A stretch of 47,847 bases of DNA from Bacteroidota bacterium (GTDB lineage: Bacteria > Bacteroidota > Bacteroidia > Chitinophagales > Chitinophagaceae). Below the pieces are notes generated by a model that saw only the letters and a list, made by a program, of their open reading frames with translations, had not been told where the DNA came from and searched no databases. How positions within the stretch are numbered: the first letter of the stretch is position 1; the number at the start of each line of letters is the position of its first letter. The stretch is from positions 1-47,847 of the forward strand of contig SXWI01000039.1 of the NCBI GenBank assembly GCA_005791465.1, written 5' to 3'. Below are positions 1 to 47,847 of this stretch, piece by piece. Both the position numbers and the translations under genes were made by a program.

Positions 1-1922
1 AATGCACGGTTGGCATCATCATGCTCCAAGAACGGAATCAATGACGCACTCAAACCAACAATTTGGTTGGGAGCTACGTCCATATATTCCACTTCACTCT
101 TATCTAGAATTGGGAAATCGCCAGTCTCACGGCTAACCACTTTATCATCCACTACATTTCCTTTCTCATCTAATGAAGTATTGGCCTGGGCAATTTTTGC
201 TTGATCTTCTTCCTCTGCACTTAAAAAGGCCAACTCCCTCATGTTTACTTTACCGTCTGCTACCTTTCTGTAAGGTGTTTCGATAAAGCCCATAGCATTG
301 ATCTTCGCATGCACGCAAAGTGTAGAGATCAAACCAATGTTTGGACCTTCAGGTGTTTCAATCGTACAAAGACGACCATAGTGAGAATAGTGTACGTCAC
401 GAACCTCGAATCCTGCACGCTCGCGGCTTAATCCACCGGGGCCTAACGCAGAAATACGACGCTTGTGTGTAATCTCGGAAAGAGGATTAGTTTGATCCAG
501 GAACTGAGAAAGCTGAGAGGTTCCAAAAAATGAGTTGATCACAGAAGAAAGTGTACGAGCGTTGATCAAATCTACAGGTGTAAATACCTCATTATCTCTA
601 ACGTTCATACGCTCGCGAATGGTACGTGCCATACGAGCCAGACCTACTCCAAACTGTGCGTATAATTGTTCTCCCACTGTACGAACACGACGGTTACTCA
701 AGTGGTCAATATCATCGATTTCAGCTTTTCCATTGGTAAGCTTCACAAGATATTTGATGATCAAAATAATATCATCCTTGGTCAACGTCTTTTTTTCAAT
801 TGGAAGATTAACATTCAATTTCCGATTGATCTTATATCTACCTACTTCACCCAGATCATAACGCTTATCACTAAAGAATAATTTATCGATAATTCCTCGT
901 GCCGTTTCATTATCTGGCGCATCAGCTCCACGTAATTGACGATAAATAAACTGAACTGCCTCTAACTCACTGTTAGAAGTATCCTTGTTCAGGGTGTTGT
1001 AAATGATCGCATAGTCACCACCAACATCTTCACGCTGTATGAACACACTAGCTACTTCCAAAGAAGTTATTGTCTCGACTGCATCTTCATCTAAAAGCGT
1101 ATCGCGCTCCATGACGATTTCGTTTCTCTCGATAGAAACTACTTCACCAGTATCCTCGTCAACAAAATCTTCAACCCATGTACGGAGTACACGAGCAGCC
1201 AAACGTTTGCCGATATGCTTTGATAATGTTTTTTTATCCGCCTTCACCTCGTCTGCCATTCCAAATAATTCCAGAATGTCTTTATCTGTCTCGTAACCGA
1301 TAGAGCGCAACAAAGTAGTAACAGGGAATTTTTTCTTACGATCAATGTAAGCGTACATCACATTATTGATGTCCGTAGCAAACTCCATCCATGCTCCCTT
1401 GAAAGGAATTACACGGGCAGAGTAAATTTTTGTACCATTCGGGTGAACGGATTGACCGAAGAATACACCTGGTGAACGGTGTAACTGAGAAACCACAACA
1501 CGCTCAGCTCCGTTGATAACGAAAGTACCACGCGGTGTCATGTATGGGATGTTGCCCAGGAATACATCCTGAACAATGGTTTGAAAATCGACGTGTTCTT
1601 CGTCATTACAGCTCAAACGAAGTTTGGCCTTAAGCGGTAATGCATAAGTAAGACCACGCTCCATACACTCTTCAATAGTATAGCGGGGAGGATCAATAAA
1701 ATAATCCAAAAACTCTAATACGAATATGTTTCTGGTATCCGTAATAGGGAAATTGTCTTTAAACACTCGGAATAATCCTTCGATGTTACGCTTATCAGGA
1801 GTTGTTTCCAATTGGAAAAACTCTTTGAAGGATTGAATCTGGACTTCAAGAAGGTCCGGAGCTTCTGCAAGGTGTTTGATTTTACCAAAGTCAATTCTTG
1901 CACTGTTTTTTGTAGAAGACAT
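1..1922 (-). CDS. rpoB: DNA-directed RNA polymerase subunit beta, N-terminal part (gene runs off the left window edge)
   Basis: Manual minus-strand translation from ATG at 1922: [37 protein letters not shown]... including [32 protein letters not shown]-type and [39 protein letters not shown] motifs. Missing from the ORF track because it is open at the edge. Confidence 0.97.
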
Positions 1923-2064
1923 ACGCTTAACCGGTTTTATCCACGTTTAGGACAATGAGAACATCCGGCGACATTTGTACTTTTTTTTACAAAAATCGCT
2001 GTGAATGAATCACTTACGAATGGTCTGCAATGTCGAAAATATAATTGGCCAAAATAAAGGATTG

Positions 2065-2094
2065 CAAAGGTAAGTAAAGGAACCGGTTGGCCAA
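2065..2094 (-). promoter_or_regulatory. candidate rpoB promoter, Bacteroidota type TTG-N19-TACCTTTG
   Basis: Plus strand caaaggta (2065-2072) and caa (2092-2094); reverse complement gives TTG-N19-TACCTTTG, matching the Bacteroidota consensus TTG/TAnnTTTG. Confidence 0.6.
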
Positions 2095-2172
2095 AATTTG
2101 TTCCCACAAAAATCCGGCCAATTTCAAGAAACTACCCTTCAAAAGTGAAAAAGAGAATAATAAACTTATGGA

Positions 2173-2901
2173 ATGATAAAATGGAGAAGAAAGGGAGGAA
2201 AACAGCACATTGGGCTATCCCGAAAAAATCAGAGAGGGCTAATAATGATACTCCTGGGAGTTGGGTTATATGGATTAATACCATTAATCCTAGGCACAAA
2301 CTCAAAAAATGAACCATTCCTAAATAACTATAAACCACTTTCTATCAATTATATAGAAATAGAAAGTCAACAAAATAGTAAAGTGAATAACCGATGGGCA
2401 GTATCTCCCTATAAATATAGAAATGACAGTGATAAGCCACCTAAAAATAGCAAAGCATTCATTTCGAGACCACCATCAAAAACAAGTCAAAAAACAGACT
2501 TGAACAGGGCCGATTCCCAAAACCTGGTAAAACTCCCTGGAATAGGCCCTGTATTATCGGCCAGGATCATTAAGTACAGAAATAAGCTAGGTGGATTCTA
2601 CTCCCGGGAGCAACTAAAAGAAGTGTATGGAATACCCGATTCTACCTACGAGAAAATTAAGGCGCAACTTGAAGTACAACCAACAAGTATAAAAAAAATA
2701 TGTCTGAATTTGGTTGATGAAAAAACAATAGCCACCCATCCCTATGTTGGATGGAATGATGCTAAAACTATTATACGCTACAGACAAGCTAATGGCTATT
2801 TTAAAAATGCTGAGGACCTGGCGTCTGTGTGGGCAATGGATAAGAAAAATCTAGAACGACTTCTCCCCTACCTCAGTTTTGACACTACCCATAAATTATA
2901 A
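2173..2901 (+). CDS. membrane-anchored helix-hairpin-helix (ComEA-like) DNA-binding protein
   Basis: N-terminal hydrophobic segment (LIMILLGVGLYGLIPLIL) followed by DLNRADSQNLVKLPGIGPVLSARIIKYRNKLGGF, a ComEA-type HhH motif, and a second HhH-like repeat (HPYVGWNDAKTIIRYRQANGYFKNAEDLASV). Confidence 0.85.
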   Translation: MIKWRRKGGKQHIGLSRKNQRGLIMILLGVGLYGLIPLILGTNSKNEPFLNNYKPLSINYIEIESQQNSKVNNRWAVSPYKYRNDSDKPPKNSKAFISRPPSKTSQKTDLNRADSQNLVKLPGIGPVLSARIIKYRNKLGGFYSREQLKEVYGIPDSTYEKIKAQLEVQPTSIKKICLNLVDEKTIATHPYVGWNDAKTIIRYRQANGYFKNAEDLASVWAMDKKNLERLLPYLSFDTTHKL

Positions 2902-2907
2902 AATAAA

Positions 2908-2938
2908 AAAGCCCACCACAAATGGGAGGGCTTTTTTA
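2908..2938. terminator. bidirectional intrinsic terminator between the HhH gene and rplL
   Basis: AAAAAAGCCCaCCacaaatGGgAGGGCTTTTTT: inverted repeat with A-run on one side and T-run on the other, between convergent genes. Confidence 0.75.
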
Positions 2939-2956
2939 TTTTGTGGAGTAGAAATC

Positions 2957-3334
2957 TTAAGCGATCTCTACATCAGCACCAGCTTCTTTCAGCTTAGCAG
3001 CAATTTCTTCCGCTTCTGCTTTAGAAACATTTTCTTTTACTGTTTTCGGAGCACCGTCTACCATATCCTTAGCTTCTTTCAAGCCAAGTCCGGTAAGGTC
3101 TTTCACGATTTTTACAACATTCAATTTAGAAGCTCCGCCGTTCTTTAGAATAACATTGAAGGCAGTTTTCTCTTCAGCAGCAGCAGCGCCACCACCGTCT
3201 CCACCACCTGCTACAACTACTGCAGCAGCAGCGGGTTCAATTCCGTAATCATTTTTCAGAACATCAGCGAGTTCTTGTACTTCTTTCACGGTCAAAGCCA
3301 CCAGACTTTCCGCGAGTGCTTTTACATCAGCCAT
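2957..3334 (-). CDS. rplL: 50S ribosomal protein L7/L12
   Basis: [35 protein letters not shown]...[40 protein letters not shown]. Confidence 0.98.
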
Positions 3335-3471
3335 TTTGTTTCAATTTTTACCGTTTTCACTGCTAACTAGCTCCAACGGCAGGTTTAAAAAAATTTGCCT
3401 TTGTTCGTTTCAAGTTGAAACACCCTCAGGCCTGGGTATTTATTTCAATCGTCAACAGACGAAAAAATACA

Positions 3472-3984
3472 TTACTCAGCTGTAGCAGCTGCTTGCTTTT
3501 CGTGATGCTGCAATAAACCAGCTAATACACGCTTTGCAGGTGATTGTAACAATCCGATTACTTCGCCGATCAATTCATTCTTCGTTTTGATCTTAGTAAG
3601 CGCTACCAGTTGCTTATCTCCACTATAAACATCCCCATTGATGAATGCCGCTTTCAGCACGGGCTTGTCTCCATTACTCTCCTTGCGGAAAGAAGAGATG
3701 ATCAGTGCCGGCTCTTTTGGATTTTCAGAAAACATTAATGCTGTTACACGATTCAATGAATCATACATGCCCGCATAACGCTCGTTATCCAAAGACTCAA
3801 GTGCCTTTTTGATCAATGTGTTCTTGGCCACTTTCATTTCGACATTCTTATTGAAACAAGCACGACGCAATTTGCCAACTTGTTCAACAGTTAGCGACTC
3901 TGTATCTGTTACATAGAAGTTATTGTACTGAGAAAATTTCCCTTTCAGTACTTCGATCACTTCATTTTTTTGCTCTTTAGTCAT
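3472..3984 (-). CDS. rplJ: 50S ribosomal protein L10
   Basis: L10 family sequence MTKEQKNEVIEVLKGKFSQYNNFYVTDTESLTVEQVGKLRRACF; located between rplA and rplL. Confidence 0.97.
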   Translation of the reverse strand: MTKEQKNEVIEVLKGKFSQYNNFYVTDTESLTVEQVGKLRRACFNKNVEMKVAKNTLIKKALESLDNERYAGMYDSLNRVTALMFSENPKEPALIISSFRKESNGDKPVLKAAFINGDVYSGDKQLVALTKIKTKNELIGEVIGLLQSPAKRVLAGLLQHHEKQAAATAE

Positions 3985-4023
3985 TGTATTGAAATTAGAC
4001 TGTGGTAATTAGGTTTGAGAGAA

Positions 4024-4719
4024 TCAGTTGATAAAAGCTTTCGTGTCGATAGCGATACCAGGACTCATGGTAGCAGCCATGCTGATACCCTTTACGTATG
4101 TTCCCTTTGAAGAAGAGGGCTTTGCTTTGATAATTGCATTGAGTAGCTCTTGGCTATTCTCAGCAATTTTCTCTGGAGCAAAACTCACGCGCCCAATGGA
4201 AGCGTGTACGATACCTACTTTATCAACTTTGAATGCAATTTTTCCGCCTTTTACATCATTGATTGCAGCAGCCACATCATTAGTAACCGTTCCTGTTTTG
4301 GGGTTTGGCATGAGGTTACGAGGACCTAATACCTTACCAAGTTTACCAATTTTAGGCATCACGCTTGGTGTTGCGATGATTACATCAATATCTACCCAAC
4401 CGCCTTCAATTTTTGTGACAAACTCATCTAATCCTACGTAGTCAGCGCCTGCAGCTTTTGCAGCAGCTTCCTTATCAGGAGTACATAATACTAAAACACG
4501 CTTAGTTTTACCAGTACCATGTGGGAGTGTAACCGTTCCACGGATAGCCTGATCGGCTTTCTTAGGATCTACACCCAAACGGATATGCAGGTCAACAGAG
4601 GCGTCGAATTTACAAGTAGTGATTTGCTTTACTAACGAGGAAGCCTCCTTTAGAGAGTATGATTTATTGGCGTCCACCTTTGTGTCAGCCACTTTTCTTT
4701 TTTTACTTACAAATGCCAT
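4024..4719 (-). CDS. rplA: 50S ribosomal protein L1
   Basis: L1 signature [23 protein letters not shown] and gene order. Confidence 0.98.
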
Positions 4720-4742
4720 GATTCAGTTCTTTAGGTTGACAA

Positions 4743-5186
4743 TTAATTTTCCCAGGGGGCTTTTCCATCCACGTTTAAACCCATACTGCGAGCTGTACCC
4801 GCTACCATTTTCATAGCGCTCTCTACAGTGAAACAGTTTAAATCGGGCATCTTGTCCTCAGCAATTACCTTGATTTGATCCCAAGAAACCTTGCCAACTT
4901 TTGAACGGTTACTCTCCTTGGATCCTTTCTGGATTTTTGCAGCTTCCATCAACTGCACAGCAGCAGGTGGTGTTTTGATTACAAAATCAAAACTCTTGTC
5001 TGAGTAAACAGTGATGAGAACAGGGAGTACTTTCCCTTGTTTGTCCTGGGTTCTAGCATTGAATTGCTTACAGAACTCCATGATGTTAATACCCTTCGAA
5101 CCTAGTGCAGGTCCAATGGGAGGTGCGGGGTTGGCTTGGCCACCCTTGCACTGCAGCTTTACAAAGCCGGATACTTCTTTTGCCAT
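4743..5186 (-). CDS. rplK: 50S ribosomal protein L11
   Basis: [42 protein letters not shown]. Confidence 0.98.
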
Positions 5187-5262
5187 GTCTTACAATTTAT
5201 TGGTTCAAGCGTGCCCTTTCAGGCACTCCCAAATTCCTCGTAGAAAGAACTAATTGGGGCGG

Positions 5263-5292
5263 CAAAGTTAGGCAGCTGAGCCCGATTTTCAA
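5263..5292 (-). promoter_or_regulatory. candidate rplK operon promoter, TTG-N19-TAACTTTG
   Basis: Plus strand caaagtta (5263-5270) and caa (5290-5292), downstream of the nusG terminator and upstream of rplK. Confidence 0.6.
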
Positions 5293-5342
5293 TAGAATCC
5301 AGCGATTTTTTTTAGCAGCCCTATGTGGCTGAATGCCAGGCA

Positions 5343-5370
5343 ATAAAAAAGCCTCCCAGTGGGAGGCTTT
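5343..5370 (-). terminator. intrinsic terminator after nusG
   Basis: GCCTCCCAGTGGGAGGC (5351-5367) followed on the minus strand by TTTTTTATTG. Confidence 0.85.
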
Positions 5371-5388
5371 GAGTCATTTTGAGATTGA

Positions 5389-5970
5389 TTAACTCAGTTT
5401 CTCCACTTGCATGTAACTAAGCTCTACTGGCGTAGCACGCCCGAATATCTTAACAGTTACTTTCAATTTTTTCTTCTCATCGTTCACTTCTTCAATAATT
5501 CCATTGAAATCGTTGAATGGACCTTCGATGATCTTGATAGTTTCACCAACTATGTACGGCTCCATCATACTGATGCCACCCGCCTCACTCATCTCATCCA
5601 TTTTACCAAGCATCTTGTTGACCTCAGCTTTACGTAATGCAATTGGATTTTCTTTTCCGAGAAAATGTATAACGTTCGTGGTGTTTTTGATTACATCACG
5701 TAGATCATCATTCAATTTGCCGTCCAAGATTTCGATCATCACATACCCAGGATAATAATTTCTTTCCCGCATTACTTTTTTACCAGCGGCCACTTTATAA
5801 ACCTTTTCAACGGGAAGAAATACTTGCTTAACAAGCTCACTCCACCCACCACGGCTGATTTCTTTGTCTAAGTATTCTTTGACCTTTTTCTCCTTACCAC
5901 TAATTACACGCAGTACATACCACTTGGTCTCTGTCTGCGGAGCGGCAGTTGTATTTGTAACAGCTTCCAT
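5389..5970 (-). CDS. nusG: transcription termination/antitermination protein NusG
   Basis: WYVLRVISGKEKKVKEYL...NYYPGYVMIEI...PFNDFNGIIEEVNDEKKKLKVTVKIFGRATPVEL. Confidence 0.97.
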   Translation of the reverse strand: MEAVTNTTAAPQTETKWYVLRVISGKEKKVKEYLDKEISRGGWSELVKQVFLPVEKVYKVAAGKKVMRERNYYPGYVMIEILDGKLNDDLRDVIKNTTNVIHFLGKENPIALRKAEVNKMLGKMDEMSEAGGISMMEPYIVGETIKIIEGPFNDFNGIIEEVNDEKKKLKVTVKIFGRATPVELSYMQVEKLS

Positions 5971-6164
5971 TAGAATAATTGTTTGTAGATAAAACGCAAT
6001 CCGTTACCTGTTGCAAAATCCATAATCAATACAATGAATGTTACGACCAATGTAGCCGCTAATACAATCATAGTGGATTGCTGCAATTGCATCCAGGTAG
6101 GCCAGGTAACTTTCTCTGTCAGTTCGCGAAAACTGTCTTTCACGTAGGCGGTAATCTTATTCAT
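5970..6164 (-). CDS. secE: preprotein translocase subunit SecE
   Basis: 64 aa, SFRELTEKVTWPTWMQLQQSTMIVLAATLVVTFIVLIMD; adjacent to nusG. Confidence 0.93.
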   Translation of the reverse strand: MNKITAYVKDSFRELTEKVTWPTWMQLQQSTMIVLAATLVVTFIVLIMDFATGNGLRFIYKQLF

Positions 6165-6177
6165 ACGTTTTGTTTTG

Positions 6178-6248
6178 CACGGGCAGAGAGACTCGAACTC
6201 CCATCAACGGTTTTGGAGACCGCTATTCTGCCATTGAACTATGCCCGT
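6178..6248 (-). tRNA. tRNA-Trp (CCA)
   Basis: Cloverleaf on minus strand ACGGGCA...CTCCAAA anticodon loop...TGCCCGT with TTCGAGT T-loop; between secE and tuf. Confidence 0.95.
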
Positions 6249-6321
6249 AAGAATCAAAAGTCACCGGCTGTTCGGAAATATCCTGACAACCAATGACTTT
6301 TGAGAATACAAATATAAGCGA

Positions 6322-7509
6322 TTACTTCAGAATCTCGGTAACCTGTCCGGCACCTACAGTACGTCCACCCTCACGGATAGCGAACTTAAGACCTTTTTCC
6401 ATCGCAATAGGCTGAATCAACTTAACAGTAAAGTTGGTGTTATCACCAGGCATTACCATTTCAGTTCCAGCAGCCAATTCAACTTCACCAGTTACGTCCG
6501 TTGTACGGAAGTAGAACTGAGGACGATACTTCTGGAAGAAAGGAGTGTGACGTCCACCTTCTTCTTTGCTCAGTACGTATACCTCAGCTTTGAATTCAGT
6601 ATGCGGAGTGATTGATCCAGGCTTCACGATAACTTGACCGCGACGGATCTGTGTTTTTTCAACACCACGTAGCAACAGTCCGGCGTTGTCTCCAGCTTCA
6701 CCTTCATCAAGGATCTTGCGGAACATTTCTACTCCTGTTACTGTTGAAGTCAGCGGATCAGGAGTCAAACCAACGATCTCAACTGATTCACCAACTTTAA
6801 TACGACCACGCTCAATACGTCCTGTAGCAACAGTACCACGACCTGTAATAGAGAAAACGTCCTCTACAGACATTAGGAATGCCTGATCAACTGGACGGGG
6901 AGGTAATGGGATAAAAGTATCAACAGCCACCATCAGTTCTTCAACTTGCTTAACAGCAGCTGCATCACCTTCAAGTGCTTTGATTGCGGAACCTTTGATG
7001 ATAGGTGTGTTAGCACCATCAAAACCGTAGAATGTCAACAGGTCGCGGATTTCCATTTCAACTAGGTCGAGCAATTCTAGATCATCAACAAGGTCAACCT
7101 TGTTCATGAATACAACAATCTTAGGTACGCCTACCTGACGTGCAAGCAGGATGTGTTCTTTAGTTTGAGGCATCGGACCATCCGTAGCAGCCACAACAAG
7201 AATAGCACCGTCCATCTGGGCGGCACCAGTAATCATATTCTTTACATAGTCAGCGTGACCAGGGCAGTCCACGTGAGCATAGTGACGGTTTTCAGTTTGG
7301 TACTCTACGTGTGCTGTGTTGATTGTGATACCACGCTCCTTCTCTTCAGGGGCAGCATCAATTTCATCATACTTCTTGGCCTGGGCCATACCTTTTGCAG
7401 CCAAAATTGTGGTGATGGCAGCAGTCAGGGTAGTTTTACCATGGTCGATGTGCCCAATGGTACCTACGTTAACGTGGGGTTTGTCCCGCTTAAAGGTCTC
7501 TTTTGACAT
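6322..7509 (-). CDS. tuf: elongation factor Tu
   Basis: [53 protein letters not shown]. Confidence 0.99.
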
Positions 7510-7568
7510 TTTTATCGGTTTTTAGGTTGTGTTGACAATTTATGTTTACTAAATTCTTCAAATCCTTG

Positions 7569-7640
7569 AGCCGTTGATGAGAATTGAACTCACGACCTCG
7601 TCCTTAACAAGGAAGTGCTCTACCCCTGAGCTACAACGGC
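7569..7640 (-). tRNA. tRNA with Thr-like body and GTT (Asn) anticodon (see findings)
   Basis: GCCGTTG TA GCTC AGGGGTA GAGC A CTTCC TTGTTAA GGACG AGGTC GTGAG TTCAATT CTCAT CAACGGC T. Anticodon GTT; one 28:42 T:C mismatch in the anticodon stem; discriminator T. Confidence 0.85.
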
Positions 7641-7681
7641 TAGTATAGCCCGAGAGCCAACTTCCAACTTTCCTCTACTGG

Positions 7682-7754
7682 AGCGGGAGACCGGGCTCGA
7701 ACCGGCCACCTGAAGCTTGGAAGGCTACCGCTCTACCAAATGAGCTACTCCCGC
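7682..7754 (-). tRNA. tRNA-Gly (TCC)
   Basis: GCGGGAG TA GCTC ATTTGGTA GAGC G GTAGC CTTCCAA GCTTC ... CTCCCGC T, followed directly by genome-encoded CCA (7679-7681). Confidence 0.92.
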
Positions 7755-7836
7755 TTTTGATCCCTTTCGGAACCGTCGTGATTTCAATTTATCTTAACAC
7801 ACCACTCAACATCCGAAAATGCTGCGTAGTATGGTG

Positions 7837-7919
7837 TGGGCAAGGATGGATTCGAACCACCGAACTCCGAAGAGGACAGATTTACAGTCTGTTGCCGTTG
7901 GCCACTTGGCTACTTGCCC
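7837..7919 (-). tRNA. tRNA-Tyr (GTA)
   Basis: Class II tRNA: GGGCAAG...ACAGA CTGTAAA TCTGT, long variable arm CCTCTTCGGAGTTC, CTTGCCC A. Confidence 0.95.
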
Positions 7920-7925
7920 GCCTTG

Positions 7926-7998
7926 AGCCACCTGCCAGAATCGAACTGGCGACCTACTGATTACAAATCAGTTGCTCTACCAGCTGAGCTAAGGTGGC
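7926..7998 (-). tRNA. tRNA-Thr (TGT)
   Basis: GCCACCT TA GCTC AGCTGGTA GAGC A ACTGA TTTGTAA TCAGT ... AGGTGGC T. Confidence 0.95.
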
Positions 7999-8100
7999 CT
8001 ACTATCCTAGCCAAATGCTGGAGAATTGGCTATACCTGATCGCACGGGGTCAATTTCATTTGATCCGGGCAATAAAGAGCTACCCCAAAAATTTGGGAAG

Positions 8101-8124
8101 GCAAAGGTAAGGGAATTTGGAAAT
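8101..8124 (-). promoter_or_regulatory. candidate promoter of the tRNA-tuf cluster (TACCTTTG -7 element with conserved upstream block)
   Basis: Minus strand ATTTCCAAATTCCCTTACCTTTGC; near-identical block upstream of rpsU. Confidence 0.5.
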
Positions 8125-8196
8125 TGGAAAAATTTTAAGCCGATTTTTTACCCCCGGAATGGCATAAAAAATCAATTGGGCCAAAACACCTTAGAA

Positions 8197-8496
8197 CTAG
8201 GACTGAATACGATCCTTTTTACGCTTCATTTGATTGACCAACGAAGAGAATGCATCTTCAAATGAATTCTCAAAACTCTTGCTGGTTGTTTTTACAAAAA
8301 AATCAAAATGGGGAACATGCACACGAATCTCAACTACCTTGTCCTTGATTGCGTGGGCAGGGTTGTCCAATTTGAGGAAAACGCAAACGTCCGTTATTCG
8401 GCGCTCAAAAGCAGGGAGCTTTTCTACCTTTCTTTTTACCAAATCGATCAGACGGGAATCAGGGGCAAAGTGTACGGACTGAATTTTTAGATTCAT
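8197..8496 (-). CDS. hpf: ribosome hibernation-promoting factor, HPF/YfiA family
   Basis: 99 aa, MNLKIQSVHFAPDSRLIDLVKRKVEKLPAFERRITDVCVFLKLDN...VVEIRVHVPHFDFFVKTTSKSFENSFEDAFSSLVNQMKRKK. Confidence 0.9.
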   Translation of the reverse strand: MNLKIQSVHFAPDSRLIDLVKRKVEKLPAFERRITDVCVFLKLDNPAHAIKDKVVEIRVHVPHFDFFVKTTSKSFENSFEDAFSSLVNQMKRKKDRIQS

Positions 8497-8560
8497 AGTC
8501 CTAGTAAGGTACTACACGACCACAATCCTTTCCAACGCTTATAGCTAATTTGACAGTTTT

Positions 8561-9469
8561 TTAACTGCGAGGATGCGCCTTTTTGTGAACCTCTTTCAAC
8601 TTCTCAATTGTGTTATGCGTATACACCTGTGTTGCGGCCAAACTACTATGTCCTAATAATTCTTTAACTGCATTGAGGTCAGCTCCGTTGTTCAACAAAT
8701 GTGTTGCAAAGCTGTGTCGCAGTACGTGAGGACTTTTCTTTTGAACAGTTGTTGCCGCAGCTAATATTTGATTCACCAGTTGCCATGCATATCGAGGATA
8801 CATTTTTTTCCCTTTTTCAGTTAGCAATAAAAAAGGATCCTTTTCTTGAAATCGTTCATTTCGCTGCGCAATATATTCATGTATCAGTTGAATAACATCT
8901 GCGTGAAGCGGAAGAATTCTTTCTTTATTCCCCTTCCCCAACACTTTAAGCTGCGCCCGGTTAAGTTCCACTTGTTGATCTTTCAAATTGATCAATTCGC
9001 TCAATCGCATTCCTGTGTAATAGAACAAGGTAATCAACAAACGAGTGTTCATCCCTTTCCAATCCTCACTGGCTACAGCGACTAATTCACCTAATGCAAC
9101 CGCTTCATCTTCTTTAATAAAGACAGGTAATGATTTCCCCATTTTAGGAGATGATATCTGAGTCATAGGACTGGCAGATACTACTCGCGAACGCAATAAA
9201 AATTTATAGAAAGACTTTAAAGCAGAAATTTTTCTGATTATACTGCGAGGTGTCACGCCAGCTTCTCGAAGTGAGGCTAACCAACTTCGAATGAAAGAGG
9301 GGTTAACCTGGGAAATTAAAGTCACATCCATCTCTTTCGAGAGAAAGCGCGACCAATCACTAAGGTCTTTACTATAGGCGGTTTGCGTATGAACGGAAAG
9401 CCTGCGCTCAAATTTCAAATGATCAAGAAAAGTTTTTATTAACTCCTCAATAGCTACCATTTGTTGCAT
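8561..9469 (-). CDS. xerC: tyrosine recombinase XerC/XerD family
   Basis: Catalytic motifs YYTGMRLSEL, HVLRHSFATHLLNNGADLNAVKELLGHSSLAATQVYTH. Confidence 0.92.
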   Translation of the reverse strand: MQQMVAIEELIKTFLDHLKFERRLSVHTQTAYSKDLSDWSRFLSKEMDVTLISQVNPSFIRSWLASLREAGVTPRSIIRKISALKSFYKFLLRSRVVSASPMTQISSPKMGKSLPVFIKEDEAVALGELVAVASEDWKGMNTRLLITLFYYTGMRLSELINLKDQQVELNRAQLKVLGKGNKERILPLHADVIQLIHEYIAQRNERFQEKDPFLLLTEKGKKMYPRYAWQLVNQILAAATTVQKKSPHVLRHSFATHLLNNGADLNAVKELLGHSSLAATQVYTHNTIEKLKEVHKKAHPRS

Positions 9470-9501
9470 AATTAAAACTACAAAACTTATGAGGTCGGAA
9501 A

Positions 9502-9529
9502 TAAAAAACCCGCAGCGTTACTGCGGGTT
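9502..9529 (-). terminator. intrinsic terminator after rpsU
   Basis: CCCGCAG CGTTA CTGCGGG hairpin with T-run on the minus strand (TTTTTTAT). Confidence 0.8.
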
Positions 9530-9555
9530 AATATCGGTAGCGGAATAAACTTCAT

Positions 9556-9753
9556 TTAACTTTCAAACTTTCCAGCAGCTAACTGCTGACGATAAATTGC
9601 TTTTAACACCTCCCCACGACGCTTTACAGAGGGCTTTGTATAACTCTGGCGCTCACGGAGTTGAATCAGTGTTTTCGACTTTTCGAATTTCTTTTTGTAC
9701 TTCTTTAGTGCCTTGTCGATGTTTTCGCAATCTTTAGAATCGATAATTAACAT
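9556..9753 (-). CDS. rpsU: 30S ribosomal protein S21
   Basis: 65 aa basic protein, MLIIDSKDCENIDKALKKYKKKFEKSKTLIQLRERQSYTKPSVKRRGEVLKAIYRQQ. Confidence 0.95.
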   Translation of the reverse strand: MLIIDSKDCENIDKALKKYKKKFEKSKTLIQLRERQSYTKPSVKRRGEVLKAIYRQQLAAGKFES

Positions 9754-9757
9754 AATT

Positions 9758-9770
9758 GATACCTCCTTTT
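9758..9770 (-). promoter_or_regulatory. extended Shine-Dalgarno of rpsU
   Basis: Minus strand AAAAGGAGGTATC AATT ATG; GGAGGT is 7 nt from the start codon. Confidence 0.9.
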
Positions 9771-9810
9771 ATGGAGGGGCAAAGTTAGGGGAATTTGGAA
9801 ATATAAAAAA

Positions 9811-11670
9811 CTACTCAATCTTTTGTCCTTTTAATGCTGTAGAAACGGCCTGATCCATAACCCTTTCTGCATAGGGTCGGCTAGTTTCATTCAACGCCTC
9901 CATCCGCTGGTGAATTAAGTCCTTATCCTCCATAGTCAGCGCCAACTGAAGCGCCTGCATGTCGGCTGCAGTGACAGAGAGCTCCTTTGGCGAAAGCGAA
10001 GCAGCATACTTGGTCACAAATTTTTCAGTCGTTTGCAATAATTGCTCCCCTTCCGTACGGGCCTCCACTAACGCTCGTTTCTTGATATCATCTTTTGCAT
10101 GCGTAATACTATCCAAAAGCAAACGTTCTACTTCCTGATCAGTTAATCCATACTGAGGCTTGATTTCAATTTCCTGCTCTACCCCACTCCGAATCTCCTT
10201 GGCGCGCACGGTAAGAATTCCATCAGCATTGATTAAAAATGCTACCTCAACTTTTGGTACTCCAGCGGGCATGCCAGGTATACCAGTCAAGTTAAATTCA
10301 CTCAACTTTCGATTATCTTGGACCATATCACGTTCACCCTGGTACACGGAGATACGCATACTTCCCTGACCATCCTGCTGGGTGGTATATTGCCGAGCCA
10401 CTCTGAACGGAATCTTGGTATTTCGAGGGATTAATACATCCATTAAACTACCCATGGTCTCTATACCCAAGGATAAGGGTGTAATATCCAATAGCAAAAA
10501 ATCTTTATTATTTCCGGCTAAGATATCGGCCTGTATTGCTGCCCCTAACGCCACCACTTGATCAGGATCCAGCGCGTCATGAACAGATCGACCAAAAAAA
10601 GCGGCCACCTTTTTTTTGATGGCTGGCATACGAGTTGAACCGCCTACCAACACCACTTCATCAATTTGATTAATCGAAAGTTTTGCATCAGCAAGCGCAT
10701 GCTGACAACTAGCCAATGTTCGTTCTACTAATGGCGCTATAATTTCTTCCAACTGAAATTGATCGAGTGAGAACGAATGACCCCCGACAACAACTTCAGC
10801 GTTTGATTGCATAGATAACTGATGCTTCACCTGAACAGCAGCGAGACGGTAGGATTGAACCATTAAAATATCTTCTTTTTTAGGTTGCGCTGATACAGGA
10901 ATTTGTTTTAACCAAAAATCCACAATAGCCCGATCAATATCATCACCCCCTAGATACGTATCTCCATGTGTTGAAAGAACCTCAAAGACTCCATTATTGA
11001 TTTGTAAAATAGATACATCAAATGTCCCCCCTCCCAAATCATATACTGCAATTGTTTTGTTTTCCTCCGGTGACATACCCAATCCATAAGCCAGACTGGC
11101 AGCAGTAGGTTCGTTAATAATACGAAGCACATCAATACCTGCTAATTTACCAGCATCGCGTGTAGCTTGCCTTTGTGCATCATTGAAATAAGCGGGAACA
11201 GTAATTACAGCTTTTGATACGGGTGTTTTTAGCATGTGCTCTGCCCTATCCTTGAGCTCTCGAAGAATGTAGGAAGAAAGCTCAATGGGAGAATAGAACT
11301 GCTGACCAACCTGCACTTTTACTAAACTCTCCTTATCCTCATCAATTATTTTATAGGTAAAAAGATCCTGACTAGATGAAAGGTCCTTATAAGACTTCCC
11401 CATCAGTCGCTTCACTGAAAAAATAGTACGGGAGGGATCCTCTTTTAAAAAAGTCCGAGCTGCTTCACCTACCGTTATTTCACCATGTTGGCCAATATGT
11501 AAAATTGAAGGGACCAATGCCAAGCCATTTTGATCTTTTAAAACAACTGGCTTTCGTGTATCGGGATGAACAAGGGCCACTAAACTATTAGTAGTGCCTA
11601 AATCTATTCCCACAATCATTTCTGCTTGTTGCAGACTGCCCGTGGCTATGTTAATTCCAATTTTTGGCAT
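9811..11670 (-). CDS. hscA: Hsp70-family Fe-S assembly chaperone, HscA-like
   Basis: [62 protein letters not shown]. Start placed at residue 9 of the ORF-track entry. Confidence 0.88.
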
Positions 11671-11729
11671 ATGATAAAATGAGAGAAGGCGCAAAAGTAA
11701 CGCATAAACAATAGTAAAGGTTCACCTGT

Positions 11730-14700
11730 CTAACGTTGCAGATATACTTTACCTGCTGCAAGTAGTAAGCCATCTCCAATTTTTTTGTAAGGAGTCTTTT
11801 CCCCACTAACGCTAGAAGCTACCACCCGGCAACTATACACCCCATTCGCAAGTGCGTGCCCACCTTGGTCAGTTCCGTCCCATTCGAATAAGGCAACAGT
11901 TCTTCCAAGTCGAAGTGGGCCTAACGCATCGGCTCGTACCAATCGAACCAGCTGCCCCAACGAGTTGAAAATTTGAAGCTGAACTCCAGTAGGGATATAG
12001 TTCCCCCAAAGTGTAAAACTGAATCGCGTTCGGTTACTGAATGGGTTTGGATAAAATGATAGAATCAAATCAGGAGCAGTATTGGCAACCTTGAACGTAA
12101 CACGATAATCTAATAGTCCCGCCTTATTACCAGCACGATCTTTTGCACTTACCACCAACTCATACAAACCCATTTCTGAAAGGAAAGGTCTAAACTGAAC
12201 AAGTGCTTTATTTTGAAGAGCAGTTTGCGAGGGTGCAAAAAATTGCAAAGTATCAGACCGATAGTTAAACCTTCGCAATTGACCACTTGGATAGCGAAGC
12301 GTTACAGTAACTAGAGAAGTATCATTTAACAACATCCATCTGGACTCATCAAGCAAGGATATCAATATGTCAGGCCGCGAAAGTACAGTTTGACCATTGG
12401 CAATGTGTTTACCATCGAATGTTACATCCAATAATGGGGCAATTAGGTCAGGCTTAACATAAACTGATTTGTAGGCAATATTATTAAAATGATATTGCTC
12501 CCGTTGACCAGGTTGAGGATTGACTTCCAACATTAAAATATTAGCTCCAGGACGAGTAGCACTGGGAATACTTGCCCCCACCAATACTGTATCACCTGCG
12601 ATTACTGGACGAGTTTTAGGAATTGAAAATTGTTGAGTCTGGTTGTTAGCCCCTGTAATTTGAAGCTGGACTACTAAACTATCAAAGGCAACCTCGCTTA
12701 CATTTTGAAAGGCCATTCGAAAGGCAATCGGCTCACCTTGTTCTACGGTATCTTTTGATAAAAGGTATTGGGATGGAGATAAAGCTCCTTCCGGAACTGG
12801 CATATATAGCAATTGCCATTTTGATAATTGCCATGGAGTATAATGTGTCGTATCAAGCGATGTGAGTTGAAGTTGTAAATACGGATAACGAGATACATCT
12901 ACATTATTTAATGAAAGAACAGGCTGATTGGGCATAATACCCGATTGTAAAAGTGTTGACTGACCTTGTTGATCCAGGCCTACAATCGATAATTGAACAC
13001 TATCCCGATTCGGTGTCTCTGCATTCCCTTGCCAGTGCAGCTCCTGCCATTGACGCGCAGGACCAAACACGGGGGATTTCACTACCCCCAGTGTATCTGT
13101 TGTAGAAATAGCTGTTGAGAAAAAAAGCTGATCGTACATCCCATTGCTAAATGCAAAACGAGGCGAAAATTGCTGCGATTGATTTTTTTTATAAACAAAT
13201 GCAAAGACACGATTTCGATTAAAAGAATCTATTTCTGTAAACCCTTGCTGGTATAAACGATGATAAACTGAATTACCAGCCCCAAGAAACAGTTGATCAT
13301 TTTTCCAATTAGCAGCATAAGCATTGGAGGGGTAATTAGTCTCCATGATATTACGAACCACCACATAGTAACCATCTGGGATACTATCCATAAATCCCAC
13401 TATTCTTCTTCGCACACCTGTATCTGCAATATTGAATTGAAAATTATAGGCAGCCCCAACTGCCTGTGCAGCCGTTTGTACACATACAGGATCGCTACCA
13501 AAGCGACCAGGTTGACCCGGTAAGGCATTCAATAGCGGACGCAGGGTAACTGGATGCAATATGTTGAAGACAAGTCGATTTCTGGCACAAGCATACATCA
13601 CCACATCTTGTCCGTTTAATCCCAGATAAAATCCAGCCAGTGCACTTGTAGCAGTAAAAAAAACTCCGTTGCGAATGTTGAGATTATTCTGACGTATCCC
13701 ATAGCGCCATTGTCGAGATGCACTATCTAACCGAAGACCCACTGTGTCTGATGCTAAATGTTGATAAAAATGCGACTGCCCCATTCCTGTAACACCCCCA
13801 TTCAGATAAAGAAAGGATGCCTGATTCCAAGTTGGAGCAACAGATGCGGATATGGGAGCAACTCGCCAGTAATAAACAGTATTATTTCGATAAGCAATTA
13901 CAGGCTTGAATTGCACCAAACCTCCCACCGATTGAACGGTGGCTGTAACTAGCAGCGGAGAATTGAAAAATGTAGTGGTATCAAGCTCAAACCGAAAAGT
14001 ACGGGAGGCTCCAAAAATTGATGCGGCAGAGGCACTAAATACTGCTACCGGTTTATTGACAATAGCAAAAGGACTTGGATATACAGGACGCAGTTCGTCA
14101 TCTACTATCAATACAGATACTGAATTGCAATTATTATTCTCATTTAATTCAGGAATAATATTATTCGGATCAATACAAACGCTTAGCTGATTAATCCCCT
14201 TGTCACGAGCTGGATTGATTGGAATTTGGTAATGGAGGGTATCAGCATTGTAGAGATCAAAAATGGTATCCCTTTTCCAAAGTTCTGTAACCCCATTGGG
14301 GAGAGTTCTTTTAATTTCAAGTACCAGCGGTCCTCTATTTGCGCGACCTGCATTACGCACAACTACCATTAAATTATAGTGCCCCTCAGCAACAGAAACA
14401 GGAGATGGACTCACGCGAAGCTGCTCTGGCTGAATGAAAAAATCAGGAAGCGGGCTAGTCGCATAAAACCGAAGCGCAGGATCACCATTCAAGGCAGTTT
14501 GTTCAGCATGAACACGTGCCAAAAAATCACCTGATCCAGCGATGGATAAAGTTTGTATAGCCGCTTGGTTCATTAATTCACCAACTGTTTGTCCGTAGTG
14601 TGTATTGCTTACAGCCTTCAGAAATGCTTCATTTTGCATTTCTAAATAGTTAACCAATCCAAGACTGGTGGAAGCAATCGTAGCAATTCCACCACGTTGT

Positions 14701-16823
14701 GGTGCCAAAACAAACTGCTCTGAAATAGTCTCCTTTTCAATCAGGCGAGTAAGATTAAAATTGAAAAGATTTCCAGCCCTACAACCCAGCATAATATAAA
14801 AGGGATACTTCCCTTGGTTATTATACCCCGAAGGATGATCAAGATTATATTCCAATGTATTTGCGGTGGAGTGTCCGAAATATGTCATTAATCCAATCCC
14901 ATCTTCAAATAACTGATAAATCTGCTGTGCACTAAGCTGCGCAACAGGAGCAGGACTGAGTTTACTGAACGTATGTATACGTGCACCGTAGAATGTGTCT
15001 TGAAGCACTCGTGCAAACCGATTCATTGAACTGGTGATTGCCTGACCGAGCCCCTCCTCACCCACACCAATGATATGCACTACATTTTTTGTCCATGCTT
15101 TTGAAACAGCAGGGATTGTATTATCACGAACCACCTGCTCAGCTTGCTTTACCTTCTCCAAATAATCAGCAATCTCTTCAGCGCTAATGACTGAAACTCT
15201 TCCTATGGACACCTTAGGATTAATCAAAGCACCCGATTCAGTTGCTAATAAAAGATCGGATGCAGGTGAACCAAAACTTGGAATAAAGGATAATTTATTT
15301 AGGTCTGGATTATTTTCTTGTCCTCTCTCAGCTGTATACAAAACCCCTTTTCCAACTAACAGCACTGCCTTGATAGGAGCACTGAACTGTCGACGTGACC
15401 AATGAATAAAATTACGAACAGCATTGGGATGCCTTTTAATTCCATAGGCAAACTGATCTTCCAGCTGGTCAATAAAATATAGTTGCGATTTATAAGAGCC
15501 TCCTGCTACTGATGCACGAAAATCACGGTATTGCTCCAGTACAGGCAAACCAGTTGCAGTTCTTTCCAAAGCTGTATGAGATACAATCAAATAATCTCCT
15601 TGTCGAGCGGGCTGACTATAGTCCACAAAGTTTCGGGGAACCATTGTTGAAATGGCTGATGCAGTAGAAGCCCTAACCAATACTAATTTTCTAATTTGAG
15701 AAGCTGATTGAAGATAAACTGCTACTTTACCTTGAGAAGTTAGTACAGTTTCATAGCGTTGCCCATTTGTTATATCAAGTAAAAGAGGTGCCACTCCGCC
15801 ATGTTGAACCCCTTCTATTTCGAGATACTGACCACTTGATGTTGCGGGCAAGGAAAATTGAAATCGAGTTTGCCCCCCAAAATTAAATTGTCTTGCGTAT
15901 TGTAAGGTTGCCGAAGCAATTACAATTCGATCAGAGGATACAGATTGCTGAGGACTTACTGCAACGCGTACTTCGCCAGTAGCTAACTCATTTAACGGAA
16001 CATCCATTTCCCAACGAGCCACTGAAAATTGTTGCAGCAACTGGCTTCTTAATTCAAGGTTATTAGCCTTGACAGTAATAGTCCTATTGTTAGGAGCATT
16101 ACCAGCCAAATTCAACTTTAATGTTGGTACCGGCAGATTTCCTGTCAAGATTGGGAATAACGATACAAAATCAAGTAATCGCGTTTGGCCTGCATATAAA
16201 TCATTACTACTCCATCCTTCCCCAGGATCAAATGCAGAAGAATAGATATAGCTACCTACCACCGCTGCAGCACCTTCATTGATTCTTTCTCGAAATGAAA
16301 AATCCTGGGTATGAATAAAATAGGACAAGGGAGTTGCGCCAACTGGAATAACATTAGCAAAAGGCTGCAAACGGGGATGTACCGAAGAAGGATCTGCTGT
16401 TAAAAAATAAGAAGCGGAATCTGTAAATAAACTCCAACGTTCATTCAACTGATGTTCCGGGGAGTTATAAAGAGACTGATCAGTGCTACCATCGTTAGCC
16501 TCCCCCCAAAATTCTAGATAGCCCTCTGCTGATAGAGTTCCAGATTGCGAAGTGGTATAAAGGGGCACCTCAACCCCATTTCTCCATAGTGAAAATTGGG
16601 CTACCGGCGTTTGTGCAAGTCCAAGACGTGCAAGTGTAGGCTGATCGATTTTATACAATCCATCCTGAGCAATCTTAAACTTATAATAAGTGAGGCCATA
16701 CTTGATCCATCCATTTTGGAAAGACTGTGCCCGCACCATTCCCATGGCACTGAGAATAGTAAAAATTAAACCAAAAAGAAACCGTTGCAAGTGGTAAGGC
16801 ATGGTCAAGCGTAAAGTTAACAC
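11730..16823 (-). CDS. very large C25-family (gingipain-like) peptidase, PorU2-like, associated with type IX secretion
   Basis: 1697 aa with signal peptide; His/Cys region GLMTYFGHSTANTLEYNLDHPSGYNNQGKYPFYIMLGCRAGNLFN; C-terminal FYPNPFSNRTRFSF...ALANGVYSCRV FlgD/T9SS-like domain. Confidence 0.82.
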   Translation of the reverse strand: MLTLRLTMPYHLQRFLFGLIFTILSAMGMVRAQSFQNGWIKYGLTYYKFKIAQDGLYKIDQPTLARLGLAQTPVAQFSLWRNGVEVPLYTTSQSGTLSAEGYLEFWGEANDGSTDQSLYNSPEHQLNERWSLFTDSASYFLTADPSSVHPRLQPFANVIPVGATPLSYFIHTQDFSFRERINEGAAAVVGSYIYSSAFDPGEGWSSNDLYAGQTRLLDFVSLFPILTGNLPVPTLKLNLAGNAPNNRTITVKANNLELRSQLLQQFSVARWEMDVPLNELATGEVRVAVSPQQSVSSDRIVIASATLQYARQFNFGGQTRFQFSLPATSSGQYLEIEGVQHGGVAPLLLDITNGQRYETVLTSQGKVAVYLQSASQIRKLVLVRASTASAISTMVPRNFVDYSQPARQGDYLIVSHTALERTATGLPVLEQYRDFRASVAGGSYKSQLYFIDQLEDQFAYGIKRHPNAVRNFIHWSRRQFSAPIKAVLLVGKGVLYTAERGQENNPDLNKLSFIPSFGSPASDLLLATESGALINPKVSIGRVSVISAEEIADYLEKVKQAEQVVRDNTIPAVSKAWTKNVVHIIGVGEEGLGQAITSSMNRFARVLQDTFYGARIHTFSKLSPAPVAQLSAQQIYQLFEDGIGLMTYFGHSTANTLEYNLDHPSGYNNQGKYPFYIMLGCRAGNLFNFNLTRLIEKETISEQFVLAPQRGGIATIASTSLGLVNYLEMQNEAFLKAVSNTHYGQTVGELMNQAAIQTLSIAGSGDFLARVHAEQTALNGDPALRFYATSPLPDFFIQPEQLRVSPSPVSVAEGHYNLMVVVRNAGRANRGPLVLEIKRTLPNGVTELWKRDTIFDLYNADTLHYQIPINPARDKGINQLSVCIDPNNIIPELNENNNCNSVSVLIVDDELRPVYPSPFAIVNKPVAVFSASAASIFGASRTFRFELDTTTFFNSPLLVTATVQSVGGLVQFKPVIAYRNNTVYYWRVAPISASVAPTWNQASFLYLNGGVTGMGQSHFYQHLASDTVGLRLDSASRQWRYGIRQNNLNIRNGVFFTATSALAGFYLGLNGQDVVMYACARNRLVFNILHPVTLRPLLNALPGQPGRFGSDPVCVQTAAQAVGAAYNFQFNIADTGVRRRIVGFMDSIPDGYYVVVRNIMETNYPSNAYAANWKNDQLFLGAGNSVYHRLYQQGFTEIDSFNRNRVFAFVYKKNQSQQFSPRFAFSNGMYDQLFFSTAISTTDTLGVVKSPVFGPARQWQELHWQGNAETPNRDSVQLSIVGLDQQGQSTLLQSGIMPNQPVLSLNNVDVSRYPYLQLQLTSLDTTHYTPWQLSKWQLLYMPVPEGALSPSQYLLSKDTVEQGEPIAFRMAFQNVSEVAFDSLVVQLQITGANNQTQQFSIPKTRPVIAGDTVLVGASIPSATRPGANILMLEVNPQPGQREQYHFNNIAYKSVYVKPDLIAPLLDVTFDGKHIANGQTVLSRPDILISLLDESRWMLLNDTSLVTVTLRYPSGQLRRFNYRSDTLQFFAPSQTALQNKALVQFRPFLSEMGLYELVVSAKDRAGNKAGLLDYRVTFKVANTAPDLILSFYPNPFSNRTRFSFTLWGNYIPTGVQLQIFNSLGQLVRLVRADALGPLRLGRTVALFEWDGTDQGGHALANGVYSCRVVASSVSGEKTPYKKIGDGLLLAAGKVYLQR

Positions 16824-16826
16824 CAG

Positions 16827-16860
16827 TTGAGCTTATTCTAAAAGGGGTATATTACATTTG
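16827..16860 (+). promoter_or_regulatory. candidate tyrS promoter, TTG-N23-TACATTTG
   Basis: ttg at 16827-16829 and tacatttg at 16853-16860. Confidence 0.45.
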
Positions 16861-16876
16861 CGAAAACTAACCATCA

Positions 16877-18160
16877 ATGAATTTGCTGGATGAACTGAGC
16901 TGGAGAGGCATGATTCAGGACATCATGCCGGGGACCCGGGAACAATTGGAAAAAGAATTGACAACTGGGTATATAGGGTTTGATCCTACAGCGGATAGTC
17001 TTCATATAGGGAGCCTGCTCCCTATCTTATTGCTGGTTCATTTTCAGAGAGCTGGTCATAAACCCATTGCCTTAATTGGTGGCGCCACCGGAATGGTTGG
17101 CGATCCAAGTGGTAAAAGCGAAGAAAGAAATTTGCTAAATGAGGAAACCCTGCAACGAAACATTTTGGGCGTCAAAGCACAGTTAGAACAATTCCTAAAT
17201 TTTTCTCCCACGCTTCCTAATGCAGCAGAATTGGTCAACAACTACGATTGGTTCAAATCAATTTCATTCATAGATTTCTTGAGAGATACGGGGAAACACA
17301 TTACCGTCAACTATATGATGGCTAAGGATAGTGTAAAAAAAAGAATTGAGGGCGAGACTGGGATTAGTTATACTGAGTTTGCATATCAGCTTATGCAAGC
17401 CTATGATTTTTATTGGCTCTTCCAACAGAAGCAATGCAAACTTCAAATGGGAGGCAGTGACCAGTGGGGCAATATGACAACAGGTACTGAACTAATTCGA
17501 AGAAAATGCGGAGGCGAAGCTTTTGTATTCACAAATCCACTTGTCACCAAGTCGGATGGCGGAAAGTTTGGGAAAACTGAATCTGGAAATATTTGGCTTG
17601 ATCCTGCTAGAACATCCCCCTACCAGTTTTATCAATTTTGGTTGAACGCAAGTGATACTGACGCAACTCGCTGGATTAAGTTATTTACATTCCTCACTCG
17701 CGAAGAAATTGATAGCATAATTGAAACACACCAACAAAATCCCTCAGCAAGAACGCTTCAACGTAAACTTGCTTCGGAAGTAACAAGCTTTGTGCATGGA
17801 CATGCGGAACTAAGCAAAGCAATAGAGACCACTGAAAAACTATTCTCGAACCAACAAGCCCCCATTGAGTCACTGTCCGAAACCGATCTGGGGCAAATTC
17901 AAGGTGTGGTTAAAGTAGAAGTGGATAAAGCCTCGCTAGCTGAGGGAATTGACATTGTCAGCCTGCTGGCCAATACGGGTATTTTTCCTAGTAAAGGAGA
18001 AGCACGAAAAACCATACAAGCTGGTGGCGTGAGTATCAATCGTAAAAAAATTGAATCTGTGGAGCTATTGGTGGACTCATCATTTCTGTTGCATCAGCGA
18101 TATATTTTGATTCAAAAAGGGAAAAAGAACTATTTCCTGATTAGTGTAAAAGCTGCCTGA
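16877..18160 (+). CDS. tyrS: tyrosyl-tRNA synthetase
   Basis: YIGFDPTADSLHIGSLLPI, GGATGMVGDPSGKSEER, MGGSDQWGNMTTG, LVTKSDGGKFGKTESGNIWLD, C-terminal S4 domain. Confidence 0.98.
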   Translation: MNLLDELSWRGMIQDIMPGTREQLEKELTTGYIGFDPTADSLHIGSLLPILLLVHFQRAGHKPIALIGGATGMVGDPSGKSEERNLLNEETLQRNILGVKAQLEQFLNFSPTLPNAAELVNNYDWFKSISFIDFLRDTGKHITVNYMMAKDSVKKRIEGETGISYTEFAYQLMQAYDFYWLFQQKQCKLQMGGSDQWGNMTTGTELIRRKCGGEAFVFTNPLVTKSDGGKFGKTESGNIWLDPARTSPYQFYQFWLNASDTDATRWIKLFTFLTREEIDSIIETHQQNPSARTLQRKLASEVTSFVHGHAELSKAIETTEKLFSNQQAPIESLSETDLGQIQGVVKVEVDKASLAEGIDIVSLLANTGIFPSKGEARKTIQAGGVSINRKKIESVELLVDSSFLLHQRYILIQKGKKNYFLISVKAA

Positions 18161-18175
18161 AATTTCAAAATCCAT

Positions 18176-18206
18176 TTGGGGCAAAAGCATAACTGCCCTA
18201 TTTTTG
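18176..18206 (+). promoter_or_regulatory. candidate tRNA-Gln promoter, TTG-N20-TATTTTTG
   Basis: ttg 18176-18178, tatttttg 18199-18206, about 23 nt before the tRNA. Confidence 0.6.
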
Positions 18207-18228
18207 CACTCCCGTTTACGGATTGGAT

Positions 18229-18299
18229 TGACCCATGGTGTAACGGTAGCACTACAGATTTTGGTTCTGTCTGTTAAGGTTCGAATCCTTATGGGTCAA
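18229..18299 (+). tRNA. tRNA-Gln (TTG)
   Basis: TGACCCA TG GTGT AACGGTA GCAC T ACAGA TTTTGGT TCTGT CTGT TAAGG TTCGAAT CCTTA TGGGTCA A. Confidence 0.95.
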
Positions 18300-18357
18300 C
18301 AGTAAACCCTGGCACAGTTGCCAGGGTTTTTTCTTTGAGAGGCGTGCAAAGCTTGCT
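18284..18357 (+). repeat. 74-bp perfect direct repeat, copy 1 (tRNA-Gln 3' end plus terminator)
   Basis: aatccttatgggtcaacagtaaaccctggcacagttgccagggttttttctttgagaggcgtgcaaagcttgct, repeated identically 170 bp downstream. Confidence 0.97.
18304..18334 (+). terminator. intrinsic terminator of tRNA-Gln
   Basis: AAACCCTGGCA CAGT TGCCAGGGTTTTTT. Confidence 0.85.
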
Positions 18358-18453
18358 TTGCAAAGCTTCGAAAAGAAAAAATAAGGCCCGCGAAGCGGGC
18401 AAGGGTTTAGTGTTGAACCTACCCCGGATCACTGAGCTCCGCAGGAGCGAAGT

Positions 18454-18527
18454 AATCCTTATGGGTCAACAGTAAACCCTGGCACAGTTGCCAGGGTTTT
18501 TTCTTTGAGAGGCGTGCAAAGCTTGCT
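18454..18527 (+). repeat. 74-bp perfect direct repeat, copy 2 (ends inside the rfbD stop codon)
   Basis: Identical to 18284-18357. Confidence 0.97.
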
Positions 18528-19404
18528 AGTATCCCAACTCATGCATACACTGACCCAGACTATCCTTCCAATCTCTTATGGTTACCCCATATGTGGTCAC
18601 AATTTTAGAAGTATCCAGTACTGACCAAGCAGGTCTTTTGGCTGGAGTGGGATACTCAGCAGTTGCGATCCCATTAATAGGAGTGGATATTCCAGCAAGC
18701 TTTCCTATCTCATTGGCAAATTGAAGCCAGCTAATTACGCCACTATTAGAATAATTGTATATCCCTGATATCCAATTATTTGATGATGCTATTTGAAGTA
18801 TTGCATCAGCTAGATCGGCTGCATAGGTGGGAGATCCCAATTGATCCTGAACCACGCTGATCAACGGCTTATCCTGTAACAAACGAATAATAGTCTTTAC
18901 AAAGTTTTTCCCAAAAGAAGAGTATACCCAGGAGGTACGAATAATAATAGTATTGGGATTAGCTAACAGTGCTTGCCGCTCCCCTTCCAGCTTTGTTTGC
19001 CCATATACACTCTGCGGAGCTGTAGGGTCGTCTTCTTTATAGGGCAGCTTAGCATTCCCATCAAAAACATAATCAGTTGAAACGTGAATAAACCGGCAAT
19101 GATTGGCTGTACAAACTGCAGCAAGAACACCAACCGCCTCAGCATTGATCTGATAGGCCAAGTCCGGCTCTTGTTCGGCCTTGTCGACTGCCGTATAAGC
19201 TGCACAATTGATCAAAACAGATGGGTTACACCCTTTGAGAAAATTACGCACTAATTCAAAATGATGAATAGGCAAATCTTCTCGAGACAAAAAAAGAAAC
19301 TTGTAGGCAGACCATTTTGTTTCAAGCCGCTGCAATTCCTTTCCTAATTGCCCATTAGCCCCGGTTACTAATACAAGCGGTCTGTTATCATTTAACTCCT
19401 TCAC
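18526..19404 (-). CDS. rfbD: dTDP-4-dehydrorhamnose reductase
   Basis: LVTGANGQLGKELQRL, NCAAYTAVDKAEQEPDLAYQIN, HVSTDYVFDG, YGQTKLEGE. Confidence 0.95.
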   Translation of the reverse strand: MKELNDNRPLVLVTGANGQLGKELQRLETKWSAYKFLFLSREDLPIHHFELVRNFLKGCNPSVLINCAAYTAVDKAEQEPDLAYQINAEAVGVLAAVCTANHCRFIHVSTDYVFDGNAKLPYKEDDPTAPQSVYGQTKLEGERQALLANPNTIIIRTSWVYSSFGKNFVKTIIRLLQDKPLISVVQDQLGSPTYAADLADAILQIASSNNWISGIYNYSNSGVISWLQFANEIGKLAGISTPINGIATAEYPTPAKRPAWSVLDTSKIVTTYGVTIRDWKDSLGQCMHELGY

Positions 19405-19964
19405 GCTTCTTGAAAATAAAAAGGTGAATCAAAATCTCGGAGAAAAGGAAGGACTTGATCCTTATCAGAAACAATCTCTTTTCCAGCCTGAATTTTCCAA
19501 TCAATTTTGAGATCAGGATCTGCAAATAAAATACCCTGCTCGCTGGGTTTGTGATACAGCGCGTCACACTTATATAAAACTTCTGCCTGATCGCTCAGTA
19601 CTGAGAATCCATGGGCAAATCCCCGAGGGACCAATAACTGCTTTTTATTTTCACTACTCAACTCAATGGTTAACACCTGACCATAAGTTGGAGAGCCTTT
19701 TCTGATATCAACTATTGCATCCAAAATACTGCCTCTTAATACGCGAATAAGTTTTGTTTGTGCGTTAGGTGGAGTTTGAAAGTGAAGACCACGTATCACT
19801 CCATAACCAGAGGAGGATTGATTGTCTTGCACCCATCGAAACTCAAGACCCTGTTCTTTGAATGTGTGTTCGTTATAAGATTCAAAGAAATAACCCCGGC
19901 TATCCCCATGCACTTGCGGTTCAAAGACGAGTAAACCCGGAAATTTAGTAGTAGTAAATGGCAT
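19401..19964 (-). CDS. rfbC: dTDP-4-dehydrorhamnose 3,5-epimerase
   Basis: FEPQVHGDSRGYFFESYNE, QDNQSSSGYGVIRGLHFQTPPNAQTKLIRVLRG, VPRGFAHGFSVLSD. Confidence 0.96.
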   Translation of the reverse strand: MPFTTTKFPGLLVFEPQVHGDSRGYFFESYNEHTFKEQGLEFRWVQDNQSSSGYGVIRGLHFQTPPNAQTKLIRVLRGSILDAIVDIRKGSPTYGQVLTIELSSENKKQLLVPRGFAHGFSVLSDQAEVLYKCDALYHKPSEQGILFADPDLKIDWKIQAGKEIVSDKDQVLPFLRDFDSPFYFQEA

Positions 19965-19965
19965 A

Positions 19966-21267
19966 TTAAATAGTCCAATATTTTCGATTACGAATTACAT
20001 CTTTAAATGCTCCTGTCAAATCTATGATTAAAGAAGTTGAGAAGGTGCAATCACAAAAATAGCTTTCTCCTAGCTCTTTATAAACAGTATGGTTTACGGC
20101 TATCACCACTACATGATAAGAACCATTAGGCTGATCAGTTAACAATACTCCGGAAGCATGCTCCAGATGTTTTGCGTCAACTAGTGGATCAATAATATCT
20201 ACTTCAATATTTTCCTTAATCAACAATTTAGCAAGTTCCACAGGCTTTGAATTCCGAACATCCCTGACGTTGGGCTTGAAGCTGGCTCCCACTATCAAAA
20301 CACGTTTTTTGCTTACTCCTTCCGCCTTGGACTGCAAATGTTGAATCACTTGAGATGCCACGCGGTCTACCATTCCTTCATTTACCCGTCTTGCTTCTTC
20401 TACAATAAAAGCCTTGCCCCCAATTTTGTTTATTGAATTAAGCAGATAATAAGGATCAACACTGATGCAATGCCCTCCGGCTAATCCTGGTCGAAAAGGA
20501 AGAAAGTTCCATTTAGTTGCAGCAGCTTCCCAAACATGTCCTGGATGTATACCCAATTTTTCGTACACAGCAGACAGCTCATTAAGTAACGCTATATTCA
20601 CATCCCGCTGAATGTTCTCTGTCAATTTTGCGGCCTCAGCAACACGAATTCCCTCACAGGGATGTACCCCCGCCTCTGTGACATGTTGATAAAGCTGTGT
20701 CAAAAAATCTAGTGTATCAAGATCAGTAGCAGCTACCAATTTTACCACTGCACCAATATGATGAACTGTATCGCCTGGATTAATACGTTCCGGAGAGTAT
20801 CCCATCGCAAAATCCTCTCCCAACTTGAGTCCTGAAATTTTTTCCAATATTGGAGCACAAAACTCCTCGGTACAGCCCGGATAAACTGTCGACTCAACAA
20901 CCACACAATCGCCAGGTTTTAAAAATTTACCAACCTGCTCAACTGCTTCTTTTAAATAACTTAAATCTGGCTCTTTTCGTTGATCAACAGGCGTAGGAAC
21001 AGCAATAATAAAAACGTTGGCATTCGCCAACAAAGATGAATCGCTGGTAAATAGCGATGATAAGTTTAAAGATCCAGACAATGCAAGTTCCTGATTTGAA
21101 TCAATCCCTTGCTGCAATTGACCAATTCGTATTAAATCACTATCATACCCTATAACACTAAAGTGTTCAGCTAAGCGTAATGCAAGCGGCAACCCTGTAT
21201 AACCCAAACCGATTACTGCGATGGAATCCAGTTTTTCAAGCAATCGGTTTAGCTGTTTTGTGTCCAT
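19966..21267 (-). CDS. nucleotide sugar dehydrogenase (UDP-glucose/GDP-mannose dehydrogenase family, UDP-HexNAc type)
   Basis: IAVIGLGYTGLPLALRLAEHFSVIGYD, VESTVYPGCTEEFC, GYSPERINPGD, LPFRPGLAGGHCISVDPYYL. Confidence 0.93.
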   Translation of the reverse strand: MDTKQLNRLLEKLDSIAVIGLGYTGLPLALRLAEHFSVIGYDSDLIRIGQLQQGIDSNQELALSGSLNLSSLFTSDSSLLANANVFIIAVPTPVDQRKEPDLSYLKEAVEQVGKFLKPGDCVVVESTVYPGCTEEFCAPILEKISGLKLGEDFAMGYSPERINPGDTVHHIGAVVKLVAATDLDTLDFLTQLYQHVTEAGVHPCEGIRVAEAAKLTENIQRDVNIALLNELSAVYEKLGIHPGHVWEAAATKWNFLPFRPGLAGGHCISVDPYYLLNSINKIGGKAFIVEEARRVNEGMVDRVASQVIQHLQSKAEGVSKKRVLIVGASFKPNVRDVRNSKPVELAKLLIKENIEVDIIDPLVDAKHLEHASGVLLTDQPNGSYHVVVIAVNHTVYKELGESYFCDCTFSTSLIIDLTGAFKDVIRNRKYWTI

Positions 21268-21276
21268 AGCATCGAG

Positions 21277-22419
21277 TTACCCAACAAAATCAAGAACTGC
21301 TTTGGTGATAGCAGAAAGTTGCTCCTGATCTAGTTCTGTATGAATGGGAAGAGAAACTACCCGCTCCGTTAGCCAATCAGTAACAGGAAGAACCGGAAGT
21401 GTGTTTCCGGAGAGACCAAACATTTTTTGCCGATGTCCGGGCACAGGGTAATAAATCATCGAAGGGATTTTGCGCTCATTCAGATAAGCAACCAACTGAT
21501 CACGGTTTTTCCCTTCAAGAAGCAATGTATATTGATGAAATACATGTTTCGAATAAGGCGCTCTGTAAGGAGTCGTCAACGACGCAGCATCTGCAAAAGC
21601 CTGATCATAAAAATCAGCAGCAGTCTGACGAGCCAGATTATACGCATCGAGATGCTTCAATTTAATGGACAAGATTGCAGCTTGTACAGCATCTAATCGA
21701 CTATTACATCCCACTACATCATGGTAATAGCGTTTACTTTGCCCATGATTAGCAATCATACTAATTCGACTTGCTAATGCGTCATCGTTAGTAAAAATTG
21801 CACCCCCATCACCAAATGCTCCTAAGTTTTTAGAAGGATAGAAAGAAGTGCAGCCGATATGTCCCATGGTGCCGGTCATCTGTTGCGTGCCATCACTAAA
21901 AAGGTAACGACCTCCTATGGCTTGCGCATTATCCTCGATGACATATAAATTGAATTCTCTTGCAATCGATAGGATTTCTTCCATAGGAGCCGCTTGACCG
22001 TATAAATGTACCGGTACAATGGCCTTAGTACGAGGAGTGATAGCGCTGCGTAAAGATGCAGGATCCATACAAAATGTACGCCTGTCAACTTCGACAAAAA
22101 CTGGCTTTAATCGTAATAAGCTAATCACCTCTGTTGTTGCGATATATGTGAAGGAAGGAGTAATCACTTCATCGCCTGGCTGTAGATCAAGCGCCATCAT
22201 TGCAATTTGCAAAGCATCGGTGCCATTAGCGCAGGGAATTACATGCTTGACATCTAAGTAACCTGCTAATGATTTTGAAAAAGAGGAGACAGCTGGCCCA
22301 TTAATAAAGGCACTGCTCTCCATCACTTGTAATACAGCATCATCAACTTCCTGCTTAATTTTAAGATACTGCGTCTTCGTATCCACCATTTGAATGGGTC
22401 GCATAGCTTGATTAATCAA
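21277..22419 (-). CDS. DegT/DnrJ/EryC1/StrS family aminotransferase
   Basis: PLP fold motifs IPCANGTDALQIAMMALDLQPGDEVITPSFTYIATTEV, EDNAQAIGG, TSFYPSKNLGAFGDGGAIFT. True start may be MRPIQMVDTK, a few codons in. Confidence 0.94.
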   Translation of the reverse strand: MINQAMRPIQMVDTKTQYLKIKQEVDDAVLQVMESSAFINGPAVSSFSKSLAGYLDVKHVIPCANGTDALQIAMMALDLQPGDEVITPSFTYIATTEVISLLRLKPVFVEVDRRTFCMDPASLRSAITPRTKAIVPVHLYGQAAPMEEILSIAREFNLYVIEDNAQAIGGRYLFSDGTQQMTGTMGHIGCTSFYPSKNLGAFGDGGAIFTNDDALASRISMIANHGQSKRYYHDVVGCNSRLDAVQAAILSIKLKHLDAYNLARQTAADFYDQAFADAASLTTPYRAPYSKHVFHQYTLLLEGKNRDQLVAYLNERKIPSMIYYPVPGHRQKMFGLSGNTLPVLPVTDWLTERVVSLPIHTELDQEQLSAITKAVLDFVG

Positions 22420-22458
22420 TGAGCGACAAAAGTAACGAAATGGATACAGTTCCGTTGA

Positions 22459-23760
22459 ATGGAACTAACTTTGCAAAAGGAAAAATTGACCAACTTGTAC
22501 CTAGTCTTCTATCATATTTTTCTGCTTTTTTTCAAGGTCAGCCTTTGGGTGGCAGCCCCCTTTCATGCCAAGGCAAGATCCTGGGTGATGGGACGAGTAG
22601 GAATTTTCAAAAGACTGCGCGCACAAATCAGCCCTCATGATCGAGTGATATGGATGCATGTTGCTTCATTAGGTGAATTTGAACAAGGCAGACCGTTGAT
22701 TGAAAGAATAAGAAAAGAATATCCGAAGCATAAAATTTTACTTACTTTTTTTTCACCTTCTGGCTATGAAATACGTAAGAACTATTCCGGGGCAGATTGG
22801 GTTTTTTATTTACCACTGGATGGACCAAAAACTGCAAAACGATTTTTAGATATCACCCACCCTGAACTTGTTCTTTTTGTAAAATATGAGTTCTGGTTTT
22901 TTTACTTGAAGAAAATAAGCTATCGAAAAATTCCGCTTCTTCTTGTTTCAGCCATATTCAGAAAAGAGATGTCATTTTTTCGATGGTATGGAGAGATCTC
23001 TCGAAAAATGGCAGCACGATTTGATCACTTATTTGTGCAGGATCCAGATTCATTGGCTCTACTCGAAAAGATTGGACTAGGTCCGATAAGCTCGGTTTCC
23101 GGAGATACCCGATTTGATCGTGTTGCCGAAATAGCTTCCGCCCCTTCAAGTATTGATGCAGTAGAACAGTTCAAGGGCAGCAACCCCCTATTAGTTGCTG
23201 GTAGCACGTGGCCAGGGGATGAAGAAGTAATCGCACGTGCAATAGAGAATCCAGCACTTGCTGACCTGAAAATAATTATTGCCCCGCATGAAGTAAGTAG
23301 TAGTCGTCTGCGAGAATTACAAGTAATTTTTCCTGAGTCTGAACTTTTATCCACTTTCCAAATCACTGGAAATTCGAATGCTAAGATTCTACTGATAGAC
23401 TCGATCGGCTTACTTTCTACATTATATCGATATGCAACCTTTGCCTACGTGGGTGGAGGTTTTAAACAACCCGGCATCCATAACACATTGGAAGCAGCCG
23501 TGTATGGCGTACCCGTATTTTTTGGGCCTCATCACCAACGATTTTTAGAAGCCTTAGCGTTATTAAGTCAGGGTGGAGCCCTAGCACTGGAGGAAGGAAA
23601 TGACCCTGGCAAAACTCTTGGAATTCACTTCGAGTCACTACTATCAAATAAAATCAAATTAGCTCAGATGGGTGCGGCAGCTCGAGAGTATGTACATACA
23701 AAACAGGGAGCAACAGATACTATACTAGATTTTATCAGAAAAAAATGGAGATTCAATTAA
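22459..23760 (+). CDS. waaA: 3-deoxy-D-manno-octulosonic acid transferase (Kdo transferase)
   Basis: WMHVASLGEFEQGRPLIERIRKEYPKHKILLTFFSPSGYE, VAGSTWPGDEEVI, FAYVGGGFKQPGIHNTLEAAVYGVPVFFGPHH. Start uncertain; possibly TTG at 22486. Confidence 0.94.
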   Translation: MELTLQKEKLTNLYLVFYHIFLLFFKVSLWVAAPFHAKARSWVMGRVGIFKRLRAQISPHDRVIWMHVASLGEFEQGRPLIERIRKEYPKHKILLTFFSPSGYEIRKNYSGADWVFYLPLDGPKTAKRFLDITHPELVLFVKYEFWFFYLKKISYRKIPLLLVSAIFRKEMSFFRWYGEISRKMAARFDHLFVQDPDSLALLEKIGLGPISSVSGDTRFDRVAEIASAPSSIDAVEQFKGSNPLLVAGSTWPGDEEVIARAIENPALADLKIIIAPHEVSSSRLRELQVIFPESELLSTFQITGNSNAKILLIDSIGLLSTLYRYATFAYVGGGFKQPGIHNTLEAAVYGVPVFFGPHHQRFLEALALLSQGGALALEEGNDPGKTLGIHFESLLSNKIKLAQMGAAAREYVHTKQGATDTILDFIRKKWRFN

Positions 23761-23796
23761 AGACACAGTACCTTTCGCAATAATTTTACGTGCAAG

Positions 23797-24363
23797 ATGT
23801 TTATAGAACCGAACAATAGCGGAGAAAGAAGAGGGAGCATTGAAGTAATCTGCGGATCAATGTTCAGTGGAAAAACGGAAGAACTAATCCGACGCCTCAA
23901 ACGTGTTCAGATCGCTAACCAACGAATTGCTGTATTCAAACCCAAAATCGATAATCGGTATTCTCAAGAAAAGATTGTATCACACGACACAAATTTTTTT
24001 AACGCCGTCCCCGTACAATTTGCCAAAGAGATTTTCGATAAACTAGAGGATGCAGAAGTAGTGGGAATTGACGAAGCACAGTTTTTTGATTCAGAAATTG
24101 CCGACTGCTGCGATTTATTAGCATTCAAAGGAATTCGCGTGATTGTGGCCGGGTTAGACATGGATTACCTAGGGAAACCATTTGGACCAATGCCGCTCAT
24201 ATTGGCAAAAGCTGACTATGTTACAAAATTGCATGCGATTTGTCAACAGTGTGGCAGCATTGCTAATTACTCCTATCGAAAAGTGACGAATGAAGAACAA
24301 GTAATGCTTGGCGCAACTGATTCTTACGAACCCCGCTGCAGAAAATGCTACCAACAATCTTGA
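23797..24363 (+). CDS. tdk: thymidine kinase
   Basis: IEVICGSMFSGKTEELIRRLKR, VGIDEAQFFD, VAGLDMDYLGKPFGPMP. Confidence 0.97.
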   Translation: MFIEPNNSGERRGSIEVICGSMFSGKTEELIRRLKRVQIANQRIAVFKPKIDNRYSQEKIVSHDTNFFNAVPVQFAKEIFDKLEDAEVVGIDEAQFFDSEIADCCDLLAFKGIRVIVAGLDMDYLGKPFGPMPLILAKADYVTKLHAICQQCGSIANYSYRKVTNEEQVMLGATDSYEPRCRKCYQQS

Positions 24364-24367
24364 TGTT

Positions 24368-25015
24368 ATGCACAAGATTATTTCTCTGTTAAAAAAAGAT
24401 ATGCTGCTTGAGCTTCGACAGCAGTATAGCTTTTATGGCTTATTGCTGTATGGAGCCTCCACCCTCTTTCTTCTTTTCATGGCGCTGGAATCACCCGAGG
24501 CAAATGTGTGGAATGGGTTATTTTGGATTACACAACTCTTTATCTGTATCAATGCTGTCGCAAAAGCTTTTCTCCAAGAAAGCAAAGGACGCATGCTATA
24601 TTATTACACGCTTCATCACCCTACTAGTTTCATTCTTGCAAAACTTCTCTACAACGGGATATTAATGCTGGTGATGAGTGGAATCAGTCTTCTTTTTTTC
24701 ATCTTGCTGATGGGAAATCCGGTTGACAAAATGGGTGCTTTTCTTGGACTAGTTTTTTTAGGAGGCTTTAGTCTAAGTCTGGTATTTGGGTTCCTGGCTG
24801 CCATCGCAGCCCGTGCTCAACAAAATGCAGCTGTAATGGCTATTTTAGGGTTCCCCGTAATTATCCCGCAAGTTGTGCTATTGATGCGCCTCTCAGCAAC
24901 TGCTTTTTCCCCTTTATTAGAAGTTCCCTTATCAACGGTTTTATTACTATTAGCGCTGGATGCACTTGTAATTCTGCTTGCTGTTATTTTATTTCCATTT
25001 TTGTGGAAAGACTAA
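24368..25015 (+). CDS. ccmB: heme exporter protein CcmB
   Basis: Six-TM protein, KKDMLLELRQQYSFYGLLLYGASTLFLLFMALE; followed by ccmC. Start moved from the ORF-track 24308 to the in-frame ATG after tdk. Confidence 0.85.
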   Translation: MHKIISLLKKDMLLELRQQYSFYGLLLYGASTLFLLFMALESPEANVWNGLFWITQLFICINAVAKAFLQESKGRMLYYYTLHHPTSFILAKLLYNGILMLVMSGISLLFFILLMGNPVDKMGAFLGLVFLGGFSLSLVFGFLAAIAARAQQNAAVMAILGFPVIIPQVVLLMRLSATAFSPLLEVPLSTVLLLLALDALVILLAVILFPFLWKD

Positions 25016-25068
25016 GGAATGCACTCTTCCCTTTTGATTCTATCTCCCTAATTTTGCAAAGGAAATTC

Positions 25069-25764
25069 ATGAAGAAGCATTGGTGGAAGATATTGTCGAT
25101 CTGTTTGCTAGCCTACACCTTTATTGCAGGCCTGTTGGGACCTGTACCCCGTCTTCCCTTGTTACAGGAAACTATCCGTAATCTATACTTCCATGTTTGC
25201 ATGTGGTTTTCCATGATGATTCTCTTTACTGTTTCAGTAGTATACGCCATTCGATATTTAAGAACGCTACTTCCTAAATATGACCGCGCTTCTCGTTTAT
25301 ATGCGGGAACTGGCATCCTTTTTGGTTTATTGGGATATAGCACCGGAGCTATATGGGCATCCTATACCTGGGCTGATCCAAATATTCCTTTACTAGATTC
25401 TTTCAGCACCATTGCTAGAGATCCTAAATTAATTGGCGCAGCCGTTGCATTGTTGGTGTATGCCGCCTATATGGTGCTTAGAGATTCTATCAATGACATT
25501 GACAAAAGGGCGAGGATTAGTGCCGTGTACAATGTATTTGCCTTTGTATTATTGTTTCCAGCCATTTGGATACTTCCTCGTATTCTGCCCAGCCTACATC
25601 CGGGAAATGAAGGAAATCCTGCCCTGGATGTTAAAAACGATATCAGCTCAAGCATGCGAATTGTTTTTTACCCTGCCGTTTTGGGATGGACACTATTGGG
25701 AGTTTGGATAACGCAGCTCAAAATCCGATTGAAAAAATTAGAGGACAAACAATTTGAATCATGA
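25069..25764 (+). CDS. ccmC: cytochrome c biogenesis protein CcmC (CcsA family)
   Basis: YFHVCMWFSMMILFTVSVVYAIRYLR, GAIWASYTWADPN. Confidence 0.88.
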   Translation: MKKHWWKILSICLLAYTFIAGLLGPVPRLPLLQETIRNLYFHVCMWFSMMILFTVSVVYAIRYLRTLLPKYDRASRLYAGTGILFGLLGYSTGAIWASYTWADPNIPLLDSFSTIARDPKLIGAAVALLVYAAYMVLRDSINDIDKRARISAVYNVFAFVLLFPAIWILPRILPSLHPGNEGNPALDVKNDISSSMRIVFYPAVLGWTLLGVWITQLKIRLKKLEDKQFES

Positions 25765-25973
25765 AAAAACTAGCGCTATTTATAATTGCCATGTTAACGT
25801 TGAATGCCCAACCCTTGTTTAGCCAGGCCCCAAAAACTGAAATGGCCGAACTCATGCGAAGTGATGGCCGAATCTATGTGGTGATAGCAGTAATCGTCGC
25901 TATACTGACAGGATTAATTCTGTACTTGATCAGATTGGACAGAAGGATTGCAAAAATGGAAAACGAAAAATAA
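25761..25973 (+). CDS. CcmD-like small membrane protein
   Basis: 70 aa with signal-like N-terminus and one TM helix (IYVVIAVIVAILTGLILYLIRLDRRIAKME), directly after ccmC. Confidence 0.75.
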   Translation: MKKLALFIIAMLTLNAQPLFSQAPKTEMAELMRSDGRIYVVIAVIVAILTGLILYLIRLDRRIAKMENEK

Positions 25974-26011
25974 GCCAACAATAACGATTGCTCAACACAA
26001 AAAAACAATTT

Positions 26012-27430
26012 ATGTCGGACAAACATTACAGTTTTTTCGGTGCCGTTGAAAGAAGTTTCGACAAGGCTGCCCGTTTTACAAAATGGGACTCAGGACTACT
26101 CAATCAAATCAGGCAATGTAATTCGGTTCTGCAACTTCGATTTCCCATAAAAAGAGATAATGGAGAAATAGAAGTCATTGAAGCATACCGTGTTCAACAT
26201 TCACATCATAAAACACCTTGCAAGGGAGGGATACGATTTGCAGCAGAAGTAAACCAAGATGAGGTAATGGCACTTGCCGCGTTGATGACCTACAAATGCA
26301 CTATAGTAAATGTGCCCTTTGGTGGTGGTAAAGGGGGAATTAAAATTGACCCTAAAAAATACTCCGCAGGCGAATTAGAACGCATAACACGTCGATACAC
26401 TTCAGAATTAATTAAGAAAAATTTTATTGGACCTGGTACGGATGTTCCTGCACCCGACTATGGTACAGGGGAACGAGAAATGTCATGGATACTTGATACT
26501 TATGTTTCCATGCGGCCTGGCGAGGTTGATGCAGCAGGTTGCGTCACCGGTAAACCAATTACGCAGGGAGGAGTTCGTGGAAGAAGAGAGGCCACGGGTC
26601 TTGGCGTTTTCTATGGCACCAGAGAAGTATGCAATATCCCTGATATCATGAACAAACTTGGTTTGCCAATCGGGATTGAAAATAAAAGAGTAATAGTACA
26701 AGGTCTGGGAAATGTGGGATATTGGGCAGCTCATTTTTTCCAAAAAGCGGGAGCCAAAGTGATTGCACTTGCTGAATATGAGGGTGCCATTTTGGATGAA
26801 AATGGATTAGATGTAGAAGCTGTATTCCAACACCGTAAGAAAACTGGATCAATTTTAAATTTCCCAGGAGCAACCGATATCAAAAAATCCACTGAAGCAC
26901 TTGAGCTTGACTGCGATATTTTGATTCCAGCCGCATTAGAGAATGTGATCAACGGCGAAAATGCCCCTCGTATAAAAGCTAAGATAATTGGAGAAGGTGC
27001 GAATGGACCACTTACACCTGAGGCAGATGACCATTTTGCTAAAAAAGGTACCATTGTAATACCCGATATGTATCTAAATGCGGGCGGTGTTACTGTTTCG
27101 TATTTCGAATGGCTTAAAAATTTAAGCCATGTTCGGTACGGTCGAATGGAAAAACGATTTACTGAAAATGTCAATAGCAGTATCCTGAATCAAATTGAGG
27201 AACTGACTGGAAAAAAATCAAATGACCATGCTAGAAAATTGATCATGCACGGACCCGACGAAGTAGACCTGGTGTATAGCGGTCTGGAAGAGACAATGAT
27301 CAACGCCACCCATGAGATTATGAATGCATGGAGAGAGAATCCCACAATACCAGATATGCGAACTGCAGCGTATGTTGTTGCCATCAATAAGGTTGCGACG
27401 ATCTATGCTGAGTTGGGAATATTTCCATAA
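26012..27430 (+). CDS. Glu/Leu/Phe/Val dehydrogenase (glutamate dehydrogenase)
   Basis: [73 protein letters not shown]. Confidence 0.95.
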
Positions 27431-27452
27431 AGTCTTACCAATTACAAAATTT

Positions 27453-27480
27453 AAAGCTGCCCAATTGGACAGCTTTTTTT
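27453..27480 (+). terminator. intrinsic terminator after glutamate dehydrogenase
   Basis: AAAGCTGcCCAATTGGaCAGCTTTTTTT. Confidence 0.8.
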
Positions 27481-27504
27481 ATTTGAAAGAGGGGCACTCC
27501 TCTC

Positions 27505-29040
27505 TCAATCAACAGCCAGCACCGGCTGAAATTTGCCCCATCCCCACCGTGGATCCCTTTGCGGATAATAAGTGCTATAACGCTCCAGTAGAGTTAAAAT
27601 TTGATCTCTACTAAAATAGGGATATCGACTCCACACTAAGGCGGTCATAGCAGCCATAGAAGCTGTTGCAACTGACGAGCCACCAATGGTCGAGGGTTCA
27701 TTGCCACGATCCGAAACAGTTAACGGAAATGTTCGATCACTTACTCTCTCCATCTCGACTACAAAGTCCACTTCAGGCCCTGTATGACAATGTGAACAGG
27801 CTTCAAAATTCGTTAACTGCCTTACCCCTGTCACAGCTTGCACTTCTGGAAGTGTAGCAGGAAAAATAACTCCTGCCCAATTGGCTGTGAAAGCAAAAGA
27901 GGTTCCTGCCGCACAAAAAATCAACTTCCCTTTTGCATGTGCATATTGTATTGCATCCCTGATTTGAGAACTCACCGTTATTCGCCCCATGCTCATACTT
28001 ATCACTTTTACATCAGCACGCTGAGCCGCAACTGTGAATGCATCGCTGACTCCTTTTATTTCTCTTGCCTCATCAATGAATACATCCGCTGCTGCTCGGC
28101 AGGTAACTAAATTGGCATTGTAAGCAATCCCTACCATATTTCCCTCTGTACCGCGAGGGGCAGCCAATACACCTGCCATTGCGGTGCCATGACCACATCT
28201 ATCCTCAGGAGTTTCAGCTGGTCCCACATTGATAATACCTAAAAATCGTTGGCGAGGCAATGTTACCAACCGCTCTAAAGTTCTACCACCTGAAAAACCT
28301 TGATTAAAATTTGCACCAAAGCTTTCCTGCCCATATCCGATCCCTGTATCAATTAAAAAAACCTTGATCCCTTTGCCTGAAACGTATCGCCAGGCATCTA
28401 AAATACCATGTGCCGGATAATTCCACGACGCTTTAGCATTCGGAGTGACCACCCCATAATGTACGCCAGCCACTAGCCCACGCGCAGGAAGATTGCTGTT
28501 GCAACCACTAGACCTGCGATCATCCGCTGAAAGTAAATACTGATCATATTCCATCGGCTCTACATAACGTACCAGCGGCGAGCTTAATAAGTAAAATAAT
28601 GACTTTGGATTTTTAATAACGATATTAAAGACTGGGAGAGTATTTTCTTCCCAGGGTACTATATCCGCTAGGTCAAGCGCAGGATTGAGCGCTCGCTCCA
28701 ACTTTAAAAGTTCATTCAGTAAAGACTCCTTCGTTCGCAACCAATCTACATCTTGAATATTTATAGTGGGAAGTTGATTATCTCGAAACGAGTTAGCTGT
28801 GGTTTGATAACCCACAGCCACAATACCATTACTCTTTTGAATAGCTGTCCAAAGAAGTGTTGGCGATAAGGAGGACCATTCGAAACTGCCTTTTTTTTCA
28901 AGCGTCTCTTGTATTACCAACCGCACTGAATCGATCCCAGGCCTTTGGTGCCCTTCAACTTTTGCATCAATGCCTGAATCAGATTTTCTACAACTGATCA
29001 ATGAGCAAATAGCAACCCATAATAAGATTATATTTTTCAT
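27505..29040 (-). CDS. S8 subtilisin-like serine protease, lipoprotein
   Basis: Lipobox-like LISC; triad motifs VFLIDTGIGYG (Asp), RCGHGTAMAGV (His), GGSSVATASMAAM (Ser). Confidence 0.9.
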   Translation of the reverse strand: MKNIILLWVAICSLISCRKSDSGIDAKVEGHQRPGIDSVRLVIQETLEKKGSFEWSSLSPTLLWTAIQKSNGIVAVGYQTTANSFRDNQLPTINIQDVDWLRTKESLLNELLKLERALNPALDLADIVPWEENTLPVFNIVIKNPKSLFYLLSSPLVRYVEPMEYDQYLLSADDRRSSGCNSNLPARGLVAGVHYGVVTPNAKASWNYPAHGILDAWRYVSGKGIKVFLIDTGIGYGQESFGANFNQGFSGGRTLERLVTLPRQRFLGIINVGPAETPEDRCGHGTAMAGVLAAPRGTEGNMVGIAYNANLVTCRAAADVFIDEAREIKGVSDAFTVAAQRADVKVISMSMGRITVSSQIRDAIQYAHAKGKLIFCAAGTSFAFTANWAGVIFPATLPEVQAVTGVRQLTNFEACSHCHTGPEVDFVVEMERVSDRTFPLTVSDRGNEPSTIGGSSVATASMAAMTALVWSRYPYFSRDQILTLLERYSTYYPQRDPRWGWGKFQPVLAVD

Positions 29041-29093
29041 AGGAATGATTTGACCGAAAATCTAATTGGCAATCATTCCCAGCAGCAAGTTGC

Positions 29094-29534
29094 TTAGACG
29101 GAAAAGTCTGGTATTTTATTTAATGGGGTCAGTTGCCCCTCTTTTCGATGCCAACCAAGACAGTAAGGGCCATTAATAATGAGCAGGTAAGAAACTGGAA
29201 CTCCCATGTTGTATTGTACCACTTGCTCAAACACGCTATGATCAAGTTTTACAGTAGGCGCTTTACACTCAATTAGCATCCAAGGAGCATGTGCAGCATC
29301 ATGCACAAGTATATCAAATCGTTTTTTAAGCAGTCCTACTTGTATACTTTTTTCAACAGTAATAAGTGAAGAAGGGTAATGATACCCTACGGTCAAAAGT
29401 TGGAGCACCTGTTGGCGTACCCATTCCTCCGGGGTGCGTTGCACCCAACTTTTTCGAAAAGGATCAAAAAGTTGAGCTATACTACCCTGCTGACGCTCAC
29501 GTATTTCTACTTCGGGATAGACTAGCTCAATCAT
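29094..29534 (-). CDS. type I restriction enzyme R protein N-terminal (HSDR_N) domain protein, standalone
   Basis: PD-(D/E)xK-like core KKRFDILVHDAAHAPWMLIECKAP. Confidence 0.85.
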   Translation of the reverse strand: MIELVYPEVEIRERQQGSIAQLFDPFRKSWVQRTPEEWVRQQVLQLLTVGYHYPSSLITVEKSIQVGLLKKRFDILVHDAAHAPWMLIECKAPTVKLDHSVFEQVVQYNMGVPVSYLLIINGPYCLGWHRKEGQLTPLNKIPDFSV

Positions 29535-29564
29535 GCATCTAAGTTAAATGGTTAACTTTATGAC

Positions 29565-30335
29565 ATGAAGACAAAAGTGGAAATTGTACAAAACTGGCTG
29601 CCTCGTTATACCGGTGAAAACCTGGAGAACTTTGGCAAGTATATTTTACTGACAAACTTTAGCCACTATGTTACACTATTTGCAAAATGGAATCAGGTAG
29701 ACGTAAAAGGAATCGGGAAGCCCATGCAATGTGCAACGGCCAACGATATCAGTATCATCAACTTTGGGATGGGCAGCCCCACTGCTGCAACAATTATGGA
29801 TTTATTGACGGCCATAGAACCTAAAGCCGTACTTTTTTTAGGTAAATGTGGGGGCTTAAAAAAACGAAACAAACTCGGTGATTTAATCCTTCCGATAGCT
29901 GCCATTAGAGGTGAGGGAACTTCCAACGACTACTTTCCTACCGAAGTGCCTGCACTACCGGCCTTTGCCTTACAAAAGGCGGTATCTACCACCATCCGAG
30001 ATTATGAGGTTGATTATTGGACAGGTACTGTCTATACCACCAATCGAAGAGTATGGGAACACGATGAGGAGTTTAAAGACTATTTACAGAAGATCAGGGC
30101 TTATGCCATTGACATGGAAACAGCTACAATTTTTACAGTTGGCTTTTATAACAAAATACCGACGGGTGCACTTCTGCTAGTAAGCGACCAACCCATGATA
30201 CCTGAAGGGGTAAAAACAGAGGAGAGCGACAAGGAAGTCACCCGTAAATACGTGGAAGACCATCTTCGAATCGGAATCGATTCGCTTAAACAATTGATCA
30301 ACGATGGGTTGACAGTCCGTCATCTAAAATTTTGA
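29565..30335 (+). CDS. amn: AMP nucleosidase (short, phosphorylase-fold form)
   Basis: INFGMGSPTAATIMDLLTAIEPKAVLFLGKCGGLK, RGEGTSNDYFPTEVPALP, AIDMETATIFTVGFYNKIPTGALLLVSDQPM. Confidence 0.93.
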   Translation: MKTKVEIVQNWLPRYTGENLENFGKYILLTNFSHYVTLFAKWNQVDVKGIGKPMQCATANDISIINFGMGSPTAATIMDLLTAIEPKAVLFLGKCGGLKKRNKLGDLILPIAAIRGEGTSNDYFPTEVPALPAFALQKAVSTTIRDYEVDYWTGTVYTTNRRVWEHDEEFKDYLQKIRAYAIDMETATIFTVGFYNKIPTGALLLVSDQPMIPEGVKTEESDKEVTRKYVEDHLRIGIDSLKQLINDGLTVRHLKF

Positions 30336-30370
30336 TCCACTGCATACTGCACTTATAGTTTCAAATAAAC

Positions 30371-30401
30371 TTGGAAACGGCTCCGCGATTTATTAACTTT
30401 G
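30371..30401 (+). promoter_or_regulatory. candidate queA promoter, TTG-N20-TAACTTTG
   Basis: ttg 30371-30373 and taactttg 30394-30401. Confidence 0.6.
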
Positions 30402-30521
30402 CACACTTATTAAAAGCAGTCCTGCAAACCAAACCCGGCGCCGTAAGGCCGGAGAGGAGTCTCTAGGATCATAGCCTTCCGTCCGGAATGCGTTCGCAGA
30501 ATTGGTAGAAAACACTTACGC

Positions 30522-31571
30522 ATGAAGCTTTCGCAATTCCGTTTTGATTTGCCTCTTAATCTTATTGCGCAGACCCCTGCCAAAAAAAGAGAGGATTCTC
30601 GCCTGATGGTGGTACACCGTCATACTGGCGTTATTGAAAACAAACACTTCCGTGACATCATGGATTACTTTGATGACAAGGATTGTTTTGCAGTGAATAA
30701 CACCAAGGTTTTTCCTGCGCGCATGTATGGGAGAAAAGAAAAAACAGGCGCTAAAATCGAAGTATTCTTACTAAGAGAATTAAATAAACCAAATAGACTT
30801 TGGGATGTGATTGTAGACCCTGCACGAAAAATAAGAGTGGGTAACAAACTCTACTTTGGTGATGACGAGGACCTAGTTGCTGAAGTTATTGACAATACCA
30901 CCAGCCGTGGAAGAACCATTCGCTTCCTGTGGGAAGGTGATGAGGCAAGTTTCAGAGCGCAATTAGAAAAACTAGGTGAAACACCATTGCCCAAATATAT
31001 CAAGCGTAAACCCGACGAGGAAGATAAAGATCGCTATCAAACTGTTTACGCCAAGCACGAGGGTGCCGTTGCCGCACCAACCGCTGGATTACACTTCAGC
31101 CGTGAGTTAATTAAACGATTGGAGATTAAAGGAATTCATTTTGCAGAAGTTACACTTCATACTGGCTTAGGCACATTCCGCCCTATTGAAGTTGAGGACC
31201 TGAGCAAACATAAAATGGATGCTGAATATTTCCGGATAGATGAGACTGCCTGTAAGATTGTGAACCGTGCTAAAGAATACGGCCATCGCGTTTGTTCCAT
31301 TGGCACTACTACCATGCGGGCTATGGAGTCTTCGTTCACGGCACAGAAATTCCTGAAACCTTCTGAAGGTTGGACCAACATGTTCATTCATCCTCCCTAT
31401 GACTTTAATATTGCGGATGCATTGGTAACAAACTTCCATCTTCCCAAGACCAGCTTGTTGATCATGACCTGCGCATTTGCAGGCTATGAATTAACAATGG
31501 AAGCTTACAAAAAAGCAATCAAGGACAAGTATCGCTTTTTTAGTTACGGAGATGCTTTGTTAATTATATAA
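30522..31571 (+). CDS. queA: S-adenosylmethionine:tRNA ribosyltransferase-isomerase
   Basis: [67 protein letters not shown]. Confidence 0.98.
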
Positions 31572-32897
31572 TTAGCTTATTCCAAATATTTCCTTATTCA
31601 GTTGCTGCAACGACATTGTTTTTGCAGTTGCGGGCACTAGCATACTTATGTTGTGTGGACTACCCCCATAACTAATCATTCGAACAGGAATATCTTTTAC
31701 CGCTAATGCCAGGTTAGAAAGCATAGCCGGAGTAGTAGCAATTTCAAAGCCTACCAATGAAACAATAGTTTGCTCGCGATCGACTTCAACATGTCCAAAT
31801 GGCGATAACTCCTCTAATATTGCTTGAAGATGCTGATCCGTATCAATTGTCAATGAAACAGCCACCTCTGAGGTAGTGATCATATCAATCGGAGTCCGAT
31901 ACTTCTCAAAGACTTCAAAAATCTTTCTTAAAAACCCGTAGGCGAGCAACATTCTGCTGCTTTTAATACGAATTGCAATAATATTATCTTTTGCCGCAAC
32001 CGCTTTTACGCCAGAAGCTGCAGGGATAGAACTGATCAATGTTCCCTTGGCAGTGGGCTCCATGGTGTTTAACAGACGAACAGGTACCTGGTACTGTTGT
32101 GCAGGCCAGATTGAGGCCGGGTGAAGAATTTTAGCACCGAAGTAGGCCAGCTCAGCCGCTTCCTCAAAACTTAACTGTTCAATAGGAAAAGTTTTTCCAA
32201 CCACACGAGGATCATTGTTATGCATCCCGTCAATATCAGTCCATATTTCACAGACGGAGGCACTGATAGCTGCAGCTACCAATGAAGCAGTGTAATCACT
32301 TCCTCCCCTTTTCAAATTATCAACTTCCCCTCGGCTATTTCTACAGATATACCCCTGTGTAATTAATAATTTTTTATCCGCGTTTGCTTGCACCAATGCT
32401 TTCAAACGGGTGCTGATTACGGAAAGCGCTGGCTCATCCTGTTCGTCCAGTACCATAAAATCTAATGCGGGGAGTAAGGCATGATTCAACTTGTTCTCGC
32501 TACAATAAACGCTGAAAAGTTTAGTAGAAAGCAGTTCGCCCTGTGCTAAAATATCACGACGAAGCGCCTCGCTAAATGAAATACGTTGAATAATCCGTAA
32601 GAACCCAAAATGTTCTTCAATCACATCAGCCGCTTCCTCTTGCACTTCTTTCCCCGAGACTAATTCCACAATAAACGCTTGATAGTGCTTTTCTAATTGG
32701 TCAATGACCTGCGCAGCCTCCTGCTTTTTTCCGGCAGATAATAAATTACCAATTTCAACCAACGCATTGGTAGTTCCAGATAGTGCTGAGAGCACAACAA
32801 GTACAGGCTCGTCCTGTTGTGTAACTAGGGCAGCCACTTGCTTCATTCTTTCAGGACGGCCCACACTAGTGCCGCCAAATTTCATCACTTTCATAGA
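31572..32897 (-). CDS. lysC: aspartate kinase
   Basis: MKVMKFGGTSVGRPERMKQV, LKRGGSDYTASLVAAAI, EIWTDIDGMHNNDPRVV, FGAKILHPASIWPA. Confidence 0.94.
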   Translation of the reverse strand, partial: SMKVMKFGGTSVGRPERMKQVAALVTQQDEPVLVVLSALSGTTNALVEIGNLLSAGKKQEAAQVIDQLEKHYQAFIVELVSGKEVQEEAADVIEEHFGFLRIIQRISFSEALRRDILAQGELLSTKLFSVYCSENKLNHALLPALDFMVLDEQDEPALSVISTRLKALVQANADKKLLITQGYICRNSRGEVDNLKRGGSDYTASLVAAAISASVCEIWTDIDGMHNNDPRVVGKTFPIEQLSFEEAAELAYFGAKILHPASIWPAQQYQVPVRLLNTMEPTAKGTLISSIPAASGVKAVAAKDNIIAIRIKSSRMLLAYGFLRKIFEVFEKYRTPIDMITTSEVAVSLTIDTDQHLQAILEELSPFGHVEVDREQTIVSLVGFEIATTPAMLSNLALAVKDIPVRMISYGGSPHNISMLVPATAKTMSLQQLNKEIFGIS

Positions 32898-32950
32898 TAA
32901 AAAATCAATTAAAATTAGGCTGGCAAGCCGCACGAAGGTAAGAAAGGACT

Positions 32951-34039
32951 TTATTCAAATGGTAGATCAAATCGCGCTCCTAATTCATGAAGATCTTTTA
33001 CAACCTCTTCATGAAGAGAAATTCCATCCTGTAATCGCTCTTGTTCTGCTATTCGCTCGGGATCGCCGGGAACTAATACTTGATAGTGACCTTCCATTGG
33101 TCTTGCATTTCTAAAACCCTCGATCCAATGATCCATGTCTTTTTTGAATTCATCAGCAGGTCGAAATGCATCAATTCGTATGGCTCCTATAAAATGTCCA
33201 ATCCCTTTTCCGGGCTGTTGGGCCGGCATCGGCACATAGGCAGGAAATGGAGGAACCCAAGGTGCATAATTGGCCCCACTCAACAGCGCCGAGAATAAAT
33301 CAACCATCGCGCCCAACGCGTAGCCTTTATGAGATCCATGTTCACGATCACTACCTAAAGGAAGTAAGGCACCGCCTTTTTTTAGTATGTGTGCGTCGGT
33401 GGTAGAATGACCTGATTGATCCTGCACCCACCCGGCTGGAGTTTCTTCATTTTTTCGTTGTAATATTTCCAACTTACCATTGGCAGCTGTAGTAGTGGCT
33501 AAGTCTGCAACAAATGGGGGTTGACTTCCTGCGGGCGCTGCTACCGCAATAGGATTTGTACCGAGCATTTTATCGATTGAAAAAGTGGGGGCTACTAGTG
33601 GACTTGCATTTGTCATAGCAACACCAATCATATTATGCTCCAATGCAAGCATGGCATGATAACCCGCTATACCAAAATGATTACTATTTTGAACACTAAC
33701 CCATCCTGTTCCCACTTTTTCTGCTTTGGCAATGGCAATCTTCATTGCCTCCTGCGCAATTACCAAACCCAATCCCTGATCGCCGTCGAGCACAGCTGTG
33801 GAAGGCGTTTCATGAACAATTTTAATGGCAGGCGTGGCATTTACACGTTTTACTTCCCAAAGACGAACATAACCACTTAAACGGGCTATCCCATGTGAAT
33901 CAATCCCCCTGAGATCTGCAGACAATAATGCATTGGCAGCTAGCACTGCATGCGCATCCGAACAATTCATTTTTTTAAAAATGGAAATAGCAAACTGATG
34001 CAGTTGCGAATATGTAAATATTGATAGAGGCATACACAA
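32951..34039 (-). CDS. Ldh family (malate/L-lactate) oxidoreductase
   Basis: LRGIDSHGIARLSGYV, SNHFGIAGYHAMLALEHNMIGVAMTNASPLVAPT, GSHKGYALGAMVDLFSALLSGA. Confidence 0.92.
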   Translation of the reverse strand: MCMPLSIFTYSQLHQFAISIFKKMNCSDAHAVLAANALLSADLRGIDSHGIARLSGYVRLWEVKRVNATPAIKIVHETPSTAVLDGDQGLGLVIAQEAMKIAIAKAEKVGTGWVSVQNSNHFGIAGYHAMLALEHNMIGVAMTNASPLVAPTFSIDKMLGTNPIAVAAPAGSQPPFVADLATTTAANGKLEILQRKNEETPAGWVQDQSGHSTTDAHILKKGGALLPLGSDREHGSHKGYALGAMVDLFSALLSGANYAPWVPPFPAYVPMPAQQPGKGIGHFIGAIRIDAFRPADEFKKDMDHWIEGFRNARPMEGHYQVLVPGDPERIAEQERLQDGISLHEEVVKDLHELGARFDLPFE

Positions 34040-34043
34040 AGAA

Positions 34044-34073
34044 ACAAAAAAAGCCCCGGCGATTGGCCGGGGC
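34044..34073 (-). terminator. intrinsic terminator after ssb
   Basis: GCCCCGGC gattg GCCGGGGC with T-run on the minus strand. Confidence 0.85.
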
Positions 34074-34102
34074 AGTGGAATCGTTTACAATGATCTTTCG
34101 GC

Positions 34103-34558
34103 TTAGAAAGGAAGATCATCTGGCTCATCGGTGTTATCCGGAGCTCCAGAAAGCGAAGCTGTCGATTGACCTGTAGCAGCATAGCCGCCAGCAGATCCGG
34201 ACTCGCCTCTTCCACCCAACAATTGAACATCTCTTACCCGAAGGGAAAGCGATGCACCAGGTGTCCCATCATTGCGTTGAAAAGATCTTGCCTCTGGCTG
34301 TCCCTCTACATAAACTTGTTTGCCTTTTACTAGGTACTGTGAAATACCAGTACGATCAGTCCAGTAAGCGCAGTCCACCCAGGTTGTTTTCTCCTGTTGG
34401 TTTCCTTGGCTGTCCCGGTACCTTTCTGTGTGGGCGACAGTGAAGTTGATGACATTTTTACCATTGACCGTGTTTACCACACAATCTTTACCCAAATTCC
34501 CGATGACTTGCATCTTAATCATAGTGCTCGTTTTATGGTTACTAAATTGATTGAACAA
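34103..34558 (-). CDS. ssb: single-stranded DNA-binding protein
   Basis: MQVIGNLGKDCVVNTVNGKNVINFTVAHTERYRDSQGNQQEKTTWVDCAYW..., acidic tail DNTDEPDDLPF. Confidence 0.96.
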   Translation of the reverse strand: MFNQFSNHKTSTMIKMQVIGNLGKDCVVNTVNGKNVINFTVAHTERYRDSQGNQQEKTTWVDCAYWTDRTGISQYLVKGKQVYVEGQPEARSFQRNDGTPGASLSLRVRDVQLLGGRGESGSAGGYAATGQSTASLSGAPDNTDEPDDLPF

Positions 34559-34606
34559 CTAAATTACTCTGAATTGCATGGACACGCAAGGGTTCATCCA
34601 AAAAAC

Positions 34607-37237
34607 TTATTCAGAGTTCCCCACACGAGCACTGGCCGGATCAATGATAGCGCCAAAAAAGATAGCGTTAAGGAACAATTTTGTACCCCCTAACCAATAA
34701 GCGCGGAAATTAGGATTATCGGCAATGTTGATAACCCGACCATTCCCTAGCTGACTTACCGTTACTGCTGCCGTACCAGCAACCGCATCTTTATTTTCCC
34801 TACTCATCCAACCACTCTGTAAGGGTTGTTTTCCATAGACAAACGGTGTTGCATAGGGATTCTTGCTTTTTTCAAGGAATATTCGGTTGGCCTTGAACAA
34901 GGAAACAACGGGTAAGGAATAGCCAAAAGCAAGTGGATGAGAGGCATCATAGGTAGCACCCAGAATAGCCCCACGTACTTGTTGTGCCCCACTTACTTCA
35001 TCTCTTGTTTCATAAGCTCTGAACTGCGTACTATCTGTTATGGAGCGAGAACGCTTGAACGTGGCACTTGAAATCCCCTGCTGGGCTGCCCATGCAACCG
35101 CCTCTTCCGTAACAATTAAAGTCCCACCCGCTTGTACCCAGCTCTTCAATTTATCCTTGTCTAAATCCGAATAGGAACCTCCGGTCATGATAATCACTGT
35201 ATATCGGCTCAAATCAGCCCGACGAAGTACGGAAGGCTCAAGATGAGTAAGCTGCATATCCATGCGCTGATCCAACAAATGCCAAACTTCTCCCGCATCC
35301 GTCGGATTGACACCCGCCCCAGTGATTAAAGCAACAGCTGGTTTTTGTATGACCATAAACTTGTTACTACCCAGATCAACACCTTCACTTGAATAACCAG
35401 TAGTTACGGCATGAGCATGCACGCCATATCGAGTAATAAGTTCATCTATTAATTTTTCTAAATCTGCTGCATTTATTTTTTCTTGACGAACAGGAATCAG
35501 CAAGGAGCCATACCCAAACGAACGAATCTCATTTTTGATTTGAATTCGGATCGGCTGCGTAGCTACTTTCACCAATACATCCGCCTTCAAGAGTTGATTG
35601 AGTGCAGCGGGCGCATAGAGATCACTCCACTCCAATAGAATAGCCATAGCATTTTTAGGGAGGCTAAGTTCATGTTGAGTTGGATGATCTAAAAAAGATT
35701 TTTCACTAAACAAATCCGGTATTTGTTTTGCTCCAGCTAGATTGACCACATTGAGTTCTTTAAAATCAAGCCCATAGGCTAAGGGTAAAGTCCAGGCAGT
35801 AATATCATAGAACAAACTATCCTGGTAGGTTAGCGTTTTTTCAAAAATTGTACGGATCAATGTATGTTGAGGCTGATCTAAAGGCACGAGGATGGAACTG
35901 GATGCTGGAAACTGTTTGTCGGCCATAGTACCAGGAACGCTGTAGATTTTAATTTGGTGACGCTGTAATAATTGAGCAAACTCCTTTAATCGAACCGGAT
36001 CTTGCTTATCCCCTACTACATATCCTTTAACAGGATAGGCAGTAGCTCTTGTAGCTGCTTGTTTATAAAAGTCGCGTTGATGTTGTAGCAACTCCTTTCT
36101 AAGCGCAAGCGTCCCCCGTAAGGTTGATAGTGCAGTTACAAATTGATTGCGAATAGTAGCAGGAAATGAGAGATACCCATTTACTGTTTCTTGCAAATGA
36201 CCCCGAGAGGAAGCCTGCTCAAATAAAATTCCGATTCCGCCATGTATATCCGGGTATGTTGATCCTTTACCATAATAAAAATCATCGTAATTCTCTTTGG
36301 TGAAATAGAACGAACCAATACTATCCAATACCTGTGCATGATAAGCAGCCAATTGACTAGTCAACAACTGATTATTGGGAGGGGTGAGCGGATTTACACG
36401 GGAGGGTACTCCAGGTTGAAAGAAAAAAGTGGCATTGGTACCTTGCTCATGATGATCAGTAAAAACATTTGGTCTCCAAGCCTGAAACCACTTTAATCGA
36501 TTTTGACTTTCAACATGGACAGCAGGTAACCAATCACGATTCAAATCAAACCAGTAGTGGTTGAATCGTCCGCCGGGCCATACTTCGTTATACTCTCTTG
36601 AATTAGGATCGGAAACCAAATTTTTACTTTTATGCTGATTAGCCCAAGTAGAAAATCGCTGCAGTCCATCTGGATTAAAGGATGGATCAAAAAGTATAAC
36701 TGTATTCTCCAGTAATTGATCAATAGCTGGTCCTTGCGCAGCTGCTAAATAGTAGGCAGACAATAACGATGCATTCGCACCGCTAGGCTCATTACCATGG
36801 ATCGAGTGTCCAATCCAGCAAACAGCTGGCATTTTCTCAATGTCAGGATCGGGTGCAGCAGGATCAGTCAATGCCAAATGCTGTGCACGTATTTCATTTA
36901 ATTTTTTATGATTGTTTGGGGAAGTGATTATCAAGAGTAACTGAGGTCTTTTTTCATAGGTAAATCCCATCTGCTCAATTCGGATACGGCCAGGGGCCAC
37001 TTTTGCAACTGCTTGCATATAATTAACTAACCTGTCGTGTGTAACATGCCACTCTCCCACCTCATGGTGGATTATTTGGGATGGCGTGGGAACAGCTGGG
37101 TCATAAGTAATACCTGTGGGTAGATAATACGAAAGAGATTGAGCCTGAATAGAGGAAAGGGATAAAATAAAAACCAAAAAAAATAAAGCTTTTCGCATGG
37201 CACTTGATTTTAGGATAAACAAGTTAAGATTATTCAC
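34607..37237 (-). CDS. M14 family zinc carboxypeptidase-like exported protein
   Basis: Signal peptide; zinc motif WIGHSIHGNEPSGANASLL; FDLNRDWLPAVHVES; FTDHHEQGTNATFFF. Confidence 0.9.
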   Translation of the reverse strand: MNNLNLFILKSSAMRKALFFLVFILSLSSIQAQSLSYYLPTGITYDPAVPTPSQIIHHEVGEWHVTHDRLVNYMQAVAKVAPGRIRIEQMGFTYEKRPQLLLIITSPNNHKKLNEIRAQHLALTDPAAPDPDIEKMPAVCWIGHSIHGNEPSGANASLLSAYYLAAAQGPAIDQLLENTVILFDPSFNPDGLQRFSTWANQHKSKNLVSDPNSREYNEVWPGGRFNHYWFDLNRDWLPAVHVESQNRLKWFQAWRPNVFTDHHEQGTNATFFFQPGVPSRVNPLTPPNNQLLTSQLAAYHAQVLDSIGSFYFTKENYDDFYYGKGSTYPDIHGGIGILFEQASSRGHLQETVNGYLSFPATIRNQFVTALSTLRGTLALRKELLQHQRDFYKQAATRATAYPVKGYVVGDKQDPVRLKEFAQLLQRHQIKIYSVPGTMADKQFPASSSILVPLDQPQHTLIRTIFEKTLTYQDSLFYDITAWTLPLAYGLDFKELNVVNLAGAKQIPDLFSEKSFLDHPTQHELSLPKNAMAILLEWSDLYAPAALNQLLKADVLVKVATQPIRIQIKNEIRSFGYGSLLIPVRQEKINAADLEKLIDELITRYGVHAHAVTTGYSSEGVDLGSNKFMVIQKPAVALITGAGVNPTDAGEVWHLLDQRMDMQLTHLEPSVLRRADLSRYTVIIMTGGSYSDLDKDKLKSWVQAGGTLIVTEEAVAWAAQQGISSATFKRSRSITDSTQFRAYETRDEVSGAQQVRGAILGATYDASHPLAFGYSLPVVSLFKANRIFLEKSKNPYATPFVYGKQPLQSGWMSRENKDAVAGTAAVTVSQLGNGRVINIADNPNFRAYWLGGTKLFLNAIFFGAIIDPASARVGNSE

Positions 37238-37265
37238 TTAAAAGGCCGTCCGTATCTTTGTACAT

Positions 37266-38375
37266 ATGAGCAAGAAGGGTAAAGTATTGGTAGCGATGAG
37301 CGGTGGTATTGATAGCACCGTTACTGCACTTTTATTGCATCAGGAGGGGTACGAAGTAGTAGGGATTACCATGAAGACCTGGGATTATGCAAGCAGCGGT
37401 GGTGGAAAAAAAGAAACTGGCTGTTGCAACTTGGACTCCTTCAATGACGCTCGCCAAGCAGCTGTAGAGCACGGTTTTGCGCATTATATTTTAGATATCC
37501 GCGATGAATTTGGAGGTTTTGTAGTGGAGAACTTTGTGGAGGAATATCTGGCCGGACGAACCCCCAACCCCTGTGTACTTTGCAACACACACATCAAATG
37601 GAGGGCCCTGTTAAAAAGAGCGGATGCATTGGGATGTGAATTTATAGCCACGGGTCATTATGCAAAAGTTCGTCAGCACGATAATGGACGTTTTGTAATT
37701 AGCAAAGCGGTGGACAATACCAAAGACCAGAGCTATGTGCTTTGGGGACTGCAACAAGATTTACTGAGCCGTACCTTGCTGCCACTGGGAGGATTTAGAA
37801 AAACAGAAATCAGAAAAATGGCTGAGGAGTTTGGCTACCCTGCTCTGGCAAAAAAAGCAGAGAGCTACGAAATATGCTTTGTACCTGATAACGATTATCG
37901 TGGTTTTTTAAAACGAAATGTAGACGGTTTGGAAGAACGCGTTAACGGTGGTGATTTCATTGATAAAAATGGAGCTATATTAGGTAAACACAAAGGATAT
38001 CCCTTTTACACAATCGGACAACGAAAGGGGCTAGAAATAGCATTAGGAAAACCGGTGTTCGTAACACAAATTGATCCCCATAGCAATACGGTCACGCTAG
38101 GAGATGAGGAGGATCTGGATAAAAACGAAATGTGGGTTTCAAAATTAAATTGGATTAAATACCCACAGGTAGAAGACGGCGTTGAAGCCACAACAAAAAT
38201 TCGTTACAAAGACACAGGAACACATTCTCGCTTATATACACAGGCCACTAACGTCCGTGTAGAATTCTATGAACCTGCCAAAGGGGTTGCTCCCGGACAA
38301 AGTGCCGTGTTTTACGAGGGGGATGATGTACTCGGTGGCGGCATCATTCAACGTGAAGCATTTGAAAAAAACTAA
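37266..38375 (+). CDS. mnmA: tRNA-specific 2-thiouridylase
   Basis: VLVAMSGGIDSTVTALLLHQEGYEVVGITMKTWDY, GRTPNPCVLCNTHIKWRALL, ATGHYA, DQSYVLWGL. Confidence 0.97.
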   Translation: MSKKGKVLVAMSGGIDSTVTALLLHQEGYEVVGITMKTWDYASSGGGKKETGCCNLDSFNDARQAAVEHGFAHYILDIRDEFGGFVVENFVEEYLAGRTPNPCVLCNTHIKWRALLKRADALGCEFIATGHYAKVRQHDNGRFVISKAVDNTKDQSYVLWGLQQDLLSRTLLPLGGFRKTEIRKMAEEFGYPALAKKAESYEICFVPDNDYRGFLKRNVDGLEERVNGGDFIDKNGAILGKHKGYPFYTIGQRKGLEIALGKPVFVTQIDPHSNTVTLGDEEDLDKNEMWVSKLNWIKYPQVEDGVEATTKIRYKDTGTHSRLYTQATNVRVEFYEPAKGVAPGQSAVFYEGDDVLGGGIIQREAFEKN

Positions 38376-39168
38376 AGCAAATATTTTTCTATTGTCATCA
38401 CAGGCACATCAGATTTGGAGTAAACTTGCCTTATCTATCATCCTAATTGTTTTTTTAGCAAGTTGCAGACCCAACCAGCCGCAACAGGGTTTTTCTGTTG
38501 AAGAATTTTCTCCGTTGACATCAGGTAAAACCATCACATACCGTATTGACTCACTAGTGTTCACTCAATTTGGAAGGCAAGTTGAGACTCGCTCTTACCT
38601 AATGCGTTATACAATCGATTCATCATTTCTGGATAACCAAGGAAGAAAAAGCTATCGGATTATCCGAATGATCCGTGACACCCTACAAACGCAGCCCTGG
38701 AAACCTGATGGCAGTTTCTACATTACAACTACTCCATCCCAAATGGAGTGGATAGAAGATAATCTTAGGCAAGTTAAATTACAGACACCATTACGTCCAG
38801 GTGCTCAATGGAATGGAAATAGATTTTTAGCCAGCAATCCACTTAACCCTCCCTATGATTTTAGTAATGATGATAATATTCAAAATTGGATTTATACGCT
38901 TTCAGCTGAGCCCTCCTCATTTCAATATAGAAACAAACGATACGAAAATGTGATTGCGGTAATGCAGATTGATGAAGCTGTCAATGTACCCATAACTATC
39001 CCTACTGCCTACGCATTCCGTAATTACGCAGTTGATCGGTTTGCAAAAAATATCGGACTTGTTTACAGAGAATGGGAATCTTGGGAATATCAACCCAACA
39101 CGGGTGGCAGTGGTGGACCTTATCGAATAGGGTTTGGTATACGGCAATGGATGGTCGAATACAATTAA
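38353..39168 (+). CDS. hypothetical lipoprotein
   Basis: Lipobox LIVFLASCRPN; no family recognised. Start codon uncertain (ORF-track start 38269 overlaps mnmA). Confidence 0.7.
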   Translation: MKHLKKTKANIFLLSSQAHQIWSKLALSIILIVFLASCRPNQPQQGFSVEEFSPLTSGKTITYRIDSLVFTQFGRQVETRSYLMRYTIDSSFLDNQGRKSYRIIRMIRDTLQTQPWKPDGSFYITTTPSQMEWIEDNLRQVKLQTPLRPGAQWNGNRFLASNPLNPPYDFSNDDNIQNWIYTLSAEPSSFQYRNKRYENVIAVMQIDEAVNVPITIPTAYAFRNYAVDRFAKNIGLVYREWESWEYQPNTGGSGGPYRIGFGIRQWMVEYN

Positions 39169-39173
39169 AAACT

Positions 39174-41192
39174 ATGCAAACTAGAAAACTAATACATTTC
39201 GTTTTTATCCTTCTTCTAATTAGCAGCCAATTACTTTTTTGCGCAACTGCCCAATTTTCTAGGCATATTGTTTGGTTGAAAAATAAAGGGAATAACAGTT
39301 TTACACTCAGCGACCCTTCGCCCTATCTTTCTGCAAGAGCCATTACAAGGAGAACACGATACGCAGTACAATTGGACAGCACAGACCTTCCAGTTTCGCC
39401 AACTTATGTGGCAGCCGTTCGTGCTATCCCCGGTGTCACCGTTTTGAATGTTTCAAAATGGCTCAATGCAATCAGTATCCAAACTACATCCTCAGCTGCA
39501 TTGGCCAGCATTCAAGCCTTACCGTATGTGCAACAAGTAGCTGGGCTGGCGGCACGACCCTCACCCTTGCAACCCGTTAGACCTGATAAATTTTCAAACC
39601 AATTGATTGTATCACCAATCACATCAACCCCATCATCTGAAAAAATTACTGGCGACTTTTATAATTACGGAACTAATGCTGGGCTAGAAATGAAATTACA
39701 TCGTGCTGAATTTCTGCATAATATTGGACTTCGAGGATCAGGGATGCAGGTTGCTGTACTCGATGGTGGATTTTTCAACTACAATACCCTTCCGGCATTT
39801 GACAGTGTAAACCGTAAAGGACAAATACTAAGTACTTGGGATTTTGTAACGGGGAATGCAACAGTTAGTGATGATCACCCTCATGGCATGCAGTGCCTTT
39901 CTACCATTGCTGCAAATATCCCAGGGCAATTTGTAGGAAAAGCTCCGCAAGCCTTCTTTCATTTATTCAGGACTGAGGATGTAAATAGCGAATACCCCAT
40001 TGAGGAATTCAATTGGGTTTGTGGTGCAGAAAGAGCAGATACCGAGGGAGCCGATCTTATTTCGTCCTCACTTGGTTATTACGATTTTGATAACCCGGTA
40101 TTCAACTACACGTATGCGCAAATGAATGGCAAAACAACCCTTGCTGTCAAGGGAGCTGATCTAGCTGCCAAAAAAGGGCTCTTGGTTTTTAACTCAGCTG
40201 GAAATGAAGGTGCTGCCTCCTGGCGATATATCATCACTCCTGCAGACGGAGATAGCGTAGTAGCAGTTGGTGCTGTGAACGCCGCTGGAGCCATAGCAGG
40301 ATTTTCTAGTTATGGTCCCTCCAGTGATGGACGTATAAAACCTGAATTAGCCTCTGTAGGTTGGCAAGCAGTAGTACAATCTACTTCCGGAACAATCGGA
40401 GTGGCCAATGGAACTTCGTTTTCTTGTCCCAATTTAGCTGGTCTAGCTACTTGTCTTTGGCAAGGATTTCCAGAATTCAACAATATAAAAATAGTGGATG
40501 CACTTAAACGTAGTGCCAACCGATATACCAATCCGAACGACAGAATTGGATATGGAATTCCAGATATGAAAAATGCTTTTGCTTACTTACTAGCTGAATA
40601 TGCCACGGTGTCTGCTACCATTTCCAATTGTAAGGTAGATTTATCATGGCGCACAAAAGATGTAGCAGGCATGCAATTTTGGATTGAGCGAAAACTGCCA
40701 TCCGAAAACACCTTTCAAAAAATAGGGCAACTCAATGCCACAAGTTTAAACGTACTGACAAATAAAAATTATACTTATCAGGATGAATTGAATGCTATTA
40801 ATCCCGGTACCATTCACTATCGGATTACACAGGTGATAGACACCCTAACTGCTACCCGTCAAATAGTTTATTTAGATAGCACCACGGTACTCTTGACCAG
40901 TCGATGTGCAACTACTGATGATATTGCCTCGCTACTTTGGATTTACCCCAACCCTTCGCCGGGGAATACAAAAGCGCAAATGGTTATTAATAGCGTGGAA
41001 GCTGCTTCGGATGTTAAACTCACCTTGCATGATAGAGGTGGGCGGCTGCTTGCAACACATTCCTTAAATAAACCGGCGGGAATTTATCGGGGTGAACTCC
41101 CGTTCATACCTACTTCATCGGGAGTCTATACAATTACACTTTGGATAGGCAACAACAAGAAAGAAAGTAAAGACTGGATTGTTGCTTATTAG
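39174..41192 (+). CDS. S8 family serine protease with C-terminal T9SS type A-like sorting domain
   Basis: VAVLDGGFFNYN (Asp), DDHPHGMQCLSTIA (His), NGTSFSCPNLAG (Ser); C-terminal WIYPNPSPGNTKAQMVI...[23 protein letters not shown]. Confidence 0.92.
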   Translation: MQTRKLIHFVFILLLISSQLLFCATAQFSRHIVWLKNKGNNSFTLSDPSPYLSARAITRRTRYAVQLDSTDLPVSPTYVAAVRAIPGVTVLNVSKWLNAISIQTTSSAALASIQALPYVQQVAGLAARPSPLQPVRPDKFSNQLIVSPITSTPSSEKITGDFYNYGTNAGLEMKLHRAEFLHNIGLRGSGMQVAVLDGGFFNYNTLPAFDSVNRKGQILSTWDFVTGNATVSDDHPHGMQCLSTIAANIPGQFVGKAPQAFFHLFRTEDVNSEYPIEEFNWVCGAERADTEGADLISSSLGYYDFDNPVFNYTYAQMNGKTTLAVKGADLAAKKGLLVFNSAGNEGAASWRYIITPADGDSVVAVGAVNAAGAIAGFSSYGPSSDGRIKPELASVGWQAVVQSTSGTIGVANGTSFSCPNLAGLATCLWQGFPEFNNIKIVDALKRSANRYTNPNDRIGYGIPDMKNAFAYLLAEYATVSATISNCKVDLSWRTKDVAGMQFWIERKLPSENTFQKIGQLNATSLNVLTNKNYTYQDELNAINPGTIHYRITQVIDTLTATRQIVYLDSTTVLLTSRCATTDDIASLLWIYPNPSPGNTKAQMVINSVEAASDVKLTLHDRGGRLLATHSLNKPAGIYRGELPFIPTSSGVYTITLWIGNNKKESKDWIVAY

Positions 41193-42352
41193 TTTTTTTG
41201 CAGCAAAGCCACGAAGAGAATATCCGCATGCTCAGCAATACCATTTAATAATGTGTATTTACAAAGTGAAAAATCATATTGCTGTTGGAGCCAATTAACT
41301 TGCTCCTCATTTTCACTGGCAAAAACCGAACAAGTACAATAAAGCAGATAACCTCCAGGCTTTACTGAAGCTGGTAATCGAGATAAAATAGAGCGTTGTC
41401 GGCTTGTGTATTCTATTAGTAATACTTCTGTTTGCTTTGTGATCTGCTCAGGTGTTCGCGCCCAAGTTCCACTACCGGTACAAGGGACATCTGCAATAAC
41501 CAAATCAAACTGTGTAGCAGTGTTGGGAAAATCTTGCTGCGTAAGATCAAGCACTAAAGATTGATAATTACTTATTCCTGCTTGTTTAAAGCGAACTTTT
41601 AGCTGCTGGAGGATTGAAGTTCGAATATCAGAAACCGTTAATTCGATTTTAGGATACTGATCAAGTAATAGCAAGGATTTTCCCCCACTGGCAGCACAAC
41701 AATCCCAAACAGACTTTATAGTTACTGGCAAGAGTGGCTGTATGAACTCTCCCACTCGTTGTGAGCTAAGATCTTGTACCACATAATCTAAGTTCAGGTC
41801 TAATAAATTTTCCAAACTAGTGGCAGCTGGTAATGCAATAGTCATTGGAGAAATCAACATATAGGGAATCGCAGCCTCTAGCAACTTATTCACAACTTTA
41901 TTTTGCTTACCTGGCCTTACCCGTATAAAAAAATCGGGCTGTACCAACAAGGATTCCGCCCATTCCTTTTGCTTTATTCCCATCGAAAAAGAAAACGGAA
42001 AGGGAAATACAGCGGACCCATCAAAACCTGGACAAACCAGCGCAACACGCTGATCAAAAGTACTAGCACCTTGCGCAGCCCATGCGGGTCGAACTGCTTT
42101 AACAAGGGGATCCGTTTCCCCCTGGATTAAATAAACAGCAGTCAGCAAACGCTCTTCAATCGTTAATGTAGCACAGGCAAATCCAATACGAAAAAATGAA
42201 TAACAATAATGACGAATCAACTTTCGATCCGTAGATCCCACTTTTTTATCGAGTGCAATCTGTTTTTTGTAATAAATCGAAAAGGGCTCATTCCCATCAT
42301 ATTGCTCCAGGAGGGAAACAGCCCTTTTCAAATATGCATGATAACGACTCAA
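41189..42352 (-). CDS. RsmB/NOP-family class I SAM-dependent RNA (cytosine-5) methyltransferase
   Basis: [60 protein letters not shown]. Confidence 0.92.
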
Positions 42353-43584
42353 ATCTCTAATAGTGTTTTGACCGGATCTTTGCCGATCAACAATTGAGCA
42401 GGATTCTCAAGCAATTCCTTGACGCGTACCAAAAATCCAACAGATTCTCTCCCATCAATAATTCGGTGATCATAGCTGAGCGCTAGATACATCATAGAAC
42501 GGACAACCACTTGGCCCTTTTCTACCATGGGCCTTTCTTGAATTTTATGCATCCCCAAAATTGCGCTCTGTGGAGCGTTGATAATGGGTGTGCTCATGAG
42601 AGAGCCAAAGACACCCCCATTAGTAATCGTGAAAGTTCCACCCGTTAATTCCTCTGCAGTCAATTTACTGTCTCTTGCTTTTACCGCTAACTCCGCCACC
42701 TTTTTTTCAACATCTGCCATGCTCATACTCTCCACATTTCGCATCACAGGTACTGTGAGTCCACGGGGCGTACTTACTGCAATACTTATATCAGCATAAT
42801 CATGATAGAGGATAGTATCGCCATCAATCGATGCATTTACAGAGGGCCATTCACGTAAGGCCACCGAGCATGCTTTTGCAAAGAAGCTCATGAAGCCAAG
42901 TCCTACACCATGCACTTCTTTGAACTTGTCTTTATAGGAGGCTCTGATGGCAAGGATAGCGCTCATATCTACTTCGTTAAAAGTAGTTAGCATTGCAGTC
43001 CCATTTTTTGCTTCTACCAATCGCTTCGCGATTGTTTTACGCAGATTGCTCATTTTCTCTTTACGTTGCTCACGAGCAGACAAAACCTGATTTTCAAATG
43101 GAATTCGACCAGGCTGTTCTAAAGCCTTGAGCACATCTTCCTTCACAATCTTACCCTGTGGACCCGTCGCTTTTACCTGAGATAGGTCAACTTTCTTTTC
43201 AGCCAACAAGGCCGAAGCAAGTGGGGTTGCTTTTACTTCAGCAGGAGCAGGCTTTGGAGCATCGGGTTTTTGCGCTGGCGCAGTAGTTTGAACAGTGGCA
43301 ACCGCAGGAGGTTTAGGAGCCGTGATTTCAACTTTTGCCGGCGATGCTTTTGCCGTATCATCAATGGTAGCAAGCAGCTCTCCTATTTTTAATTGATCTC
43401 CTTCAGTCGCGACAGTTGTCAGTACACCAGCCTTCTCTGCATTCACTTCAAAAGTCGCTTTTTCACTTTCAAGCTCTGCAATCACTTCGTCTCGTTCTAC
43501 ATAGTCCCCTGTTTTTTTATTCCAGCGAAGTAATTGAACTTCTGAAATGGACTCTCCAACGGTGGGTACTTTAATCTCTATCAT
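42349..43584 (-). CDS. sucB: 2-oxoglutarate dehydrogenase E2 (dihydrolipoyl succinyltransferase)
   Basis: Lipoyl domain [20 protein letters not shown]3-binding domain, catalytic [20 protein letters not shown]. Confidence 0.96.
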
Positions 43585-43598
43585 AGAAGGTTACTTAA

Positions 43599-46349
43599 TT
43601 AGACAGTAAATGCAGTTTCCAATAGTTCTGCTTGCTCTTTAATATGAATTTTGTTGTAGCCAGTTGCAGTTGAAGCGGAGGGTTGTCTGCTAATTACCCC
43701 AAAGTTTACACCGCGCCATTGCATTTTCAAATAAGACGCAGCTCCCATGTTTTGAGGTTCTTCCTGAACCCAGAACCAAGTAGCACCAGCGTATCGTTGC
43801 TGAAGAGCTTCAAGTTGATTCATAGGAAGTGGATACAACTGCTCTAATCGAACAATAGCAATATCTTTTCTTCCTTCCTTTTCTCGCTTCTCAATCAACT
43901 CAAAATAAATTTTTCCAGCACAAAGCAATACCTTTTTGATTTGAGCAGGTTGCGCCGCTTCATCATCGATCACTTCCTGAAACTTACCAGTGGTAAAACT
44001 TTGCAGCGCAGAATAAGAACCGGGATGACGAAGATTCGCTTTGGGAGAAAAGTTGATTAGCGGCTTTCTAAAAGGCCAGGTCAACTGCCGACGTAATAAA
44101 TGGAATAGATTAGCAGCAGTAGTGACATTGGTAATAATAATATTCATTTCAGCAGCCAACTGTAAAAAACGTTCCAAACGAGCGCTGCTGTGCTCAGGAC
44201 CCTGTCCTTCATACCCATGTGGTAATAACAACGTAACCCCGTTCATCCGGTTCCACTTTTGTTCACCCGCTGCTATAAATTGGTCGATGAGTGTTTGCGC
44301 TCCATTGGCAAAATCCCCAAACTGCGCCTCCCAAACTACCAAGGCCTGAGGATTGGCTAACGCGTAACCATACTCAAAGCCAAGTACACCATATTCGCTC
44401 AATAGTGAATTGTAGATGCGAAACTTGCCAGTAGCGCCTGGGATAGCCGACAAGCGACTATAGGGCTTATCATTGCTTTCATCACGTAATACTGCGTGTC
44501 GATGTGAAAAAGTTCCTCGGCGAACATCCTGTCCGCTCAACCGAACATCCTTACCCTCACGAAGTAAACTTGCATAGGCCAATAACTCCGCGGTAGCCCA
44601 GTCAATTTTTGACTCCTGCTCTAAAAGTTTTGTTTTTTCCTGCAAAATTTTTTCAACTTTTCTCAATGGCTTAAAATCGGAAGGCCAGCTGAGCAAAGCC
44701 GCGAGCATTTCTTTTATTGCTGGGATAGGTACTGCCGTATCAGGTGAACTTAAAAAGTCTGCAGGAGTAGCTCTTCTTAACTTCTTCCACTCTAACTCAG
44801 GTGGCTGATATTGATAAGGAAGGGGATTTTGTTTTACCTCATCTAGTCTTTCTTGCAAATCCTGCCAGAATTTTTTTTCCATCTCTCGAGCCAAGGACTG
44901 CAACTCAGTATCCCCTTGTTGCAAAAGTTTATTGATATATATCTCGCGAGGGTTTGCATGTTTCTCAATCAACTGATATAGATGAGGCTGGGTGAATTTA
45001 GGATCATCGCCCTCGTTATGCCCATGTCTGCGATAGCAAACCATATCGATAAATACATCCTGGTGAAACTGCTGACGATACGCTGTTGCCAGCTCCACAC
45101 AACGAACCACTGCTTCTGGATCGTCTCCATTCACATGAAATACCGGCGACTGGATAGCCGCTGCCAGGGAAGTACAATAATCAGAACTACGCGCATCTTC
45201 AAAATCCGTGGTAAACCCAATTTGATTATTGATGATAAAATGCAAGGTTCCACCCGTATGATAACCTTCAAGATTACTCATTTGTAATACTTCATAGACA
45301 ATACCTTGCCCCGCCACAGAAGCATCTCCATGAATAAGTATCGGAAGAATTTGATTAAAATTTGATGTATGCATCACATCAGCCTTTCCTCGTGAAAACC
45401 CAAGGACCACTGGGTTAACAGCTTCCAGGTGAGAAGGATTAGGCATCAACTTTAAACTAATATTTTTATCCTGTGTTGTTTTCACTTCACTGCCATAGCC
45501 CATGTGATATTTTACATCACCACTCCCCATGGTTTGATCAACCTTTGCAGTTCCTTCGAATTCACTGAAAATATATTCATAGGTTTTCCCCATGATATTG
45601 GCAAGCACATTTAGTCTGCCTCGATGCGCCATACCAATTACAACCTCCTTTACATCATGCGAAGCTGCTGTGTTAATGATTGCGTCCAACGCTGCAATAG
45701 TAGTTTCTCCACCTTCCAGTGAAAATCGTTTTTGCCCCACATACTTGGTGTGTAAGAAACGCTCAAACATCACACCTTGGTTGAGCTTTTCCAAAACTCT
45801 GCGCTTCTGCTCCAATGGTAAAGGCTGATAAAGTCGATTCTCGATAGCTTCTGTAATCCAATCTGTTTTTACAGGATCGCTAATGTATTTATATTCTACA
45901 CCAACATTGGATGCATAACAGGCATTCAACTTTTCAAGAATAATACGTAGCGTAGCATTGCTTAAACCAACCAACTGCCCTACTTGAAAAGTCCGATCCA
46001 TATCTTGCTCAGTCAATTCAAAATCCGCAAGACGTATATGCGCACCTCGATCCTTACGCGTACGAATTGGATTAGTCGTTGCAATCAGATGACCTTTGTT
46101 TCTGTAACCCAGGATTAGTCGATAAACTTTGAGCTCAGCCTGCCAATCAGATGAAACGCTCTCGCCTTTCATCTCAGTGCTGATAGATGAAGCGCCCACA
46201 GAAAGTTTCCCTGCATTTACTGCAAAATCAAAACCTTCAAAGAATTTTCTTAAGTCTGGATCTACAGATTGTGGATCCTTTACAAATTCCTGATACAGGC
46301 TCTCCATGTAAGCAGGATGCGATTGGGTTACGTAGGAAAAATCCTTCAT
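43599..46349 (-). CDS. sucA: 2-oxoglutarate dehydrogenase E1
   Basis: RFLHTKYVGQKRFSLEGGETTIAALD, GMAHRGRLNVLANIMGK, HGDASVAGQGIVYEVLQMS, LLLPHGYEGQGPEHSSARLERFLQL. Start placed at MKDFSYV. Confidence 0.97.
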   Translation of the reverse strand: MKDFSYVTQSHPAYMESLYQEFVKDPQSVDPDLRKFFEGFDFAVNAGKLSVGASSISTEMKGESVSSDWQAELKVYRLILGYRNKGHLIATTNPIRTRKDRGAHIRLADFELTEQDMDRTFQVGQLVGLSNATLRIILEKLNACYASNVGVEYKYISDPVKTDWITEAIENRLYQPLPLEQKRRVLEKLNQGVMFERFLHTKYVGQKRFSLEGGETTIAALDAIINTAASHDVKEVVIGMAHRGRLNVLANIMGKTYEYIFSEFEGTAKVDQTMGSGDVKYHMGYGSEVKTTQDKNISLKLMPNPSHLEAVNPVVLGFSRGKADVMHTSNFNQILPILIHGDASVAGQGIVYEVLQMSNLEGYHTGGTLHFIINNQIGFTTDFEDARSSDYCTSLAAAIQSPVFHVNGDDPEAVVRCVELATAYRQQFHQDVFIDMVCYRRHGHNEGDDPKFTQPHLYQLIEKHANPREIYINKLLQQGDTELQSLAREMEKKFWQDLQERLDEVKQNPLPYQYQPPELEWKKLRRATPADFLSSPDTAVPIPAIKEMLAALLSWPSDFKPLRKVEKILQEKTKLLEQESKIDWATAELLAYASLLREGKDVRLSGQDVRRGTFSHRHAVLRDESNDKPYSRLSAIPGATGKFRIYNSLLSEYGVLGFEYGYALANPQALVVWEAQFGDFANGAQTLIDQFIAAGEQKWNRMNGVTLLLPHGYEGQGPEHSSARLERFLQLAAEMNIIITNVTTAANLFHLLRRQLTWPFRKPLINFSPKANLRHPGSYSALQSFTTGKFQEVIDDEAAQPAQIKKVLLCAGKIYFELIEKREKEGRKDIAIVRLEQLYPLPMNQLEALQQRYAGATWFWVQEEPQNMGAASYLKMQWRGVNFGVISRQPSASTATGYNKIHIKEQAELLETAFTV

Positions 46350-46455
46350 GAATGTCAAGGTGTTAGATATCCCCGGTTTGGGACACAAATATCGTTCAAA
46401 AAACATGAATTGGGAAGCCCTCTAAAGGATTAGTGTACAGAGAGATGGGATAAAT

Positions 46456-46486
46456 TTGGTCAAAAAGGAGCTATTCCTTATCTTTG
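46456..46486 (+). promoter_or_regulatory. candidate rpsT promoter, TTG-N20-TATCTTTG
   Basis: ttg 46456-46458, tatctttg 46479-46486. Confidence 0.65.
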
Positions 46487-46507
46487 CCCCCCTTAAAACA
46501 AAGCTAG

Positions 46508-46759
46508 ATGGCTAATCATAGTGCTACCAAAAAAGACGCTCGCCAAGCAGCCAAGCGTCGCGAACGTAACAAATATTACGGAAAAACTACCCGTAATGCT
46601 ATCCGCGACCTCAAAGCGGCTGGAACCAGTGAAATGAAGGAGCAACTTCCTTCTGTAGCTGCCATGATCGACAAATTAGCCAAGCGTGGAATTATCCACA
46701 AGAACAAGGCTGCTAACTTAAAGAGCAAATTGGCTAAAAAAGTGAACGCTGCTAAGTAA
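46508..46759 (+). CDS. rpsT: 30S ribosomal protein S20
   Basis: MANHSATKKDARQAAKRRERNKYYGKTTRNAIRDLK...IDKLAKRGIIHKNKAANLKSKLAKKV. Confidence 0.97.
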   Translation: MANHSATKKDARQAAKRRERNKYYGKTTRNAIRDLKAAGTSEMKEQLPSVAAMIDKLAKRGIIHKNKAANLKSKLAKKVNAAK

Positions 46760-46782
46760 TAACTGAAAGAATATTTTTGAAA

Positions 46783-46807
46783 AGGCACCTAATCAGGTGC
46801 CTTTTTT
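46783..46807 (+). terminator. intrinsic terminator after rpsT
   Basis: AGGCACCT aatc AGGTGCCTTTTTT. Confidence 0.85.
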
Positions 46808-46837
46808 ATTTACCTTATTTTTATAAAAACGCACCCT

Positions 46838-47847
46838 ATGCGCAAACTTCTTACTGTGGCAATTAGTTTACTTCTTGGACTAGTTGCTGGTAATGCACAG
46901 ACACCACTGTTGACTTATTTTGAAAAAACACAAGGAAAAGAATCTCCCACCTATGAGGAGATAATTGCCTGGTGGAAAAAAGCAGATCAATCATCCCCCC
47001 TATTGACTCTTCAAACAAAAGGGCCCACCGATGCGGGCTTTCCGCTTCATTTGGCACTCTTAAGTAACAAGGGATTCACCTCTATCTACTCCGCAAAAAA
47101 TGCGGGCGCCACAATTATACTTGTCAATAACGGAATACACCCCGGAGAACCAGATGGAATTGATGCAAGTATGTTACTCGCTAAAAAAGTAATTGAAAAA
47201 AAATTGTTGCTACCTCAGCATATAGTACTAGCCATTATTCCAGTATACAATATTGGAGGTTGCCTGAATAGAAGCACCAATTTTAGAGTAGATCAGGATG
47301 GACCAGTTGCATTTGGTTCCAGAGGCAATTCACAATACCTCGATTTGAACAGAGATTTTATCAAGTGCGATTCCAAAGAAGCGTTATCATTCAGTGCTAT
47401 TTATCAGGAATGCGATCCAGACGTTTTCATTGATAACCACGTAAGCAACGGAGCCGACTATCAACATGTAATGACCTTACTCACCAGCCAACCCAGTAAA
47501 CTGGGGGGCGTGATGGAACAATTTCTACGATCACAATTTGAACCCGCTTTATATACAGGGATGAAAGAAAAAGGATTTGATATGGTTCCTTACGTGAATG
47601 CGTATGGAGATAAACCTGAAAATGGATGGAGCACTTATTGGGATAGCCCCCGTTATACCAGCGGATACGCTACTCTATGGCACAGTTTTGCATTTGTACC
47701 TGAAACGCATATGCTCAAGCCCTATGACCAGCGAGTAATGGCCACCCTTGCATTAATGGAAACCTTCGTTGCATTCACTGGAAAAAACGCAAAAGAAATC
47801 CAGGATTTGCGCAAAAAGACCAAACAGGCCATGGCCTCGGCCGATCG
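46838..47847 (+). CDS. M14 family metallopeptidase, truncated by the window edge
   Basis: Manual translation from ATG 46838: MRKLLTVAISLLLGLVAGNAQ (signal), VNNGIHPGEPDGIDASM (zinc site), YLDLNRDFIK, FIDNHVSNGADYQHV. Missing from the ORF track because it is open at the edge. Confidence 0.9.
   Translation, partial: MRKLLTVAISLLLGLVAGNAQTPLLTYFEKTQGKESPTYEEIIAWWKKADQSSPLLTLQTKGPTDAGFPLHLALLSNKGFTSIYSAKNAGATIILVNNGIHPGEPDGIDASMLLAKKVIEKKLLLPQHIVLAIIPVYNIGGCLNRSTNFRVDQDGPVAFGSRGNSQYLDLNRDFIKCDSKEALSFSAIYQECDPDVFIDNHVSNGADYQHVMTLLTSQPSKLGGVMEQFLRSQFEPALYTGMKEKGFDMVPYVNAYGDKPENGWSTYWDSPRYTSGYATLWHSFAFVPETHMLKPYDQRVMATLALMETFVAFTGKNAKEIQDLRKKTKQAMASAD

Follow-up and report, generated by a model that had tools for sequence, protein, structure and literature searches.

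Alloacceptor shifts of tRNA genes are almost unknown in bacteria: the survey of Rogers and Griffiths-Jones (2014) detected one in 61 Enterobacteriaceae, and anticodon position 35 is the commonest site of such shifts generally (PMC3923123). Other related systems are tRNA-ProX of Streptomyces and Kitasatospora, in which a proline body carries A34 anticodons and A33 and a dedicated ProRSx is encoded adjacent to it (PMC11415595, PMC10365949), and tRNAs with a 4-bp anticodon stem, in which a terminal pair is open and near-cognate codons are read (PMC13092985). The E. coli glycine tRNAs mutA and mutC are laboratory mutants of a multi-copy tRNA, unfixed in the species, in which a chromosomal anticodon mutation leads to reading of another amino acid's codons (PMC4790301, PMC7822408).

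The tRNA genes described here are classed, from sequence comparison, as alloacceptor-shifted, mixed-identity tRNAs. As in the shifts found by synteny, a gene in an orthologous slot differs in its anticodon by a single base at position 35, but here three switches, all at this position and all in single-copy genes, are found in one genome. As in tRNA-ProX, one body carries the anticodon of another tRNA together with features that weaken decoding, whereas here the anticodons have G34, U33 is kept, three different bodies are involved and no dedicated synthetase was found among the ORFs neighbouring the switched tRNAs; membership in the tRNA-ProX system was rejected, since the proline body has GTG and U33 and its neighbouring ORFs lack a synthetase. 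The chromosomal anticodon mutation and the predicted reading of foreign codons are shared with mutA and mutC, but here single-copy tRNAs are changed. The loss of one anticodon-stem pair recalls the 4-bp-stem tRNAs, but the pair lost is internal (28:42 or 29:41) and the anticodon is changed as well, the 28:42 mismatch of the tRNA preceding tuf lying one pair inward from the stem end and not at the terminal pair.

The window, the whole stretch of 47,847 nucleotides that was analysed, is contig C166 of the genome G000, a draft of 1,477,431 bases in 169 contigs with 86% completeness. Judged by its gene order and tRNA sequences, it probably belongs to an uncultured Bacteroidota-like bacterium. Its genes follow the order Thr(TGT)-Tyr(GTA)-Gly(TCC)-GTT tRNA-tuf, which the sequence-only reading had recognised, with the GTT tRNA as the last of the tRNA run and EF-Tu at 6322-7509(-). 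The features are as follows.

7926 to 7998, minus strand: tRNA-Thr(TGT), normal, presumed reader of ACN codons and the sole other tRNA-Thr found in the assembly
7837 to 7919, minus strand: tRNA-Tyr(GTA), cluster member, identical in the nearest relative
7682 to 7754, minus strand: tRNA-Gly(TCC), cluster member, identical in the nearest relative
7569 to 7640, minus strand: tRNA with a tRNA-Thr body and a GTT (Asn) anticodon, differing from the orthologous tRNA-Thr(GGT) by G35>T and A42>C
7606 to 7608, minus strand: anticodon GTT of this tRNA (plus strand AAC), coordinates counted by hand and good to one base
7607, plus-strand coordinate: position 35, the anticodon middle base, counted by hand and good to one base
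7600 to 7600, minus strand: position 42, where C (plus strand G) replaces A and causes the 28:42 U:C mismatch, counted by hand and good to one base
6322 to 7509, minus strand: tuf (EF-Tu), downstream of the tRNA cluster, recognised by translation and with a conserved spacer

For the tuf-proximal gene (GCCGTTGTAGCTCAGGGGTAGAGCACTTCCTTGTTAAGGACGAGGTCGTGAGTTCAATTCTCATCAACGGCT), ARAGORN called a minus-strand tRNA with the anticodon GTT at 7568-7640. The gene matched Rfam RF00005 at 7569-7640(-) with 63.5 bits, where the gathering score is 29, and over model positions 1-71 of 71, so that a full-length tRNA cloverleaf above the gathering threshold is present and a chance match is excluded. The anticodon loop is TTGTTAA, the acceptor stem opens with G1-C72 and C2-G71, the discriminator base 73 is T (U), and 28:42 (U:C) is the sole unpaired stem position; folding of the tRNA by itself gave this stem mismatch and nothing further. 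The loop, the acceptor pairs, base 73 and the mismatch had been read from the letters alone, and this description is accurate; ARAGORN and Rfam agree that the tRNA is complete. A 28:42 mismatch (U:U) is also present in tRNA-Gly(TCC) at 7682-7754, here and in many relatives, and an internal stem mismatch alone is therefore tolerated here.

The threonine-like body that had been proposed was measured against the tRNA-Thr(GGT) of the nearest relative, G022, which served as the reference for the tRNA changes, and two differences in 72 nt were found, at positions 35 and 42. The slot before tuf was read in 29 same-genus and same-order relatives, and every one of these syntenic orthologs had GGT; GTT in this slot was found only in G000 among the relatives compared. 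In the cluster alignment, conservation extended over the leader, the three neighbouring tRNAs and the spacer to tuf, and just two bases differed within the tRNA. Body, slot, leader and spacer thus match the tRNA-Thr of the relatives, with G34 and U36 kept, base 35 changed to U and one stem pair lost, and the anticodon is the GUU of tRNA-Asn instead of the NGU of tRNA-Thr. With a syntenic ortholog, an anticodon of another amino acid and a change polarised by the relatives, the gene appears to be the ordinary tuf-proximal tRNA-Thr(GGU) gene whose anticodon turned GUU in the G000 lineage among these relatives, and the earlier suggestion of a mixed identity with descent from tRNA-Thr(GGT) is upheld.

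Two further tRNAs of the same genome are changed at the same position. The only tRNA-Leu(GAG) reads GCG (Arg) in a long-arm leucine body (C4:33690-33773, L024), and the only tRNA-Pro(GGG) reads GTG (His) in a proline body with an intact stem (C4:22900-22973, L019). Compared with G022, the leucine gene has A35>C and T41>G, the latter yielding a 29:41 A:G stem mismatch, and the proline gene has G35>T alone; outside these changes and the two of the threonine gene (G35T, A42C), each of the three genes is identical to that of G022. Both genes lie on the long contig C4, which is syntenic with contig C5 of G022, and the possibility that the switched genes are unrelated extra copies was rejected, since by synteny each occupies the locus of its normal counterpart. 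The leucine gene was GAG in 29 of 29 relatives fetched (in one of them the gene finder left the anticodon uncalled, but the loop is TTGAGGT) and the proline gene was GGG in 29 of 29, and for the three tRNAs together normal anticodons are kept across about 40 relatives. Three tRNAs of four-codon boxes (Thr, Leu and Pro) would therefore each have been switched at anticodon position 35, the position that is reportedly also changed in E. coli mutA and mutC. As a separate observation, about 1.6 kb directly downstream of the switched tRNA-Leu (C4:32077-33676) has no alignment in G022 and contains a 361-aa ORF in which YSFDGTTWTTVSSNTPA-like units are repeated.

A total of 24 tRNA genes was found in G000, and most of the other comparable tRNAs were identical to those of G022, with two changes forming one compensated pair in tRNA-Asn and a single transition in tRNA-His, a true copy of which is present separately at C103. 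Of the eight differences from G022 counted over all comparable tRNAs of G000, three were at position 35, in three different tRNAs (P ~1e-4 for at least three of eight under a model in which tRNA changes are evenly spread). The other two changes in the switched genes also fall within the anticodon arm, while acceptor stems, D-arms and T-arms are untouched. For each of the three switched GNN tRNAs the UNN partner of its four-codon box is present. Loss of all GNN family-box tRNAs was rejected, since the genome keeps normal Gly(GCC), Val(GAC) and Ala(GGC), which belong to this class; Ser(GGA) sits at a contig break.

It had also been proposed that the tRNA at 7569-7640 could be a recruited tRNA-Asn, in which case AsnRS would charge it and the cell would have two working tRNA-Asn. 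The gene finder assigns it to Asn, the anticodon is a major AsnRS determinant, and a transplanted anticodon together with G73, the other asparagine identity element, confers asparagine identity on another tRNA (PMC9976931). This speaks for recruitment as far as the anticodon is concerned, but base 73 is U and not the G used by AsnRS, and pair 1:72 is G-C and not the U-A of tRNA-Asn. In addition, the genome already has a conserved canonical tRNA-Asn(GTT) as a separate gene (C71:26-99, TCCTCCTTAGC...GGGGGAG), and the relatives, which have GGT at this locus, do not carry the same sequence as their sole tRNA-Asn. Recruitment would also leave the Leu and Pro switches unexplained, the bodies of which clash with the ArgRS and HisRS rules, and we regard it as very improbable.

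The distribution of the switches was determined in other genomes. In a scan of 84,980 species genomes, the threonine body with GTT was found in two others, a rumen Bacteroidales (L182) and a member of the Campylobacterota (L183):

L182:4727-4799: threonine body with GTT in the rumen Bacteroidales, at the end of a Thr-Tyr-Gly-tRNA run
L183:2936-3010: threonine body with GTT in the Campylobacterota, likewise last in a Thr-Tyr-Gly-tRNA run

The gene in L182 directly precedes an open frame with a tuf-like start (MAKETFQ). Both L182 and L183 have their own tRNA-Asn, tRNA-Thr(TGT) and a normal Leu(GAG), and neither Leu(GCG) nor Pro(GTG) was found in them. The Pro(GTG) and Leu(GCG) patterns, each searched in 399 genomes of the order, were found in none beyond G000, and Pro(GTG) was absent from the viral contigs searched. 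With two further genomes carrying it, the Thr switch appears to have arisen at least three times, and the triple switch was seen once. A phage origin of the tuf-proximal tRNA was considered and rejected: the nearest phage tRNAs were 76-88% identical over part of the query only, no phage record spanned 80% of the query, and the gene is in the syntenic slot of the relatives. Two side observations were made, namely a phage tRNA with a tRNA-Thr-like anticodon stem-loop and the anticodon GTT on an IMG/VR contig (L184:5560-5635), and a tRNA-Pro with an AGG anticodon (A34), unusual in bacteria, in a rumen Bacteroidales (L202:1501-1573, G066).

An artefact was considered, in which the assembly would be wrong at the three anticodon positions and the two stem positions, owing to sequencing, mixed strains or polishing, while the true anticodons are GGT, GAG and GGG. 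The fragmentation and incompleteness of the assembly are consistent with this, as is at least one chimeric contig end: at the end of C10 (L257:5722-5822), the anticodon loop of a tRNA-Ala(GGC) runs straight into about 90 bp of secA (Pfam SecA_SW, 4.5e-12), and the other part of this tRNA-Ala, with a normal GGC anticodon, is on contig C42. Furthermore, each of the five tRNA changes swaps G with T or A with C, bases that four-colour Illumina sequencing confuses; calculated post hoc, this outcome has a chance of 3e-4 under the genome's own spectrum. Codon usage, too, has not responded to the loss of three tRNAs. On the other side, random errors would not pick position 35 three times, the remaining tRNAs are clean, and two other assemblies also show the Thr switch. 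None of 62 matched orthologs was broken except at contig ends, and amino-acid changes specific to G000 are no less conservative than those specific to G022, with a mean BLOSUM62 of 0.73 in G000 and 0.74 in G022 against -0.43 for random single-base changes (24 genes), so that protein sequence quality argues against a general base-call error.

The mutation spectrum was also compared as a cause of the tRNA changes. C>A (G:C>T:A) was elevated about 1.6-fold in the G000 lineage (184/1733 vs 107/1523 in G022, P 3e-4), alike at synonymous and nonsynonymous sites in the window and C4, but T>G changes were not elevated genome-wide, and the spectrum of the genome therefore does not explain the tRNA changes. 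A mutator arising by loss of mutY was set aside as well: no mutY match was obtained, but the rng-mutY-gldE-gldD locus, 7.5 kb in all, is missing from the assembly, and nothing can be concluded from it. Taken together, the indirect tests on base correctness favour real bases, and an artefact is considered rather unlikely.

To reveal consequences of the switches, substitutions were counted against G003 in 167 orthologs at 37,453 sites in conserved surroundings. At these sites no clear excess was observed for Thr>Asn (18 vs 13 reverse) or Pro>His (3 vs 2 reverse), and Leu>Arg was 5 vs 0 reverse with just one CGY codon. In the three-way polarised set, T>N, P>H and L>R were 2, 0 and 0 in G000 vs 1, 0 and 0 in G022. 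Pyrimidine-ending codons make up 57% of Thr (ACY), 61% of Pro (CCY) and 53% of CUN Leu codons (CTY) in G000, near the values of the relatives. Codon reassignment was rejected, as AAY, CAY and CGY show no clear excess at conserved Thr, Pro and Leu sites; neither recoding nor avoidance of the affected codons is indicated by these comparisons.

A decayed tRNA-Thr(GGT) was among the earlier suggestions. A further rival is inactivation, in which the UNN tRNAs would read each whole box, and the three GNN tRNAs would have been disabled by anticodon mutation, uncharged and without a new function. All three affected tRNAs are indeed GNN members of four-codon boxes with a UNN partner present, stem mismatches are found in two of the three, and the threonine and proline tRNAs lose G35, a synthetase determinant (PMC9976931). 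Superwobble can make such a tRNA dispensable, as tobacco chloroplasts survive deletion of tRNA-Thr(GGU) by U34 superwobble of tRNA-Thr(UGU), with a growth cost (PMC3499367). However, decay should scatter changes, and here all fall in the anticodon arm with perfect acceptor stems, D-arms and T-arms; simple decay fits poorly with three of eight differences at position 35 and untouched bodies. Moreover, leucine charging is independent of the anticodon, so Leu(GCG) would stay unsilenced, the Gly, Val and Ala members of the same class are unaltered, and pyrimidine-ending codons are still the majority for Thr, Pro and the CUN box of Leu. Inactivation is thus judged improbable, and together with an artefact it remains a serious rival of the mixed-identity reading.

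The explanation we favour, tentatively and with somewhat less than even confidence, is that the three genes encode genuine lineage-specific mixed-identity tRNAs which are weakly charged and misdecode at a low level, with ACY codons falling to tRNA-Thr(UGU). The Thr(GUU) tRNA would be transcribed together with tuf. Threonine identity resides in the acceptor stem and a threonine anticodon (PMC9976931), and since G35 is lost and the asparagine G73 is lacking, the tRNA is predicted to be a poor substrate for both ThrRS and AsnRS. A small charged fraction, mainly with Thr, may read AAY codons in competition with the true tRNA-Asn and cause low-level Asn-to-Thr mistranslation, and the 28:42 mismatch would weaken the tRNA further; the stem mismatches of the Thr and Leu tRNAs should both reduce ribosomal use. 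In E. coli, leucine identity lies in A73 and the tertiary core and ignores the anticodon, so that Leu(GCG) is probably still leucine-charged and could put Leu at CGY codons, whereas proline identity involves G35, G36 and the acceptor end (PMC9976931), and Pro(GUG), probably poorly charged by ProRS, could cause some low-level insertion of Pro at CAY codons. The mixed-identity reading is favoured by the otherwise untouched bodies, unlike those of decaying genes, and by the recurrence of the Thr switch in two unrelated genomes in the same slot. The stem-weakening changes in two of the three tRNAs may be comparable to the attenuating loop changes of mistranslating tRNAs (PMC11415595). Against it, no trace of consequences is apparent in codons or substitutions, no dedicated synthetase lies next to the tRNAs, the species is represented by one draft genome, and the five G/T or A/C swaps could hint at a technical cause.

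A further proposal, which we consider doubtful, is that the three switched tRNAs have become fixed and work jointly, with no synthetase of their own, as leaky missense suppressors or as a cause of mistranslation across the proteome. Thr would then be placed at Asn, Leu at Arg CGY and Pro at His codons, and the normal GNN decoders of three boxes would have been given up.

In bacteria, tRNAs encoded by a single gene copy very rarely undergo an anticodon shift, and finding several such shifts together suggests that they share a cause. Should the bases prove wrong, the case is a caution that tRNA annotations of draft metagenomes may mimic code changes. Should they prove right, either mistranslation of three amino acids is built into this organism and tolerated, or three of its codon boxes are decoded in the absence of the usual GNN tRNA while all codons are still used. 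Both outcomes would bear on the ways in which tRNA identities and the genetic code may be altered.
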